A stretch of 63,098 bases of DNA, taken from a virus. This document shows, piece by piece, positions 1-63,098 of this stretch. Within the stretch, counting starts at the first letter, position 1. Each line of letters opens with the position of its first letter. The position numbers were made by a program, and so were the translations under genes. The DNA is taken from positions 1 through 63,098 of IMG/VR virus record IMGVR_UViG_3300044641_004951; one strand, given 5' to 3'. The notes beneath the pieces are model-generated. The model had not been told where the DNA came from. It did not search any database and saw only the letters and a program-made list of their open reading frames with translations.

Positions 1-440
1 GTCCATTCGGGACCAAAAAATGGAAGTATTTGTTCTAGTATCCTCGTTCCATCCTCGGCATTTTTTACAGCCACGAACAAAGTAAAATCTATATCATACG
101 GAACTGGATTATAAACGTATTTGTGCTGTTCAGAATTAAGTGTATTAATGTATACGTTATGCTTTTTTATTGTGGGTAATTTTCTTTCAGCAGCATAATC
201 AAGACCTGTCATTTCAAAGGCCATAGCTGGCAAATTAATCTGAAATGGTCTATTTAGATTAGGATCACTATCGGCTCTAGTAAGTATCTTTGTCTTTGGC
301 CCGTAAGTAATAGGTACTTTTAATGTCTGTACGTTATTATTGGAATCGTCAACTCTGTTAAGATAGATGTTGTTGAATAGGGTGCCGAAAAGAGTAACGT
401 ATTTTCTAAGAGTCTTGTGATAAAAAGTCTGGTAAAACAT
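1..440 (-). CDS. 15: Tail sheath stabilizer / completion protein gp15 (3' end outside window)
   Basis: This gene enters the window by its N-terminus and runs off the left edge, so about the first 146 residues are visible. It begins MFYQTFYHKTLRKYVTLFG and continues with LFNNIYLNR and KVPITYGPK, matching the T4 gp15 start (short aromatic lead, RRYATL-like, LFxNI, VPITYA). In T4, gp15 forms the hexameric ring that caps the tail tube and sheath and joins the tail to the neck. Its ATG shares one base with the gp14 stop (TAATG), which indicates translational coupling. The order 13-14-15 is the T4 order. The family call is by recalled similarity, not by a search. Confidence 0.85.
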   Translation of the reverse strand, partial: MFYQTFYHKTLRKYVTLFGTLFNNIYLNRVDDSNNNVQTLKVPITYGPKTKILTRADSDPNLNRPFQINLPAMAFEMTGLDYAAERKLPTIKKHNVYINTLNSEQHKYVYNPVPYDIDFTLFVAVKNAEDGTRILEQILPFFGPEW

Positions 441-1177
441 TAATACGTCCCTTCACTGAAAGGATCTTTTTCGCTGAAATCTATGAAGTCATCTGACTCA
501 CTTTGTATTTCATCGTTATCACCTAATGAATTAGTCTCATCAAGAGTAATCTTATATCCGTCTTCAGTAAGTAGATAATACGGATTAGTATCTTCTGTAA
601 TTAATGCGTATTCAGAAATATCTTGGGAGAAATTATTTTGAGTTAAGTAGTTATCGATGTATAACGTGTCTATAATGCTTATACCGGTATCGAATCTTTC
701 ACTACTATACTGGAACAATTCACAAGTTAAGTCATATGTTTGAAGAGTTCCTAATTGATAAAATATTGCTTCATGCTCAACAAATTTAATCTCAAATATC
801 TTGTTGTTTAGCGGAAGAAAAATTAAGTCACCCTCTTTAGGACGGTACAGATCTAAACCTGCTGCACCAGCTTCTTCCCCGAACACACGTTGAGAAATTG
901 TAAATGTGACCCTGTCTCTTATTTCAAGACCAAACTTAGACATAAAGTCGCCGTCACCTTGAAAGCCATCTACACTTCTTACGTACATCTCAACAGCAAA
1001 TGCCTTATTAAAGTGTGAAAGAGTATCTTCACCGTAAATTTGATCATATGCTTCTCTAACTCTTGGCATAAAATACATATCAAGACCGTAAATGCGAATA
1101 CTCTCAATAATGAGATCTTCGATTAATTGCTGCTCTTGACTAGAGCCAAAGTTATTAAAGTATACGCTTGTGGCCAT
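440..1177 (-). CDS. 14: Neck protein gp14
   Basis: This 245-residue protein resembles T4 gp14 (256 aa), the head-tail connector protein that works with gp13 to bind the packaged head and tail. Visible signatures are ESIRIYGLDMYFMPR near residue 25, a FGxE/FG...D.VTFTIS stretch near residues 82-98, and the PKEGDLIFLPL...FEIKFVE motif near residues 113-133. Each has a direct counterpart in T4 gp14 (ESIQMRGIECYYLPR, PKEGDLIYFPM, FEINWVE). The C-terminus is acidic and low in complexity, as in T4. It lies 1 base after gp13 and overlaps gp15 by one base, so the three are one operon under the late promoter upstream of gp13. Confidence 0.88.
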   Translation of the reverse strand: MATSVYFNNFGSSQEQQLIEDLIIESIRIYGLDMYFMPRVREAYDQIYGEDTLSHFNKAFAVEMYVRSVDGFQGDGDFMSKFGLEIRDRVTFTISQRVFGEEAGAAGLDLYRPKEGDLIFLPLNNKIFEIKFVEHEAIFYQLGTLQTYDLTCELFQYSSERFDTGISIIDTLYIDNYLTQNNFSQDISEYALITEDTNPYYLLTEDGYKITLDETNSLGDNDEIQSESDDFIDFSEKDPFSEGTY

Positions 1178-1178
1178 A

Positions 1179-1922
1179 TTAACCTATCATATCGGCTACT
1201 GGCAAGCTATAACTACTGATCATCTCTTGTTCCAACTTCATTATTTCTTCTTTAGCGTCATTTAGAATTTTTTCGCCATTAAACTGAACGCCGCCAGGAA
1301 GTGTTAGCCCTATAAATTTAGTCAGATTAGTTCCCCATTGATACTTTATCTTAGCTGATGCATATTCTTGAAGCCATCTATCTCCCCAGGCATCCGTATA
1401 AGTAGCGGGGTTGATAACTTCATACGCTTCAACTAACAAATATTCACCGGTATTAATGGAATTCCAATCCATATCAACATACAGTTTGTTAGTATGTCTG
1501 TTAAATCGTATCGGCTGCTTACCTACAAGCATCTCAGTAACAAGCCCTAAATGCTGCATGACCATGTAATAAGGAATCATACTTACTGAAGTAAGTGTGT
1601 ATAGGTCATTTAAGGCAATTTGATATCGTATATTAAATAAATCGTCTGATCTAATCGATGGGTCACCAATAGAAAATATTCTTACAGCTCCCAAAATATT
1701 TTCTGGTAGAGTAATGTACTTGTTAGCTTTATCAGTATCAGTTACTTGATGCTTGTAGTAAATCTTTTCCGAACCGTCAAAGTGATAGTCATAGTAATAC
1801 TTTAAAGATTCATCAATTCTATCTTCTATTTGATCTTCATCTACGTTAATTTCAATAACGGGCTTACCTAGCTTTCTCAAGCAATACTCTTTAAATTCTG
1901 TTCTTGTTGTAGGTATAGCCAT
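1179..1922 (-). CDS. 13: Neck protein gp13
   Basis: This 247-residue protein matches T4 gp13 (309 aa), the neck protein that with gp14 closes the filled head. The N-terminal segment (LRKLGKPVIEINVDEDQIED near residues 15-34, then YYDYHFDG) corresponds to LRRLGAPIINVELTPDQI...YHFDG in T4. The C-terminal LPGGVQFNGEKIL followed by a charged helix matches LPGGVTIDGQRLI. It is shorter than T4 gp13 because the central loop region is reduced. A perfect late promoter lies about 20 bases upstream and a Shine-Dalgarno (AAAAGGA) precedes the ATG. It is the first gene of the 13-14-15 operon. Confidence 0.88.
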   Translation of the reverse strand: MAIPTTRTEFKEYCLRKLGKPVIEINVDEDQIEDRIDESLKYYYDYHFDGSEKIYYKHQVTDTDKANKYITLPENILGAVRIFSIGDPSIRSDDLFNIRYQIALNDLYTLTSVSMIPYYMVMQHLGLVTEMLVGKQPIRFNRHTNKLYVDMDWNSINTGEYLLVEAYEVINPATYTDAWGDRWLQEYASAKIKYQWGTNLTKFIGLTLPGGVQFNGEKILNDAKEEIMKLEQEMISSYSLPVADMIG

Positions 1923-1939
1923 AATAGTCCTTTTTATTG

Positions 1940-1947
1940 TATTTATA
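1940..1947 (-). promoter_or_regulatory. T4-type late promoter (TATAAATA)
   Basis: The minus strand reads TATAAATA, the exact T4 late -10 element recognised by the gp55 sigma-like factor with gp33 and the clamp. It lies 18 bases upstream of the gp13 ATG, giving a very short leader and driving 13-14-15. It sits in the gap between hldD-like and gp13 genes. Confidence 0.75.
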
Positions 1948-1956
1948 TGTATGTAA

Positions 1957-2733
1957 TTATTTACGTAACGTTCTATCTAGCTTAGTAGTATCGGCGCAAG
2001 TGTATTCCTGATAACTTGGCTTTAAGTAATCCGGCATCTTTAAGTACTTTATACTATCGTACGGAGCGACACTTAATGCGACATCTAAAAAGCTTTTGGT
2101 GCTACCAGTTCCTACATTCCAAATACCAGATTCTTCTACGTTTAAAAACTTTTTATGCACATTACAAACGTAGTCCACATGTACAAAATCCCTTACATAG
2201 TATTCACTATTTTCAAATACTAATACTCTACCAGTTTCATTATATTGCTTTTTAAATTTATGATAGGGACTTGCCATATCTCCTTTATGTTCTTCTCCTG
2301 GACCGTATACATTAAAATATCTAAATCCTTGAATAATTATATCGGCGTTACTTAATGAATTAACATGCCTTTCAAAGAGATATTTTGACCATGCGTAAGG
2401 AGTACGTGGATCTATTATCGTATTTTCTACAAATGGCTTTTTGAGCCCGTAGTAATTGCCGTAGACACTTGCAGAACTTGAGTATTGAAAATTAACCTTG
2501 TGCTTAATACATTCATCTAGTAACCTAATACTAAAATCTAAATTCTGCGTTAATACCTTTTCTACGTTTCTTTCAGTAGTTGAGCTTATTGCCCCTATAT
2601 GTAATACCCAGTCGCAATCGCTTACATCTGGTAACTCATCTCCCCATTCATATGTAGTTACTTCATGATCTATAAGATATGATAGTAAATTAGAACCTAT
2701 AAAGCCTTTATGACCAGTCAAAAGTATTTTCAT
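1957..2733 (-). CDS. hldD: ADP-L-glycero-D-manno-heptose 6-epimerase-like (HldD/RfaD) SDR enzyme
   Basis: This extended short-chain dehydrogenase/epimerase has an N-terminal NAD(P)-binding motif GHKGFIG (residues 7-13), an SSSASVYG stretch (85-92) holding the catalytic Ser, and the YxxxK pair Y113/K117. The segments [20 protein letters not shown] (136-155) and RDFVHVDYV are close to E. coli HldD ([29 protein letters not shown]), which is specific enough to favour HldD over generic epimerases. HldD converts ADP-D-glycero- to ADP-L-glycero-D-manno-heptose for inner-core LPS. At 258 residues it is shorter than the bacterial enzyme (about 310), ending soon after the C-terminal substrate domain. 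It overlaps the cupin gene by 4 bases and belongs to the sugar cassette with HldE-like halves. Confidence 0.85.
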   Translation of the reverse strand: [258 protein letters not shown]

Positions 2734-3089
2734 TTCTGACTGTCTCCTTTACCGACTCTATAATTATCTTCTACACTATCTGGCGTGCTCACCTCTACAA
2801 TAGTACCTGCTTCAATGCATGTAACCTGATGAGGTTTAAGCGGTTCATTATGCCACGTGTCACCAGCTTCAATAATTTTTTGATATATCGAGGCGTTCTT
2901 TGTATCTATACATTCAACTAAAAATTTTCCATCTAAAACATACCAAGTCTCTTCTTTTTGTGCGTGAAAATGCATGCTGCATTTAGCACCGTAGTTAAAT
3001 TTAAGAAGCTTGCCACAATATGAATCATTTGAAACCCATATTAGTTCGTGCCCCCATCCTTTCTTTACGAAGCCATTTTGCCTTGACAT
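2730..3089 (-). CDS. Cupin-domain protein of the heptose cassette
   Basis: This 119-residue single-domain cupin shows the first cupin motif around residues 38-58 (CSMHFHAQKEETWYVLDGKF, with metal-ligand candidates H40, H42, E46 or E47) and a second around residues 75-95 (GDTWHNEPLKPHQVTC). The fold is typical of the mannose-6-phosphate isomerase type II cupins, and of sugar epimerases and isomerases. It sits between the hldD-like and hldE-kinase-like genes, overlapping both (4 bases and 25 bases), so a role in nucleotide-heptose metabolism is plausible. The substrate cannot be read from the sequence. The start (MSRQNGFVKKGWG) has an AAGGAAATATT Shine-Dalgarno upstream. Confidence 0.75.
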   Translation of the reverse strand: MSRQNGFVKKGWGHELIWVSNDSYCGKLLKFNYGAKCSMHFHAQKEETWYVLDGKFLVECIDTKNASIYQKIIEAGDTWHNEPLKPHQVTCIEAGTIVEVSTPDSVEDNYRVGKGDSQK

Positions 3090-3826
3090 AATATTTCCTT
3101 TAAAGACGGTGCGTATACGCCGATATGTTTCACAGTAATAGACGCAGCAGATATTGCAAATTTAATAGACTGATCATAGTTAAAAGACAACAAATACTGA
3201 TATGCAAACGCAGATAAAAATGTATCTCCAGCGCCACACACATCAGTTATTTCTACGTGTGGAACTTCATATTTTTTATCTCTAAATGTAACGTCTTTCG
3301 ATCCATTCGTTACAATCAAATGGTATGGTAAAGTTTTTGCTTTACTGTATTCAATAGAGTTTATCTTAACAATTCCACCGCTAAATCTTTGTAGATCAGT
3401 TTTTTTCGTGTCTATGATGACTACTTTACCAATCTGAATGAGTCTTTCGATTAATTCATAAGTGACAAAGCCTTTATCATAATCTGAAACGATGAATGCA
3501 TCTACAGATGTATCGAATTTAGTATCGGTTAAAAGAGGATCCGATTTAACATCTTGATCGATTCGAAGTATGTGCTGTTTAGATTTAGAATCTATCATGC
3601 GTATCTTTGTTGACGGTACACCAAAGTATGATGTAACTTGTACGCCTAATGCTTCAAGGTTCTTAAGAACGTTTGATGCCATTCCATACTTAATCTCCAC
3701 GCTATCTTTGACGAAGATAGGCACCGGTGCTTCTGGGCTAATTCTGTCTATATGCCCATAGTGATATTCATCGATGCACGTGTCGCCGATTAATATAACT
3801 TTCAATTGTTTCTGTTGTTGATTCAT
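3065..3826 (-). CDS. hldE1: HldE kinase-domain-like protein (PfkB family, heptose-7-phosphate kinase)
   Basis: This 253-residue PfkB-family sugar kinase begins VILIGDTCIDEYHYGHIDRI followed by SPEAPVPIF, the same N-terminal pattern as the kinase half of E. coli HldE (VMVVGDVMLDRYWYG..RISPEAPVPV). The C-terminal anion-hole and catalytic motif is CGAGDTFLSAFAY (residues about 197-209), with the catalytic Asp in GAGD. HldE kinase makes D-glycero-beta-D-manno-heptose-1,7-bisphosphate. It is shorter than the roughly 315-residue bacterial domain, with a loss around residues 60-80 where the family has the lid. The start lies inside the 3' end of the nucleotidyltransferase gene (59-base overlap). No later start is possible because the conserved core begins at residue 9. 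Confidence 0.82.
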   Translation of the reverse strand: MNQQQKQLKVILIGDTCIDEYHYGHIDRISPEAPVPIFVKDSVEIKYGMASNVLKNLEALGVQVTSYFGVPSTKIRMIDSKSKQHILRIDQDVKSDPLLTDTKFDTSVDAFIVSDYDKGFVTYELIERLIQIGKVVIIDTKKTDLQRFSGGIVKINSIEYSKAKTLPYHLIVTNGSKDVTFRDKKYEVPHVEITDVCGAGDTFLSAFAYQYLLSFNYDQSIKFAISAASITVKHIGVYAPSLKEILCQGKMAS

Positions 3827-4181
3827 TATTTACTCTGTCAAAAAATAACAATGACTCTGAGTATTCTGAGCCAATTACTTTTTTATTTTTCCAATCTGAA
3901 CCTACTATCATTATATCAGGCGAGTATTTTCTAATAGTCTCTTCTAGTTCTTCATCCGTATCAAAAACACTCACTGAATCTACGAATTTCAGACAGCTCA
4001 TTAACTTAACTCTATTGAGTTGGTTATTTATAGGTCTATCAGGGCCTTTCTTTTCTGCAATACGTCGATCGGTGTCTAATGCGACGTGTAGATGAGTTCC
4101 GTTGCTCTTTGCAAATTCAAGTAAACTAAGGTGACCAGTATGTAAAAGGTCAAACGAGCCATTAACAAAAACCTTAGTCAT
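3768..4181 (-). CDS. hldE2: HldE nucleotidyltransferase-domain-like protein (RfaE2)
   Basis: This 137-residue protein is of the cytidylyltransferase-like family. It carries VNGSFDLLHTGHLSLLE (residues 6-22, containing the HxGH nucleotide-binding motif), then LDTDRR and GPDRPINNQLNRVKLMSCL, which matches the RP(I/V)N...R..LL pattern of RfaE2/HldE C-terminal domains, and a VGSDW motif near residue 95. HldE2 transfers AMP to heptose-1-phosphate, giving ADP-heptose. It is separated from the kinase half and encoded upstream of it, the reverse of the bacterial HldE fusion order. It overlaps the preceding APS-kinase fusion gene by an ATGA junction. A glycerol-3-phosphate cytidylyltransferase role is the main alternative. 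Confidence 0.8.
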   Translation of the reverse strand: MTKVFVNGSFDLLHTGHLSLLEFAKSNGTHLHVALDTDRRIAEKKGPDRPINNQLNRVKLMSCLKFVDSVSVFDTDEELEETIRKYSPDIMIVGSDWKNKKVIGSEYSESLLFFDRVNNESTTETIESYINRRHVHR

Positions 4182-5026
4182 AGACCCATTTTTTGGCGTA
4201 TCTCTGTAGCAGAAATCTTGGTAATCTCTTCACCGAACTGTTCTTGCTCAATTGTGTATCCTACGCCTCTACCGTAACCAATATGCACAATATTCGGCAC
4301 AACTAAAATATCATATTGACCCTGATAAAGAATGTCTAGGTCTCTACGGATATAATTCTTGACTTGATCACTGTTAAAAGGATTGGAATCATTCCAGCCT
4401 TGACAATCTCGAATCATAATGCACACTTGGCCGGTCTTTTGTATGAGTCTTTCGAATAGCGCACGGTGGCCTTCGTGCCATGGCTGCCATCTACCAAGCA
4501 TCTGAACAGTTTCTTTTTTCCAGCTAAAAGTAGGTCTACGCCTTTTGTAAAGAATATGATCACCTACAAACTCTACCCATTTCTCAGCATTCTTCTCATT
4601 TATTCTAAAATCGTAGATATCAGGTTGTACGAATGCTTTATTTGTATCTTCATATCGACCGGCATCAATGGTATCCATCCAAATAGTCCAATCGGCTTTA
4701 AAATTGTGGCGCATCTCGGGTAGCGGTGCGACGAAATCGCAAATTACGTAATCACCACTACACTTAAGTGCAAATTCTGCCATGCGTAATGACTGACGAA
4801 TTCTACCCTCGTGAGAAAAATCCCAATCATTAAACTTTTTACGTATTTCATCTGCATTAAACCAATCTACTTTAGATTTATAATGCATAGGTGGCAATTC
4901 GTACTGTGCCATTCTGTACATTGGCATAGAGTCAAAGTTTGAGTTATCTTCGAGATATTTTTTAAGTCGTTCGGCAAAATACGTTTTGCCCGATCCAGGA
5001 AGACCCATGATGAGAATTTTTTCCAT
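4178..5026 (-). CDS. APS kinase-like / HxGH nucleotidyltransferase fusion
   Basis: This 282-residue protein has two domains. Residues 1-165 form a P-loop kinase with GLPGSGKT (8-15), FNADEIRKKFNDWDFS (56-71) and CDFVAPLPEMR (96-106), which matches adenylylsulfate kinase (CysC) signatures (D.D.vR, lgFs, sPxxxxR). Residues about 175-282 form a nucleotidyltransferase with GRWQPWHEGH (178-187) and ISATEIR (271-277), the HxGH and SxTxxR motifs. APS kinase makes PAPS, the donor for the sulfotransferase encoded nearby. The second domain is not an ATP sulfurylase by eye; it looks like NMN- or cytidylyl-type transferases. The substrates are inferred only. It starts the block that overlaps into hldE2. 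Confidence 0.75.
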   Translation of the reverse strand: MEKILIMGLPGSGKTYFAERLKKYLEDNSNFDSMPMYRMAQYELPPMHYKSKVDWFNADEIRKKFNDWDFSHEGRIRQSLRMAEFALKCSGDYVICDFVAPLPEMRHNFKADWTIWMDTIDAGRYEDTNKAFVQPDIYDFRINEKNAEKWVEFVGDHILYKRRRPTFSWKKETVQMLGRWQPWHEGHRALFERLIQKTGQVCIMIRDCQGWNDSNPFNSDQVKNYIRRDLDILYQGQYDILVVPNIVHIGYGRGVGYTIEQEQFGEEITKISATEIRQKMGL

Positions 5027-5035
5027 TATATACCT

Positions 5036-5770
5036 CTATTGCGGTTTGCAGAGGACGTTATTACCAATAACGTCATATCCATAATCAATATTATCTAAGA
5101 AAGCTTTTATTTCTTCAAAGATAGTTTTTCTATTGTCACAGTGCTCTATAAAGATTACTGGTAAGTGCTTCTTAATAGTATTTAATCCACCGGTCAGTAC
5201 GTCTAAATCCATACCTTCTACATCGATCTTTAACAGATGAATTTTAGGAATATTGTAATACTCCATAAACCAGTCCAAGGTATTAATAGACACCGTGATT
5301 TTGTTCTTGCTAGCTGGCACTATATCTTCTACTAAACTAAATGTACCGAAGTCACAATTTTGAAAGTAATTTGGTTCTTGAAACTCAACCTTGGTATTTT
5401 CTTTGCCGATTCCAATATTGTATGCGTATACGTTATACAAATTATTAATTGCTGCGTTACCTGCTAGCATCTGAAATACTGCACGCTGAGGTTCAAAAGC
5501 ATATACTTTACCATTAGGAAATGCCTTGGCCATCCAGGTGGTAAAGGTGCCTATGTTAGCACCAATATCGAAAATCACCGGCTCTGTGAATTCCTTAATG
5601 GTGTTATAGCAGTTAGCGGCCTCAATAGTTGACGTATTGCCGTGGTCAAGTAACCATTGTCCGTGCCCTACGCCCTCATGATTGCAATCAAAGCGGTTTA
5701 CAATCATGAGCCCGTGGTCACAACTTAACAAAACATTGCGGTGAATCTTGTCACCGATATTGAATATCAT
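5036..5770 (-). CDS. FkbM-family SAM-dependent methyltransferase
   Basis: This protein of about 244 residues has the class I methyltransferase motif FDIGANIGTFTTWM, followed by KVYAFEPQ and, later, the FkbM-type signature HLLKIDVEGMDLDVLTGG with a C-terminal FIEHCDN. FkbM enzymes O-methylate sugars and polyketides. I chose the ATG at 5770 because it forms an ATGA overlap with the upstream methyltransferase stop. A longer reading from a TTG at 5791 lacks a better ribosome site. Its place among sugar and sulfate genes suggests methylation of a glycan. The acceptor is unknown. Confidence 0.82.
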   Translation of the reverse strand: MIFNIGDKIHRNVLLSCDHGLMIVNRFDCNHEGVGHGQWLLDHGNTSTIEAANCYNTIKEFTEPVIFDIGANIGTFTTWMAKAFPNGKVYAFEPQRAVFQMLAGNAAINNLYNVYAYNIGIGKENTKVEFQEPNYFQNCDFGTFSLVEDIVPASKNKITVSINTLDWFMEYYNIPKIHLLKIDVEGMDLDVLTGGLNTIKKHLPVIFIEHCDNRKTIFEEIKAFLDNIDYGYDVIGNNVLCKPQ

Positions 5771-6378
5771 TTCTGATACTTGTGAAACCAATCCTCAAAG
5801 CGACCTGGCTTATGTACTTTAATGAATATATTTACGCTCTCGACTACGTTTGACATAGTGTTGAGATTAATGTCCATTTGCCTTGGGCCTAGCATTCCAT
5901 CGCGCTGTAGCTGTAGCCAGTAGTTAATCATGTTGTATGTTGTGTCATATACTTCTAGATCAATGCCGTGATAAAGACCGAATGTACTGTCACTGAGTTT
6001 CTTTTCGATAGATTCAAAGTTGACTTTTTGGTCAAACATTTTGAACGTTTTAGCTGACAAAGGTCGAACATGCGTATAATCATCCCAGTATAAATCACAT
6101 CTGTGATGAGGTACGTTAATGAACCATTCCGCACCGTCTTTACTAACGCGATACATTTCTTTAATGACGTTCGTAAACACCTTAGGACTTTGACCTAGAT
6201 GCTCAAGAATATTATCGGCATTAATTTTAACGAAGAAATTATCTTCATATGGCCATGGAGTGACTTCAAAGTCTAGAACTTCATCTGGGTTACATTTTTT
6301 CTCAATATCAACGTTCCAATGATCATTGAGTTTCTTGAACCCGCAGCCCATATTTAGTTTTGTATGTTCAGGCGTCAT
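5767..6378 (-). CDS. Class I SAM-dependent methyltransferase
   Basis: This 203-residue protein starts with KLNMGCGFKKLNDHWNVDIE (residues 7-26), a motif I of the methyltransferase-11 type with the acidic end of strand 2, and continues with NADNILEHLGQ and a VSKDGAEWFINVPHH region that corresponds to motif III. This arrangement is common in small methyltransferases within glycan gene clusters. It lies between a sulfotransferase and an FkbM methyltransferase, with AAGGA upstream of the ATG. No acceptor-specific motif is recognisable. Confidence 0.75.
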   Translation of the reverse strand: MTPEHTKLNMGCGFKKLNDHWNVDIEKKCNPDEVLDFEVTPWPYEDNFFVKINADNILEHLGQSPKVFTNVIKEMYRVSKDGAEWFINVPHHRCDLYWDDYTHVRPLSAKTFKMFDQKVNFESIEKKLSDSTFGLYHGIDLEVYDTTYNMINYWLQLQRDGMLGPRQMDINLNTMSNVVESVNIFIKVHKPGRFEDWFHKYQK

Positions 6379-6387
6379 TATGAATCC

Positions 6388-7188
6388 TTAAATCCAGGCA
6401 TCCCAGAAAATCTCTCTGTTGTACTGCTCGTACAGGTCTAAGCCGAGATATTCAACACAGTTCACAGTTGTTTTCTCAAGGGACGGCTTGACTTTATGAA
6501 GATTTGGAAGCCCGATTGCAAGATCATTATACGTCTCTGCCTGTTCAATTTTTGCAAAATCGTGCTTAAATTCCGGTAGTTCAAAGAAGTCGTAAATTCT
6601 CTTTGTCTGACTCTTTGGGCTATTGCAGAATCTGTTGTAATCCACGAACAGAAAACGATCAATATAACCCATTGTAATAGCGTCTTTGAGATTTCTATGG
6701 CTAAGACCTAAAGCGCCTTCGGGCCCGGCATAATAATACGCTCTTGATGCAATGTTAGAGCCTTCCCTGAGATGTGCGTCCACGTTAGTGAAGAACAGAG
6801 GATTTTCTTTACGCATTCTTTCAAATGACGTTAGAATCTCTGCTGGATTTCTAACGCAAATGACCATCTTTACTTGTCTTTGAAGGATAGCTTCAAGTTG
6901 TCCGATAAGCGGTACCCAGCCTCTGTCCTTATCAAATACGATTGGTTTATCGATGTGAGAATAGTATCCTTCTAGAACACCTCTAAGTACACCTGCTTTT
7001 GCTTGATCGTTTCTGTATTCTTTATTGCTGTCGATGCTACCCCAACTAGCATTTACCGAGCCAAAAATTGAAGAGAGAGAGGTTACGGATTCTCCATGCA
7101 CTTCGGGATTCTGCTTGATAAGATTGGTTATAAGAGTAGAACCTGATCTAGGTAGACCGGAAATAAAATGTAAATTATCTTTGTTCAT
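6388..7188 (-). CDS. Sulfotransferase (PAPS-dependent family)
   Basis: The N-terminus reads HFISGLPRSGSTLITNLIKQ, the 5'-phosphosulfate binding loop of sulfotransferases (PRSGST). A second signature, VICVRNPAEILTSFERM near residues 111-127, fits the 3'-phosphate binding RxP...S motif. The enzyme would transfer sulfate from PAPS to a hydroxyl, probably on a glycan or protein. I use the ATG at 7188 because a GGAG lies 5 bases before it; the GTG at 7194 overlaps that site. The APS-kinase-like gene two genes downstream would supply PAPS if the host supplies APS. The acceptor cannot be told. Confidence 0.8.
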   Translation of the reverse strand: MNKDNLHFISGLPRSGSTLITNLIKQNPEVHGESVTSLSSIFGSVNASWGSIDSNKEYRNDQAKAGVLRGVLEGYYSHIDKPIVFDKDRGWVPLIGQLEAILQRQVKMVICVRNPAEILTSFERMRKENPLFFTNVDAHLREGSNIASRAYYYAGPEGALGLSHRNLKDAITMGYIDRFLFVDYNRFCNSPKSQTKRIYDFFELPEFKHDFAKIEQAETYNDLAIGLPNLHKVKPSLEKTTVNCVEYLGLDLYEQYNREIFWDAWI

Positions 7189-7229
7189 CATCACTCCATT
7201 AGATATAGTTAATTATATAGGTTAATTTT

Positions 7230-8276
7230 TTAGCTTTCTTTTTCTACTGGTTTAGGAAAGAGTCTGCTCAATTCATCCGATACTTCGGCGAATGTGTCAT
7301 CCCATTTGCCGAATTTTTTCTGCCTGAACACCGTAGTGGTTTCTTCATACCACGGGCTATGCTTATCACCGTGCGCCCAAATATGGTACGGTAATAAAGG
7401 CACTATGACCCATGTAGGTTTGCCCATAGCAGATGCTAGGTGCGCTATACTTGTACACGATGTTATAACTAAATCGAGATTTTGAATACATGCAGCAGTA
7501 TCTTCCCATGACATTATTAGATGTTGGAGATCGGAGATTTCATCTGGTAGTTCTCTCACATCAGTATCTCTCTGCAGACTATAAAATTGAATATGATCTC
7601 TGTCTTTATAAAGATTTATTAATTTCTCTGCTGGAAATAAACGAAACTGTTGATGCTCGAAAAGTGGGCTGCCGCTCCACCGAATACCTACTTTAATTTT
7701 AGTTGTATTGAGTATTGATTTCCATATATCTACACTTTCAGATTTAGCAAATAGGTAAGGTTGATTAGGCAATGTTTCAAATGAGTGCCCAAAAAGCCAA
7801 CTACAACTAAAACCTGGAATCCAATAATCATGAAAAGTAGAACTAACTTGTTCTAGTGTAATGCATTTATGTGTACCGGGTATTCTATTGAACAATGGAT
7901 GCAATGATTTTTCACAACAATGAATTGCTATACCTCCACGTTTCCACACTTCAGTAGCAAACCTAGCATAGATAATTTGATCTCCGAACCCACATTCCAT
8001 ATTAAGAATGACGGTTTTGCCGGTCAGATCATCTTCACCATTCCAAATAGGTTTCGTAGTGTTTATTTTACCGGAACCGTAAACTTTGAGTGCTCTACCG
8101 TATTCTAGGCACTGAAACCCTTCTCGTAGTTTACCCTGATTGATAAGGAACCAACCTCGATTAAACTTAGCTCTGGGATCGGTTGGATCGTTAGCCTCCA
8201 TTTGCTCGGCTAATTTCCAACCCTCTTCAAATCTACCACGTATCATTAGATTTAATTGCTGATCTATCAAATGCAT
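7230..8276 (-). CDS. TPR-containing GT9-like glycosyltransferase (heptosyltransferase-type)
   Basis: This protein of about 348 residues has N-terminal TPR-like helices (RGRFEEGWKLAEQM, FNRGWFLINQGKLREGFQ, residues ~10-65), then LNMECGFGDQIIYARFATEV, and a C-terminal domain with KVGIRWSGSPLFEHQQ and DLVITSCTSIAHLASAMGKP plus PYHIWAHGDKHSPWY. The C-terminal pattern (GDxI, W.G.., D..vt.dts..HlA.a.g.p) is that of GT9/ADP-heptose:LPS heptosyltransferase-like domains common in TPR proteins. With HldD/HldE-like enzymes nearby, an ADP-heptose donor is attractive. The start at 8276 follows GAGGTTAAC. A late promoter at 8303 gives a very short leader. Confidence 0.72.
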   Translation of the reverse strand: MHLIDQQLNLMIRGRFEEGWKLAEQMEANDPTDPRAKFNRGWFLINQGKLREGFQCLEYGRALKVYGSGKINTTKPIWNGEDDLTGKTVILNMECGFGDQIIYARFATEVWKRGGIAIHCCEKSLHPLFNRIPGTHKCITLEQVSSTFHDYWIPGFSCSWLFGHSFETLPNQPYLFAKSESVDIWKSILNTTKIKVGIRWSGSPLFEHQQFRLFPAEKLINLYKDRDHIQFYSLQRDTDVRELPDEISDLQHLIMSWEDTAACIQNLDLVITSCTSIAHLASAMGKPTWVIVPLLPYHIWAHGDKHSPWYEETTTVFRQKKFGKWDDTFAEVSDELSRLFPKPVEKES

Positions 8277-8302
8277 AGTTAACCTCATGTACCATAAATG
8301 TA

Positions 8303-8310
8303 TATTTATA
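8303..8310 (-). promoter_or_regulatory. T4-type late promoter (TATAAATA)
   Basis: An exact TATAAATA on the minus strand, 27 bases upstream of the GT9-like gene's ATG and 13 bases after the RCC1 gene's stop. It would start late transcription of the glycosyltransferase, sulfotransferase, methyltransferase and heptose cassette, tying these enzymes to virion assembly time. Confidence 0.72.
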
Positions 8311-8322
8311 CACTAAACTAAA

Positions 8323-11300
8323 TTAGCTCCTTTTTAACCCTACCGTATGAGTACCACCAGTACTTATCGCGGTCCAACTGCTGCTACCAATTTGTACTGG
8401 ACTAGATTTAGTTACTGTCGTACCATCACCTAATTTACCGTAAGAGTTACTTCCCCACGTAAATAGTAACTTATCGGATCTAATAGCTGATGTTTGCTGA
8501 AGACCCGCGCTAACGGCAGTCCAACTGCTGCTGCCGATTTGTACTGGGCTTGATTTACCAACAAGTGTTCCATCGCCTAATTGCCCTGACGAACCAGTTC
8601 CCCATGTAAATAATCTACCTACAGAAGTTATACCTGCAGTATGATATCTACCTGCACTTACCGCAGTCCAACTGCTGCTACCAATTTGTACTGGGCTGGA
8701 TTTATCATTTGTTGTATTATCACCTAATTCTCCCGCGTGAGAACCAGAATTTAAACCCCAGGTAAATAATGTACCACCTGATCTGATAGCAGCAGTATGT
8801 GAAGAACCAGCACTTACAGCGGTCCAGCTACTGCTGCCGATCTGTACTGGACTATTTCTACCAGATACCGCGGTACCATCGCCTAATTGACCGGAAGTGC
8901 CTAGACCCCATGCAAATAGGTATCCATCCGATCTAATAGCCATAGTATGAGCTAATCCAGCACTAACTGCCGTCCAACTGCTGCTACCAATTTGTACTGG
9001 ACTGGATCTTGTTATTGAAGAATTGTTACCGACTTGCACCGGGCTAGATTTAGTTGCTACAGTACCATCACCTAACGCACCTTGTGTACCTAGACCCCAT
9101 GTAAATAATGTACCTCCTGATCTAATAGCCGCAGTGTTAAAGCTTCCAGCACTAACTGCCGTCCAACTGCTGCTACCAATTTGTACTGGACTAGATTTAC
9201 CTACCACAGTACCATCACCTAGCTGACCGGAAGTGCCTTGTCCCCAGGTGAATAATGTACCACCTGATCTTATAGCTGAAGTGAGTAAGCGCCCCGCATC
9301 GACTGCCGTCCACGAACTTGAACCTATTTGTATAGGGCTTCGTATAGTAGTTGTTGTGTTATTACCTAACTGACCAGAAGAGTTAGAACCCCAAGTAAAT
9401 AGGTAACCATCCGATCTGATAGCCGCAGTATGTGAACCACCGGCACTTACTGCCGTCCAGCTACTGCCGTTGATTTCAAAAGGGCTATATCGATTAATTG
9501 CAATTGCGTTACTTCCAACTTGCACTGGACTTGATAAGCTAGTTGTAGTAATACTGTCACCTAGTTGACCTATTGCACCATTACCCCAAGTAAATAATGT
9601 ACCTCCTGATCTAATAGCGGTAGTATGACCACTGCCGGCACTAACTGCTGTCCAACTGCTACTTCCAATCTGCACTGGACTAGATTTAGATACTGTCGTA
9701 CCATCACCTAATTGTCCGGTAGCGCCTAAACCCCAGGTAAATAATGTACCACCTGATCTTATAGCTGAAGTATGATATTTACCAGCACTTACTGCTGTCC
9801 AACTGCTGCTACCAATCTGTACAGGGCTGGATCTGTTTGTTATAGTACCATCACCTAATGCACCCGCGCCAGTGCCGGAATTAATCCCAAAGGTAAATAA
9901 TGTACTACCTGATCTAATAGCTGCACTATGAAAACCACCAGCACTAACTACCGTCCAGCTACTGCTACCAATCTGTACAGGGCTGGATCTGTTTGTTGTA
10001 TTACCATCGCCTAATTGACCGGAAGTGCCTAGACCCCATGCAAATAGGTAGCCATCTGATCTTATAGCTAGAGCATGACCACCACCAGCACTCACTGCTG
10101 TCCAACTGCTGCTACCGATTTGTACCGGGCTTGATTTAGATATCGCGGTACCGTCACCTAGTCTACCGTTTGAGCTTAGACCCCAGGTGAATAATGTACC
10201 TCCGGATCTTATAGCGGTATTAAAGTTAAGACCTGCATCTACTGCTGTCCAACTGCTGCTACCAATTTGCACTGGGCTGGATTTAGTTACGCTGGTACCA
10301 TCGCCTAATTGACCGGAAGTGCCTAGACCCCATGCAAATAGGTAGCCATCCGATCTGATAGCCGCTGTGTGAGTAGAACCTGCACTAACTGCCGTCCAAC
10401 TACTACTTCCAATCTGCACTGGAGACCTTCTTAAATTTGTAGTTTCGTCACCTAATTGACCGGCTGTATTATAACCCCAGGTAAATAATAGACCATCTGA
10501 TCTAATAGCTGCTGTATGTGTGTCACCGGCGCTAACAAGAGTCCAACTAAAAATGTTCGTGACTTGACCTAATTGACCATCTAGACCACTACCCCATGTA
10601 AATAATGTACCACCTGATCTAATAGCTGCGGTATGTAAACCACCACCACTAACTACCGTCCAGCTGCTGCTACCAATTTGTACTGGACTAGATTTGGATA
10701 TTGCGGTGTTATCACCTAATTGACCGGAAGAGCCCGAACCCCACGTAAATAAGTAACCATCCAATCTGATAGCTGCATTATGGTAAAGTCCTGCATTAAC
10801 TGCCGTCCAACTGCTGCTACCAATTTGTACTGGACTAGATTTAGATACTATAGTACCATCGCCTAATTGACCGGAAGTGCCACGTCCCCACGTGAATAAT
10901 AAACCATCCGATCTAATAGCTGCTGTATGATCCAATCCGGCACTAACTACCGTCCAGCTACTGCTACCAATTTGTACTGGGCTAGATTTATTAGTTATTG
11001 TACCGTCACCTAGCTGACCATACCCATTAAAACCCCATGCAAATAATATTCCGTCCGATCTAATAGCCGTAGTGTGATTAGCACCAAAACTAACAAGAGT
11101 CCAACTAAGTGAATCTGTAATTTCACCCAACCGACCGTTTGTGCCGTCGCCCCAAGTAAAAAGATAGCCATCTGATCTTATTGCGGCGGTATGGGCACCG
11201 CCAGCATTAACTGCCGTCCAGCTACTGCTACCAATTTGTACTGGGCTAGATTTATTAGTTATTGTACCGTCACCTAGCTGACCGGTATCGTTTCGACCCC

Positions 11301-13788
11301 ATGTGAATAATAAACCATCTGATCTAATAGCTGTAGTATGATTTAATCCGGCAGTAACTAAAGTCCATGAAAATGAACCTACTAGTATAGGGCTTGAAAC
11401 TGTCTGAACATTGTTGCCAACTTGCACTGGACTGGATCTGCTTGTTCCAGTACCATCGCCTAACTGACCAGAAGAGTTAGAACCCCAGGTAAATAACGTA
11501 CCACCTGATCTTATAGCAGTAGTATGACCACCACCGGCACTTACTGCTGTCCAACTACTACTGCCGATTTGAACAGGGCTAACTCTTTGTGAAGTAGTAC
11601 CATCACCTAGTCTACCGGTTGTGCCGGCGCCCCAGGTAAATAATGTACCACCTGATCTAATAGCCGCAGTGTGTAGAGCACCAGCAGTAACTGCCGTCCA
11701 ACTACTGCTACCTATTTGAACGGGACTCGAAAAATCGCCACTACTACTACCATTACCTAGTCTACCGCTTGTGGCTGAACCCCATGTGAATAGGTAACCA
11801 TCTGATCTTATAGCAGCAGTATGTGTAGAACCAGCACTTACAGCGGTCCAGCTACTGCTGCCGATCTGTACGGGGCTGGATTTGTTTATTAAAGTACTAT
11901 CACCTAATTGACCGAAGCCTGAGTGACCCCAGGTAAATAATGTACCACCTGATCTTATAGCCGCAGTGTGTGAACCAGCACCAGCACTTACAGCGGTCCA
12001 GCTACTGCTGCCGATCTGTACGGGGCTGGATTTGGATATTGCGGTGTTATCACCTAATCTACCGTAAGAGTTACCTCCCCATGTAAATAATGTGCCACCT
12101 GATCTAATAGCAGCAGTATGTGAGCCACCGGCACTTACTGCCGTCCAACTACTACCACCTACTTGTACCGGGCTAGATTTGCTACTTTTTATCTCATTAT
12201 TTCCTACTTGCACTGGACTACTGGTAGTAGTTGCGTTATCATTGCCTAATTGACCAGAAGTACCTAGACCCCACGTAAAAAGTAACCCGTCCGATTTAAT
12301 AGCAGTAGTATTATTATAACCCGCAGAAACCATTGTCCAACTACTGCTACCTATCTGAACTGGACTAGATCGAGCGGTAACACTAGTATCATCTCCTACT
12401 TGACCAGATGCGTTTGAACCCCAGACGAATAATGTACCTCCGGATCTAATAGCCGCTGTACCGCGCCGACCGGCAGTCACTGCTACCCACGAACTAGAAC
12501 CAATTTGCACCGGGCTTGAATTAGTTGATATAGTTCCATCACCTAATTGACCAAAATCAGCGTTGCCCCATGTAAACAGAGTTCCTCCAGACCTTATAGC
12601 CGCTGTGTGTGAGCCTCCTGCAGCGACTGCTGTCCAGCTACTACTTCCAATTTGCACCGGGCTCGATCTAGATGTTAAAGTACTATCACCTAACTGCCCT
12701 GCTAAGTTTCCACCCCACGTAAATAATGTACCTTCGGATCTTATAGCCGCTGTGTGTGTAATACCGGCACTAACAGCAGTCCAAGAACTAGAGCCAATTT
12801 GTACCGGGCTGTTTCTAGTAGTAGTAGTACCGTCTCCGACTCTCCCATAACTATTAAGTCCCCACATGAACAGTCGACCGTCCGATCTAATAGCACCAGC
12901 ATGTAAAGTACCTGCAGCGACAGCAGTCCAGGAACTGGAACCAATTTGCACAGGGCTTGATTTTGTGACCGATGTACCGTCACCCAGTTGAGATGAAGTT
13001 CCGATACCCCATGTAAATAATAGTCCATCTGTTCTAATAGCTGCACTAAAGTCAACCCCAGCACTCACAGCAGTCCAAGAACTAGAGCCTATTTGCACCG
13101 GGCTTGATTTACTTACTATAGTTCCATCACCTAATTGACCGGAAGTGCCTAGACCCCATGTGAATAATAAACCATCCGAACGTATTGCAGCGGTATGAGA
13201 AGCACCCATGCTGACAAGAGTCCAACTATATGATTCAGAAATATGACCTAATTGACCGAAAGTGCCGGAGCCCCAGGTAAATAATGTACCACCTGATCTA
13301 ATAGCAGCAGTGTGAGATAAGCCAGCACTTACAGCGGTCCAACTGCTGCTACCAATTTGTACTGGACTAGATTTAGATACTATAGTACCATCGCCTAATT
13401 CACCATTTAGACCTCTACCCCATGTAAATAATAGACCATCTGATCTAATAGCTGCTGTATGTGCGTCAGCGGCGCTAACAAGAGTCCAACTATAAGTATC
13501 TGTTAATTGTCCAAGTTGACCGACGGAGCCGGATCCCCAAGCATAAAGTTGAAGTGTTGTTGGACCTACCGTGCCTACAGCAGCAAACATAGTACCAATA
13601 TCTACAGAACCAGATTGTAAGTTAGTAGTGCCAAAAGCAGTCCCACCATTACTCACACTGTAGTAATAGTTAGAAATATCTGTACCACCGACGGTATAAT
13701 TTACGTCGGCTCTTTTTGATGAAGAGCCGATAGGTTCAAATAACGAATCTAAATCAGAACCACTTACTCTAAAGCTGGTAGTAGGCAT
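8323..13788 (-). CDS. Giant RCC1-repeat (beta-propeller) fibre-like protein
   Basis: The 1821-residue protein has a unique N-terminal part (about residues 1-80, with VNYTVGGTDISNYYYSVSN) followed by tandem RCC1-type repeats to the C-terminus. The repeat is LFTWGxGxxGQLGDGTxxxK, then SSPVQIGSSSWTAVSAGxxH and TAAIRSxG. I count about 35 repeats by hand. Four (numbers 1, 3, 17, 21) are short versions lacking the SSPVQIGSS segment and a few are expanded. RCC1 repeats form seven-bladed propellers, so 35 would be five propellers. It lies among fibre genes and follows a collagen-like fibre, so a receptor-binding or virion-decoration role is inferred. It has no catalytic motif. DNA repeats are nearly identical, so assembly collapse or expansion is possible. 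Confidence 0.85.
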   Translation of the reverse strand: MPTTSFRVSGSDLDSLFEPIGSSSKRADVNYTVGGTDISNYYYSVSNGGTAFGTTNLQSGSVDIGTMFAAVGTVGPTTLQLYAWGSGSVGQLGQLTDTYSWTLVSAADAHTAAIRSDGLLFTWGRGLNGELGDGTIVSKSSPVQIGSSSWTAVSAGLSHTAAIRSGGTLFTWGSGTFGQLGHISESYSWTLVSMGASHTAAIRSDGLLFTWGLGTSGQLGDGTIVSKSSPVQIGSSSWTAVSAGVDFSAAIRTDGLLFTWGIGTSSQLGDGTSVTKSSPVQIGSSSWTAVAAGTLHAGAIRSDGRLFMWGLNSYGRVGDGTTTTRNSPVQIGSSSWTAVSAGITHTAAIRSEGTLFTWGGNLAGQLGDSTLTSRSSPVQIGSSSWTAVAAGGSHTAAIRSGGTLFTWGNADFGQLGDGTISTNSSPVQIGSSSWVAVTAGRRGTAAIRSGGTLFVWGSNASGQVGDDTSVTARSSPVQIGSSSWTMVSAGYNNTTAIKSDGLLFTWGLGTSGQLGNDNATTTSSPVQVGNNEIKSSKSSPVQVGGSSWTAVSAGGSHTAAIRSGGTLFTWGGNSYGRLGDNTAISKSSPVQIGSSSWTAVSAGAGSHTAAIRSGGTLFTWGHSGFGQLGDSTLINKSSPVQIGSSSWTAVSAGSTHTAAIRSDGYLFTWGSATSGRLGNGSSSGDFSSPVQIGSSSWTAVTAGALHTAAIRSGGTLFTWGAGTTGRLGDGTTSQRVSPVQIGSSSWTAVSAGGGHTTAIRSGGTLFTWGSNSSGQLGDGTGTSRSSPVQVGNNVQTVSSPILVGSFSWTLVTAGLNHTTAIRSDGLLFTWGRNDTGQLGDGTITNKSSPVQIGSSSWTAVNAGGAHTAAIRSDGYLFTWGDGTNGRLGEITDSLSWTLVSFGANHTTAIRSDGILFAWGFNGYGQLGDGTITNKSSPVQIGSSSWTVVSAGLDHTAAIRSDGLLFTWGRGTSGQLGDGTIVSKSSPVQIGSSSWTAVNAGLYHNAAIRLDGYLFTWGSGSSGQLGDNTAISKSSPVQIGSSSWTVVSGGGLHTAAIRSGGTLFTWGSGLDGQLGQVTNIFSWTLVSAGDTHTAAIRSDGLLFTWGYNTAGQLGDETTNLRRSPVQIGSSSWTAVSAGSTHTAAIRSDGYLFAWGLGTSGQLGDGTSVTKSSPVQIGSSSWTAVDAGLNFNTAIRSGGTLFTWGLSSNGRLGDGTAISKSSPVQIGSSSWTAVSAGGGHALAIRSDGYLFAWGLGTSGQLGDGNTTNRSSPVQIGSSSWTVVSAGGFHSAAIRSGSTLFTFGINSGTGAGALGDGTITNRSSPVQIGSSSWTAVSAGKYHTSAIRSGGTLFTWGLGATGQLGDGTTVSKSSPVQIGSSSWTAVSAGSGHTTAIRSGGTLFTWGNGAIGQLGDSITTTSLSSPVQVGSNAIAINRYSPFEINGSSWTAVSAGGSHTAAIRSDGYLFTWGSNSSGQLGNNTTTTIRSPIQIGSSSWTAVDAGRLLTSAIRSGGTLFTWGQGTSGQLGDGTVVGKSSPVQIGSSSWTAVSAGSFNTAAIRSGGTLFTWGLGTQGALGDGTVATKSSPVQVGNNSSITRSSPVQIGSSSWTAVSAGLAHTMAIRSDGYLFAWGLGTSGQLGDGTAVSGRNSPVQIGSSSWTAVSAGSSHTAAIRSGGTLFTWGLNSGSHAGELGDNTTNDKSSPVQIGSSSWTAVSAGRYHTAGITSVGRLFTWGTGSSGQLGDGTLVGKSSPVQIGSSSWTAVSAGLQQTSAIRSDKLLFTWGSNSYGKLGDGTTVTKSSPVQIGSSSWTAISTGGTHTVGLKRS
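8400..13540 (-). repeat. Tandem ~150-base coding repeats (RCC1 blades)
   Basis: The segment contains many near-identical copies of a coding unit of about 150 bases, for example the phrase CCAACTGCTGCTACCAATTT recurs with few changes. Repeats encode the RCC1 blades of the 1821-residue protein. Such identity at DNA level implies recent duplication or gene conversion and makes copy number unstable. Confidence 0.85.
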
Positions 13789-13797
13789 TCGTAATTT

Positions 13798-14097
13798 TTA
13801 TTCTTGAGGTGTTTCGTCTACAATATTTTCTGGTGGTGATTGAGGTATGGGTAGTATATCTCTACGCTCATATACTTCACCATCTACCACAGAGTGAAAT
13901 AGATAGTCAGACATTTTATGCGTCGTTGCATCAAATGGTGTTGTATCTCTAACAATCTTTACAAATCCATTTTCACGCATAAAGACAGGATCTACAGCAC
14001 ACTTAAGATGAAAGTTATCGTGTTCATTCCATGTCTTAGGTAGTAGATCATATACTCCTTTTATTTCACCATCTACTAAATTTGCATAAACTGTCAT
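13798..14097 (-). CDS. Hypothetical protein between fibre genes (possible fibre accessory)
   Basis: The 99-residue protein begins [20 protein letters not shown] and ends in an acidic proline-rich tail ([17 protein letters not shown]). I recognise no family with certainty. It lies between a collagen-like fibre (4-base overlap, ATGA-type) and the RCC1 protein, and is of the size and position of phage fibre assembly chaperones. No membrane segment or cysteine pair stands out. The role is inference from position only. Confidence 0.6.
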
Positions 14098-17000
14098 TTA
14101 TTACCTCCTAATATACTTTTCAGTTCGTCTATTTGTTTTTGTTGTTCTTTAATCGATTCAATTAATAGAGCAATAATGCTGTCATAAGAGACAGATTTAA
14201 TTCCCTTTTCATTTGTATCAACTACTTCAGGAACTATTTTCTCAACTTCTTGAGCAATAATACCAATTGCTGGTCTCTTATTGTCAATCCAGTTGAAAGA
14301 AACACCTCTCATTAACATAATCTTTTCTAGTGAATTGATGAGAGTGTTTATATTCTCTTTTTTATTTATATCGGATAATGTATTAAAGATAGTCGCGTTT
14401 AATGTTCCAGTGCTTGGATTAAAATAAAATTTTGTAGAAGATGCTTCTGCAGTTTGAGCAGTACCAATCGCTGCAACAAAGACTGGATAGTGAGTTGCAT
14501 TAGTTGTAGATTCTTCTGCAGCATTAATAGAAGTTGATGGGCCTGCGGGACCTTGAGGGCCTTGTGCACCTGTTCCCGTCACACCTTGCGGACCTTGAGG
14601 GCCTTGTGCACCTGTTCCCGTCACACCTTGAAATCCTTGAGGGCCTTGTGCACCTGTACCGGTCACACCTTGAAATCCTTGAGGGCCTTGTGCACCTGTA
14701 CCGGTCACACCTTGAGGGCCTTGTGTGCCAGTAGTGCCTTGTGGGCCTTGTGAGCCAGTAGTCCCTACAGTACCTTGAGGACCCTGCGCACCTGTGGTGC
14801 CAACGGTGCCTTGTGGGCCCTGAGCACCTGTTGATCCAATTTCACCTTGAGGTCCTTGGGCACCTGTAGAACCTGTAGATCCTTGAGGGCCTTGGGCACC
14901 AGTTGTGCCTGTGGCTCCTTGTGGGCCTTGTGCGCCAGTAGAGCCTGTTGTTCCTTGTGGGCCTTGAGCGCCTGTTGTTCCTTGTGGGCCTTGAGCGCCT
15001 GTTGGACCCTGAGGTCCCTGAGTACCTGTTGGGCCCTGAGGTCCTTGTGAGCCTTGAGTTCCTGTAGGACCTTGCGGGCCTTGTGCGCCTGTCGGGCCTT
15101 GCGGGCCTTGAGATCCTGTAGTACCTTGCGCGCCTGTAGGACCCTGTGGGCCTTGTGCACCTGTTATGCCAGTAGCTCCTTGTGGACCTTGTGCACCTGT
15201 AGTACCGGTAGCTCCTTGCGGGCCTTGTGCGCCTGTTGTTCCTATAGTACCTTGTGGACCTTGAGATCCTGTTGTACCTTGAGGGCCTTGGGCACCAGTA
15301 CTACCTGTAGATCCTTGAGGGCCTTGAGCTCCAGTGGATCCTGTTGTACCTTGAGGGCCCTGGGCACCTGTACTACCTGTTGTACCCTGTGGACCTTGAG
15401 CTCCAGTGGATCCTGTTGTACCTTGAGGGCCCTGGGCGCCAGTACTACCTGTAGATCCTTGAGGGCCTTGTGTTCCTATAGTACCTTGCGGACCTTGAGC
15501 TCCGTCTATACCCTGAGGACCTTGAGAGCCTATAGTACCCTGAGGACCTTGAGAGCCTATAGTACCCTGAGGACCTTGAGGGCCGGTAGGTCCAGTATCT
15601 CCAGATCTTGCAAATGTAACTGATAATGGAGTACTATTTGCAAAATTATTACTGCCAGAAAGATAAGATACTGGTACAGAGAAGTAATGAGTTAAATGAG
15701 TATGACTTCCTACAATAGCAAATACTGCAAAGTTGTTGTTGTTTGCATTTTCTGTAATGACGAAATGCCCCTTGATAGATGCAGTCGAATCGTCAATTGT
15801 CTGTAAATAACTATAAATGTTAGCGCTAGGAGACGATCCGTCACTCTGATCAATGTAAAGATTAGCAGCAAGCTTAATATCAGCTGTGCTAAATCTTAAA
15901 ATTCCATCACCGGGTTCGCTGTTAGTAGTATCTGAACTATAGGTATAGGTAAAGTTAGCGCCACCAAAGCTACCCTGTGATCCTTGTGGACCCTGTGAAC
16001 CGGTTGTACCTGTAGTGCCTTGTGGGCCCTGTGAACCCGTTATACCCTGAGGTCCCTGAGCACCTATTGTACCTTGCGGTCCTTGAAAGCCAGTCGTGCC
16101 TTGAGGACCTTGAGCACCTGTAGACCCTGTTGTACCTTGTGATCCTTGTGTTCCAGTAGTACCTACTATACCTTGAGGTCCCTGGGCACCGGTACTGCCT
16201 GTAGCGCCTTGTGGTCCCTGAGCACCTGTAGACCCTGTTGTACCTTGTGGGCCTTGTGCTCCATTGTCACCTTGAGGTCCTTGTGAGCCAGCTGTACCGG
16301 TGGTACCTTGAGGACCTTGGGCACCTGTAGATCCATCGTTACCTTGAACGCCTTGTGGTCCTTGAACCCCGGTTGTTCCTTGAGGACCCTGTAAGCCTGT
16401 TGATCCTGTAACTCCCTGAGGACCTTGAGAACCGGTAGTTCCTTGAGGGCCCTGTGCTCCTACCGTACCTTGAGGTCCTTGACTACCGGTAGATCCAACT
16501 ACTCCCTGTTGACCCTGCGCACCTGCTTCACCTTGCGAACCAGTGGCTCCTTGTGCTCCAGTTGTACCTGTTGTACCTTGAGGGCCTTGAGTGCCGGTAG
16601 TACCGGTTGTTCCTTGAGGACCCTGTGAACCTGTAGCTCCAGCCGTTCCTTGAGAGCCTTGTGCACCAGTGTCACCTTTAGGTCCCTGTGATCCTTGTGC
16701 GCCTGCGGTACCAGTTGTTCCTTGAGGTCCCTGGGCTCCTGTCGGACCGGTAGATCCTTGAGTGCCTTGTGCACCCGTTGATCCATTTGTACCCTGAGGT
16801 CCTTGCGCACCTGTGGATCCAGTAGTACCTTGAGGGCCTTGTGATCCTGCGTTTCCTTGAGGTCCTTGGGAGCCATCAGCTCCAGTAGTTCCTTGTGATC
16901 CTTGAGATCCTGCTGGACCTTGTGCTCCTTGAGCACCAGTAGTACCCGTTGCACCTTGATTGCCTTGGGAGCCCTGTGCTCCTGTTGTACCGGTAGATCC

Positions 17001-18086
17001 CTGCGGTCCATCTATACCGGTACTACCTTGAAAACCTTGCGGGCCAGCAGGTCCGTTATTACCTATAGTACCTTGAAATCCTTGAACTCCTGTTGATCCT
17101 TGCGGCCCTTGAGGACCAGCTGGACCAATATCTCCAGTTCTAGCAAAAGTAACTACAATTGACGTATTGTCTGTGAAGTTATTGCTTCCGGATAGATAAG
17201 ATATTGGGACTGAAAAGTAATGAGTATTATGAGTATGGTAGCCAGTAATAGCAAAAATAGCAAAATTATCATTATTTGCCAACTCAGTAATAACAAAATG
17301 ACCTTTGATAGCCGCTGAAGAATCATCAATGGTTTGAAGGTAGCTATAAATGTTAGCACTAGGTGCCGACCCATCCGCCTGATCGATGTATAGATTGGCG
17401 GCAAGCTTGATATCCGCTGTACTGAATCTTAAGTATCCGTCTCCTGGCTCACTGTTTGTAGTATCAGTATCATAGATATAGTTAAAGCTAGCTCCACCAA
17501 ATCCACCTTGCGAACCTTGAGCACCAATGTCACCTTGGTACCCTTGCGAGCCTTGAATGCCTATCTCACCTTGAGGACCTTGAGGTCCAGTGTCACCCTG
17601 GTACCCTTGCGAGCCTTGTGAGCCTTGAGTTCCAGTAGTTCCTGTTATACCTTGAGGTCCTTGGGCACCTGTGGATCCGGTTGCACCTTGCGCGCCTTGT
17701 GACCCTGTTGTACCTGTAGAACCTTGGGGGCCCTGAGCACCTGTAGAACCTGTAGTACCTTGCGGGCCTTGTGCGCCTGTTTGTCCTTGTGAACCCTGTG
17801 CACCAGTAGTTCCTACTGTACCTTGAGGCCCTTGATTGCCTGATGGACCAGTAATACCTTGTGAGCCTTGAGCACCTATAGGGCCTGTAGAGCCTGTTAG
17901 ACCTTGAGCACCTGTAGGACCCTGGGAGCCAACTGCGGTAATGCTGAAGACGTTATTACTAGTATCCTTAGAGTATAGTACCCTATCGCTAAGGTTAATG
18001 GCTAATTCACCGGGCTGCAAAACGTTGTTTGCGGGAATTTGCCCAGGTACAACAGATCTCTTAAGTTGTATTGTAGTATTAGCCAT
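14094..18086 (-). CDS. Collagen-like tail fibre with C-terminal S74 chaperone domain
   Basis: The 1330-residue protein starts [18 protein letters not shown] with [19 protein letters not shown], the usual virion-attachment style of phage fibre proteins. Long Gly-X-Y runs ([12 protein letters not shown] types) fill residues ~55-200, ~325-710 and ~840-1220. Two copies of a ~110-residue beta domain ([20 protein letters not shown] ... [13 protein letters not shown]) interrupt them. The C-terminus has [29 protein letters not shown] and a terminal coiled coil, which is the peptidase S74 intramolecular chaperone that trimerises fibres and then cleaves itself off. Proline is in the X position of most triplets. 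A late promoter lies upstream, and a prolyl-hydroxylase-like gene precedes it. Confidence 0.9.
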
Positions 18087-18107
18087 CTAGGTTCCTATAT
18101 AGGTGAT

Positions 18108-18125
18108 CGGTCATATGTATGACCG
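18108..18125. repeat. Inverted repeat in the fibre leader (CGGTCATA / TATGACCG)
   Basis: CGGTCATA and TATGACCG flank a 2-base centre (TG) between the late promoter and the collagen-fibre ATG. In the transcript it would form a short stem in the 5' leader. It may stabilise mRNA or act as a protein site. Its role is unknown. Confidence 0.45.
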
Positions 18126-18127
18126 TC

Positions 18128-18135
18128 TATTTATA
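18128..18135 (-). promoter_or_regulatory. T4-type late promoter (TATAAATA)
   Basis: An exact TATAAATA on the minus strand directly after the stop codon of the 2OG oxygenase gene and 42 bases before the collagen-fibre ATG. It gives this fibre its own late transcript, with the 18108-18125 stem in its leader. Confidence 0.78.
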
Positions 18136-18702
18136 TCACCGGAACTTAGGACCGTCTATCCAAGAAACTAGACTATATCTCGTGCCACTTGTTACTGGTG
18201 TAACTCTATGTTCAAAGAATGACGGGAATACTAAGATAGATCCCTGTTGTCTGAATAAAGCAAGCTCGGAAGGATCGTGAGGCATTCTAAATTCAAAATT
18301 ACCACCGGTATACGTATTTGGGTCATTAAGCTGAATAACTACGCTTAATTTTCTGTCATGGTGTCTTTTGTTTTCCCAGAACACGTCATGGTGCCAGTCA
18401 TACTTACCTGAATTCGTACCGTAATATTCAGTAAATTGAAGCTCATGGGCGCCGAATGAAATATCAAATCCAAAATACTCACGATTTGCAAATATTGCAT
18501 GACTCATGATTAAGTCAGATATGTCTTTATTTTCAGGTTCGTAGAACCAGCGTATTGTACTTATCCGATAGCTGCTATCCACTCTATCTTCCGTAAAGCC
18601 AATAGATGCATTTTGAGCTGGAAGACTTACCCCGCGGCGTACAATATCACTACACTTCTCTACACTCACAGCTCTTGGATACACATGATAAAGTTTTAAC
18701 AT
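18136..18702 (-). CDS. 2OG-Fe(II) oxygenase, PKHD / prolyl 4-hydroxylase-like
   Basis: The 188-residue protein has a complete Fe(II)/2-oxoglutarate dioxygenase site: HxD at H104-D106 (in KYDWHHDVFW), the distal His at H165 (in FFEHRVTPV) and the 2OG-binding Arg at R175 (GTRYSLVSW). The spacing and the YTGGNFEF segment are those of PKHD-type hydroxylases. These enzymes hydroxylate prolines or other residues. It lies immediately upstream of a collagen-like fibre gene, so a fibre proline substrate is a reasonable idea but not shown. There is no signal peptide, as expected for a cytoplasmic enzyme. Confidence 0.85.
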   Translation of the reverse strand: MLKLYHVYPRAVSVEKCSDIVRRGVSLPAQNASIGFTEDRVDSSYRISTIRWFYEPENKDISDLIMSHAIFANREYFGFDISFGAHELQFTEYYGTNSGKYDWHHDVFWENKRHHDRKLSVVIQLNDPNTYTGGNFEFRMPHDPSELALFRQQGSILVFPSFFEHRVTPVTSGTRYSLVSWIDGPKFR

Positions 18703-18772
18703 AATCTACATTAGTAATAGTTGAAGGAGACTCACTACTCTATATAATCAGCTTGTCTGGAAGAGGATAACA

Positions 18773-19015
18773 TCAGTACGTACCGCCATCTATACTAGTA
18801 ATCTGATTGGTATCGAGCTGCTTTAATTCGTATCTACCGGTGACAGAATTATATACTAATGTAGTATTGTTCGCTTTAGTAGTCGTATCTACATCGGTAA
18901 GCTTATCTATAGCGTTGTAGTCAGCTCTTGTATCTCTAAGATTAATAGGCTTATTAGACGAAAAGGTTCCATCTGTATTTAAAGTAACGCGTATGTTCTG
19001 TCCTAAAATAGTCAT
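18773..19015 (-). CDS. Small virion-type hypothetical protein
   Basis: The 80-residue protein (MTILGQNIRVTLNTDGTFSS..., ending ITSIDGGTY) lies 1 base after the BppU-like gene, so the two are co-transcribed. The NTTLVYNSVTGRYELKQLD phrase is like short segments found in phage structural proteins that describe fibre attachment. I cannot name a family. A 70-base gap to the oxygenase gene holds no feature I can support. Confidence 0.6.
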   Translation of the reverse strand: MTILGQNIRVTLNTDGTFSSNKPINLRDTRADYNAIDKLTDVDTTTKANNTTLVYNSVTGRYELKQLDTNQITSIDGGTY

Positions 19016-19016
19016 T

Positions 19017-19346
19017 TTATCTAGTGATGTTAGGATTAACTGTTGCTATACCTTCAAGTACCCTTGATACTAGTCCGGATGTATTGGTAAGTTCTACATC
19101 ATACAAGTAACGACCACCGGCTATATTAGCTGTAGCATTTGCAGTCATCGATAATGTAATCGTACCTGATGTATTTCCAACATTAACAGTAAAGTTATAT
19201 GCCGTGCTTGATGAGTATGACTTTCTCATTTGTCCGGCACCGGTATAATTCGTTAGATCCACAACATCGCCATTATTATCTGTAATAGTTACAGTAGTGC
19301 TAAATGTGGATCCTTGATCGATGTAAATATTAGCTTTAGTGGCCAT
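19017..19346 (-). CDS. BppU-like small structural protein
   Basis: The 109-residue protein (KANIYIDQGSTFSTTVTITD, then VVDLTNYTGAGQMRKSY and GRYLYDVELTN) has the layout of the BppU N-terminal-like beta-sandwich seen in many phage baseplate and fibre-cluster proteins. It would be a virion component or fibre adaptor. It lies at the start of a short two-gene unit, with a near-consensus late element (GATAAATA, 19371-19378) upstream overlapping the end of the neighbouring gene. Confidence 0.65.
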   Translation of the reverse strand: MATKANIYIDQGSTFSTTVTITDNNGDVVDLTNYTGAGQMRKSYSSSTAYNFTVNVGNTSGTITLSMTANATANIAGGRYLYDVELTNTSGLVSRVLEGIATVNPNITR

Positions 19347-19376
19347 CTTACTGACTTATAGTTATTTTTATATTTA

Positions 19377-20327
19377 TCAGTCTTCTACATCGAAGAAGAA
19401 CAAGTGAAAGAGTCTAGAATTTTCTTTCATGTTACCGAAATACTGTGAAGCTGAATGTATTAATCGTGCATCCCACAGTACAAGTCTGTTATAGACGTTA
19501 CCCACTGTATCAACTAATTCAAACTTGGTTTTATCGTAGAAACCACCCTTAAAGACATCATGGTAATTATCATCACTAACGTTTATTTTTCTAATTTCCG
19601 GATATTCTTTACTACGGTAAAATGATGTTCCGCATTCTACAGGAGCGTTAGGAGTTAGATAGACTGCTGCAGCATAGCTCTGTACGTCGCTATGATATAC
19701 CAATGCATCATCAGCCAGGCAGTACTGAAAAATACCGTTATATTCAAACTCAGTCCACTTAGTGATTTTTCTACCAATCAACGATTCGAAGAGTTGTTTA
19801 GTATTAGGCGCAATAAACTTTGTTGACGTTCTCTGCCCTTTATGATACCTCAAATCAGGCGCGTAATCCTGCGTAAGAGCCATACTACGGACTTCGTCCG
19901 GATTTTCATAAAAATCATCCACTACTATAACACTAGGTAGCACGTTATTACGAATTCTTATCTCTGTCGTTTCATTAGCTAACGACGATCGGACGGCTTC
20001 TTGTCTGACATTTAAATTAATGTTAAAGATAGCGACTTTTTTACCTTCAACAGTTGCATACAACAATACGTCGTCTTTGTTAGGTGTAGGGATGCAGATA
20101 TCAAATCCGCTAAGCCTATAATCCGCGTTTGTTGTATTATAAAAATCTGCAACATCTTGTCTTACGTTAAAGTTATAAAATGCAACAGGGTGACCTATGT
20201 CAAGATAGTAAATTATATCGTTTCTTGGTAGCGAACTTACTAACCAACCTGAAATTCTTAGATGCCCATCGGCAACGTAAGCGTTATCGAGGTAGCCAAT
20301 AAAGTCTTTTGAGAGGGTATCATGCAT
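19377..20327 (-). CDS. DUF6445-type Fe(II)/2OG oxygenase-like protein
   Basis: The 316-residue protein has an N-terminal beta-rich part (residues 1-125, with LRISGWLVSSLPRND) and a C-terminal domain starting VIVVDDFYENPDEVRSMAL (132-150), the entry motif of DUF6445-like proteins. It contains H212-S-D214 (LVYHSDVQ), a distal H291 (WDARLIHSAS) and R305, which fit a double-stranded beta-helix Fe(II)/2OG site. This is the second oxygenase in the fibre region. The substrate is unknown; it may modify fibres or glycans. It is followed by a methyltransferase two bases away. Confidence 0.7.
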   Translation of the reverse strand: MHDTLSKDFIGYLDNAYVADGHLRISGWLVSSLPRNDIIYYLDIGHPVAFYNFNVRQDVADFYNTTNADYRLSGFDICIPTPNKDDVLLYATVEGKKVAIFNINLNVRQEAVRSSLANETTEIRIRNNVLPSVIVVDDFYENPDEVRSMALTQDYAPDLRYHKGQRTSTKFIAPNTKQLFESLIGRKITKWTEFEYNGIFQYCLADDALVYHSDVQSYAAAVYLTPNAPVECGTSFYRSKEYPEIRKINVSDDNYHDVFKGGFYDKTKFELVDTVGNVYNRLVLWDARLIHSASQYFGNMKENSRLFHLFFFDVED

Positions 20328-20329
20328 AA

Positions 20330-20887
20330 TTAATCCTTAATCCAATACCATACATCGTTAGGAATGACTTTAAAAAAGCCATTAATTTTTTTCTCTTGTC
20401 TAAACTGTAGAAGAGCCTTATTTACACCCGGTAGTGAGAAGTCATGACCGGAAAAAAGACCACCTGACCTAATCTTATCATACCACAAGTTTAAATCCTT
20501 ATAACACATTTCATAACTGTGGTCACCATCAATGAAGATAAAGTCAAAACTAGTATTAAAAAAAGCTGTGCTTGCGGCTTGCTTTGACTCTTGTATCCAA
20601 AGGTTCCATCTATAGCTAGGGAAATTTTTTAGATTAGCCAAGGCATTATCTTTTGCCTGATTCATAATATCTACGTTAATGAAACGATTCCAATCCTGAT
20701 ACGGTTTGTACGGATCGATACCGTTAATTACGGATATATTAGGACAATTGTCCAATAGGTAACACATATTATTACCGTACCAAACGCCTAATTCAATACC
20801 CCTTAAATTATCACCTAATGTGTTAATAACGTCGGGTAGTTCTATTGCTGAGGTGGAGTTGTAACGGTTGTTATATTTTGTATTCAT
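20330..20887 (-). CDS. Class I SAM methyltransferase (Methyltransf_24-like)
   Basis: The 185-residue protein has GIELGVWYGNNMCYLL (residues 30-45, motif I with an acidic start), NGIDPYKPYQDW, and FDFIFIDGDHSYEMCYKDLN followed by SGGLFSGHDF, the strand-4 and -5 motifs of small Methyltransf_24 enzymes. It overlaps the GT2 gene by 17 bases and precedes the DUF6445 gene. It probably methylates a glycan or small metabolite. The acceptor is not evident. Confidence 0.75.
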   Translation of the reverse strand: MNTKYNNRYNSTSAIELPDVINTLGDNLRGIELGVWYGNNMCYLLDNCPNISVINGIDPYKPYQDWNRFINVDIMNQAKDNALANLKNFPSYRWNLWIQESKQAASTAFFNTSFDFIFIDGDHSYEMCYKDLNLWYDKIRSGGLFSGHDFSLPGVNKALLQFRQEKKINGFFKVIPNDVWYWIKD

Positions 20888-22058
20888 AAGCTAAATTGGT
20901 TCGCTTCAAATGTTTCGGTGACCTAATGGCTAAATTGGACTGTTTTCCATCCCACATCCAATCAATACCACCTAGTTCTAGAATTCGGTCGTGAATTTGT
21001 ACATCGTAAAACTTTTGTACTCTATCAACCAAGCGCTGTATTTCTTTGCGGCGCGGCTCTTGAGTATTGTTACCGCCCGCATTCATGTACTGAATGTAGA
21101 GCGGTTCTTGTATATGTATCATGCGTGTTTTCAAGAATGTTCTAACAAGCAACTCATAATCATCAACAATCGCTAATTTATTATTGTGCCGATTTAATTC
21201 GTGATAAACGGACCTTTTCCAGCACCTGAAATGATTAGGTACACCTACAATATGCCTCATTGTGCTAGCATTAATAGGCACATTTGCCGGTCTTAAAAAT
21301 CTACCCTTGTAATAGTATGAATAATGCAAACCCTCGCCCATGCCAAAACCATTACCATAATCAACCACACCGCCAGTTTCATAAATTTCTGCACTATCGG
21401 AATAACAAAAACCAGCATCAGGATATTTCTTAAACGCATTTACACATGCTTCAAGAGCTAAATGATGCAGAATATCGTCGTGATCAACTTCCATTAAGTA
21501 ATCACCGTTGCACAATGATGCAGCTTGTCTCTTTGTAGATCCTACCAGGCCATCGCATCTGTTAGATTTATAAACCTTTACTCTAGAATCTTGACTTACT
21601 ACCCTGCACATATGCTCGTAGTTGTCAAGACCAGGCGAATCATCCAGTACAATCCACTCCCAGTCTGTCCAGCTCTGCTCCTTCAACGATTCATACAGTC
21701 TATCGAACTTATTAAACGTCTTATATGCCGGGGTAAATAGGCTTATACTGGGATTGATATCTTGTAACGATAGCGTGGAGTATTTTTCATAAAGAAAATC
21801 CCCGGTTAAGTTATCTATTGAGTCAACAAATACCGTAGAAATTTTTGAAGTGCGGCTATTAATGAAGCGCTTGGCGTTACCTACAAACACTAGTAAATTA
21901 AATCTACCATTGAGAATCACGTACGAACCTACATCCGTATTAAAGTGATGTAGCTCGAATCCTTTCGCAAACCAATGGTATGGATCACTAGTATTAAATG
22001 ATAATATCGAAGGTTGCGAGTGGCTGAAAATAGCCACTCGCGGCACAATTGGAGTCAT
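20871..22058 (-). CDS. Glycosyltransferase family 2
   Basis: The 395-residue protein has a GT-A core from about residue 105: PSISLFTPAYKTFNKFDRLY, then DWEWIVLDDSPG, GSTKRQAASLCNGDYLMEVD with the metal-binding DHDD (EVDHDDILHHL), and a downstream HFRCWKRSVYHELN region. These are GT2 features. Residues 1-100 form an unfamiliar N-terminal extension. A sugar donor cannot be chosen from the sequence. It stands directly after a collagen-like fibre gene (5 bases), so fibre glycosylation is plausible. Confidence 0.82.
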   Translation of the reverse strand: MTPIVPRVAIFSHSQPSILSFNTSDPYHWFAKGFELHHFNTDVGSYVILNGRFNLLVFVGNAKRFINSRTSKISTVFVDSIDNLTGDFLYEKYSTLSLQDINPSISLFTPAYKTFNKFDRLYESLKEQSWTDWEWIVLDDSPGLDNYEHMCRVVSQDSRVKVYKSNRCDGLVGSTKRQAASLCNGDYLMEVDHDDILHHLALEACVNAFKKYPDAGFCYSDSAEIYETGGVVDYGNGFGMGEGLHYSYYYKGRFLRPANVPINASTMRHIVGVPNHFRCWKRSVYHELNRHNNKLAIVDDYELLVRTFLKTRMIHIQEPLYIQYMNAGGNNTQEPRRKEIQRLVDRVQKFYDVQIHDRILELGGIDWMWDGKQSNLAIRSPKHLKRTNLAYEYKI

Positions 22059-22063
22059 AATAA

Positions 22064-25000
22064 CTATTTTATTTTATCGTTAAGCTCTTTAACTGCCTGG
22101 ATAAGAAGTGCTATAATTTTCTCGTAGTTTACAGCATAATATCCATTATTACGCATCACAACTACTTCAGGTAATACAGTATTTATTTCTTGAGCAATAA
22201 TACCTACATCAACTTTATTTCTATCTGGATAAAGTTGCTTACCAATATCATTCCATTCGAAATAATAGCCATTAATACTTTCTAACATACCCAAAGCATT
22301 TTCAATTATTTTCTTATTAGTCTTAAGTCTATCATCAGATGAGTAATATGCTGTAATATCGTTAGTAGCAACGATTTGACCAGCTGTACCTGTAGCAGCA
22401 ACACCCACACCTAAAGAGTTAACTTGTGCGTTAGAACCGGTTGAAAAGCCACCTGTAGTACCTTGATTACCTTGAGGTCCTTGTACACCTGTAGTACCCT
22501 GCGGGCCGTTAGGACCTTGTGCACCTGTTGTGCCTTGAGGTCCATTCGGTCCTTGTGGGCCTAAAAGACCAGTTGGTCCCTGTGCCCCAGTAGGTCCTTG
22601 AGGGCCAGTACTACCTTGAGCACCTCTATCACCCGTTCTAATAAAATCAATTACAATTCTAGAATTATTAGTAGGTAAAGTAGTACCAGTTACTAGGCTA
22701 ACTGGTATCTTATAATACCCTACAGCCCCTGTTACAGTTCCGGTTACTCTAAAGATATTTACAACGTCGCTGGCATTACCAGAAATTACTAGGTAACCTT
22801 TATCGGTATTAGTACTATCATCAAACGTTTCATACCAATTAATTTGCGAATTTAAACCTACATCTACGTTATCAATGTAGATGTTTAGTACCGAGGCAAT
22901 AGTAGCGTTATCATAACGTAATATACCGTTACCAGGATCACTGTCGGTAGTTGTAGTGCTAAATGTGTATAATACACCACCTCTAGTACCCTGAGAGCCT
23001 TGAACGCCTTGTGAACCCTGTGAGCCCTGGGCTCCTGTCGGTCCTTGAGCACCTTGAGCACCCTGGGCTCCTTGTGGACCCTGCGAACCTTGCGCACCTG
23101 TAGGTCCTTGCGGGCCTTGAGCACCTGTAGGTCCTTGTGCACCCTGCGAACCTTGCGGGCCTTGAGCACCTGTAGGTCCTTGTGGACCCTGCGAACCTTG
23201 CGCACCTGTAGGTCCTTGCGAACCTTGCGCACCTGTAGGTCCTTGTGGACCCTGCGAACCTTGCGCACCTGTAGGTCCTTGCGGGCCTTGAGCGCCTGTT
23301 GATCCTTGGTTACCTGTAGGGCCTTGAGCACCCGTTGGCCCTTGAGCACCGGTTGATCCCTGTACACCAGTCGGACCCTGACTCCCTGTTGGTCCCTGGG
23401 GTCCAGTTGGCCCGGCTACACCTACTGAGCCAGACAAGTTAACTTGCCATGCGGTATATGTACCAGAACCCGTGACGCCAGTAGTACTAAATGTAAGACT
23501 TCCAGTACCTGAATTATATGTTGTTACAGTTGCATCCTGGAAGTTACTTACATCAAATGCTATCTTAATAGATTGACCGGCAGTATAATTTAATCCAGTT
23601 CCAATTGTAATTGTACCTGAATTACCAGAACTTTGTAATGTATAGCTAGTTGAACTAGTCGTAGCGTATTTGTCACCAGCAAAACCTTGATTGCCTTGTG
23701 GACCTTGAGCACCTTGTGGGCCCTGAGCACCTTGTGGGCCCTGAGCACCTTGTGACCCTTGAGCACCCTGGGCACCTTGTGCACCTTGTGCACCTTGAGC
23801 TCCTTGAATACCTGTAGGGCCCTGAGCACCTGTAGGGCCTTGGGCTCCTGTTGGTCCCTGTGAACCTGTTGGTCCCTGTGACCCGGTAGGACCGGCGATA
23901 CCTACAGAACCAGAAAGATTTACTTGCCAAGAAGAATATGTACCGCTTCCCGTCACTCCTGTTGTATTAAAAGCAAGTGCTCCAGAACCAGAATTATACG
24001 ATGTAACCGCAGCATCCTGGAAGTTACTTACATCATATGCTATCTTAATAGATTGACCGGCCGTGTAATTTAATCCTGTGCCGACAGTGATTGTGCCTGA
24101 GTTTCCTGCATTTTGTAAAGTATAACTACTTGAACTAGTAGTAGCGTACTTGTCGCCTGCAAATCCTTGAGAACCTTGCGGACCTTGAGGACCCTGAGCT
24201 CCTGTCGGACCCTGTGGACCCTGGGCACCGGTAGGTCCCTGCGGCCCTTGAGCGCCTGTTGGACCTTGCGGTCCTTGTGCACCTAATGGACCCTGTGGGC
24301 CCTGGGCGCCTAGGTCACCAACCACTGAAAATTCTAAATTAACTACTTCATTATTTAAAAATACATCACTACTACCAATATGCACTACAGTAAATCTTCT
24401 TACACCTGCAGTACCAGTAATGATAGGACCTGTAACTCTAAACGACGCTATCTTGTTAGGAAATTCTGATGATCTAAACGTTAATACCGCTCTATTGCTA
24501 CTTGTAGAATCATCTAGAAAATCTAGAATATCAGTGATTGTAGCTCCGGTGTATTCAACTAAATCAAGAGCGATTTCAGTTACTGAAGAATATGTTGTGC
24601 TGTTAAATCTAAAGTACCCACTACCTGGATCTGCTGCCGTAGTAGTATTTGTACTAAATTGATAAATTAATCCGGAGTAATTAGTTAGAGGTAATGTCTT
24701 TACTCCATCATTAGTAAACTTCCACAGGTCGTTGGCTTCGTCCCAAAAAATCGAGACATTGCTGCTTGATCCTCTATTAACAGTAATGTTTACGTTACCT
24801 ATAGGCGCTTGAGAGCCTGTAACTGTAGATAGAAATACTAGGTTACCGGTACCAAGTTGTAAAGCATCTGAGCCTGTAAGTCTAGTCTGACCTGTTACTG
24901 TTAAATTGCCAGAAACATGAGCTACCGTAGTGTTAACTACAAGAGTAGTAGCATGGGTGGTATTAGCCGCAGTAGTTCTAAACGACTCGGAAGCCGCACC

Positions 25001-25135
25001 TGAGCCGAATGCATAGACATTAAGAGAAGCATTAGATACAAAAACGTTACCAGTAGTGGTAACAGTATTGCTAAACGTAGCTGCTTCTGCTACTTCTATA
25101 CCATGCTTAACGCGAAAATTCTGTGTGTTAGACAT
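22064..25135 (-). CDS. Second collagen-like tail fibre with S74 chaperone domain
   Basis: The 1023-residue protein begins [20 protein letters not shown], a common phage fibre N-terminus. Its body mixes Gly-X-Y runs with inserted beta domains: two of the 'DPGxGxxRF...TGxxG' type (residues ~165-275 and ~745-855) and two of the [14 protein letters not shown]...[11 protein letters not shown] type (residues ~327-410 and ~495-580). The C-terminus ([43 protein letters not shown], then a coiled coil) is an S74 chaperone. Together with the 1330-residue protein it makes two S74 fibres. A late-like AATAAATA lies upstream. Confidence 0.9.
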
Positions 25136-25167
25136 TAGCTTCCCTCTCCGCTAACCAGTTATTGAGC

Positions 25168-25175
25168 TATTTATT
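25168..25175 (-). promoter_or_regulatory. Possible variant late promoter (AATAAATA)
   Basis: AATAAATA, one base from the T4 late consensus, 32 bases upstream of the second collagen fibre and overlapping the stop region of the 660-residue gene. The same variant occurs before several other late-looking genes in this window, which is modest support. Confidence 0.4.
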
Positions 25176-27153
25176 TGAATGCAACTCTAAACACAGTAAC
25201 GTCAGCACTTGTAACCGTTGAATTTGATACTGCTAATAATCTAACATGAGTTGTATTTGCATTTAATGAGTAAGTCATAAATTTGGTATTAGAAAAAATA
25301 GTACCATACTCAGTAGAATGCACATTAGATGTATTGTATATACCAAGAACCTCGGTCAATATTATTTGATTGCCATTGGCAGAGTTTTTAGCAGATACTG
25401 TATATTTAGCGCTCTTAAAGTCAGTAATTAAAAACGAATCAACAACATTAGATGTAGAGCCGTCGCCAGGGAATATAAACGTGCCTGACGATTGTGATAT
25501 AGCTGAATTATTCGATGTAAACTTAACCGCACCATTAGAAACAGTATCACCATTGATATTAACTGTATTACTAATCGTAGTAGCAGTATTTACTGTTAGT
25601 GAATTACCACGTACCGTTACACTATGTGAACTATTAGAACCTAAGACGGTATTTCCTGATATTTGGATATTTTCTGCGTTAACCGTAGTATTTGATAATA
25701 ATGTTAGTGTCTGTGAACTAATCGTTATTGTAGTAGAATTAACCGTTGTGTTAGTTCCGGATAATACCGTGGTATGGAGACCATTAGAACCTAATGTAGT
25801 ATTACCATAAATTCCAATCGTACTAACATTAAGTGTTAATGTTGAAGCATTCACTGTAGCGTTAGAAGTAACGCTTAAGGTAGGAGATGCAATGCGTGTC
25901 GAAGTTGAATTGACGAAGGTATTCGAACCAGATAGAACTGTAAGGTGTAAGCTGTTAGTACCTAGGGTGGTATTACCGCTTATGGTAAATACTGCAACAT
26001 TGCCCGTAATGTTATTTGCAATTACGTTGGCATTGAGCCCGGCCGATCCTATGGTAGTATTACCTAAAACACTAATGGTTGCTACGTTGATACTTAACGC
26101 TGCTGCGTTAACAGTCGCATTAGCTGTGATCAGTAAGGTCTCAGATGTAACGAGTGATGCAGTGGCATTTATTGTTAAATTTGCACCTGAAATAACTGTG
26201 GTATGTAATGTGTTAGACCCAATAGTGGTGTTACCGTACACCCCTATAGCAGCTACGTTAATAGTTAAAATGCTAGAATTGACGGTAGTGTTAGATGTAA
26301 CTGCTAAATTTTGCCCGCTTACCGTAGTATTAGCCGTGATGGATAATGTCTGAGAAGCAACGTATGCCGCAGCAGAATTAACGTATGCATTTGCACCGGC
26401 AATTACGGTGGTATGCAGGCTATTTGAACCAATAGTTGTGTTACCGTAAATACCTGACGATGTTGTATTTACCGTAAAGCTGACCGCGTTTATCGTTGTG
26501 TTTGAAGTTACTGCTAGTGTTTGAGATGCAATATATGACGCAGTAGAGTTAATGTAAGCATTTGCACCAGATATTACTAAAGTGTGTGATGCGTTAGATC
26601 CTAGCGTAGTATTACCATATACGCCAACAGCACTTACATTAACTATTAAACTTGATGCATTTACCGTTGCATTAGACGTAACGCTTAAGGTAGGAGATGC
26701 AATGTAAGATGCGGTCGAATTTACATAAGCATTAGCGCCTGATAATACAACGGTGTGTAAGCTATTGGCACCTAACGTTGTATTGCTATTAATGGTTACT
26801 AATGCTGTATTAACTGTAGTGTTAGAATTAATAACTAAAGTATTTGAGGTGACAATGGTTAAATAGCCATTTACAGTAACGTTAGAAGAAGTGGAGCTGT
26901 TAGCAAAGCCTATAGTTATACCGGCAATATTAGCCGTGTTAGCTACTCCACCACCCCTTATAAGAAGAGCTGTTAAGGTATTAGCCCCTAGAGTACCTAT
27001 AACAGAACCATTACCGCTGACACTATGACCGTTCGCCGTATTACTAACAGTAACAATTTCTGTTGTAAGTGAGTTTAGTAATACGTTAGTTTTACTTACC
27101 CACCCAGCAAAGGTATCTGTAGCGATATTAACGTTAGCAACTGTTTTAGCCAT
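25171..27153 (-). CDS. Repeat-rich fibre or structural protein (NTT-ladder)
   Basis: The 660-residue protein is Asn/Thr/Ser-rich with about eight repeats of roughly 57 residues: NTTLGSNxxHTxVISGANAY, xNSTASYIASxTLxVTSNTT and a VNAxxLxxNVxxxGVYG end. Such repeats suggest a beta-solenoid shaft. The final ~95 residues form a separate beta domain (KSAKYTVSAKNSANGNQIIL ... NANTTHVRLLAVSNST) that I know from cyanophage-type fibre proteins. There are no catalytic residues. It is followed directly by the second collagen fibre, so both probably belong to the same appendage. Confidence 0.75.
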   Translation of the reverse strand: MAKTVANVNIATDTFAGWVSKTNVLLNSLTTEIVTVSNTANGHSVSGNGSVIGTLGANTLTALLIRGGGVANTANIAGITIGFANSSTSSNVTVNGYLTIVTSNTLVINSNTTVNTALVTINSNTTLGANSLHTVVLSGANAYVNSTASYIASPTLSVTSNATVNASSLIVNVSAVGVYGNTTLGSNASHTLVISGANAYINSTASYIASQTLAVTSNTTINAVSFTVNTTSSGIYGNTTIGSNSLHTTVIAGANAYVNSAAAYVASQTLSITANTTVSGQNLAVTSNTTVNSSILTINVAAIGVYGNTTIGSNTLHTTVISGANLTINATASLVTSETLLITANATVNAAALSINVATISVLGNTTIGSAGLNANVIANNITGNVAVFTISGNTTLGTNSLHLTVLSGSNTFVNSTSTRIASPTLSVTSNATVNASTLTLNVSTIGIYGNTTLGSNGLHTTVLSGTNTTVNSTTITISSQTLTLLSNTTVNAENIQISGNTVLGSNSSHSVTVRGNSLTVNTATTISNTVNINGDTVSNGAVKFTSNNSAISQSSGTFIFPGDGSTSNVVDSFLITDFKSAKYTVSAKNSANGNQIILTEVLGIYNTSNVHSTEYGTIFSNTKFMTYSLNANTTHVRLLAVSNSTVTSADVTVFRVAFK

Positions 27154-27351
27154 TTATTTTCCGTCAACTAGTTTAATTAAAAGTTCTTTAATCTGGGTGA
27201 TATCACTCTTTAGTTCTTTAACGTCCTGCTCTAAAATCGCCACCTTATTGTTTCTTTCTCTTTGCTGCATATAAGCAGTGTAACTCTTATTGTCTTGATT
27301 AACCAAGGCATTAGTACCGTTCAGTCTCATAAAATCCTTAGTGGTAGACAT
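27154..27351 (-). CDS. Small coiled-coil protein
   Basis: The 65-residue protein has a C-terminal heptad stretch (KVAILEQDVKELKSDITQIK followed by ELLIKLVDG) that reads as a coiled coil. It begins directly after the 704-residue gene and abuts the 660-residue gene without a gap, which places it in the fibre operon. It might be an assembly chaperone or trimerisation adaptor. This is inference from position and composition. Confidence 0.6.
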   Translation of the reverse strand: MSTTKDFMRLNGTNALVNQDNKSYTAYMQQRERNNKVAILEQDVKELKSDITQIKELLIKLVDGK

Positions 27352-27352
27352 A

Positions 27353-29467
27353 TTAAGCGGTTAATGCAATACCTCTAATATTTTCAACTGCCGGACGATA
27401 TAGGACGTTATCCGATAGTAGAACTATTTTAAATGCAAACGTCTTATATGTATCTTGTGCGCTGAGACTATTATTAATATACCTTACGATACCTGAATTT
27501 AAATAATTCTTGAAAGCACTATTTTTCAAGGTTACCTTTTCTACATTTAGTGTAGTAGAAGCTGAAATGAATCCTGAATGATTAGTCTTTGTAGAGTCTA
27601 GAGTAGTATCTATGGTCAAAGTTGTAGTGTTAGAAGCAGTAACCACCGCAATTAACGAATTGTTAGGAGTCAATGGGCTGTAAATGCGCACCACATCGTT
27701 AGGCTGAATGTTAGCTGTTGCATGATTATTAACCGTACTCACTGCACCAGTAAAAATGGCGCTGTTATTTGCCGAGCTAAATTTGCCTGGAAATAGCGTG
27801 CCTGACGAAAGAGTCTCTGCATTAGCAAGTGGGAAGTTCGGAAGACCAAATTCTAGCTCTACCAAGTCGTTAGGATTGCTTGCATTGCTTAGCAGCGTTG
27901 CAGGGGAAAGAAGTTCTAGATAAGACCAGTTCTTAGTGTCTAGAGATTCTGGATCATAGCTGTTCTGCAATCTTACATACACTTCGATATCTGTATTTTG
28001 TGGCTTGAAGGCTGTTAAAAATACTTTAATATCTTCAGCGTCTTGACCTTGGGCAAGAGTAATTGACTTAGAAATATACTTAGCCACCGCATTGCCGTTA
28101 GGCGTGTGTTCATTTGCGGTATTGTTGTTTACATCGAACTTAAACGTAAACAGATTCATATGCTGCTCACTTAGCATTGGAGAGGCATATTCATTATCCG
28201 AAGTCATAGTAACATCTAACACAGCGGACTTACCACTGGTTAAGTTTAAAGGATTTTGTACTTCAGTAGAGCGCGAGAAAATATACGCGGCAAAATCATT
28301 CATCTCTAGCTTATTGCCGTAAATTAAGTCGTAACTCTTATTTACAGTTGTGTATAAACTATTAGCCACCTTAACATTAACGTCGACATAGGTGCCGGGA
28401 GGTGTGGCACTTCTAAACTGCTGCTCTAACGCATGAATAGGAAAGTCCCAAAGCGTTGATATAGTAAGCATGGCGTTAGAAGAAATACCGTGTACGTTCT
28501 GGGCGGCTTGGAAGCAGAAGTTACTATTGGCCGCTGTTGATGCTACAAGGACTAAAGAGTTTGCTTCCGGTAGGTAATCGAATACTCTTGCCACCGGAGA
28601 TACAATATATTTTGCTGTCGCATTAGTAAATGCAGGAAGCGACTCAAGAGTCATTGACGTATTACTCGTAACTGTCTTTACTCTTCTAATATCATTAGTA
28701 GTACCAGAATTAAGGACGATGTACCCACCAGAGGTATAAGTTGTTTGGAAAGTAGTTCCTGTGCCTGTCACGGTAAATGACTGAGCATTAACACTGACGG
28801 TCTGCGCTGCTGGAAATCCATTATTAGCAAATACTAATTCACCAGGAGTAAAGTTGCCAGAGAGTGTGTTAGTATTAAATCTTATAAACTCATAATTTCT
28901 ATTTACTACATTATACGTCTTAGCAAGTGAAGTAAATCTCGCCACTCGCACAACCATCTTAAGATCGGTATCGTGTAAAGGCGTAGGTACACTACCATTG
29001 GTAATGTTGTAAAACTTACCATCCAGTATACCTAAAGTGGTAGCCGTAGATACATCGGTGCTGTTGTATAGTTGATCAGAAGCTTTATTACGCCAAATAG
29101 CAAATCCTGTATCTGAGCCATCGAATTTGATAGCGATAGCGTACATTGTATTTGTCTTAATAGCTACTGGTACAGAGAAAGTGAATTTAGTAGCTGTCTG
29201 AGCACTCGACGACGTCTGAATGGCGCTATACTCAACTCTAGCTCTTCCTAGACTTAACGACAGATCAGGTACATTGTCATTACCTACCAGACGCGTAGGA
29301 AGTATGTAAATAGTTACACCTGGTGCAGGTAGATTGCTACTAGTTGAGCCTCTAGACGGCTTATTACTAAAGAACAAATCTACACTAGTAATGTGCGTAG
29401 CATCGCTTCTATTAACTAGATTGCGATCAATGAAAAATGTTTGAGCTAATTCAGCTACTATTGACAT
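27353..29467 (-). CDS. Large virion structural protein (fibre/baseplate-associated)
   Basis: The 704-residue protein starts MSIVAELAQTFFIDRNLVNR and has features shared by cyanophage-type structural proteins: DLFFSNKPSRGSTSSNLPAP, YAIAIKFDG and a middle VARVFDYLPEANSLV segment. It is beta-rich, with no enzymatic motif. It sits between the DUF4815 side and the fibre side of the operon, as in other T4-like aquatic phages where homologs are detected in virions. I give no T4 gp number; a gp10 equivalent is possible by position. Confidence 0.7.
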   Translation of the reverse strand: MSIVAELAQTFFIDRNLVNRSDATHITSVDLFFSNKPSRGSTSSNLPAPGVTIYILPTRLVGNDNVPDLSLSLGRARVEYSAIQTSSSAQTATKFTFSVPVAIKTNTMYAIAIKFDGSDTGFAIWRNKASDQLYNSTDVSTATTLGILDGKFYNITNGSVPTPLHDTDLKMVVRVARFTSLAKTYNVVNRNYEFIRFNTNTLSGNFTPGELVFANNGFPAAQTVSVNAQSFTVTGTGTTFQTTYTSGGYIVLNSGTTNDIRRVKTVTSNTSMTLESLPAFTNATAKYIVSPVARVFDYLPEANSLVLVASTAANSNFCFQAAQNVHGISSNAMLTISTLWDFPIHALEQQFRSATPPGTYVDVNVKVANSLYTTVNKSYDLIYGNKLEMNDFAAYIFSRSTEVQNPLNLTSGKSAVLDVTMTSDNEYASPMLSEQHMNLFTFKFDVNNNTANEHTPNGNAVAKYISKSITLAQGQDAEDIKVFLTAFKPQNTDIEVYVRLQNSYDPESLDTKNWSYLELLSPATLLSNASNPNDLVELEFGLPNFPLANAETLSSGTLFPGKFSSANNSAIFTGAVSTVNNHATANIQPNDVVRIYSPLTPNNSLIAVVTASNTTTLTIDTTLDSTKTNHSGFISASTTLNVEKVTLKNSAFKNYLNSGIVRYINNSLSAQDTYKTFAFKIVLLSDNVLYRPAVENIRGIALTA

Positions 29468-29485
29468 TTATATTCCTAAAGATAG

Positions 29486-30169
29486 TTAATAGATGCCGGA
29501 TGCAGTTATACCAGCTCCATGTCCTGTATTGTCACCAGCACCCGACGAGTCAAAACCATATGCTACATCAGACGCAGGTCCAAATACTCCGGGGTCCACG
29601 GGACCTATAACTGTCCCGCCATCGGGATTGGGTCCATCCCCCGTTATCCCAGTATCATAATATGTCGTAGTACCAGCTGGTTTAATTTCCGTAAACTGAA
29701 TACCGTAACTTAACTGTATAACACCGGTGGCATAGCACCTAGCCTTGCGTAATGTCTGCGTTAAGTTATCAGTATCTACAGTATCACTTAACGATCCTAC
29801 CACTGCATCAGCAGTAGTTGCATCTAGTACTATTAGAGACTTAGGACCACCATTAAGTTGGGCGTAAGAATAGTATGCTTCTTCTGTAGTAAAGTTTTGT
29901 TTCGTAATAGAATCGGTATACGTAAAATCAAATGTAATAGTACCGTTCAAATTAGTAACTAACTTACTACTATAGCTAGCCACATTAAATATAGGTCCAA
30001 CAAACGTATCTGAATTAGACTCATTAACTAATACCTGCTTCACCTGCGAACTAGGAACTAACACGCCATCAAAAAATAACTTGACCTCAGTAACGGGATT
30101 AAGTCCATTAATAGTTACTCTGAATGTCTGGCCTCCAGTTACGTATAAATTTTGAATAGTTCTTGCCAT
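29486..30169 (-). CDS. Hypothetical structural protein downstream of a late promoter
   Basis: The 227-residue protein begins MARTIQNLYVTGGQTFRVTI followed by VTEVKLFFDGVLVPSSQV, then a glycine- and proline-rich C-terminus (GDGPNPDGGTVIGPVDPG, ending GAGITASGIY). The N-terminal part looks like a small beta-sandwich, and related segments occur in phage structural proteins. A perfect TATAAATA lies 18 bases upstream. It is the first gene of the fibre block after the DUF4815 gene. Confidence 0.6.
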   Translation of the reverse strand: MARTIQNLYVTGGQTFRVTINGLNPVTEVKLFFDGVLVPSSQVKQVLVNESNSDTFVGPIFNVASYSSKLVTNLNGTITFDFTYTDSITKQNFTTEEAYYSYAQLNGGPKSLIVLDATTADAVVGSLSDTVDTDNLTQTLRKARCYATGVIQLSYGIQFTEIKPAGTTTYYDTGITGDGPNPDGGTVIGPVDPGVFGPASDVAYGFDSSGAGDNTGHGAGITASGIY

Positions 30170-30186
30170 TTGCTAACCTTTTTTAA

Positions 30187-30194
30187 TATTTATA
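30187..30194 (-). promoter_or_regulatory. T4-type late promoter (TATAAATA)
   Basis: An exact TATAAATA on the minus strand, 18 bases upstream of the 227-residue structural gene, in the 34-base gap after the DUF4815 gene. It separates the baseplate block from the fibre block in transcription. Confidence 0.75.
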
Positions 30195-30203
30195 CGTTAT
30201 TAT

Positions 30204-33200
30204 TTACCTCGAAGCATTTCTACCACCAGTGCTTGAATCCGTTGTTTGCGCATATCCATCAGTAATTTTTATCTCAGCCTTTAGCAGCACCTTAAAGCTG
30301 TTTGGCGTTATACTCATATTACCGATAAACTTAATGTTTGTGCCGTCACTTCCGATTGCTGATGTGAACTTATCCTGTCTTACCACTACTTCCTCATCAA
30401 ATGGAAGCATGATTACATTTTCATGCATTACATCTAGACCAGGCTCGGTAAGACTACCGTCCCCTACTACGTCAGCCTGCACGTCGCTATCGGTATAGTC
30501 TAGTCTGGCTTGAATATTGTATGTAGAACTAGGCGGGTATAGTCTAGTATTTACTTGATCGATGTAGCAGTTAAACTCAGTATCACCAGTATCCCCGCGG
30601 TTGTAATCGTTGAACTGCTCAACAAAGAAACCATTCTTGAATCTATTAGTACCATCAATACCACTTGGTATTAGCAGGTCTTTTGTTTTTTGTTCTAGCG
30701 AGTTTAGACTGGTATAATATTCAAGATTTTCTAGTCTTCTTTCCAGACGACTAATATCATTCATGGTGTAGCGAGTAACTTGCTGCTGCATTCCTAAGCT
30801 TCTAAGTTCTCGCTCGCCAATGGTGTAATTTCTTGCCCTTGTATTAACTGGCTTGGTAGTACCTGTACTCTTAGCAATAAGCGATACTGTATTGCTTGAC
30901 GGTACTCTTGGAAGAGAAGGATATGGAGGCACTGCAATAATACCTAGCGCCATAGTATCTGGAGGAAGTGAAGGTACGTTAGCATTCACGTCAGAAGATG
31001 TACCTTCTAAGATATTAAAGTCACCCTTAGTATCAATGGTAATAAGGTCAATTCTAGGCAGATAGTGCTCGTAAACCGCCGAGAACGTAGAATCAGGTAC
31101 TGGGAATAACTTATCGCTAGAATTAAATGTAGATGTTGTTACTGGATTAACAGTTGCTGATCCTACTGTAGATGTAAGGACGGCAGTGTTACTAATTCTC
31201 GGTCTAAAGTCTATTACATCTCTTAAATCTCTATAACTACCATATGAATTAATAAACTCCGGTACCTCAACTATATTAATAGCCGTATTGCCTAGACCAG
31301 CTGCATTACTATTATTAGATGTAATCGTATAAGATCCAATAGTAAAGAAACCTTCAGAAGATGTAGTAAATGCATCTAAGTCAACCAGCAACCAGTCTGA
31401 TGTGGATAATGAATAGTCGCTATTATAAACTTTAACTAACTTCGAATGATCGTAATGACTGTCTTTTTGTCCATTGTCAAGGAAGAAGTATCTAGTTACG
31501 TTTGTAGAGTTGGTATTAACTGCCGAACTACCAGCAACGTAAACATTATTAAGTCTAAATCCATCAGGCACGCCCAGACACCAAGGCCCGTTATTGGATG
31601 CTACGTTATTGGCCATACTTAACTTAACATAAAGATTTCTCTTAATGTTTTTAGTTACTGGCGTTGCACCTTGACGAGAGACGTTAAGGGTAATTTGATT
31701 TTCCGTTGAACTAGTAATACCGGTACCTAGATCAATAGTTAACGTAGTACCATCTCCATTAGTGTTTGCAGAAAAAGTACTTGAAGTAGAGATAGGTAAT
31801 AACGCAGGGAATACTCTTCTTACCGTTGCACTTGCGTTAGTAGAATTAGAATACACACCACTCAAAGTCAAAGTATTTACGTTTACTACAGATTCTACTC
31901 TATAATTAAATGTATTCGACCCATTAACAATTTGAATATGATCACCATCGTCAAAGAACGTTCCAATATTGGTTCCTGTAACAGTAGTAGAATTATTTGT
32001 TATACTAATAGAAGTATAGTTAGTACTACCCACCATAGTAACAGAAGGTACAATTACAAGATCTCTTAGCTGAACACTATTAAGTGTTACTGACGAGCCG
32101 TAACTAATCTTATCCGCTCCAGAAACAGTAACAGTAGCTATACCAGAAGTAGCTACGTTAGCCGTGCTAGTAGTTCTGTACTGATAAGTTATAGCGTTTG
32201 CTGACTTGACGGCATTTAATCCTGTAGTGAATACTAGCGTATTAAATTTGTTATCTTTTAATACCGCCTCATTCTGCGAGGTTTGTGGATTGGTTTCTAG
32301 TACTAAGTCAGCATATGCTTCAGGAGAAGACGAGTAAATGCTCTGAACGGCCTTAAATGACTTACCTGCGTTCATTACAATATCAAACAGATACAATCTA
32401 TATCTAGCCGTAGGAGTTCCAGGAACTCCTGAATCTAATACCACCGATCTAACTCTTGCCGTACCTATTGACGTACCTGGCGATGTTGCACCAGAAATAT
32501 AATTCTTTGGCGCAGGATATAACTCAACCTGATCACCGGTCTTAAAGTCAAAAGAACCAGCTAGCTCTTCTACCAGTACATAATTGCCGTAATTAAGACT
32601 AATAGTGCGAGAATCGGTAATCTTAGTATCTACTCCTCTTCTAAGAGGTAGAGTAGTATTTTGCCTACTACCAACTCTAACGCCACTCACATATGCAAGT
32701 CCAGGGTCAACTACTAAGTCAACGTAGTTGTTATTTGTCGTAGATTTGTCCTTGGTAGACATAACGAACTTATCGATAACGAAATTGCCAGCTGTCTCTC
32801 TAGTACGTCTCTGCATTTCCTTACCGATTTCATTATACTGAGTATAATTAAATTCCCTGCTCGGCTCCCCATCCTTAAATTCAACTAACGGCAAGAATGT
32901 ATTATTTGCGCCAATACTATCGGTATTTACTACTCTTAAGGTAGGAGTAAGTTTTAATCGGTTAGCACCTGGGGCAGCGTAGTTAGGAGTCCCCGTAGCA
33001 AGATCTAGTAGAGTAGAGTCCACGCTACTATTAACTATCGATTCAGTAGTTACAAAACCTACCGTAACACCATTTACATTACTAGAGTATGCATTGACAA
33101 TAATAGTCTGAGGTTCAACTCGTACAAAATGACCTTTATGGAATATAATTCCTTCAGTAACACTAAATGCGTACCCATTACCAACAGGGGTTGTACCGCT

Positions 33201-34217
33201 AGCATTATATAAAGAACCAGCTACAGTCACTTGTGCTTTATAATTGTATGGGGTAATATTAAGATTAGTTAGAGTGCCGCTAGACGTACGAATAGAAACG
33301 TGTGGTAGAACATCATAGTTAGAACCCGGTGATACTAGTGAAATGTCACTTACAATACCTGAACCGTCAGTAGTAATTGTGGCAGATGCTCCAGACCCAA
33401 CCTTAGCAACTACTAAGGCTGAATTACTACCCTGGACAATATTCTGCCCAGCGGTAATATTCCACTTGTTAGAAGTAACGTCTGGATTAGAAAGATCGGC
33501 GTTTATAGGACGTATCTTTAACAGGGTATACCCAGCCCCAGATGTATAGGTGTTAGATCCTACTTGAATAGTACCAAAAGTACTATTTGATTCTATGACG
33601 TAAACGTTAGCTGTATTAGCGCCAATGGTCTGACTTACACCAGCACCAGAACCTATAGTGCTATTAGCCACAACGATAGCGCTAATAATTTGTACGGTAT
33701 CTGAATTAGAAAAACCCGTACCGCCGTTCACAACATTAAAGTCATAAAGCTGGAACGCATCACTGTAAACAGTAAGCACGTCATCGGCAGCAAATGTAGA
33801 AGTTGATCCGCTAGTACCTGCATTAATATATTTTAAGAATATATAATTGGTATCTGGGTCACGGGATTGGAAACCAGTTCTGTAATTGACTACCTGGGCG
33901 ATTAAATTAGAACTGTTCTTAGCGTATAGTCCAACATATGTAGACGGTACTACTGGCTGGCCGTCGACCTGTAAGTCAAGAATCTTTACATAGTTATACT
34001 TAAAATTGTAGCGAAAATTAACCCCGCTAATAATAGTACCACTTTTAAATATATGATCGCCAAACTTTTCAATCTGGTTTTGTAGTATAGATTGAAGCTG
34101 GGTAAGTTCACGGGCCTGTAAAGCAACGCCTGGTCTAAACAGTATCTTGTAATAATCATTAGTAGGGGTGTAATCGTCAAAATATGGCGATACGTTTAGA
34201 TTAGTCTCAATAGGCAT
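30204..34217 (-). CDS. DUF4815-domain virion protein
   Basis: The 1337-residue protein starts with NVSPYFDDYTPTNDYYKILF, RPGVALQARELTQLQSILQN and QIEKFGDHIFKSGTIISG (residues 8-65), the hallmark N-terminus of DUF4815 proteins of T4-like cyanophages. The middle is a long series of beta-rich, Asn/Ser/Thr-rich repeats, and the last third contains a helical piece (NDISRLERRLENLEYYTSLN) and ends in serine/glycine. It is structural, probably a baseplate-associated fibre component or wedge extension. It follows gp8 by 9 bases and is in the same operon. Confidence 0.82.
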   Translation of the reverse strand: MPIETNLNVSPYFDDYTPTNDYYKILFRPGVALQARELTQLQSILQNQIEKFGDHIFKSGTIISGVNFRYNFKYNYVKILDLQVDGQPVVPSTYVGLYAKNSSNLIAQVVNYRTGFQSRDPDTNYIFLKYINAGTSGSTSTFAADDVLTVYSDAFQLYDFNVVNGGTGFSNSDTVQIISAIVVANSTIGSGAGVSQTIGANTANVYVIESNSTFGTIQVGSNTYTSGAGYTLLKIRPINADLSNPDVTSNKWNITAGQNIVQGSNSALVVAKVGSGASATITTDGSGIVSDISLVSPGSNYDVLPHVSIRTSSGTLTNLNITPYNYKAQVTVAGSLYNASGTTPVGNGYAFSVTEGIIFHKGHFVRVEPQTIIVNAYSSNVNGVTVGFVTTESIVNSSVDSTLLDLATGTPNYAAPGANRLKLTPTLRVVNTDSIGANNTFLPLVEFKDGEPSREFNYTQYNEIGKEMQRRTRETAGNFVIDKFVMSTKDKSTTNNNYVDLVVDPGLAYVSGVRVGSRQNTTLPLRRGVDTKITDSRTISLNYGNYVLVEELAGSFDFKTGDQVELYPAPKNYISGATSPGTSIGTARVRSVVLDSGVPGTPTARYRLYLFDIVMNAGKSFKAVQSIYSSSPEAYADLVLETNPQTSQNEAVLKDNKFNTLVFTTGLNAVKSANAITYQYRTTSTANVATSGIATVTVSGADKISYGSSVTLNSVQLRDLVIVPSVTMVGSTNYTSISITNNSTTVTGTNIGTFFDDGDHIQIVNGSNTFNYRVESVVNVNTLTLSGVYSNSTNASATVRRVFPALLPISTSSTFSANTNGDGTTLTIDLGTGITSSTENQITLNVSRQGATPVTKNIKRNLYVKLSMANNVASNNGPWCLGVPDGFRLNNVYVAGSSAVNTNSTNVTRYFFLDNGQKDSHYDHSKLVKVYNSDYSLSTSDWLLVDLDAFTTSSEGFFTIGSYTITSNNSNAAGLGNTAINIVEVPEFINSYGSYRDLRDVIDFRPRISNTAVLTSTVGSATVNPVTTSTFNSSDKLFPVPDSTFSAVYEHYLPRIDLITIDTKGDFNILEGTSSDVNANVPSLPPDTMALGIIAVPPYPSLPRVPSSNTVSLIAKSTGTTKPVNTRARNYTIGERELRSLGMQQQVTRYTMNDISRLERRLENLEYYTSLNSLEQKTKDLLIPSGIDGTNRFKNGFFVEQFNDYNRGDTGDTEFNCYIDQVNTRLYPPSSTYNIQARLDYTDSDVQADVVGDGSLTEPGLDVMHENVIMLPFDEEVVVRQDKFTSAIGSDGTNIKFIGNMSITPNSFKVLLKAEIKITDGYAQTTDSSTGGRNASR

Positions 34218-34226
34218 TTTTACCTC

Positions 34227-36242
34227 TTAAAATTTCAAAACCAGTCTTATGGTTTCTGATTGTGAGTTTGATCGTGTTACAGGTTCTATATTCTCTATGT
34301 ATAATAGGTCTCCAGAGCCTTTGACTACATCAGATGTGTATTTAATAGAGCCTAGAGTGTAGTATCCTCCACTCTCGTTCTGTAAAGGTGTAGCAGGGTC
34401 GGCGTTTATGGGTCCGCGCTCACTAGTTAAGAAAACGTGCGTTGTATTAGCCGAATGATAATATGCATTAGAAAGAGATATGTTATCCTGATATACTAAG
34501 TCGTCTTCATCGAAGTCACCAGATACTGAACTGTAATTTATTCTAGTTCTAGCGTCAAAGGTATTCCATGAATTGTAATTCTTCTCGTTTACCCCTATTG
34601 CAGTAACATTAGCCATAGCACCAGATGCTGCACCAATTATTCTCTTACCTACAGCAAGCTTAGGATCAGTATTTCCTAGAGTAATGTATGGGCTGCTATT
34701 TCCTATCTTAATACCTCTAGCAACGATAGCAGCATAAGCAATCTTGCCCCCGGTATCAATAGTAAGCCCGCTGTTACTATTTAAAACAATACTCGTTGTA
34801 TTTGTAACTGCATTAATTGTTCTGATGAACTGTAAGTTATTGATCGTATCAAAAACTATTACATTATCACCCGCCTTTAAAAACCCATTAAATTCTGTAT
34901 CAGTGCCAGTCAATATTGTATTACTTGAGTTAGATGATACAGTACCCGTTAACGTAGTATAATCAACCTGATAAACAGTCTCACCAGCAACAAAAGTTCC
35001 AGATTCGGTACCTAAGGTTAAGTTAACGTTATTAAAGAGAGGATCTTTAAGCACTGCTATTTGCCCGAAATCATTCTCAGTACTTACATATCCGCTCTCA
35101 TTATTAGCAAAAGTAACGCTAATACCTAAATGTCTACTACCTAACTCATTAATAGTATCGCTACCGTGCCCACCACCAGGTGGTATAATCACGTTAAGAG
35201 TAGCACTATTACTCACCCCGCCAGTATTACCCGTAATTACAGCTGATGCATATGTATACCCTTCGCCTCTATCTCTTAATACGATTCCATTAATATAATT
35301 GTTTACTCCAGCTCCTGAAGTAACAGTTGCGTAACCTATCGCATTAGTAGTGCCATCTCCAAGTACTTGCACATAAGGAGCTACGGTATACTCAGTACCC
35401 GATGTCGGGGATGTGTCAAAAACTCTGTCTACAGTAGCAACTCTACTGGCAGCTGAATAGCTTACTATTTTTCTAAGTTGTCCCGAGCCTGTTCCTGCAG
35501 TTATAACGATGCCGCTACCTACGTAAAAATCATTATTGGATGAGGCCGTGTTAGCTAGTTTGTATGTAGTAGTGTTACCTCCAGGTATTGCATCTCTTAA
35601 ATCAGTTGCCGTAAATATACCTGATAGGGTTGCAACATAATTAGAACCTGGATACGTAATAGTAATAACGTCAATAGCTCCAGAAACTACGTTTGCAGCT
35701 ACGTTTGCACTTTGTACAACAGGCATGTATTCAGACGTGGCAAATTTTTCAAAGTCATCCTCGGTCATCTTATACATTAACTTCCAGACGTAACCATCCG
35801 AAGTAGTAGTAAAGTTACATGCACCTTCACTTGTGCTAGTTGACCCTGGGTTTACTGTTGAATTAGCCCCGCCATTATTACTTAATACCTTATAAACATA
35901 ATAAGTTGAGCCCTGATCGCTAACTACGTAAAATTGCTTATCAAATAATCCGGTATCTGTATCACTGTACATGCTGTAAACCGTATTAGTCGTCCAGTTC
36001 ACTCTGGGTATCATGTAAGATACATCATTTGAATTTATTTTTTTACCAAAGACTAATTGCTCGTAGTAATCAGTCTCTACATCTTTAATTCTATCGTAAG
36101 GCGTTGTGACAGTGTTATTTGCGTAGGGAGTATGCTTGCTAGTAGTAACGTAGTAAACGTTATTAGCTGGTTCACTAATAGATTCAATAATCTGTTCTAC
36201 AGCATGCTTGCCTAACTTCTTAGTAATTAACTGGTTACCCAT
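34227..36242 (-). CDS. 8: Baseplate wedge protein gp8-like (expanded)
   Basis: The 671-residue protein has gp8-type landmarks: VYYVTTSKHTPYAN (compare FITFGRSEPWS), SNDVSYMIPRVNWTTNTVYS (compare VIPRRDW), then YVVSDQGSTYYVYKVL and TTSDGYVWKLMYKMT near residue 150, matching GDGYVWEYLFEI in T4. The C-terminal DLLYIENIEPVTRSNSQSET with a final hydrophobic LVLKF is like MIYMENRPPI...ILFTF. It is about twice T4 gp8 (334 aa), with beta-rich repeats inserted between residues ~180 and 560. It lies between gp7-like and DUF4815, the T4 6-7-8 order. Confidence 0.82.
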   Translation of the reverse strand: MGNQLITKKLGKHAVEQIIESISEPANNVYYVTTSKHTPYANNTVTTPYDRIKDVETDYYEQLVFGKKINSNDVSYMIPRVNWTTNTVYSMYSDTDTGLFDKQFYVVSDQGSTYYVYKVLSNNGGANSTVNPGSTSTSEGACNFTTTSDGYVWKLMYKMTEDDFEKFATSEYMPVVQSANVAANVVSGAIDVITITYPGSNYVATLSGIFTATDLRDAIPGGNTTTYKLANTASSNNDFYVGSGIVITAGTGSGQLRKIVSYSAASRVATVDRVFDTSPTSGTEYTVAPYVQVLGDGTTNAIGYATVTSGAGVNNYINGIVLRDRGEGYTYASAVITGNTGGVSNSATLNVIIPPGGGHGSDTINELGSRHLGISVTFANNESGYVSTENDFGQIAVLKDPLFNNVNLTLGTESGTFVAGETVYQVDYTTLTGTVSSNSSNTILTGTDTEFNGFLKAGDNVIVFDTINNLQFIRTINAVTNTTSIVLNSNSGLTIDTGGKIAYAAIVARGIKIGNSSPYITLGNTDPKLAVGKRIIGAASGAMANVTAIGVNEKNYNSWNTFDARTRINYSSVSGDFDEDDLVYQDNISLSNAYYHSANTTHVFLTSERGPINADPATPLQNESGGYYTLGSIKYTSDVVKGSGDLLYIENIEPVTRSNSQSETIRLVLKF

Positions 36243-36245
36243 ATA

Positions 36246-39200
36246 TTATGCTATTGTTATTGAACTATTAGCCACCGAAATAGTACTGTCGGCAAGTGAT
36301 GAAGTTACATATTTACCAAACATTCTAGTACCTGCCACGTGTAAGATGCTTTTCAGCATGTCTTTATAACTATCGAATGGAACTTGAGTGCGTACCTCAT
36401 ATGAGAATTCTTGATAGAATTCCCCGTCGTGTAGATATCTGTAGTTATCTGTAAATCCATCGTATGAGGTATATCTACCTTCTTCATTACCTTGGTTAAG
36501 TATATTTGCTTTACCAGAAGCAACTCTTTCACCGTCTTCTGATACAATATTTATACCTTCGTCTTGAACGTAACCGAACCCAGAGCTAACTATCTGTAGA
36601 TTAGAAATAGAACCTGTTGCGGTAACGACGTTAGCAGCAATGTTAGCATTTAATCCTATAATAGCACGATTATTATCTGGTATTGCATAACTAATTTCTG
36701 CATTAGCACCTGACGTTATACCAATAATATAGTTAGAGGTATTAGGGGCGAACTCAGTAAATAAAGAAATTCGCTTTACATTCAATATCCCAGTATCGAC
36801 GTTATAAGAGATAACTCTACCTCTTGCCGTCACTGTGTCAGTATCACTGTTATTGGCGCTAGTAACATTCAATTGACTATTAGAAGTTAATCCTATTAGC
36901 TTGTAAATAACCGTATTAGAGGCGCTAGAAATTAAAGTACTGCCTGAAGCACCGGTAACATTAGTAGAATTAGCCTGGAAAGTACCTGTCACATTTATTA
37001 CTACTAAAGTATTGGCATTCAAAGCTTCTAATTTTCCGCTTGCTGTAGATTGAGTAAGAGTTTCCCCTGCAACAAATCCTGTAGTCGTAGATACTGTTAG
37101 TATAGAAGCATTAGTAGTGTTACTGAACGTACCCGAAGCATTTTCTATCTCTATAGTATGTACTCCGGTGCTCTCAGAAGCCACTCTAACAGTACCCTCG
37201 CCTGCTATAGTAATTCCATTATTAGTAAATACATACTCAGATATATCAAAGGTAGAAGTGTTACCGGAGTAATTATTACCCACCACGGTAACAGTATTAA
37301 TAGTATTATATTGCTGCACTAGTTCACCAGGTGTAAATACCCCGTTATTGTTTTTAAGTGCTAAAATATAATCTCTCTTACCATAAGCAGCCACACTAGG
37401 CTCAAATGCAAGAGCAAATGGATCGATGTTGTAATTTTCACCTGGGTTAATACCTGTAAGAGATGCTATAGTGCCTATTGTTTTTTGTTCAAAAGTAAGC
37501 AGATCTAGTATTAAATACGAAATATCACCTACAGGCAATTTTGGAAATCCAAGAGGAAATAGAGCTACTATATCGGCACCAGAGCCTGAAGAACTACCCC
37601 CGCTAGAATTTGCAATAGTTAAAGTCGGAGAAGAAATATAACCATCCCCTACGTTAGCAGATAATGAAACTCCGGTTATTACACCACTAGAATCTGTAAC
37701 TATAGTGGCATTTCCTGCACTGGTGTTAGAACTACCACCTGCAAACGTTATTTTGTCAGTATTACTATATCCAGAGCCTCCGGTAATTATTAGTAAATCA
37801 CTTATGTAACCGTATGTTGAATTAGCCCCGCAAATTAACATCTCAGAAAACTTTACTGAGTTTGATCCTGGTCCGTCGTTATTAGCGGATATTCGGTTAG
37901 GAGATAATAATACCGTCTCTAAATCACTTATGAAACCTATATCAAAGTCCGCACCTGTGCCTGTAGATACCGAGCTCACATTAGGTGTGGTTAAAGTCTC
38001 ATTTTCAATCACTAATGATAACTTAGAGACATTAGTGCCGTAAAATGTATTAGAAATATTAGAAACACCAACCGCTGTAGAATTACTGCCTACGACGTTG
38101 CCAGTAGCTGTAATATTGGTGAAGGATGAGAATGTACCGCCAACCAGACTTCCAATTTTAATTATAGTATTACTAGACGTTGTGGTTGAGGTGTTGCTTC
38201 CAGTATTCCACACACCGGTGACCGAGCTTAAATTGTACAGCCTACCAAGTTCTACCCCAGAAGAAGTAGCAGTAGCTATAACAGTAGTATTCGAATTGTC
38301 GCTGTATACCGCAAGAGCACTAGAATTATTAAACGTACCTACAGTATTACTTACCGCAATCACCGCCACGTTAGTACGTGCATAATTGCTCTCTTTTGGT
38401 GTTGCGGAAATGTATCCGTAAGCACCGGTATCGGCTTGGAAAATATAATTACCAACGGCCAGTCCGTTGTTAGTACTACTACCTCCACTAATGCTTATAA
38501 TAGTTACTGGTCTTGATTCAGTAACTGTACCTGTACCTGTTATGCTAGAACTCGTATAGTGTCTAAGCTCATCACCAACATTAAAAGTTATAGAGTTATT
38601 AGTAACAATAACCGATCTGCCCGTAACAGCTAAAGAACTAGCCGATAGAGTATTGCCGTTAATAGGTGAAATAATTAATAGCGCGTTATTGGTGTAGGCA
38701 GTTTTATTTGAAGATGCTACTACACAGGTATTGCCTCCAGGGGTAACTAAAATATCCGAATTAGATACTTCACCTATAATATTATTAAGGGTTAAATTAA
38801 ATAGAGATTGGGTAGCTGTAGTTCCTAGAGGAATTGATTTAGGGTATATTTTAACGTAATTGTTCTTAATGTAAGTATTAGCAATTACAAAAGGCATAAT
38901 CTGGTTTCGTAGCCAGTCTCTTGCACCTACGGAAATAGTGTTAGAATTTTCTGCGTATTTTTTAAAGTTGCTTACATCAGCGGTATTCATACTACCGCTG
39001 TTATCGGTGTCGTATACTTTGTATGACGTACCGGTTACTGTAGTGTCTAAGAATGATCTTAAGGTTGAATCTAATGAACCTAATGACTGCAGCGATCTTT
39101 CTATATCAACATAACTCGCTACATAAAAACTATCAAAATTGTAGACTAAATTCTCACTTACATAATCAAACGTTGATACTGATCCATTTACAGTAAAATC

Positions 39201-40079
39201 CGATGCAAGAGTAAGGACTTTAGAAGATACAATAGTATTAGCCGTAGTACTATATCCCCAGCCTCCGTCTATAAGTTCAAAGCTAACTAGACCAGTCTCA
39301 TCAGATACTGCAAGTACTTTAGCCTTGCCCTCAACCCCTCTTGCACTAGTTAGATTTACAATTTCGCCGACGGTAAAGTTTTGCCCGGAAAGCGTAATAT
39401 CTATTGATGTAAGAGAGCCTATTACCTTTGGGCAATCTACTACCGAACCTTCGGTATTAATGATATCGTCTTTCTCGAAGTTACCTGTCAAGTTACTAAT
39501 GTAAATGATATCGATTAAGTTACCTTTAATATTTCTAGTAATTAAATACTCAACAACCGCTGTAGCACCGGATTGACTACCAGTAACTAATTTACCAACG
39601 AATGACTTTGTTTTTTCCGTTCTGGTCAGTTCAAGATAAACAGGTACCAACCATTTACCATCAGAAAGCTTTAATACATGATCACCAGGAGTAAATACTT
39701 CTACCTTAGTACCAAAAACCAACTTAAATAGTAAATCAATAGATCGTTCTGTACCTTTAGATCTGAATAGATCTAATGCGGACTTGACCAATAATCTCTT
39801 ATTAGTTAATACATTAATATCTACACCTTTAAGATATTTTTCCTTAAAATAAACTATAAACTCATCTACGGTCCTGTCAATATCTCTATAATTTAATAGA
39901 TTTCGAGTTTGATATACTGACTTACCAGCGACATTTTCACCGTCTATAACTTCATTATAAGTTTCAAGCCACTTATAATATTCTTCAGCAAAGAGAATAA
40001 AGAGTGGTCCATCTTCCTGATAAAAGTCAGGAAATTGTTCTTTAACTAACGGGGAAATAAATGAGTCTAATTGAGTCAT
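36246..40079 (-). CDS. 7: Baseplate wedge protein, gp7 position
   Basis: The 1277-residue protein begins SPLVKEQFPDFYQEDGPLFI and LFAEEYYKWLE (residues 9-40), a start shared by large wedge proteins of aquatic T4-like phages, followed by VDEFIVYFKEKYLKGV and a KSALDLFRSKGTERSIDLLF helix. The central part is beta-rich repeats. Near residues 357-368 there is an EF-hand/dockerin-type loop (DTDNSGSMNTAD). The last ~60 residues (YTSYDGFTDNYRYLHDGEFY, SYEVRTQVPF) are conserved-looking. Its place between gp6 and gp8 and its size (T4 gp7 is 1032 aa) support gp7. Sequence identity to T4 gp7 by eye is low. Confidence 0.65.
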   Translation of the reverse strand: MTQLDSFISPLVKEQFPDFYQEDGPLFILFAEEYYKWLETYNEVIDGENVAGKSVYQTRNLLNYRDIDRTVDEFIVYFKEKYLKGVDINVLTNKRLLVKSALDLFRSKGTERSIDLLFKLVFGTKVEVFTPGDHVLKLSDGKWLVPVYLELTRTEKTKSFVGKLVTGSQSGATAVVEYLITRNIKGNLIDIIYISNLTGNFEKDDIINTEGSVVDCPKVIGSLTSIDITLSGQNFTVGEIVNLTSARGVEGKAKVLAVSDETGLVSFELIDGGWGYSTTANTIVSSKVLTLASDFTVNGSVSTFDYVSENLVYNFDSFYVASYVDIERSLQSLGSLDSTLRSFLDTTVTGTSYKVYDTDNSGSMNTADVSNFKKYAENSNTISVGARDWLRNQIMPFVIANTYIKNNYVKIYPKSIPLGTTATQSLFNLTLNNIIGEVSNSDILVTPGGNTCVVASSNKTAYTNNALLIISPINGNTLSASSLAVTGRSVIVTNNSITFNVGDELRHYTSSSITGTGTVTESRPVTIISISGGSSTNNGLAVGNYIFQADTGAYGYISATPKESNYARTNVAVIAVSNTVGTFNNSSALAVYSDNSNTTVIATATSSGVELGRLYNLSSVTGVWNTGSNTSTTTSSNTIIKIGSLVGGTFSSFTNITATGNVVGSNSTAVGVSNISNTFYGTNVSKLSLVIENETLTTPNVSSVSTGTGADFDIGFISDLETVLLSPNRISANNDGPGSNSVKFSEMLICGANSTYGYISDLLIITGGSGYSNTDKITFAGGSSNTSAGNATIVTDSSGVITGVSLSANVGDGYISSPTLTIANSSGGSSSGSGADIVALFPLGFPKLPVGDISYLILDLLTFEQKTIGTIASLTGINPGENYNIDPFALAFEPSVAAYGKRDYILALKNNNGVFTPGELVQQYNTINTVTVVGNNYSGNTSTFDISEYVFTNNGITIAGEGTVRVASESTGVHTIEIENASGTFSNTTNASILTVSTTTGFVAGETLTQSTASGKLEALNANTLVVINVTGTFQANSTNVTGASGSTLISSASNTVIYKLIGLTSNSQLNVTSANNSDTDTVTARGRVISYNVDTGILNVKRISLFTEFAPNTSNYIIGITSGANAEISYAIPDNNRAIIGLNANIAANVVTATGSISNLQIVSSGFGYVQDEGINIVSEDGERVASGKANILNQGNEEGRYTSYDGFTDNYRYLHDGEFYQEFSYEVRTQVPFDSYKDMLKSILHVAGTRMFGKYVTSSLADSTISVANSSITIA

Positions 40080-41881
40080 ATCTTAAGCGATATTACATCG
40101 ACTTGAATGTCGGGATCTCTGATGGTAAGAATTTGATTTTTAAACGCTGTAATATCCTTTTCTACTGGTACTACATAGACGTGAGCATGAGTGCCGGATG
40201 CAGGAGTATAACTATCAATATTAAGATTAGTAAAGCTTACTTTACCGGATGCATAATCTACCGTTCCAACTACAGCAAGTAAAGTTTCACTTTCTACCCC
40301 TTCAATAGTATACAGTCCTAAAACACCGTTACCGTCATCTTTCACATAACATGATTTACCATCTTTCTCTAATACTGTAGTTCTAACTGCCGGTATTTGA
40401 GCCCTTACTATATCATCGTAAGAGATTGTATAAGACGTAGTCAAAGGCATTCCAAATTCTAATACTTCTTTAAATACTTCACCAGATATTGGTGATATAA
40501 TCTTAAAGGGCGATACGTACAGATCACAGCTAACGATGGAAGAGTGTGCAGAATTAACATCTTCTACTAATTTACTGTACCTTAAGGTCTTTTTGAATCC
40601 ATCTAAGTTACTCTCATTGTAGGTACTCACAACACCTGCAACGAGCGTCTTAATGTCGTTTTGCTTGAGAGTAGTTACGTTGGTGTTATATCTTACGTTA
40701 GCATAAACCTCAGTATACAAGTACTTAGGATCAACGAACACCGGGTCAATAGAAACTGGACTTCTAGGCTTTAAAAACGCATAAAATCTTTGCTTGTCTG
40801 CAGTAGAGGCGGTTTCACCGGCCTTCATATCTACAGAAACAAAAACTTTTCCGTAAACCGGAGGGTCATAGTCTTCCCCTCCAAAAGCTGAAACTGCGTT
40901 AACGTCGCTAAAGTTTCTAAGCATTAAGCTCTCATAATCATCAACAGTAACTGCACGCTCTTGATTTTGATAATGTTTAGTGGCGTTAAATTTAATAGAC
41001 TTAATATCTTCACTCACACTACCACCGGTGGCTGCATTTACAGTAGTAATAATTGAAATATTACTTTGCCCGCTAATAGAACCGTCTATATCAAAAGTTC
41101 TAGAACCATTAGGTTCTGTGCCTGAGCATACCCTGTATTCAGCAGCTATCACGGCACCAGCGGCGGGCTTTCTACCAATGACATTATCTCCGAATAAAAT
41201 CTCATACTGCTCATTCTCAGCGGCCTGTAAGAAGTACACCTGTGAATTTGCTTCTACACCTAAGAATGATGATACTCTAGTATAAATGAAGGAATTAGCA
41301 CCGTTATTTTCATATACTACAACCGATAGACTTGACGTATCGATAGTAGGATTTGAAAGAATTAATCTTTGAGCTGTATTAGCCGGGGTAAATACAAACG
41401 ATTCACTTATGTAACTTCCTTCGTAAATAGCCGTGTTTACGTAAAACTTACCATCGGTATTAGCATTAACGACTTGTAATTCTTGAGTACTAAAGGTAAA
41501 GTTATTTGATCCTATTCTCGTAGAGAATGATGTTCCTTTAGGTATCACTAAGGATGAAAGAGATGAGGAAGGAGTGATATTAAACGTTACCTGAGCCTGA
41601 GCTGACGTATAAGAGCGCGGGACGTAGTTCAATTCCTTAGCATGGGATACAACGCTGTCTTTAAGCTGGGCGGTATCTAAGAACATCTCACTTGCTACCA
41701 TGTTAAGGTAGAAGTTATTAAGGTAGGTGTTATACGCTAGAACATCGATAAAACTACTAATGTTAGAGCCTTCAAAATCTACATCCTTAAAAGGTGAATC
41801 CGAGCGCTTTAAATAGCTCTTAAGATTATCTTTAATCTGATTAAAATCTAGACCGGCTAGGTCTATACTGGTGTTAGCCAT
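40076..41881 (-). CDS. 6: Baseplate wedge protein gp6
   Basis: The 601-residue protein is a baseplate J-like/gp6 family member. The N-terminal LKRSDSPFKDVDFEGSNISS and FIDVLAYNTYLNNFYLNMVA with NEMFLDTA-like SEMFLDTAQLKDSVVSHAKE matches T4 gp6, as does LNYVPRSYTSAQAQV. The middle has YEILFGDNVIGRKPAAGAVI (GFGdg.nG..P..G-type J-domain core) and RAVTVDDYESLMLRNFSDV. gp6 forms the wedge ring that joins hub and periphery. It overlaps gp7-like by 4 bases and shares one base with the stop of gp25. Confidence 0.9.
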   Translation of the reverse strand: MANTSIDLAGLDFNQIKDNLKSYLKRSDSPFKDVDFEGSNISSFIDVLAYNTYLNNFYLNMVASEMFLDTAQLKDSVVSHAKELNYVPRSYTSAQAQVTFNITPSSSLSSLVIPKGTSFSTRIGSNNFTFSTQELQVVNANTDGKFYVNTAIYEGSYISESFVFTPANTAQRLILSNPTIDTSSLSVVVYENNGANSFIYTRVSSFLGVEANSQVYFLQAAENEQYEILFGDNVIGRKPAAGAVIAAEYRVCSGTEPNGSRTFDIDGSISGQSNISIITTVNAATGGSVSEDIKSIKFNATKHYQNQERAVTVDDYESLMLRNFSDVNAVSAFGGEDYDPPVYGKVFVSVDMKAGETASTADKQRFYAFLKPRSPVSIDPVFVDPKYLYTEVYANVRYNTNVTTLKQNDIKTLVAGVVSTYNESNLDGFKKTLRYSKLVEDVNSAHSSIVSCDLYVSPFKIISPISGEVFKEVLEFGMPLTTSYTISYDDIVRAQIPAVRTTVLEKDGKSCYVKDDGNGVLGLYTIEGVESETLLAVVGTVDYASGKVSFTNLNIDSYTPASGTHAHVYVVPVEKDITAFKNQILTIRDPDIQVDVISLKI

Positions 41882-42309
41882 TATCTGATCCTATCTAGAA
41901 GTATGTTCATAACTACAGGCTCAGATCTATTTATTACACTGAAAACCAAAGTAATAACATAGCCATTTTCATCTGGGTACGGCGAAACTTCTAACTTTAA
42001 AACTTGTGCTCTTGGTTCGTAATTTTCTAAAGCATTATTTACCAGAGTCCTTAAATCACTCTCTGAAGCGGACGACATATTTTCAAACAGAATGCTGTAT
42101 ATACCTGATCCAAAAGACGGGTTAAAAAATCTTTCTCCCTTTCTAGTCAGTAGTATATTACGAATAGCATTTTTAACTGAATCTTCATTTTCAGTAACAG
42201 ATATGTCCCGGGTGTTAGGATGGGCCTGCATCAATGAATTAATATCTGAATAATATACAGGTTTAATATCTTTAGGAGATTTAAATTGTGAGCGTCTTAC
42301 TACTGCCAT
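41881..42309 (-). CDS. 25: Baseplate wedge protein gp25
   Basis: The 142-residue protein belongs to the GPW/gp25 family: SVKNAIRNILLTRKGERFFN followed by PSFGSGIYSILFENMSSASE and an EPRAQVLKLEV segment. gp25 is the small wedge subunit that nucleates sheath assembly. Despite the family name, no lysozyme activity is expected. It lies between gp5 and gp6, 3 bases from gp5 and touching gp6. Confidence 0.92.
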   Translation of the reverse strand: MAVVRRSQFKSPKDIKPVYYSDINSLMQAHPNTRDISVTENEDSVKNAIRNILLTRKGERFFNPSFGSGIYSILFENMSSASESDLRTLVNNALENYEPRAQVLKLEVSPYPDENGYVITLVFSVINRSEPVVMNILLDRIR

Positions 42310-42312
42310 TTC

Positions 42313-43056
42313 TTATCCTATCTTTACCTTACCTGACCCTGAAATTATCTTACCGGTAATTAAGTCCACATCATCTCCAATGCGGGCGGCAAACTGAGTA
42401 CCTTGACATATAGTTACCGACGCCCCATCAATAGATATATTTCCATCTACCTTTAGTGTATAGTCACCTTTAATATACTCGATCTTATTTTTTGCAGTTA
42501 GATCTATTACATCACCTATAGACTTAATTACGAGTCTACCATCACTAGTTATCTCGACATATGTACCGCTTTTATGATATAAATTAATTCTCTCATTATT
42601 TGGCGTATCATCTATCTCTATTAAATGCCCTGATTTAGTTTTTAAAACTTTATTATTAGGATATACAGTACGAGTGATCGATGGTTCAGGCTCATTAGGT
42701 AACAAATTATCTTTTCTATTTGAAATGTCGTTGCCTATAGTTTCTACAGGTAGATCATTACCATATAGGGTACCCATAATGACAGGTAAGTTGCATTCGT
42801 GACCGTCCATAAAGAATCCTACCACCGTACTTCCTTTTTCAATACCTGTAGGAGATAATCCTACAGTGTCAAATGAAGCGCTAGTTGGATGCATTAATAT
42901 TCTTGCCCACGGTAAGCGGTCTGTAGGGAGCTGGGCTTTATTTTCCGAATGTAAGCTTATAACTCTAATTCTTACACGCCCGGTCCTTTCAGGATCATTA
43001 ATATCCTCTACACGTGCAATAAACCATCTAAAGCCTTGAGCTCCAATATTATTCAT
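42313..43056 (-). CDS. 5: Tail spike gp5 (OB domain, no lysozyme domain)
   Basis: The 247-residue protein has the gp5 N-terminal OB fold: FRWFIARVEDINDPERTGRV, RIRVISLHSENK, PWARILMHPTS and GSTVVGFFMDGHECNLPVIM followed by GTLYG. The C-terminal ~100 residues (KSGHLIEIDDTPNNERINLY, TSDGRLVIKS, DGNISIDGASVTICQG) are a short beta-helix of VgrG/gp5 type. T4 gp5 has 575 residues with a lysozyme domain in the middle; here that domain is absent. A lysozyme domain appears instead in the hub protein at 50429-51991. It is adjacent to the gp27-like gene. Confidence 0.87.
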   Translation of the reverse strand: MNNIGAQGFRWFIARVEDINDPERTGRVRIRVISLHSENKAQLPTDRLPWARILMHPTSASFDTVGLSPTGIEKGSTVVGFFMDGHECNLPVIMGTLYGNDLPVETIGNDISNRKDNLLPNEPEPSITRTVYPNNKVLKTKSGHLIEIDDTPNNERINLYHKSGTYVEITSDGRLVIKSIGDVIDLTAKNKIEYIKGDYTLKVDGNISIDGASVTICQGTQFAARIGDDVDLITGKIISGSGKVKIG

Positions 43057-44261
43057 TATAGTTTTACCAGTTTATGACAGTCCGTAGTAACCGTATATTC
43101 TGTATGAGGATATAGCTTTAGACTGTGTCTTAATTTAGTGATAATAAATGGTGAATCTATATCCTTGTTATCCGATCTATTCAAGTCCCATCCAGGAGCC
43201 TGTATCTTAATAAACCTACCTACACTAAGCAAGTTATTACCATACATTACACATCTTACTACGAACTGATTAAATTTAATTAAATTCATTTTAATTTTGT
43301 CGTTATTTTCTATTCTAAAATCATTAGGCTTACTAGAATCCTTAGCCATAAAATATGAATAGTAACTTTTATTTTGCTTATTTTGATTGCTGCTAAAATT
43401 AGTTGAGTATCCTTGATCATTTAAAATTCTAGTCTTATTTTTTTCTTTAGTTTTAAGATCGAACGAGTTAGTAGTACTTGCAAATCCACCCGAGCTAATC
43501 TGAGCCGCCGTGTTAAATCTTGATATGTATTCTAAATTTAATAAGCCGAAATATCTTTGCCCGTCTTTGTCTTGAGTCAGCTGCTGGGCTGTATAAACAT
43601 AAGGATTAATTAAAATATCTTTATCTATGTCTTCATAATTATTAATTAAATGACGGAGTGACTTAAAATTAAATCCTTCTCTATTTTCATAGAATAAAAA
43701 CGGTGTTAAATTATCTACCGATCTTTGACGTATAAAGTCTATAGCAGCAAATGGTGATAAATTAGGTATAACTATATCCTGAAGTCCTTGAGCTAGACTT
43801 CTGTTGTAAATAGGTTTACTAGTCTCTAAGTCATTAGTTAGAATATTTTCTACAATAGCATTACTAATATCTTTGTAATGTCGGTCTATTCGATATCCAT
43901 TATTAATAAACTCTACACTAACTCCATTTAATGTATATACAATACCGTTATTTAAACCGAACGTTTGTATTCCGTTCATACTGTAAATAGCAAACTTATA
44001 TTTACTTAATGTGTCAATGTGTAATGATCTAAATTCTATCTCTACTACTTCTTCACCCTTTATAGGTATAGTATTAATTAAATTTATAGAATCTAGCAGG
44101 GTAATTTGCGCTCTAATTAAAGGGTAATCAATATCTTCAAAAATTTCTACGTTATGTACCAACGCTCTAATATCTAGATCCACGTGAGTTCTAGATGCAT
44201 TAGTTAGTTTTATAGCAACTACCTCAGCACTTTGTAACGATATATTTTTACTGTCGCTCAT
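43056..44261 (-). CDS. 27: Baseplate hub protein gp27-like
   Basis: The 401-residue protein has a gp27-like layout. An N-terminal beta domain (residues 25-130, with IFEDIDYPLIRAQITLLDSI and VVEIEFRSL) is followed by a middle part with NLSPFAAIDFIRQRSVDN and LFYENREGFNFKSLRHLI, and a C-terminal domain with FNQFVVRCVMYGNNLLSVG and IKIQAPGWD. In T4 the gp27 trimer joins gp5 to the tube. It is paired with gp5 (1-base overlap) and followed upstream by gp53, which supports the call. The identity is by position and fold-like motifs rather than strong primary matches. Confidence 0.75.
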   Translation of the reverse strand: MSDSKNISLQSAEVVAIKLTNASRTHVDLDIRALVHNVEIFEDIDYPLIRAQITLLDSINLINTIPIKGEEVVEIEFRSLHIDTLSKYKFAIYSMNGIQTFGLNNGIVYTLNGVSVEFINNGYRIDRHYKDISNAIVENILTNDLETSKPIYNRSLAQGLQDIVIPNLSPFAAIDFIRQRSVDNLTPFLFYENREGFNFKSLRHLINNYEDIDKDILINPYVYTAQQLTQDKDGQRYFGLLNLEYISRFNTAAQISSGGFASTTNSFDLKTKEKNKTRILNDQGYSTNFSSNQNKQNKSYYSYFMAKDSSKPNDFRIENNDKIKMNLIKFNQFVVRCVMYGNNLLSVGRFIKIQAPGWDLNRSDNKDIDSPFIITKLRHSLKLYPHTEYTVTTDCHKLVKL

Positions 44262-45103
44262 AATAGCTGATCAAGTTGACTTTCTATAACGCCTAAAAAT
44301 GCCTTATCTAATATAAGAATATGTTTTCTGCTTTCGTTTAATTCCTCTTCATATTCATAACTAGTAACATATTCCCAATATACAGCTTCATTACTATCTA
44401 TCGATGTGTACAAGGTATTCGAGGAGGTTGCAGTAGTATTAGCCGTGTTAGATAAAGTGTAAACCGTATTAGCAATAAACGTACCTATAACGTCTTTGAC
44501 GGTAAGGGTGTTCTTACTACTATCCATTACTCTACCGCTACCGGACAAAGTTCCTGCGGAATACTGGTAAATATTATCACCTGCTACTATCGGTGTGTTG
44601 TTACTAACGGCAAGCGAAAGTATTTTGTTAGTTTCGACTGAAAAATCTACATTTTTACGCACGTAGCTGGTAGCAGTAGTGCTACCACTATCCGACGGCG
44701 CCCAATATTTTTTAGCATAAGCAGGTAATGCATCATAGTACGATGACGTAATGATACTGTCGTCCTTATACCAATTGTTACGCCAGAAAGCTATTTGACG
44801 ATTTGCATTCTCAAACGAACCATATTTTTTATTAATAAAGCTATTAAATTCGTTAGTACTTAACGGCCATTGATAGTAAGGATCCGTAATGTTATTGCAT
44901 AGGTAAACTAACCAGTCATACCTTGCATCACCATAATAGTCAGCAGCAATGATATCCGGTCTTTCACCCTCTTTAATTACATATGGATAAAAGACTGTTG
45001 TATATTTTTTAGTAAGATTATTAATTGCTATCTTAACTAAAATATTATTTACATTGTAACCGTTGTAAGTTACTTCAGGGAATCTACCTAGGAATGTAAA
45101 CAT
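44258..45103 (-). CDS. 53: Baseplate wedge protein gp53
   Basis: The 281-residue protein has the gp53/LysM-like N-terminus: YVIKEGERPDIIAADYYGDA followed by RYDWLVYLCNNITDPYYQWP and LSTNEFNSFINKKYGS, which closely follows the T4 gp53 pattern (wedge protein that clips onto the hub). The middle region is a beta insertion with NTAN repeats, and the C-terminal 40 residues include WEYVTSYEYEEELNE. It overlaps gp27-like by 4 bases and gp48-like by 1. Confidence 0.88.
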   Translation of the reverse strand: MFTFLGRFPEVTYNGYNVNNILVKIAINNLTKKYTTVFYPYVIKEGERPDIIAADYYGDARYDWLVYLCNNITDPYYQWPLSTNEFNSFINKKYGSFENANRQIAFWRNNWYKDDSIITSSYYDALPAYAKKYWAPSDSGSTTATSYVRKNVDFSVETNKILSLAVSNNTPIVAGDNIYQYSAGTLSGSGRVMDSSKNTLTVKDVIGTFIANTVYTLSNTANTTATSSNTLYTSIDSNEAVYWEYVTSYEYEEELNESRKHILILDKAFLGVIESQLDQLL

Positions 45104-46143
45104 TATAGTAATTGTTCTTTATTGCTTAGCGTTTTAACTACATCTTCTCGAGTTACTGGTCTAACTTCCGAGAAATTAAGATCTAGTGCTACTTCTACCG
45201 GCTCAAAGCCATTTTTAAAGAATACAGGTACGTTATTAGGTGCATAATTAACCGAAATACCGCTTAATACACTTCGGTACATAGTATATAAAGAATAAGA
45301 ATCTACTCTAGTAGATAGTTCTATAATGCAGCTATCAGGATATTTTAATAAAAGACCCTGTCCGGCTGATGTAGGAAGCATTCTAGTTTTAAATATGTTT
45401 ACTATGCGTCGTAATTTTACCGATTCCTCAAAGGAGTTAGGTGATAGCTTAAAAGAAAAGTTATGACTTCTTAATTCAGTACCCTCAAAAAATAAAGATT
45501 GAAACGGATTTAAAGTAGTACCTGTAATGTAATCAACTGCTCGTGCAGTATCTTGACTAACGTTAGATAGTGCATATCTTATAGCAGATAAAGCAACAGA
45601 GTCTGGACCGCTAAAGTCTTCTTTAGCTTGTGCAGCTCTGTTTCTTGCATTATCTACTATTATCTTTAACTTAGCCTGGCTTTCATTAATCGTACTCTCA
45701 GTTAAAATTCTGTATATATCATTAGGTATACCAGTCTGTAACCCATACCCAAATAATGTTCCTAATGATGTGCCTTGATAATTAGTCTTAAAAGAGTCAA
45801 TTAAAGTACTAGGCATCGGTAAACGTATTCTATATGTTATGTCGTTACCTTCAACCTGTGCAAAGTTTGCGTTGTGATAATTCTTTTCTGAGAAAGTAAA
45901 GGTAATAAAATAACTTACATTATCAATATCAGAAGGAAAGCTTATGAATTTTGGATCTCTGGTAGATACACCGGAAGTTTCCTCAGGTGATTTAGGCTGC
46001 ACGTAATTAAACGCGGGTATCGGTCTAGGCTGATTAGGCTTAACCGTTTTACTTTCTAGACCTAGTCCTTGAGTGACTAGCGTTAAGCTATCACTTGCCT
46101 TGCCCGCATATCCTCTTATTTGACTTCCTATAGATGTAGCCAT
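45103..46143 (-). CDS. 48: Baseplate tail-tube junction protein gp48-like
   Basis: The 346-residue protein has a tail-tube-fold part in its second half: EGTELRSHNFSFKLSPNSFE, ESVKLRRIVNIFKTRMLPTS and ISVNYAPNNVPVFFKNG followed by PVEVALDLNFSEVRP, like gp48/gp54 tube-initiator proteins. T4 gp48 is 364 residues. It is the first gene of the leftward baseplate operon with a perfect late promoter 24 bases upstream. The gp54-like partner is encoded on the other strand. Confidence 0.75.
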   Translation of the reverse strand: MATSIGSQIRGYAGKASDSLTLVTQGLGLESKTVKPNQPRPIPAFNYVQPKSPEETSGVSTRDPKFISFPSDIDNVSYFITFTFSEKNYHNANFAQVEGNDITYRIRLPMPSTLIDSFKTNYQGTSLGTLFGYGLQTGIPNDIYRILTESTINESQAKLKIIVDNARNRAAQAKEDFSGPDSVALSAIRYALSNVSQDTARAVDYITGTTLNPFQSLFFEGTELRSHNFSFKLSPNSFEESVKLRRIVNIFKTRMLPTSAGQGLLLKYPDSCIIELSTRVDSYSLYTMYRSVLSGISVNYAPNNVPVFFKNGFEPVEVALDLNFSEVRPVTREDVVKTLSNKEQLL

Positions 46144-46148
46144 AAATA
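46141..46148 (+). promoter_or_regulatory. Possible rightward late promoter (CATAAATA)
   Basis: CATAAATA on the plus strand, one mismatch to the T4 late element, 31 bases before gp4. With the leftward element at 46167 it would form a divergent late promoter pair in the 35-base gp48-gp4 gap. Confidence 0.45.
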
Positions 46149-46166
46149 CCTTTAGTTATAATTGTT

Positions 46167-46174
46167 TATTTATA
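46167..46174 (-). promoter_or_regulatory. T4-type late promoter (TATAAATA)
   Basis: An exact TATAAATA on the minus strand 24 bases upstream of the gp48-like ATG. It is the likely start of the long leftward baseplate transcript. Confidence 0.78.
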
Positions 46175-46178
46175 GTGT

Positions 46179-46619
46179 ATGACATACAAGGGATTTTTTA
46201 AACCTAAGAACCCACGTAAGTACAAGGGTGACCCGACTTGCATTATTTACCGTAGTTCATGGGAACTTAAACTTATGGACTATTTAGATAGGCACCCAGA
46301 TATACTTATGTGGGAAAGCGAGGAATTTTTTATTCCTTATCGTTCACCTATTGACAATAAAATACATCGGTACTTTCCAGATTTTAAAATTACTAAGAAG
46401 GTAGATGGAAATAAAACAGAAACACTAGTCATAGAGGTTAAACCGAAATCACAATCAATACCACCAGTGATGAAAAAAAGCAAGCCAGATAAAAAATATA
46501 TTAGAGAAGCAGTTACCTATGGAATTAACGAGGCTAAATGGAAAGCTGCCCGTGCTTATTGCGCCGATAGGATGTGGAAATTCTTAGTGATGACAGAAGA
46601 TGAATTAGGTATAAAGTAA
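46179..46619 (+). CDS. 4: Head completion protein gp4
   Basis: The 146-residue protein matches T4 gp4: GFFKPKNPRKYKGDPTCIIY, RSSWELKLMDYLDRHPDIL, MWESEEFFIPYRSP and IHRYFPDFKI. The E...PDF...EVK arrangement (E84-type Glu, D-F, ETLVIEVKPK) is a PD-(D/E)XK nuclease-like core known for this family. gp4 (50/65 in some maps) completes DNA-filled heads before tail joining. It is the first gene of the rightward operon and overlaps the next start by one base. Confidence 0.9.
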   Translation: MTYKGFFKPKNPRKYKGDPTCIIYRSSWELKLMDYLDRHPDILMWESEEFFIPYRSPIDNKIHRYFPDFKITKKVDGNKTETLVIEVKPKSQSIPPVMKKSKPDKKYIREAVTYGINEAKWKAARAYCADRMWKFLVMTEDELGIK

Positions 46620-47212
46620 TGGAAACAATCTTTGGCAATTACTTACAAAAAGCTATTCAGACCGCCTCTATGGAAAAAAATACCGAGGCAGCAAGAACTT
46701 GGCTTAGAAATAAAGCGTCATCCCTTAGACGTAATCCTATGACTATTATTAATGCAAGTAGTACTCGTGCTGCGTCTCTAGGATCTGTAGGTCAAATGTT
46801 TTTATTTTCATACAACCCTAAGTATAAAGAAGAGTTACCATACTACGATAAATTTCCGCTTGTTTTTCCTATACAAGGAATGAGTAACGGGGTATTAGGC
46901 ATTAATATGCATTACCTGCCGCTACCATACAGGGCTAAATTAATGGATGCATTATATGATACGGTTAATAATGATGCCATGGACTCAAGTACAAGACTTA
47001 AAATATCGTATGAAATACTTAATAAAGCGTCTAAATTTAAATACTTTAAGCCATGTGTAAAGCACTATCTATATAATCATGTAGATTCTAGAGTAATATA
47101 CATTGATGCTAAAGAATGGGATGTGGCGTTGTTTTTACCACTGCAGCGCTTCCAGAAGGCTTCAACAGCCAGTGTTTATCGAGATAGTAGAAAACTAATA
47201 ACTAAAGGATAG
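46619..47212 (+). CDS. 2: gp2-like DNA end protector (putative)
   Basis: The 197-residue protein contains YNPKYKEELPYYDKFPLVFP followed by GINMHYLPLPYRAKLMDALY, a pair of motifs I associate with proteins annotated as gp2, the virion protein that caps DNA ends against RecBCD. T4 gp2 is larger (about 270 aa). It is translationally coupled to gp4 (TAATG), and 2 and 4 are also near neighbours in T4. The functional name is therefore likely but not certain. Confidence 0.55.
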   Translation: METIFGNYLQKAIQTASMEKNTEAARTWLRNKASSLRRNPMTIINASSTRAASLGSVGQMFLFSYNPKYKEELPYYDKFPLVFPIQGMSNGVLGINMHYLPLPYRAKLMDALYDTVNNDAMDSSTRLKISYEILNKASKFKYFKPCVKHYLYNHVDSRVIYIDAKEWDVALFLPLQRFQKASTASVYRDSRKLITKG

Positions 47213-47214
47213 AA

Positions 47215-48111
47215 ATGGCTGATATAGGAGTATTAGTAGGAGGTGCTCAAACTGCTGCAAGCGGCCTACTACAAGTTAAAGGCATACTAGATAAACTAGC
47301 CGGTAAAAAGCCCTCGGCACCGGAACCTGGACCGACAGGATCCTTAAGTGCGTTCCGCTCACATTTTATTAAAGAAGGTATTCTTAGAAGCAATAGATTC
47401 CTAGTACAGTTTAGTATACCTTTACTTTTTAATACGGGTGAGACGGGAAGGCAAAAATCACACGATAAAGCAAGATTTATATTACCATTTGTATGCTTGG
47501 CCGGCAACATGCCAGGAGTATCAGTTTCGACAAGTGAGGTGAGAAGGCATGGTGTAGGACCAGTAGAAAAACGTCCTTATTCGGTCACCTTCGTCGATTT
47601 AAATTTATCATTTTTAGTAGATAGTAGAGGTATTATTCATCAATTTTTTAAAGAATGGATTGATGGTATAGTTAGGTTTGACCGGTTAGTAACTAATCCC
47701 GAAGGATTTGCATATCAAGAACCATATGAAGTTGAATACAGAAATAATTATGTTACAGATATAGAAATTTACATCTATAACGATAAATTACAGCAGATAT
47801 ACAAAGTTAAGTTATTCAATGCCTTTCCATTATTCATGGGGGATGTTTCTCTTAATTGGGGTGCAACTGATGACTTCGTAACACTACCGGTTTCATTTTC
47901 TTATACGAGCTGGACTTCTGAAGTGCTCGATGTTTCTAACGAAGCATCATCAAATAGACCACCTGGTCTATTTGAAAAGTTGGTAGCAGCTGCATCAGCT
48001 TTAAACTTACTTGCTACTATTAAACGACCAACCAGCGTTGGAGATGTTCTTAACATCGTAAATGCATCAACAAGTGCAGTATCTGGATTGCAAAAAATCT
48101 ATAAACAATAG
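47215..48111 (+). CDS. 54: Baseplate tail-tube initiator gp54-like
   Basis: The 298-residue protein has a tail-tube fold pattern like gp54/gp19: FRSHFIKEGILRSNRFLVQF near residue 47, FVCLAGNMPGVSVSTSEVRR, YSVTFVDLNLSFLVDS with FFKEWIDGIV, and LFNAFPLFMGDVSLNWGATD followed by LPVSFSYTSW. In T4, gp54 starts tube polymerisation on the baseplate. The N-terminal 40 residues and C-terminal 50 residues are Ala/Ser-rich helices. It lies 2 bases after the gp2-like gene. Confidence 0.72.
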   Translation: MADIGVLVGGAQTAASGLLQVKGILDKLAGKKPSAPEPGPTGSLSAFRSHFIKEGILRSNRFLVQFSIPLLFNTGETGRQKSHDKARFILPFVCLAGNMPGVSVSTSEVRRHGVGPVEKRPYSVTFVDLNLSFLVDSRGIIHQFFKEWIDGIVRFDRLVTNPEGFAYQEPYEVEYRNNYVTDIEIYIYNDKLQQIYKVKLFNAFPLFMGDVSLNWGATDDFVTLPVSFSYTSWTSEVLDVSNEASSNRPPGLFEKLVAAASALNLLATIKRPTSVGDVLNIVNASTSAVSGLQKIYKQ

Positions 48112-48119
48112 AGGTTATT

Positions 48120-48827
48120 ATGGCTTTACCAAAAATCAGTTATCCAATTTTTAATATTACTATTCCTTCCCTGGATAAGGAAGTAAAGTTTAGATCTTTC
48201 TTAGTGAAAGATGAAAAGGTTCTGCTTGTTGCTCAAAACAGCAAAGACCCTAAAGACGTGGTGTTAGCTATCAAACAAGTAATTAATAACTGCGTGCTAG
48301 AAGATATTAACGTAGACAGTTTAGCTACCTTTGATCTTGAGTACATCTTCGTCAAGTTAAGGGCCAAATCAGTAAACAACATCATCGAGCTAAAATACAT
48401 TGATCCCGATGATGGAGAGAAGTACGACATTAATATTGATATCGATAAGATTGAAGTAATAAACCTAAACAAAAAAGATAAGAAGATTCCTATTAATAGC
48501 ACTACCGGGATGATTCTTAAGTATCCTAACGCTAATATAGTTTATGATATTAAAGACGTCAGTGATGAAACTGAAATGTTCTTCTCCATTCTTAAGCACT
48601 GTGTAGACAGTATATACGACAAAGATAAAATTTATAGTGCAGGGGACTACACGGTGGAGGAGGTCGAAGAGTTTATATCGGAACTGGACGTCAAAACTCT
48701 ACAAAATGTTCAGCAATTCTTCGAAGGAATGCCCCGCTTACATTATGCGGCTGAATACAAGACTAAGACCGGAGAAGTAAAGAAGTTAGAACTTAATACT
48801 CTGAGCGATTTTTTTACGCTGGGCTGA
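48120..48827 (+). CDS. 26: Baseplate hub assembly protein gp26
   Basis: The 235-residue protein belongs to the T4 gp26/base-plate family: LPKISYPIFNITIPSLDKEV and KFRSFLVKDEKVLLVAQNSK at the N-terminus, then ATFDLEYIFVKLRAKSVNNI, and IKHCVDSIYDKDK-like VDSIYDKDKIYSAGDYT near residue 165-181. gp26 is needed for hub assembly. The zero-frame product ends LSDFFTLG. A T7 run at 48809-48815, two residues before the end region, allows a -1 shift into the gp51-like reading frame that follows. It is preceded by a GAGGTTATT ribosome site. Confidence 0.85.
   Translation: MALPKISYPIFNITIPSLDKEVKFRSFLVKDEKVLLVAQNSKDPKDVVLAIKQVINNCVLEDINVDSLATFDLEYIFVKLRAKSVNNIIELKYIDPDDGEKYDINIDIDKIEVINLNKKDKKIPINSTTGMILKYPNANIVYDIKDVSDETEMFFSILKHCVDSIYDKDKIYSAGDYTVEEVEEFISELDVKTLQNVQQFFEGMPRLHYAAEYKTKTGEVKKLELNTLSDFFTLG
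48809..48815 (+). other. Candidate -1 ribosomal frameshift site (T TTT TTT)
   Basis: The zero-frame reads GAT TTT TTT ACG, giving the X XXY YYZ heptamer T-TTT-TTT at the very end of gp26. A -1 slip continues as TAC GCT GGG CTG AGT CAT, entering the gp51-like coding sequence. The -1 frame has a stop (TAA, 48794-48796) just upstream and no ATG, GTG or TTG before the conserved gp51 part. Confidence 0.65.
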
Positions 48828-48997
48828 GTCATAATTCTCTAGCAAACTACTACCAAGTAGTATTTGCCCTGGCTCAGCATCACAAATGGTCAGTTACTGA
48901 AATTGAAGAAATGATACCTTTTGAGAGGGATTTATATGTAGAGATGTTAATGGAGTATCTGCAGACAGAAAAAGAAAAAATAACTAAAAATGGCTGA
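48815..48997 (+). CDS. 51: gp51-like hub assembly segment, read by -1 frameshift from gp26
   Basis: This 60-codon segment reads YAGLSHNSLANYYQVVFALA then QHHKWSVTEIEEMIPFERDL and YVEMLMEYLQTEKEKITKNG. The pattern (LSHN..NYY...FAL.QHH.....IE.MIPFERD.Y..ML..YL) is the one found in the small gp51-type protein that follows gp26 in T4-like phages. It has no own start codon before the conserved part, so I expect it to be made as a gp26-gp51 fusion of about 292 residues from 48120. The first possible ATG is deep inside. It overlaps the next gene by 8 bases. Confidence 0.68.
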   Translation, partial: YAGLSHNSLANYYQVVFALAQHHKWSVTEIEEMIPFERDLYVEMLMEYLQTEKEKITKNG

Positions 48998-50432
48998 AAA
49001 TAACAAGCAGAATCAAAAAGCTGGTGACGATCGCAAAAATGTGACTTCCAGCTTTCTTAAATCTATAGGGTTAATAAATCCTGTACAAGATAGACTTAAG
49101 TTAAAGACTCTTAAAAATATAGAATCAAGCGCCAAAATTGCATTATTTAATGCCAAAAGAATTAAATTTCTTTTTACTGAGCTATTTAAGCAGATACAAG
49201 TAGGTAAGCTTGACAAACCTAAAACTACTACAGATGTTTCTATAGGAAAAAAACTAATAGAAAAGGCTAGGTCAGGGTTCAAGGTCAGTAGTTTGTTAAA
49301 GGGATTATTGCTGGTAATCCCTTTAATTTCCCTGCTTATAGACGATGAGATTAAGAAGAATCTTAGCTCGTATTTTTCTGAGTTATTAAAGGCATTTGGT
49401 GTAACGGATGAAGCATTAAAGCTTATTAAATGGGCTATAGGGTCACTTGACGATTTACTTAAACTTTACTTAGGGTATAAAGTAATAAGTAAAGTAATAA
49501 AGTTCTTTAAGCTGCTTATAACCTTAGGTAAAATAATTAAGTTTGCCTTAAAGTTGCTAATTAGAAATTGCGGTATGGGACTACCTATGCCGGATGTTCC
49601 GGAGCCTGGTCGAACTACACAAACACCCAGACCGGCTCCCGGACCAACTGCACCTAGACCGGTACCTCCTGTAGCATCACCTTATCAACTCCTACCTCCT
49701 CCTTCTAGGCCGTCCGGCGGGATAAGAATACCGCCGCCAGTACCACCGTCGCTACCTGGTATGAATAGGCCGGCTTTACCTGCACCTGCTGGCACCTCGT
49801 ACCAGCCTACTCCTAGCAGACCGGCGTTACCGCAACCAGCTCCTACTCCTAGTCAAACAGGAAGAATAAGTAACCCCGCTGATATTGAAGATGCAAAAAT
49901 AATAAGAGAAACTTTAAAGCCTGGAGCACCTGGAGGGCCAGGGCTATCTACACTGGGTAATATACTTCATAAAATTTCTAGATTTATTCCTATTATTAAT
50001 CTTATAGTAGGGGCTTACGATCTTTATCTTGCATATAAATTATACGAACAAGGAAAAACTAAAGAAGCAGTGACTACGGCCTTAGCTGGTATGGGTGCTA
50101 TACTACTTGGAGTAGGTAGCATTATAGCTGCTCCCGTACTAGGACCTATACTTACAGGAATAGGGCTTATCGCTTCGGTTGCAAGTTTTGTGGGATGGGC
50201 CGGGTCTAATCTAATAGATATGTATGAATCAGGTAAGGACTATAGATATCAATTTGATAGTTATGATTATGAACCTATACAGCCTTATCAAGTAGCACCA
50301 GATGAAACGTCGTTAAGGCTTAATAATTTTTCAACCGACATTAATTTAGCAAGAACAACATCTCGCCCTCGCGATACGGAAGTAGTAATTATAACTAAGC
50401 CAGTAATAGTTTTTAATCAGGCATTCGCATGA
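48990..50432 (+). CDS. Hub / tape-measure-like membrane-prone protein
   Basis: The 480-residue protein has a charged N-terminal helical region, then hydrophobic segments (LLKGLLLVIPLISLLI near 103-118, YKVISKVIKFFKLLITLGK), a Pro-rich linker (residues ~200-305) and two long hydrophobic stretches near 330-410 (IIPAPVLGPILTG-type, GLIASVASFVGWAG). T4-like hubs have gp28/gp29 at this place; gp29 (590 aa) is the tape measure. It is coupled to the lysozyme-domain gene (ATGA). I call it a hub/tape-measure candidate by position and composition, not by sequence match. Confidence 0.5.
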   Translation: MAENNKQNQKAGDDRKNVTSSFLKSIGLINPVQDRLKLKTLKNIESSAKIALFNAKRIKFLFTELFKQIQVGKLDKPKTTTDVSIGKKLIEKARSGFKVSSLLKGLLLVIPLISLLIDDEIKKNLSSYFSELLKAFGVTDEALKLIKWAIGSLDDLLKLYLGYKVISKVIKFFKLLITLGKIIKFALKLLIRNCGMGLPMPDVPEPGRTTQTPRPAPGPTAPRPVPPVASPYQLLPPPSRPSGGIRIPPPVPPSLPGMNRPALPAPAGTSYQPTPSRPALPQPAPTPSQTGRISNPADIEDAKIIRETLKPGAPGGPGLSTLGNILHKISRFIPIINLIVGAYDLYLAYKLYEQGKTKEAVTTALAGMGAILLGVGSIIAAPVLGPILTGIGLIASVASFVGWAGSNLIDMYESGKDYRYQFDSYDYEPIQPYQVAPDETSLRLNNFSTDINLARTTSRPRDTEVVIITKPVIVFNQAFA

Positions 50433-51991
50433 ATAATAAAGAAGAAGTTAGAGACATAGCCGTAAGATCTATAAGCAGCATGCCTCTTATTAGAAGTATG
50501 GGTGCTACTATTCAAAGGGGTGATAGAGCAGAATACGAATCCTTGGTACGCATCTCTGTATCAATGAATAGAATAGCTGTCACACTTGGTAGCATATTCA
50601 ATGCATTGAGACAGTTTATGAGAACTAATGACGCATTGATTAACAAGCAGCGATACAGTGATCTTGAAGCAATGAGAGAGGCAGGTCGGTCCGGCGAAGG
50701 AGAAACTGAGAGGGAACCCTTAAAGAAAGCATTACTATCAGGAGTAGGCAAAGCTTTACTAGGTGCAGCATTAATCGGTTTAATGGGCTTGCTTATACCA
50801 GAAGAAATTAAAAAAAAATTAAAGGATTACGCAACAAACTTCCTTATGGAGTTTGACCTAATTAAGTATGCAGTTAGAAAATTTGAAGAATCAGTAACCA
50901 TGGTTAAAGGGTTCTTTGATTCACTTACTAACTTTTTTGACCCTCTTAAAGACTTAATATCCGAGCTGGGTATGTTGGTTGGATTGAGCTTGTTATGTAT
51001 GAGAAGAGGACCAACTACTACGGTTCCTGGTGGTGGTAGAGCCCCGTCAGGTAGAGGTGGTGGTAGGGCAGGTATGCTGGCCGGGGTAATAGCGGCAATA
51101 GCTGGTGCTTCTGCAGCGTCAGAGTTGTCTGAAGAAGATAAAAGTTACTTTGAATCTATTAAGGAATGGGTCAAAGAAGCAATGTCTATTACTGGTGATG
51201 ATGAAGAGACGCAGGCACCTACGGAAGGAGGTAGTACTGAGTTTAATTCTACGATATCTCCTAATGCTCAAACTGCATTTAACTTTTTTACCGGTAAGGG
51301 GTATTCACCAGAACAGGCTGCTGGTATTGTAGGTAATCTAATGGCTGAAAGCGGCAGAAACTTAAATGTTAAAGCATTTAATGAAGATGAGAAGGCTTAT
51401 GGAATAGCTCAGTGGCGAATGGATCGCTTGGATGGGCTAGGCAAGCTGTATAATAAAGATCCTAAACAGACTACGTTAGAAGAACAATTAAATTACATTG
51501 AACACGAATTAGATAATGTTTCTAGGTTTAAAGGTATTAAGAAACAACTTCAAGATTCTAAAGATAGTAATGAAGCCGCTCAGATATTTAGAGACAAATA
51601 CGAAGTATCAAAGGGTCCATTACAGGAGAGACAGAATTATGCAAGACAGATATTGAAATCCAGACAGCAGCCTGCTGCACCTGCTGCACCTGCACCGGCT
51701 AGTAACACTTCAAATACCTCAAGTAATACATCAACTAATAATACTAAATCAATAGCACCGGCAGCAGTTGCAACTCCGTCAATTGGTACGGCTATTGCTA
51801 CACAAAGTGTAACGAACAATGATATGAAGAATACACCTGCAGGACAGACTACTGTAACGAATATGACGGCACCGGCAACTACGGCCGGTGCACCTAAGTC
51901 ACAACCCAACTCTAAACCTAGAATACCGTCACCGGTATTCGGTAGTCCAGAGTTAAGTATGTCTCTTTTTTACGAACCTTCTATGACTTAA
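50429..51991 (+). CDS. Hub protein with phage tail lysozyme domain
   Basis: The 520-residue protein has an N-terminal helical part, a hydrophobic segment (KALLSGVGKALLGAALIGLM, residues ~92-111), a Gly-rich patch (GGGRAPSGRGGGRAGMLAG) and, at residues ~280-410, a phage tail lysozyme domain: FNFFTGKGYSPEQAAGIVGN, LMAESGRNLNVKAFN, YGIAQWRMDRLDGL and a LQERQNYARQIL end. The ESG and IAQW pieces are the signature; the Glu is the likely catalytic residue. Its C-terminus is Ala/Thr/Asn-rich. It would cut peptidoglycan during injection. gp5 here lacks a lysozyme domain, so this protein probably provides that activity. Confidence 0.8.
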   Translation: MNNKEEVRDIAVRSISSMPLIRSMGATIQRGDRAEYESLVRISVSMNRIAVTLGSIFNALRQFMRTNDALINKQRYSDLEAMREAGRSGEGETEREPLKKALLSGVGKALLGAALIGLMGLLIPEEIKKKLKDYATNFLMEFDLIKYAVRKFEESVTMVKGFFDSLTNFFDPLKDLISELGMLVGLSLLCMRRGPTTTVPGGGRAPSGRGGGRAGMLAGVIAAIAGASAASELSEEDKSYFESIKEWVKEAMSITGDDEETQAPTEGGSTEFNSTISPNAQTAFNFFTGKGYSPEQAAGIVGNLMAESGRNLNVKAFNEDEKAYGIAQWRMDRLDGLGKLYNKDPKQTTLEEQLNYIEHELDNVSRFKGIKKQLQDSKDSNEAAQIFRDKYEVSKGPLQERQNYARQILKSRQQPAAPAAPAPASNTSNTSSNTSTNNTKSIAPAAVATPSIGTAIATQSVTNNDMKNTPAGQTTVTNMTAPATTAGAPKSQPNSKPRIPSPVFGSPELSMSLFYEPSMT

Positions 51992-52908
51992 TCTTCTGCA
52001 GCAAGCTTCTTAAAGAAGTCCATGCTATCGTCATCGTCATCTAGATCAGACGATGTTTGAGGTGCAGTAGCAGGAGCTGCACTCTTCAAGTTCTTAGGTG
52101 ATTGAACTTCTTCATCCCACGGTGCTGAAGATTCTGCACGAGTATTGGCTTTCGCCTGATTACCTGCCAGACCAAGAACGCGATAGAGCTTTTCCTTAAG
52201 CTCATCGTACGATTTGAAGTTGGAAGGATCAATGAATTCTGAGAGCTTATGCTCAGACTTCCAGACTGCTTCCATCTCACCATCATCATCAAAAAGCGGG
52301 GCACGCTTATCGAACTCAGACTTATCGTAATTACGATAGCCTTCGACGTTGCGAATCTTAACCTTAAAGTTAGCACCCTCCCAGAGATCGAACGGATTCA
52401 GCGGAGCTTCATCTTCAAACTCTGGATTCATGGCAAGACTAAGCTTGTCCCAGATCTTCTTACCGTACTTAAACAAGAACACCTTACCCTCGTTCTGAGG
52501 ATTTGCAGTATCCTTAATAACGTAAACGTTACTAACATACGTAAGTCGGCGCTTTTGCTTACGCACTTGCTCCTTGCCACTCTCAGTGCCGTTGTTCCAG
52601 AGCTGGGTATTGTACTCGGAAACAGGGTCTTTCTGTCCAAGAGTAGTGAGAGATTTCTCGATATACCACCCACCTGGGCCTTGAAAGCCGTGATCCCAAA
52701 TACGAACAAACGGGATATCTTCGCCGGCTGGTGCAGGTAGAAAGCGGATGACGGCATAACCGTTACCAGCCTTATCCACATCCGGACGCCAAAAGCGATT
52801 GTCCTCGCCTCCGCCCTGAGGTGCATTGAGCTTGGAGAGCTCGGTCGTCAGCTTATCGAAATTAGACTGACGGGTCTTCTTAAGTTGCGAAAAGTCTGTT
52901 GTTGACAT
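51988..52908 (-). CDS. 32: Single-stranded DNA-binding protein gp32
   Basis: The protein (306 residues from the ATG at 52908) matches gp32 of aquatic T4-like phages: RFWRPDVDKAGNGYAVIRFL, FVRIWDHGFQGPGGWYIEKS, YNTQLWNNG and FLFKYGKKIWDKL, with an acidic C-terminal tail (SSDLDDDDDSMDFFKKL) that binds partner proteins. I chose MSTTDFSQL over the longer MQCGQEAIK reading because AAAGGAAATACT precedes it. The core has no cysteines, so the T4 zinc knuckle is missing. gp32 coats ssDNA in replication and recombination. It converges with the hub operon (4-base stop overlap). Confidence 0.92.
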   Translation of the reverse strand: MSTTDFSQLKKTRQSNFDKLTTELSKLNAPQGGGEDNRFWRPDVDKAGNGYAVIRFLPAPAGEDIPFVRIWDHGFQGPGGWYIEKSLTTLGQKDPVSEYNTQLWNNGTESGKEQVRKQKRRLTYVSNVYVIKDTANPQNEGKVFLFKYGKKIWDKLSLAMNPEFEDEAPLNPFDLWEGANFKVKIRNVEGYRNYDKSEFDKRAPLFDDDGEMEAVWKSEHKLSEFIDPSNFKSYDELKEKLYRVLGLAGNQAKANTRAESSAPWDEEVQSPKNLKSAAPATAPQTSSDLDDDDDSMDFFKKLAAED

Positions 52909-52976
52909 AGTATTTCCTTTATATACGTTGTATGATTTTATTGCTTCTTGTCCACACTGCACATAATGTACAGTAG

Positions 52977-52984
52977 TATTTATT
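52977..52984 (-). promoter_or_regulatory. Possible late-variant promoter upstream of gp32 (AATAAATA)
   Basis: AATAAATA on the minus strand about 70 bases before the gp32 ATG and just after the gp59 gene. gp32 normally also has early and middle promoters, which I cannot see here with confidence. Confidence 0.3.
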
Positions 52985-52992
52985 ATGGCTGA

Positions 52993-53571
52993 TTACCTGA
53001 ATTTCTCCAAAACTAACTTCTTCATCTTCTCCTTATCATAAGCCATAAAAGGTCTAAATTTTTTACACAGATGACTAACCTGCGGCCAAATGACTTTTTC
53101 CTCTATCCTCCTTGTCCACTTATGTGAGAATGATAAAAGATCGTCAAGAATAATTAGTGTCTCTATCGATATCGTACCTTGCAAATATAGTCTAAGAAGC
53201 GGAGGATGCTGCCCATCTACACATTGAAAGTTACTATCGAACTCAAAATCTAGTCTATCTAAATCTTGAGAAAAGATATAACTCAACGATTCTTTTGTTC
53301 GTATAAATTTAAGATATCTTTGTTCAGATATCTCAGTATTAATAAAATCACCTACCCATGATACCTGGTTACCGTAAGCAAAGTTAGCAGCAAGAAATTC
53401 TACGATGTCTTTCTTCTTAGAAAGTTTATGGAAAAAGTACTTGTCATTTCTTTTTTCAAACGTAGATCTTGCTGCTTTAGTTTTGCCACCGTACTTAAAG
53501 TAATCGTATGTTTTTGAAGTAAAGTGATTCTTTATTGCTACGTATATCTTATACGCTTCGAATGCTTCCAT
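52993..53571 (-). CDS. 59: DNA helicase loader gp59
   Basis: The 192-residue protein fits T4 gp59 (217 aa): AYKIYVAIKNHFTSKTYDYF, FEKRNDKYFFHKLSKK (RRDKYFFQKLSEK in T4), SWVGDFIN (AWIGDIS), and IETLIILDDLLSF (FETFILLDSFLN). gp59 loads the gp41 helicase on gp32-coated forks. It lies next to gp32 as in T4, with its start inside the 3' end of a methyltransferase gene (23-base overlap). Confidence 0.9.
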   Translation of the reverse strand: MEAFEAYKIYVAIKNHFTSKTYDYFKYGGKTKAARSTFEKRNDKYFFHKLSKKKDIVEFLAANFAYGNQVSWVGDFINTEISEQRYLKFIRTKESLSYIFSQDLDRLDFEFDSNFQCVDGQHPPLLRLYLQGTISIETLIILDDLLSFSHKWTRRIEEKVIWPQVSHLCKKFRPFMAYDKEKMKKLVLEKFR

Positions 53572-54115
53572 TTACGAAGAAAAGGCTTTGTAGTCGTACA
53601 TAACGCTCATTCATTGTTGATGCGGCTCTGAGTGCAATTGTACCTGTAGGATCAAATTTAAATCCACGCTTTTCCATTACATCGACCCAATAGTCATAAG
53701 TCTGACAGTTAACGTGATGCCACCCCGGTTGATTAGGAAGTGCATGGGTCATAAGAACGTACTTACAAAACTTCATAGATTCAATAAAGTTATCCATAAA
53801 GCACTCTTCTACATGCTCAACGAATTCTACAGACCAACACAGATCAAAGTTTCGCCCGGGTAAAAAGGGACCAGTAACGAAATCATGAATCCTAATCATA
53901 GGTTCAATCATCTTAGGTCTATAAACTGTAAAGTCTCCATCCACACCTAACACATCAAGTCCCTTAAGATGGGCTTGTCGAACCATGCCGCCAGGCCCGC
54001 ATCCGATATCTAACATAGATTTAACATCGTACCTCTGCATTAGCAAATCTAAAGCACCAACGTCAATATGCGTCATATTTTCATGACCACCTAGGTGGAC
54101 AGGTAATGTATTCAT
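53549..54115 (-). CDS. SAM-dependent methyltransferase
   Basis: The 188-residue protein has VKSMLDIGCGPGGMVRQAHL (residues ~31-50, motif I) and LDVLGVDGD (motif II), then a FDLCWSVEFVEHVEECFM stretch, the 'vveHi' region of methyltransferase-11 enzymes, and YVLMTHALPNQPGWHHVNCQ. Similar proteins are common in T4-like aquatic phages, often near replication genes. The target (DNA, tRNA or metabolite) is not evident. It overlaps gp33 by an ATGA junction and gp59 by 23 bases. Confidence 0.75.
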   Translation of the reverse strand: MNTLPVHLGGHENMTHIDVGALDLLMQRYDVKSMLDIGCGPGGMVRQAHLKGLDVLGVDGDFTVYRPKMIEPMIRIHDFVTGPFLPGRNFDLCWSVEFVEHVEECFMDNFIESMKFCKYVLMTHALPNQPGWHHVNCQTYDYWVDVMEKRGFKFDPTGTIALRAASTMNERYVRLQSLFFVNGSIRSV

Positions 54116-54351
54116 AGAGGTAATCTCCTAGTCTTAGGTAAATAATTTTGTTCTTCGGCGTCCAGTTGAACTTTTGCCTTCATTTTAGCACTGCTCTTAA
54201 TAAGTACAGCTGCTGTTTCGATTTCGATGCCGTTCTTCTCACAAAAGAAAATAACGGCATCGATATAAGATAGCCTTTGGTCTTCGGCTATCTTATCGAC
54301 TTCAATCATAAAGTCAGTAGGTGTTCTAAGAAAAGTTTCTTCTAAGTCCAT
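54112..54351 (-). CDS. 33: Late promoter transcription coactivator gp33
   Basis: The 79-residue protein resembles T4 gp33 (112 aa) in its core: FMIEVDKIAEDQRLSYIDAV followed by IFFCEKNGIEIETAAVLIKS and a AEEQNYLP end (compare FIIEKMVEEFGMSYLEA, FLEENSIPETQFAKFI, ENLLRPS). gp33 binds the RNA polymerase flap and couples the sliding clamp gp45 to late promoters. The neighbourhood 32-59-33 is that of T4. It fits the many TATAAATA elements in this window. Confidence 0.8.
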   Translation of the reverse strand: MDLEETFLRTPTDFMIEVDKIAEDQRLSYIDAVIFFCEKNGIEIETAAVLIKSSAKMKAKVQLDAEEQNYLPKTRRLPL

Positions 54352-54354
54352 AAT

Positions 54355-54873
54355 TTATTTGTAGAATATGTGTTTTTCAATTTTAGCGGTAAGCTCTTTT
54401 TGTTTAGCCCATAAAGGGCGAACATAGGTAGCATGGTAGAATAATGCTCCTCCTGTAACATCATGGATTGTATGGGCAACTGGCAGCACTTGCAACACTA
54501 ATGATTTAATACTTTCGTACGATTTACGATCGGTAATAACATCAGGTTTACCATCACAGTACCAGGAAAATTGGCATTTATGTTTAACCTTAGCCCCGCC
54601 CTGAGTAACTACCCCTCTAACAGTGCTTGGAAAATATCCACTTTGCATGCGATTAAGAGTCACCATTAGCACGGCTAGTTGACCGGTAACTGATTGATTA
54701 CGTGCTTCGAAGTAAATATTACGCACTAGCCACTCGACATCCTCGTCACTATACCGAGGTTTTTGAGGGATGATATTAACGGTCAAGAAAGCTGTTATGC
54801 TAAAAATAGCACAGCAAACTGCCCATTTAAAAGCAAAGTAAATTCTAGATCTGTTAAGGTGTAAGTGCGCCAT
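54355..54873 (-). CDS. SleB/CwlJ-type cell wall hydrolase with N-terminal membrane anchor
   Basis: The 172-residue protein has a hydrophobic segment at residues ~16-34 (KWAVCCAIFSITAFLTVNI), a possible signal-anchor. The Hydrolase_2 core follows: WLVRNIYFEARNQSVTGQLA (catalytic E56), LNRMQSGYFPSTVRGVVTQG, QFSWYCDG and GGALFYHATYV. These enzymes cleave peptidoglycan. In phages of this type they act as endolysins, here possibly of the signal-arrest-release kind. It overlaps the next small gene by 20 bases. No holin is clear next to it. Confidence 0.82.
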   Translation of the reverse strand: MAHLHLNRSRIYFAFKWAVCCAIFSITAFLTVNIIPQKPRYSDEDVEWLVRNIYFEARNQSVTGQLAVLMVTLNRMQSGYFPSTVRGVVTQGGAKVKHKCQFSWYCDGKPDVITDRKSYESIKSLVLQVLPVAHTIHDVTGGALFYHATYVRPLWAKQKELTAKIEKHIFYK

Positions 54874-55156
54874 ATCCAGTACTTACAATACAAATAATGT
54901 TTTTTGCAGGAACAAAAATACCTACTGTAAACGATTCTTTTTCTGCATTATATGTCACAAACGAAGAACTACCTTGGAGCTTTTCCTCGTTGTTACCTGT
55001 AAATACAATTTTTTCTTTATGCGTTTGAATTAATTCTTTAATAACAATATCCCTATCGAAACATTGCATTGTTAGCGTCATTGGACGTTCAGGCGCTCGT
55101 GATTGAGCTAGTGCTATGCAGGGTAAAAGAAGTAGTGTGGCTAGAAGTTTATTCAT
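54854..55156 (-). CDS. Small exported protein, paralogue A (signal peptide)
   Basis: The 100-residue protein has a Sec signal peptide (MNKLLATLLLLPCIALAQS, cleavage near A17). The mature part has CFDRDIVIKELIQTHKEKIV and FTVGIFVPAKNIICIVSTGY. The CFDRD...L...KEKIVF.G and (F/Y)T(V/I)G(I/L)F..(K)N(I/L)(I/A)CI pattern is shared with the protein at 58112-58414, so both are paralogues. Two Cys could form a periplasmic disulfide. Function is unknown; the place next to a SleB hydrolase suggests the envelope or lysis. Confidence 0.65.
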   Translation of the reverse strand: MNKLLATLLLLPCIALAQSRAPERPMTLTMQCFDRDIVIKELIQTHKEKIVFTGNNEEKLQGSSSFVTYNAEKESFTVGIFVPAKNIICIVSTGYGALTP

Positions 55157-55188
55157 AAAAGTCCTTAAGGGATCGGTATTTATTAACT

Positions 55189-55214
55189 AAAAAGAGGGCA
55201 CATGCCCTCTTTTT
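55189..55214 (-). terminator. Rho-independent terminator after DUF932 gene
   Basis: AAAAAGAGGGC and GCCCTCTTTTT are separated by 4 bases, giving a strong hairpin with U-rich tail on the minus-strand transcript directly after the DUF932 stop. The symmetry means it could also work for the plus strand. Confidence 0.8.
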
Positions 55215-56158
55215 CACGCAGCTTCGGCGAACTCTACAGCTGTTTCAAGTGCCTTGACCTTAAGGTTCTTGTTAGGCCCGTACCAAGCTGACGCAAGCCT
55301 GGAGTCTACTGTACGACCGATTTTATGATCGGTAAGGTACGTCACTGCATTAAATGCCTGCCACCAAGAGCCTTCAGCAAATTTAGCACCAGGCTGACTC
55401 TCAACGACGCCCATTGCAAGACGAGCATTGCGTGACATAGTGGACTCTTCTTGTTCTTCTTTTGTTGAAAGAGAAGGAAAGATTCGAGTAAAGTATTCCT
55501 TAAGAGTACTATCGTTGTAGCGCTTGCTACCGAGGAACTGAGCCATTTCCTTGTATCTCTGGAGCTTATCAGTAGCAATACCAAGCTGCTCCTTCACGTG
55601 CTTGGCGTCGAATTCGCTACGGTGATTGGCCTTAATCACTCGATCGCTAGACATACTCAAAGACAGAGTCAGTGTATTATTACACACCACCCGAATAGGA
55701 GTAAATCGAACGTCAATTGATTGACCGAAACGATGCGGGTTGGTAAAAAGAAGAAAAGAATCTACCTGATCGCCACCGAACAGATCAAATGACTCGTTGA
55801 CTTTTGCAAGACACCATACGATTTGACCGCCACGAAGACTACCAGCCGTATGCATCTGCATGTCGCCGACCGCGCAATACTCATGAAAAAATTCAAAAGC
55901 ATCGGCATTCTGCATTGGATGCCAGTCGTTAGTTACAATATCGAGAATACTGTTATCGGTAGAGCGAACAAGAGCTGAATGACCAACGCTCTTACGAACA
56001 CCGTCAATCTCAATAAACGCAGGAATCTTTTCTACGGTCCAATCAATCTCAGCAGCCTCGAGCATCTGCTTAGGTGAGAGATCTGAAGGCACAGAATTAC
56101 CAAGACCATGCCACGGAACTTCACCTGCGTACGCCATCGTTTCAACCAAATGTGCCAT
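55214..56158 (-). CDS. DUF932 / phage-plasmid-like protein
   Basis: The 314-residue protein begins MAHLVETMAYAGEVPWHGLG followed by VEKIPAFIE and DWHPMQNADAFEFFHEYC, then RFTPIRVVCNNTLTLSLS, the signature of DUF932 proteins found in phages and plasmids. Their function is unknown; they are commonly near early genes. The start has an AAGGAGTAAAAA ribosome site, and a TATAAT element lies about 35 bases upstream. It ends in a strong hairpin terminator. Confidence 0.85.
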   Translation of the reverse strand: MAHLVETMAYAGEVPWHGLGNSVPSDLSPKQMLEAAEIDWTVEKIPAFIEIDGVRKSVGHSALVRSTDNSILDIVTNDWHPMQNADAFEFFHEYCAVGDMQMHTAGSLRGGQIVWCLAKVNESFDLFGGDQVDSFLLFTNPHRFGQSIDVRFTPIRVVCNNTLTLSLSMSSDRVIKANHRSEFDAKHVKEQLGIATDKLQRYKEMAQFLGSKRYNDSTLKEYFTRIFPSLSTKEEQEESTMSRNARLAMGVVESQPGAKFAEGSWWQAFNAVTYLTDHKIGRTVDSRLASAWYGPNKNLKVKALETAVEFAEAA

Positions 56159-56187
56159 TTTTTACTCCTTGTTAAGTTGACAAGTCT

Positions 56188-56193
56188 ATTATA
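56188..56193 (-). promoter_or_regulatory. Candidate host-type -10 box (TATAAT) for the DUF932 gene
   Basis: TATAAT on the minus strand, 30 bases upstream of the DUF932 ATG. I see no good -35 at 17 bases; a TTGACG lies only 7 bases upstream. It may be an early or middle promoter. The terminator after the gene supports a single-gene unit. Confidence 0.4.
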
Positions 56194-56219
56194 ACGTTTT
56201 CGTCAACAAAATCCACTGT

Positions 56220-56567
56220 TCAGAGAAGAACTTCCAAGTTTTTTTTCAACTCAAAGTACTCTTGAATCGACATAGTGGAGTAGCCATTGTTCACTCGGTT
56301 ATCCATTTCATTCATGTATTCCAGAATTTGAGAACCTGCATACGGACGATCAATTCTTACAATTGGTTTTTCTGGTACCTTTTCTTTCTTGACAGGCTGA
56401 GATACAGGTACATTCTCTACCTTATCTTGCTGCTTAGAAATTTTATAGAGGTACACAGATGCATTAGGGCGTGTAATCTGCAGATCACTACAGATTTTAT
56501 CAAGGAGATCTTTTTTAGACCCTTGAAAGTTTTTTACGATTTCTCTTACTTGTTCAAATTTGTTCAT
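56220..56567 (-). CDS. Hypothetical protein (basic middle, acidic ends)
   Basis: The 115-residue protein starts MNKFEQVREIVKNFQGSKKD, followed by LQITRPNASVYLYKISKQQD, which looks like a small helical domain. A Lys/Pro-rich linker (VSQPVKKEKVPEKP) precedes a C-terminal helix (GYSTMSIQEYFELKKNL). I recognise no family. The N-terminal 'RPNASVYLYK' piece resembles DNA-binding segments of small winged-helix phage proteins, but that is weak. Confidence 0.55.
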   Translation of the reverse strand: MNKFEQVREIVKNFQGSKKDLLDKICSDLQITRPNASVYLYKISKQQDKVENVPVSQPVKKEKVPEKPIVRIDRPYAGSQILEYMNEMDNRVNNGYSTMSIQEYFELKKNLEVLL

Positions 56568-56622
56568 AGCAAAATGTGTAGTTAATGAAATGTCATTGTA
56601 TACTGCTTTTTAAAAAGCTCAA

Positions 56623-56856
56623 TCAGACTCTAAATTTTTTTAGATATTCATTGGCTTCGTAAGGAAAGTGGTCAAACGATTCTCTATCTTTAACTTCACA
56701 ACCCAGCATATACGCCACGATGTAGAGATCACGAACGTCTTGCTCGTCAACTTCATCAATTATGTCTACAGAAATATCACCTAACGGGACTCCATAAAAC
56801 GTCTGTGAGTCTATCATGTCAAGCAATTCTTCTCTCTTCTTCTTAGTTAGTCTCAT
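56623..56856 (-). CDS. Small hypothetical acidic protein
   Basis: About 77 residues from the ATG at 56856 (MRLTKKKREELLDMIDSQTF), which has an ideal AAGGAGTACT ribosome site; a longer reading from further upstream lacks one. It contains VDIIDEVDEQDVRDLYIVAY and a CEVKDRESFDHFPY end. No family recognised. A CATAAATA lies 25 bases upstream. Confidence 0.55.
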   Translation of the reverse strand: MRLTKKKREELLDMIDSQTFYGVPLGDISVDIIDEVDEQDVRDLYIVAYMLGCEVKDRESFDHFPYEANEYLKKFRV

Positions 56857-56881
56857 AGTACTCCTTATAAAAGAGATACTA

Positions 56882-56889
56882 TATTTATG
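56882..56889 (-). promoter_or_regulatory. Possible late-variant promoter (CATAAATA)
   Basis: CATAAATA on the minus strand, one base from the late consensus, 26 bases before the small acidic gene and after the RNase H-like gene stop. Confidence 0.4.
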
Positions 56890-56915
56890 AGAAACCCGGC
56901 TAATGCCGGGTTTCA

Positions 56916-57401
56916 TTATGCTGCAACTGACGATAGATTTAGACTTTTCAATCTATCGGCAGCATACGATGCAGCAAACGCTTGAGGTTTGACTCTTGGT
57001 TCAACGTTGCAAACGCCCTTAATGTAGCCAATGGCTTGCTGCACAACAATACTACTATTGTACTTTTCATCAGGATTAATGTCAAGGTGAACTTCTACTT
57101 CCCTGTCTTCAAGTACATCAGCAAGTTTCAAATAAAGTTCGGCTACCTTATACACTTCAGTCATAAGGCGCGTTGATGGCTTGCTAATTTTATTGTCATA
57201 ATCTCTTTCGACCTGCACTTCACCGAAGATCTTACAACCATGTCTTCCGTCAATGTGCACCACAACTACGAGGTAGAATTCAGCAAAATGCTCATCATTA
57301 CCTTTCGTTACACGTTCGGAATCTGCACCAATATAAATTTTTGTATTAGGACCTTGCTTAGAAATGAAGTGTTTGACTTCGTCAAAATTAATTTTTTTCA
57401 T
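56916..57401 (-). CDS. DUF458-type RNase H-like protein
   Basis: The 161-residue protein has KIYIGADSERV with a following YLVVVVHIDGRHGCKIFGEV, then EVHLDINPDEKYNSS and VEPRVKPQAFAASYAADRL near the C-terminus. The D-S-(E/Q)R, V.VH.DGR.G and D.(N/D).... patterns are those of YkuK/DUF458 proteins, which have an RNase H-like fold. The acidic residues in IGADSE, HLDIN and PDEKYNS could bind metal. Such proteins are common in T4-like aquatic phages. A nuclease role is not shown. Confidence 0.75.
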   Translation of the reverse strand: MKKINFDEVKHFISKQGPNTKIYIGADSERVTKGNDEHFAEFYLVVVVHIDGRHGCKIFGEVQVERDYDNKISKPSTRLMTEVYKVAELYLKLADVLEDREVEVHLDINPDEKYNSSIVVQQAIGYIKGVCNVEPRVKPQAFAASYAADRLKSLNLSSVAA

Positions 57402-57403
57402 AA

Positions 57404-57580
57404 TTAAAACACCGCGTCCTCAATATCTTTAAGCCACTCTTTATCGGTTTCTTTCTTAAAGGTGTAAAAAGATTTTTCGTCTACCTTTAACCTATCAGGA
57501 TCAGGAAATGGCCACAGATTTTTTTGTTTAAGATCTTCTATAAGAAGAGAATTAGGTTTGTTTTCGATGCATGTTGTCAT
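57404..57580 (-). CDS. Short ORF (58 aa), hypothetical
   Basis: A 58-residue ORF on the minus strand, beginning MTTCIENKPNSLLIEDLKQK and ending KEWLKDIEDAVF. It fills the gap between the DUF458 gene and the 64-residue ORF, which it overlaps by 29 bases. The composition is normal for a small phage protein, but I see only a weak ribosome site. Confidence 0.45.
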   Translation of the reverse strand: MTTCIENKPNSLLIEDLKQKNLWPFPDPDRLKVDEKSFYTFKKETDKEWLKDIEDAVF

Positions 57581-57746
57581 TTTCAGTTAGCAGTTGAGTA
57601 CCATTGTTGTGATCTTTATCACCTTCAAGAAGTCTTCGCTTTTCGTTTTGCGATAAGTCTCTTCCGAGAATGTTATCCCATCGATGAGAATATTCCTCAT
57701 CGATGTAATTGTAAGATACAACCTTTTGATTTACAACTGTTCCCAT
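57552..57746 (-). CDS. Small hypothetical protein
   Basis: A 64-residue ORF (MGTVVNQKVVSYNYIDEEYS, then HRWDNILGRDLSQNEKRRLL) lies directly downstream of the tmRNA terminator. No family recognised. A possible ribosome site (TCTGGAGATTAC) precedes it. Confidence 0.5.
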   Translation of the reverse strand: MGTVVNQKVVSYNYIDEEYSHRWDNILGRDLSQNEKRRLLEGDKDHNNGTQLLTENDNMHRKQT

Positions 57747-57756
57747 GTAATCTCCA

Positions 57757-57797
57757 GAAAAAAATAACCGGTTGATTCTGTTTCCAAGTTCAACCGG
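57757..57797 (-). terminator. Rho-independent terminator after the tmRNA
   Basis: On the minus strand CCGGTTGA and TCAACCGG form an 8-bp stem (loop of about 14 bases), followed by TTATTTTTTT. It lies just after the coding piece of the tmRNA and would end its transcript. Confidence 0.75.
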
Positions 57798-57802
57798 AAA
57801 AA

Positions 57803-58095
57803 CTCATGCTGCAGGTTTAGGCTGCAGCTAGGAAACGCTCATCGTTTGCGTTTATTGGCTTGCTTCTTCGACTGGGTTGTCCCAATCCTACGGGTTTCAC
57901 ATTCCCGTGCTGTCCATTTCGTTACTCTTTGCCCCGTCGAAACCTGGTCAGGCCCATTAGTAAGCATACTTTAGAGGATAACCTTCCCTCTGAGTCTTTT
58001 GTGGATTGACTACCACAGGGCACCGACAAATATGCTTACTGGTGGACCTGGGCGGAATCGAACCGCCGTCCGGAGCACTTTTCTCTCTACTTCAT
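57803..58095 (-). ncRNA. ssrA: Circularly permuted (two-piece) tmRNA, ssrA
   Basis: On the minus strand the order is acceptor piece, spacer, coding piece. The acceptor piece holds the T arm (GGCGGTTCGATTCCGCC) and ends CAGGTCC-A-CCA (CCA at 58042-58040). The coding piece starts at 57955 with GGGCCTGACCAGGTTTCGAC, the tmRNA 5' signature. GGGCCTG pairs with CAGGTCC in all seven positions (one G-U). GGGGCA (57935-57930) pairs with TGCTCC (58077-58072) as P2. The tag frame at 57849-57817 encodes ANDERFLAAA and a stop. The ~84-base spacer is bounded by a perfect 9-base inverted repeat (GTAAGCATA, 58039-58031, and TATGCTTAC, 57968-57960). Outer ends are approximate. It rescues stalled ribosomes using host SmpB. 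SmpB is not seen here. Confidence 0.92.
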
Positions 58096-58111
58096 ACAGC
58101 AATAAAATTAT

Positions 58112-58414
58112 TTATTTCAGGAAATTACCTGACCCGGATGCAATTATACATGCAAGATTGTTCTTTGTCAAGAACAGTCCGATCGTGTATTCCTCATTGT
58201 CCTTATTGTGTGGCATGAAAGAGAGTACACCTTCTTTCGCATGGAGTGTGTCAATGCCGGCGAATACGATCTTTTCTTTTAGCTCTTTTGTTAAGAGATT
58301 CAATACAACATCCCTGTCAAAACAATTCACAGTGTATGTGACTTTGGTTTCTTTACTTTGTGCAGAAACTAAAGTGGAAAATGCAATTAGCACTGCACAA
58401 AGTAGGGTTTTCAT
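58112..58414 (-). CDS. Small exported protein, paralogue B (signal peptide)
   Basis: The 100-residue protein has a Sec signal peptide (MKTLLCAVLIAFSTLVSAQS, cleavage after A18 or so). The mature part includes CFDRDVVLNLLTKELKEKIV and TIGLFLTKNNLACIIASG. It is a paralogue of the protein at 54854-55156: same length, same two-Cys layout, same CFDRD and KEKIVF motifs. It ends 17 bases before the approximate start of the tmRNA acceptor piece. Function is unknown; periplasmic location is predicted. Confidence 0.65.
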   Translation of the reverse strand: MKTLLCAVLIAFSTLVSAQSKETKVTYTVNCFDRDVVLNLLTKELKEKIVFAGIDTLHAKEGVLSFMPHNKDNEEYTIGLFLTKNNLACIIASGSGNFLK

Positions 58415-58415
58415 T

Positions 58416-58688
58416 TTATGCCTTAAATATATTGACGAATATTGTATTATCTTCTAACGCTTCTATCTCATGCCACTCATTTTCAACTAGATTAATAGGA
58501 TCACTATCTTTCGTGAGTACACATTCTTTACCCTCTTTGCGTATCAAAAAACTTCCCGACTGACATGAAGTTAAGTGTGAAAATGTATGGTCATGTTTGG
58601 GTAACCCTTCACCTTTATTTGCATGATAAACATTAAAAGTTGTTGAGTTATAGGTATAACTCTTAGTTGGTGAGATGGGTTTAACCAC
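58416..58688 (-). CDS. Small cupin protein
   Basis: The 90-residue protein shows a compact cupin: GEGLPKHDHTFSHLTSCQSG (H32/H34-type ligands), a GSFLIRKEGKECVL turn, then NEWHEIEALEDNTIFVNIF. It uses a GTG start overlapping the end of the upstream gene region. Such mini-cupins occur near fibre genes of aquatic phages. Ligand unknown. Confidence 0.6.
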   Translation of the reverse strand: MVKPISPTKSYTYNSTTFNVYHANKGEGLPKHDHTFSHLTSCQSGSFLIRKEGKECVLTKDSDPINLVENEWHEIEALEDNTIFVNIFKA

Positions 58689-58689
58689 G

Positions 58690-58998
58690 TTAGAAATTTT
58701 TAATTTCAGCTACTGTATTCGCTGATATTGGCATTTGCGTTGGCATAGGGGCATTTGTGGTAAGTTTAGTGCCATCCCAAGTGTAACCAACTCTACCACC
58801 ACCAATGCGTTCAACTAAAACAAATGATTTGGAAGATTTTTCATATTCCCAAACTAATGCAGTAGTGCTTTCTAATGGCATTGCCGTATAGTTTTCACCT
58901 GGATTCCATGTTTCTGTGTTACCATCCCATACACAAATATTTTCACATACAGCAGGACTAAGAGAAGTATTAATTACCAAATATGATTGAATCGTCAT
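58690..58998 (-). CDS. Hypothetical protein downstream of glycine-rich adhesin gene
   Basis: About 102 residues from MTIQSYLVINTSLSPAVCEN, chosen because AGGAG precedes this ATG by 6 bases; an upstream reading (MIGEKMTIQ) has no ribosome site. It includes NICVWDGNTETWNPGENYTA and ISANTVAEIKNF. It resembles small partner proteins of phage fibres. It lies 11 bases after the glycine-rich gene and probably serves it. Confidence 0.55.
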   Translation of the reverse strand: MTIQSYLVINTSLSPAVCENICVWDGNTETWNPGENYTAMPLESTTALVWEYEKSSKSFVLVERIGGGRVGYTWDGTKLTTNAPMPTQMPISANTVAEIKNF

Positions 58999-59009
58999 TT
59001 TTTCTCCTA

Positions 59010-59759
59010 TCAATATTCAATGATCATTAAACCGGACATACCACCAGAAGCTGCACCGCTAGAAGGAGATGCAGCATATACACCGCCACTGCCGGGTATG
59101 TATTTACTACTGGGTGACCAAGTTTGAGCAAGTGTACTGGCAGTGTCGTTCCAAACTGGACGACCGCCAAACAATTGATAAGAAAGACCCCAAGCAATCC
59201 AAGCACCACTTATAGTACCGTTTGTAGTACCGCCAGCACTTATACCGTCACCACTGCGAATGAGTGTTCCTGTGGTGCTGGATGTGCCATCAACTCCGTT
59301 AGCCGAGGTCGAAATTTGCCACCCGTAACAACAACCAAATAGAAAAGTAGCAGTTCCACCAGTACCACCTGTACATGAAATTAATTTACTACCTGAATTT
59401 ATACCAAACCATGTTTCACCGCCCGGGGCACCATCTTCTCCGGTGCCACTGCCATAGTTTGGATTAGCCCCAGTCCCACCACCACCTATGGTAACTGTAT
59501 ATAAAGTACCACCTGTTACTGTTACTAGTGCAATCGCACAAGCGCCCATTCCACCCATAGAACGTCCACTGGTTAAGCCATTCCATCCGGCCCCGCCGCC
59601 ACCACCTCCTACTGCGGTTATTTTCAACTGCGTTACACCAGCTGGCGGAGTAAAACTGCCACTTGAAGTATGAAATGAAATTCTATGTCCTAAATATGCT
59701 GTGCTTTGCTGACTAGAATCGTTAAATAGTACACCTGTGTTGTTTAAGGTTGCTGGCAT
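59010..59759 (-). CDS. Glycine-rich adhesin/fibre-tip-like protein
   Basis: The 249-residue protein has an N-terminal part FNDSSQQSTAYLGHRISFHT followed by PPAGVTQLKITAVGGGGGGA, then many Gly-rich stretches (GGMGACAIALVTVTGG, YTVTIGGGGTGANPNYGSG, APGGETWFG, GGTGGTATFLFG) and a C-terminal GGMSGLMIIEY. This is the Gly-rich domain of phage fibre tips and adhesins that can form polyglycine packing, as in S16-type gp38. It is separate from the main fibre block and near pstS. Receptor binding is inferred. Confidence 0.65.
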   Translation of the reverse strand: MPATLNNTGVLFNDSSQQSTAYLGHRISFHTSSGSFTPPAGVTQLKITAVGGGGGGAGWNGLTSGRSMGGMGACAIALVTVTGGTLYTVTIGGGGTGANPNYGSGTGEDGAPGGETWFGINSGSKLISCTGGTGGTATFLFGCCYGWQISTSANGVDGTSSTTGTLIRSGDGISAGGTTNGTISGAWIAWGLSYQLFGGRPVWNDTASTLAQTWSPSSKYIPGSGGVYAASPSSGAASGGMSGLMIIEY

Positions 59760-59813
59760 CCTTTACTCCATTTTATATGTTGTTATTATAGAAATTGATG
59801 TATTCTGCCAACG

Positions 59814-59821
59814 TATTTATT
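59814..59821 (-). promoter_or_regulatory. Possible late-variant promoter (AATAAATA)
   Basis: AATAAATA on the minus strand in the 71-base gap between pstS and the glycine-rich gene, 55 bases before the latter's ATG. It could give the adhesin unit its own late transcript. Confidence 0.42.
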
Positions 59822-59830
59822 ACTCTACGA

Positions 59831-60841
59831 TCAATGATTAATTTGCTTCCATACCCTATTGCGTATCTCATTTGTCAATTTGTCGGGTAGAGGTACGTAT
59901 TCTAAATCTAACGCAAGCTGCTTACCACTACGGAAAGCCCAGTCAAAAAACTTAAGGATTTCTTTTGACTCATTTTTATCTTTAGGATTAATATACATCA
60001 GAATGAACGATGCGGTAACTACTGGATACGAATCTTTACCGGGTTGATCTACTAATGATATACCCATCCCAGGCACACTTGCCCAATCGGCGCCAGCAGC
60101 AGCTGCAGCAAAAGTCTCATCACCTGGCATTACAAAGTTGCCCGAACGATTCTGTAAGGCGAGAACGGCGATGTTATTTTTCTTTGCGTATGCATACTCG
60201 ACGTAACCAATAGAACCCTTAATACGTGTAACGTTAGCAGCTACGCCTTCGTTACCCTTACCTCCTACAGATGAGGAGGCCGGCCATTTAACAGCTGCTC
60301 CTTTACCTACACGATCAGACCATTCTTTACTTACTGAACTTAAATAATCAGTCCAGTTGAATGTTGTACCTGAACCATCCGCACGGTGAACTACTGTTAT
60401 GTTGGTATTAGGTAGTGTCTTGCCGGGATTAAGACTAGCAATTTTTGTATCGTTCCATTTAGTAATATTACCAAGAAAAATATCAGCTAGCACCTGACCT
60501 GTAATTCGAAGTTCACCCTTCTTAAAACCGTCTAGATTAAAAATAGGAACTGTCCCTCCAATTATAGCAGGAAACTGAATCATTTTGTCTCTTTCTAGCT
60601 CATCACCAGGGACCGGGGCATCTGTAGCGCCGAATGCAACGGTATTGGCACGTATTTGTCTAATGCCACCAGAAGAGCCTATTGACTGGTAATTAAGTTT
60701 TGTACCGGTAAGCTTACTATATTCTTCAGCCCATTTAGCGTAAATAGGAAAAGGGAATGTAGCACCGGCTCCACTAATAGTAGTATTAGCAAATGCACTG
60801 CAGTAAAAAAATAAGGCAAAAACAGCAAATAGTAATTTCAT
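59831..60841 (-). CDS. pstS: Phosphate ABC transporter substrate-binding protein PstS
   Basis: The 336-residue protein has a signal peptide (MKLLFAVFALFFYCSAFA) and PstS motifs: ISGAGATFPFPIYAKW, GSSGGIRQI, FGATDAPV and HRADGSGTTFNWTDYL, which form the phosphate site. It binds phosphate in the periplasm for the host Pst transporter. It is a common auxiliary metabolic gene of aquatic T4-like phages. The leader region has a possible Pho-box-like element at 60888-60905. Length equals the bacterial family. Confidence 0.93.
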   Translation of the reverse strand: MKLLFAVFALFFYCSAFANTTISGAGATFPFPIYAKWAEEYSKLTGTKLNYQSIGSSGGIRQIRANTVAFGATDAPVPGDELERDKMIQFPAIIGGTVPIFNLDGFKKGELRITGQVLADIFLGNITKWNDTKIASLNPGKTLPNTNITVVHRADGSGTTFNWTDYLSSVSKEWSDRVGKGAAVKWPASSSVGGKGNEGVAANVTRIKGSIGYVEYAYAKKNNIAVLALQNRSGNFVMPGDETFAAAAAGADWASVPGMGISLVDQPGKDSYPVVTASFILMYINPKDKNESKEILKFFDWAFRSGKQLALDLEYVPLPDKLTNEIRNRVWKQINH

Positions 60842-60887
60842 AAAACTCCTCGTTTGTTACTCGTAATAATATTTAACTGCAAAAAGG

Positions 60888-60905
60888 ATTACGTTTTTAT
60901 GAAAA
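60888..60905 (-). promoter_or_regulatory. Possible Pho-box-like element upstream of pstS
   Basis: TTTTCATAAAAACGTAAT on the minus strand resembles two imperfect CTGTCAT half-sites 11 bases apart (5/7 and 4/7 by eye), with an AT-rich -10-like TATTAT about 20 bases downstream. It lies 47-64 bases before the pstS ATG. Confidence 0.3.
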
Positions 60906-60981
60906 AAATTTTTAAATATTAAACGTCCTTAATGTGCAACCAAATTATGAATAGAATGAATATGATGCATATCGCCCCAAT

Positions 60982-61137
60982 TTATTCTCCTTTTTCGGTT
61001 TGTGGGTTTTCATCTAAGGCTAGATCATCGAGAAAGTCATAATATTCATTTTTCATTATAACTAACTCAAACCATTTTTGCACTTTTGGATCTGTATAGA
61101 TTGAAGTTGTATCTTCATTATTAGCGGTAGAGGTCAT
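60982..61137 (-). CDS. Small acidic ORF (51 aa)
   Basis: The minus-strand ORF begins MTSTANNEDTTSIYTDPKVQ and ends NPQTEKGE. An AAGGATAGTA ribosome site precedes the ATG. It is acidic and shows no known motif. It lies between pstS and the tRNA array. The 140-base stretch between it and pstS has only AT-rich promoter-like sequence. Confidence 0.5.
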   Translation of the reverse strand: MTSTANNEDTTSIYTDPKVQKWFELVIMKNEYYDFLDDLALDENPQTEKGE

Positions 61138-61148
61138 TACTATCCTTG

Positions 61149-61224
61149 TGGTGCCGCCTCCTGGAATCGAACCAGGTTCACCGGCTCTTCAGACCGGCGC
61201 TATGACCACATCAGCTAAGACGGC
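61149..61224 (-). tRNA. tRNA-Phe (GAA)
   Basis: The minus strand gives acceptor GCCGTCT/AGGCGGC, discriminator A and encoded CCA. The anticodon loop CTGAAGA gives GAA, closed by CCGGT/GCCGG. The T arm CCTGG-TTCGATT-CCAGG is perfect. G37 is unusual for Phe, where A is normal, so the identity carries some doubt. Confidence 0.75.
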
Positions 61225-61230
61225 TATTGT

Positions 61231-61305
61231 TGGGCAGACGTTACGGATACGATCCGTTCCCTACGCTTTCACAGAGCGCAATGCTTCCACTACACCAAAC
61301 GCTGC
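61231..61305 (-). tRNA. tRNA-His-like (GTG), imperfect
   Basis: The minus strand shows a 5' G opposite C73 before CCA, the extra G(-1):C73 typical of His, and anticodon loop CTGTGAA (GTG) with stem GCGCT/AGCGT. The D arm fits GTG/CAT. The acceptor pairs only with a one-base bulge and the T loop ATCGTAT is non-canonical. It fits snugly between tRNA-Phe and tRNA-Val. Confidence 0.6.
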
Positions 61306-61313
61306 ACTGTTGA

Positions 61314-61389
61314 TGGTGCTCGGTGAAGGACTCGAACCTTCATAATTCATCTTGTAAGGATGACGGCTTACCTCTCACACCAACCGAGC
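61314..61389 (-). tRNA. tRNA-Val (TAC)
   Basis: The minus strand has acceptor GCTCGGT/ACCGAGC, A73 and CCA, anticodon loop CTTACAA (TAC) and T loop TTCGAGT. Its 5' end overlaps the 3' end of the homing endonuclease ORF by 15 bases. Confidence 0.88.
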
Positions 61390-61998
61390 TAGAATAGATT
61401 CTAATGTTAAGTTTGTACTGTCTAAAATAACAACTTCCACATTATTTTGCTTACAAACAGTTCTTATCTTTTCCTTATCTTTTTGGATCAAAAAATCATT
61501 TTTTGGATCTAAGTATAAATTATATTGTACTAAGAAAAAATCTGGAAAGTACCGTTTTTTTTTGCCATCAATTATGTAATTTAGATGCTTTGGGCGTTTC
61601 CATTCGATTTTATTTTCATCTAATATTTTTGCAACTTTAAATTCGTACGATGATTCTAACCAAACTTTGCCAGCATAAGGAGACTCATACCATCCATGGG
61701 CATGTTTGTTCCTATTACTACCGCCAAATTCTCTTTCTATTGCTATCTTTGATAGCTTCTGTTTTGCTGAATCTGAAATAGGGGTTGTTCTTGGTTTTCC
61801 CTTTGTAGATCTGGAACACTTCTCAGAGGCAACTTTTATTCTCTCATCAGAATCTTTCGTTAGCCCTTTGTTCCATCCTGATCTAGTGCCATTTTTATAC
61901 CCTATATTAGGATTATGACTTCTTCCATCTCCATGCATTCTCCAAAAATGATATTTAACGCTTTTACCTTGTTTATTGCATAAAGGGCATATCTCCAT
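61375..61998 (-). CDS. Homing endonuclease-like (NUMOD3 motif, Vsr/EDxHD-type nuclease)
   Basis: The 207-residue protein starts MEICPLCNKQGKSVKYHFWR (a C-x2-C and His near the start, possible zinc ribbon), then GWNKGLTKDSDERIKVASEK, a NUMOD3-type DNA-binding motif, and C-terminal LESSYEFKVAKILDENKIEW, GKKKRYFPDFFLV and LYLDPKNDF, a PD-(D/E)XK core of the Vsr-like/EDxHD homing endonuclease type. It lies inside the tRNA array and overlaps tRNA-Val. An exact late promoter lies upstream with an AAGGAG ribosome site. It may be mobile, cutting phages that lack it. Confidence 0.75.
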   Translation of the reverse strand: MEICPLCNKQGKSVKYHFWRMHGDGRSHNPNIGYKNGTRSGWNKGLTKDSDERIKVASEKCSRSTKGKPRTTPISDSAKQKLSKIAIEREFGGSNRNKHAHGWYESPYAGKVWLESSYEFKVAKILDENKIEWKRPKHLNYIIDGKKKRYFPDFFLVQYNLYLDPKNDFLIQKDKEKIRTVCKQNNVEVVILDSTNLTLESILARLV

Positions 61999-62017
61999 TA
62001 TTTTCTCCTTTTTCTTA

Positions 62018-62025
62018 TATTTATA
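62018..62025 (-). promoter_or_regulatory. T4-type late promoter for the homing endonuclease (TATAAATA)
   Basis: An exact TATAAATA on the minus strand, 20 bases before the endonuclease ATG, lying within an imperfect palindrome (TTCTTATA and TATAAGAA). Placement resembles the late promoter of T4 homing genes such as that of I-TevI. Confidence 0.7.
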
Positions 62026-62076
62026 AGAAAAAGACTAAGGAGGGTGTTCTACCTTTAAACTAAAGAGGCAAATTAA

Positions 62077-62153
62077 TGGAGCGGCTATCCGAATTCGAAT
62101 CGGAACTTAAACCTTGGCAAGGTCTCGTGCTAACCGTTAAACACCATAGCCGC
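62077..62153 (-). tRNA. tRNA-Gly (GCC)
   Basis: The minus strand has acceptor GCGGCTA/TAGCCGC, discriminator T and CCA, anticodon loop TTGCCAA (GCC) and T arm TCCGA-TTCGAAT-TCGGA. U73 is typical of bacterial Gly. Confidence 0.88.
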
Positions 62154-62157
62154 GTAT

Positions 62158-62233
62158 TGGAGCGGGTAGGGGGATTCGAGCCCCTCTATTGAAGTTTGGA
62201 AGACTTCCGTGTAACCACAAACACTTTACCCGC
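62158..62233 (-). tRNA. tRNA-Gly (TCC)
   Basis: The minus strand has acceptor GCGGGTA/TACCCGC, discriminator T and CCA, and anticodon loop CTTCCAA (TCC) with stem GAAGT/ACTTC. A perfect TATAAATA lies 9 bases upstream at 62243. Confidence 0.88.
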
Positions 62234-62242
62234 ATATCGTTG

Positions 62243-62250
62243 TATTTATA
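62243..62250 (-). promoter_or_regulatory. T4-type late promoter inside the tRNA array (TATAAATA)
   Basis: An exact TATAAATA on the minus strand, 10 bases upstream of tRNA-Gly(TCC), in the 70-base gap between that tRNA and tRNA-Arg. It could start late transcription of Gly, Gly, the endonuclease and the downstream tRNAs. Confidence 0.6.
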
Positions 62251-62303
62251 TGTTATTCCTTGTTTAAACAAGGGATCTCATTATCTTTTGCATTATCTAT
62301 ATT

Positions 62304-62378
62304 TGGTACGCCCTAAGGGAATCAAACCCCTAACTCAACGTTCGTAGCGTTACGTGATATTCATTTCACCAAAGGCGT
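62304..62378 (-). tRNA. tRNA-Arg (ACG)
   Basis: The minus strand has acceptor ACGCCTT/AGGGCGT with A73 and CCA, and anticodon loop CTACGAA (ACG) on stem TAACG/CGTTG. The D loop (AATGAATA) lacks the usual GG, which is odd. The A34 would need deamination to inosine for full decoding. Confidence 0.82.
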
Positions 62379-62382
62379 ATGA

Positions 62383-62457
62383 TGGTGGTCATGGTTGGTA
62401 ACGATCCAACCTTCTCGGCTTATGAAACCGGCCTACATCCTTCTATAGCACATGACC
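62383..62457 (-). tRNA. tRNA with CAT anticodon (Met or Ile2)
   Basis: The minus strand has acceptor GGTCATG/CATGACC, A73 and CCA, and anticodon loop TTCATAA (CAT). G1-C72 pairs, so it is not an initiator tRNA. The T loop ATCGTTA departs from TTCGAAT. Elongator Met or Ile2 (lysidine) cannot be told apart by eye. Confidence 0.82.
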
Positions 62458-62461
62458 ATTG

Positions 62462-62535
62462 TGGTTGCGGAGCCGCTGAATCGAACAGGTCCTGTAGGTT
62501 ATGAGCCTACCGTGCTTCCATCACACTCGCCCGCA
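62462..62535 (-). tRNA. tRNA with CAT anticodon (Met or Ile2), second copy
   Basis: The minus strand has acceptor TGCGGGC/CTCCGCA with one mismatch at 7-66, A73, CCA, and anticodon loop CTCATAA (CAT) with stem GTAGG/CCTAC. The T stem pairs poorly while the loop TTCGATT is normal. It differs from the other CAT tRNA, so one may be Met and one Ile2. Confidence 0.78.
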
Positions 62536-62546
62536 ACTGTATTATA

Positions 62547-62622
62547 TGGCATCCCGGGACGGAGTTGAACCGCCAACCTTGGGTTTTGGAGACCCCTGCT
62601 CTGCCAATTGAGCTACCGAGAT
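62547..62622 (-). tRNA. tRNA-Trp (CCA)
   Basis: The minus strand has acceptor ATCTCGG/CCGGGAT, G73 (a Trp identity base) and CCA, with anticodon loop CTCCAAA (CCA). A phage tRNA-Trp is uncommon but recorded in large phages. Confidence 0.88.
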
Positions 62623-62636
62623 ATTACTTATCTAAA

Positions 62637-62712
62637 TGGCAGGGGATAGAGGATTCGAACCTCTAACCTGCGGGATCAAAACCCGTTGCTCTACCAATTG
62701 AGCTAATCCCCA
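62637..62712 (-). tRNA. tRNA-Gln (TTG)
   Basis: The minus strand has TGGGGAT/ATCCCCT with an unpaired 1-72 (U-U), G73 and CCA, and anticodon loop TTTTGAT (TTG). A weak 1-72 pair and G73 are Gln identity features. Confidence 0.87.
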
Positions 62713-62719
62713 TTAGAAA

Positions 62720-62797
62720 TGGTCCGTGTAGCAGGATTCGAACCTGCGCAATCTCCGCCCCAAACGGAGTGACTTGACCTGACTAGCCTATACACGG
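62720..62797 (-). tRNA. tRNA-Pro (TGG)
   Basis: The minus strand has acceptor CCGTGTA/TACACGG, A73 and CCA, anticodon loop TTTGGGG (TGG) with stem CTCCG/CGGAG, and T arm GCAGG-TTCGAAT-CCTGC. Confidence 0.88.
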
Positions 62798-62803
62798 AAA
62801 AAT

Positions 62804-62877
62804 TGGTGCCCCCACCGTGAATCGAACACGGACCTGATGCTTACAAGGCAACTGCACGACCTTCATGCTACAGGGGC
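62804..62877 (-). tRNA. tRNA-Thr (TGT)
   Basis: The minus strand has acceptor GCCCCTG/TGGGGGC, A73 and CCA, and anticodon loop CTTGTAA (TGT). T arm CCGTG-TTCGATT-CACGG is perfect. Confidence 0.88.
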
Positions 62878-62885
62878 TTTTATAT

Positions 62886-62961
62886 TGGCTGACCGAACTG
62901 GGATCGAACCAGTCTCACACGGATTAACAGTCCGGCCGCACACCGTTGTGCGTTTCGGTCA
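62886..62961 (-). tRNA. tRNA-Asn (GTT)
   Basis: The minus strand has acceptor TGACCGA/TCGGTCA, G73 and CCA, and anticodon loop CTGTTAA (GTT). G73 fits bacterial Asn. Confidence 0.88.
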
Positions 62962-62973
62962 AAAAATTCTTTA

Positions 62974-63049
62974 TGGTGGACCGAAGGAGAATCGAACTCC
63001 CCACAGGGTGCTTGCAAGGCACTCTCGCCCCCTTGGTACATGCCGGCCC
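62974..63049 (-). tRNA. tRNA-Ala (TGC)
   Basis: The minus strand has acceptor GGGCCGG/TCGGTCC with G3-U70, the Ala identity pair, A73 and CCA, and anticodon loop CTTGCAA (TGC). It is the last complete tRNA before the edge; the final 49 bases show nothing I can support. Confidence 0.88.
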
Positions 63050-63098
63050 ATAATTCTTCCTGCTTACCGAATACAGGGACACCATATCGTTGTGTCGG

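Follow-up and report, generated by a model that had tools for sequence, protein, structure and literature searches.

A complete circularly permuted tmRNA gene lies on the minus strand of a T4-like phage contig, at about 57757-58101 of the window (the whole 63,098-nt stretch of IMG/VR record IMGVR_UViG_3300044641_004951 analysed here). tmRNA is an RNA that rescues stalled ribosomes, and we put at roughly 0.82 the probability that this gene encodes a functional two-piece tmRNA of the phage, transcribed early and working in trans-translation with host factors. ARAGORN called a tmRNA* at 57726-58132 (-) with the tag ANDERFLAAA, and two Rfam models of permuted tmRNA exceeded their curated cut-offs, namely RF04321 tmRNA_permuted (117.2 bits vs a cut-off of 47, E = 3e-22, at 57817-58101) and RF01850 beta_tmRNA (88.9 bits vs a cut-off of 84, at 57748-58184, model positions 1-331, i.e., the full model), the latter by a narrow margin. 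The copies in two related contigs (L003 and L004) score 99.7 against the same beta model. The acceptor half precedes the coding half, the acceptor stem spans both pieces, and the T-arm, D-loop analogue and P2 pairing all aligned to the Rfam model. An earlier examination of the letters alone, hereafter the sequence-only reading, had proposed a permuted tmRNA of betaproteobacterial type with this same tag in a T4-like phage, listing an encoded CCA, a cross-piece 7-bp acceptor stem, P2, TTTCGAC and a tag frame. All of these elements were found, the window copy is closest to the beta model, the Infernal search that had been proposed as a check upheld the call with both models, and the window encodes a gp59 helicase loader and a baseplate wedge protein, in line with a T4-like phage. 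The proposed interval (57803-58095) marked the right locus but was somewhat short at both ends, and the spacer repeat, described as 9 bp and perfect, is present but longer, with one G-U pair added to its 10 Watson-Crick pairs.

Table 1. Features of the permuted tmRNA gene and its surroundings in the window, and spacer-nested genes in other phage contigs
Feature	Position	Strand	Description
Acceptor piece	58040..58101 (about 58101-58040)	-	P2 5' strand TGCTGT, T-arm, CAGGTCC, discriminator A, encoded CCA
T-loop of acceptor piece	within 58040..58101	-	TTCGATT
Spacer, 84 nt	57956..58039	-	closed by inverted repeat (10 Watson-Crick pairs + 1 G-U); two inner hairpins
Coding piece to tag stop	57817..57955	-	5' acceptor strand GGGCCTG, D-loop analogue GGTTTCGAC, P2 3' strand ACAGCA, tag frame
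Tag frame ANDERFLAAA-stop	57817..57849	-	GCA resume codon to TAA; ARAGORN; ANEERFLAAA in relatives
Post-tag hairpin	57808..57828	-	GCTGCAG/CTGCAGC; retained with G-U changes in relatives
3' hairpin, 8 bp	57758..57797	-	CCGGTTGA/TCAACCGG, then T-run TTATTTTTTT; from sequence; also conserved in L002
sigma70-type promoter	58143..58171	-	TTGACA-17-TATAAT; 12/12 consensus; sole exact match in the 63-kb window
Array of 12 phage tRNAs	61149..62961	-	ARAGORN; about 3 kb upstream of tmRNA, same translation-related region
Micropeptide spacers	L200 2210-2226 and neighbours; L208, L225, L268, L274, L279, L280, L294, L307, L316, L326, L337, L272/L330, L306/L314, L281/L287/L310/L318		
Larger nested genes	L165, L277, L342		101 aa
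Larger nested genes	L292, L312		151-152 aa
Larger nested gene	L219		119 aa
Larger nested genes	L291, L298		83-84 aa
Larger nested genes	L313, L321		
IscU-like nested protein	L341		128 aa; NifU_N, E = 3e-55
CxxCxxCC nested protein	L177		86 aa

The acceptor stem GGGCCTG/CAGGTCC forms 7 of 7 pairs and includes G3:U70, the identity element read by alanyl-tRNA synthetase; the coding piece, which starts at 57955, contains GGTTTCGACGGGG. Reading of the spacer sequence revealed neither a Shine-Dalgarno site nor a contained ORF. The precursor fold was more stable than all 100 shuffles (z = -3.4), and its minimum-energy structure included the T-arm, the acceptor stem and the closing helix, the last stacked atop the acceptor stem. 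The 3' hairpin with its T-run, the terminator of the sequence-only reading, is a likely terminator; conservation of its loop region among relatives makes it probable that it also forms the 3' end of the coding piece.

Expression of the gene during late infection, which had also been proposed, did not fit the promoter data. The T4-type late motif TATAAATA occurs in ten exact copies on the window minus strand, none of them at the tmRNA gene. Because the only exact sigma70 promoter lies here and the late motifs lie elsewhere, early rather than late expression appears more likely. Among the other phage copies, near-consensus -10 elements were seen upstream of those in L171 and L198.

We found no SmpB gene in the 63-kb fragment, so host SmpB would be needed; in most Burkholderiales this protein probably works with a one-piece tmRNA, which counts against the proposed function. 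After its early transcription from the gene's sigma70 promoter, the precursor would fold such that the acceptor stem bridges the two pieces and the spacer is looped out, and host enzymes would remove the spacer, with RNase P acting at the coding-piece 5' end and a 3'-processing nuclease acting after the encoded CCA. The paired pieces are predicted to receive alanine via G3:U70 and, once charged, would bind host SmpB and EF-Tu and enter ribosomes stalled on broken mRNAs, where (A)ANDERFLAAA would be appended and translation would terminate at the tag stop codon. Ribosome recycling could in this way be maintained while host mRNA is destroyed in infection, a putative benefit to the phage, and truncated proteins would be marked by a C-terminus slightly unlike the usual betaproteobacterial ALAA. 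Given what is known of the family, ordinary trans-translation with host SmpB, AlaRS, EF-Tu and processing enzymes is the most likely mode of action.

Comparison with the nearest relatives points to selection on the mature RNA. Among the scanned viral contigs with the neighbouring gene, L003 and L004 carry related copies with the tag ANEERFLAAA, and global alignment of the window copy with that of L004 gave 90% identity for the acceptor piece, 98% for the coding piece and 43% for the spacer, the last being about the level expected from unrelated sequence. The diverged L003/L004 spacer still has the closing helix. This contrast between conserved pieces and a drifting yet helix-closed spacer indicates that selection acts on the gene; such a pattern would arise from functional mature pieces and a discarded spacer, and it indirectly supports cutting of the precursor into two mature pieces. 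Across 67 distinct phage copies (among the matches listed), the acceptor stem took 11 forms with several compensatory changes and always kept 7 pairs and G3:U70, a completeness that was partly selected for by our parser, which demanded at least 6 acceptor-stem pairs. Spacer ends also paired better with each other than with those of other phages' spacers (mean helix 10.4 vs 6.3). A tree built from the mature pieces placed the window copy inside the phage copies (support 0.97-0.99 for the nearest clades) and at a distance from the two bacterial copies included, the bacterial copies L119 and L120 being outside this tree. At the DNA level, the window tmRNA region and the last 12.7 kb had zero matches in 50,697 phage records.

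Contig L002 (2707-2982) has the tag ANDERFLAAA and a 3' end very similar to that of the window, together with a divergent tRNA-like domain (GGCAGTA T-loop and altered D-loop), and its tmRNA was missed by ARAGORN. The T-loop GGCRGTN replaces TTCGANT in L092, L096, L098, L100, L102, L103 and L108 and was present in 19 of the 67 copies among the matches listed, with positions 54 and 58 switching jointly from U-A to G-G and C56 alone retained; TGCGAAT was found in 14 copies.

The tag ended in ALAA in 93 of 101 sampled genomes of one Burkholderiales family, whereas the LAAA ending is retained in the window, L003/L004 and L002 and is absent from all other phage tags parsed among the matches listed, counts that are approximate, as the parser frame was wrong for some tags. 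A tag of the form -RFLAAA was seen in 1 of 301 genomes of one Burkholderiales family and once in 84,980 species genomes, in both cases in Azohydromonas caseinilytica, which has two tmRNA genes, one permuted with ANDERFLAAA (L266 7953-8292) and one standard with ANDERFALAA (L267 8020-8498). We considered and rejected a prophage origin of the same-tag copy, the neighbours of which resemble ordinary bacterial genes; the tag common to Azohydromonas and the window copy may be convergent. One alternative to ordinary trans-translation is that the phage RNA acts as a decoy or tag-switcher that draws SmpB and stalled ribosomes away from host tmRNA, its LAAA tag being read differently by ClpXP and leading to slower degradation or to another protease. 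The retention of LAAA in these phages against the ALAA of the Burkholderiales family would suit such a role, as would the reported inhibition of endogenous tmRNA by a CDS-less phage tmRNA form (DS6A; PMC11915505), but in all other respects the tag is a standard, hydrophobic one, its leucine displaced by just one position, and exactly the same tag is used by a bacterium, Azohydromonas, in its second tmRNA. We thus regard tag switching as rather unlikely. The rarity of -LAAA offers a way to test whether phages alter the signal by which truncated proteins are degraded.

We also weighed whether the gene is a passive relic of a host ssrA, carried off when a prophage attached at ssrA was excised imprecisely. 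Integration into ssrA is known, as are fragments of it in prophages (PMC9004378), but a relic is very improbable here, since no part of the gene is missing and it has a promoter of its own, drift in the spacer contrasts with conservation of the mature parts, its nearest relatives are all phage copies with the bacterial copies distant, and no integrase was found among the neighbouring genes scanned (part of the window's genes). Finally, Rfam and ARAGORN are able to overcall tRNAs as tmRNA, and an overlapping second call is indeed present in a Pseudomonas phage contig (L358); for the window, however, the chance that the match is a random or mis-folded tRNA-like sequence is negligible, with two independent models and ARAGORN in agreement, compensatory changes in the acceptor stems, and a sequence that relatives have conserved. 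A functional two-piece tmRNA engaged in ordinary trans-translation therefore remains our preferred reading.

The host is a separate matter. The sequence-only reading had taken the tag as a possible host indicator, but beta-type permuted tmRNAs also occur in cultured Pseudomonas aeruginosa phages, and the window tag is not the ANDERFALAA typical of Burkholderiales. The tmRNA of P. aeruginosa itself is of the one-piece form. Since these P. aeruginosa phages (Samunavirus) carry beta-type copies, the gene form does not identify the host, and we judge both tag and model type to be unreliable in this respect. A permuted tmRNA exceeded the beta cut-off in only 4 of 150 Burkholderiales genomes, and the window phage therefore probably meets hosts with one-piece tmRNA.

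Two-piece phage tmRNAs have been published before, including that of phage Melnitz, and a 2022 survey classed 53 of 133 phage tmRNA structures as two-piece, with aquatic or marine samples accounting for 50 of these (PMC9004378); a tmRNA database of 2025 holds 79 phage tmRNA sequences (PMC11915505). The search of related phage genomes suggested by the sequence-only reading returned a locus of the same type in L003/L004, and a permuted tmRNA over cut-off, mostly beta-type, in 23 of 50 related viral records, which together with the published survey contradicts the rarity implied for such genes in phages. A pattern scan of viral contigs yielded at least 119 matching stretches, and 71 of 79 examined loci were parsed as permuted, giving the 67 distinct copies (among the matches listed); overall, we found more than 100 permuted viral tmRNAs. 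The window copy is thus a well-supported beta-type addition to the phage two-piece tmRNAs already published. We also observed an unannotated alpha-type permuted tmRNA in Rhodobacter phage RcSimone-Hastad (L361 851-1138).

In relatives, the spacer frequently holds a protein gene of its own. Of 67 spacers (unselected sample, among the matches listed), 10 contain an ORF of 20 codons or more, and a scan for an acceptor end followed by the Shine-Dalgarno-like TAARGRGATT yielded 47 distinct parsed permuted tmRNAs, in many of which the ORF stop lies one base 5' of the coding piece. Rfam placed a permuted tmRNA over cut-off in 13 of 14 tested spacer-ORF contigs, the exception being L165. Recurrent cargo is a single-span membrane micropeptide of 20-24 residues with the Shine-Dalgarno site right after CCA and the stop codon a single base short of the coding piece, and spacers with larger nested genes reach 494 nt (Table 1). 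Three spacer-ORF families are under purifying selection, since synonymous changes dominate (pN/pS 0.16 for 10 micropeptide sequences of 24 aa, 0.16 for 4 sequences of 22 aa, and 0.24 for 3 sequences of 101 aa); two very close sequence pairs gave 0.47-0.54 from few changes only. Several nested-protein families start with MRIKELTES or similar, which we take to resemble a T4-type capsid-targeting propeptide. An unannotated spacer ORF, read from sequence, is also present in Melnitz (L359 1280-1475), with GGAGAAG upstream and extension into the coding piece (MFKWLSKTRLVVITRDYF...), so that this cultured phage is probably among those with a spacer ORF. With the Shine-Dalgarno site in the 5' arm of the closing helix, translation may be coupled to tmRNA processing. 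We consider it quite probable that the permuted tmRNA genes of phages constitute a class whose excised spacer is used to express a protein gene. In this scheme, the Shine-Dalgarno site comes right after CCA, the ORF fills the spacer and often ends a single base short of the second piece, the two arms of the closing helix consist of the ribosome-binding site and the last codons, and one transcript would give either tmRNA or mRNA, or the two together; the window copy is a member of this family of phage genes, its own spacer being non-coding. We found no published description of nested spacer genes in the open literature, most subscription journals being outside the scope of that search. If true, such genes would join ribosome rescue and phage protein translation in one transcript.

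Two further genes of the window deserve mention, a PstS-like phosphate-binding protein near the tmRNA (59831-60841, -), which is likely an auxiliary metabolic gene, and an 1821-aa protein in the tail-gene region (8323-13788, -) that matches RCC1-like ('regulator of chromosome condensation') phage families.

Among known systems, the Methylophilales phage Melnitz (MZ577097; PMC9004378) resembles the window phage as a T4-like aquatic phage with permuted order, encoded CCA, a tag frame, and a gp59-type helicase loader near the tmRNA, but its copy belongs to the alphaproteobacterial model (RF01849, 106.7 bits) rather than the beta model, has the tag ANDNYVPVDYALAA instead of ANDERFLAAA, and adjoins a glutamine riboswitch, whereas the Rfam search found no riboswitch in the window. 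The second Azohydromonas copy (RF01850) shares the permuted order, D-loop GGTTTCGAC, T-loop TTCGATT and tag with the window copy, which is phage-located; however, the mature pieces are only 58-65% identical, and the spacer has 38 nt vs 84 nt in the window. The Samunavirus Pseudomonas phages SM1 and UF_RH6 likewise carry beta-type permuted tmRNAs over cut-off, both without annotation (L358 1205-1504, KU245542; L357 1207-1506, OQ383211), with the tag ANDTSFDVRLAA, unlike that of the window, and in SM1 the tmRNA adjoins a tRNA gene. Together, these comparisons indicate that two-piece tmRNAs are widespread in phages, including cultured ones such as Samunavirus on P. aeruginosa and Melnitz.
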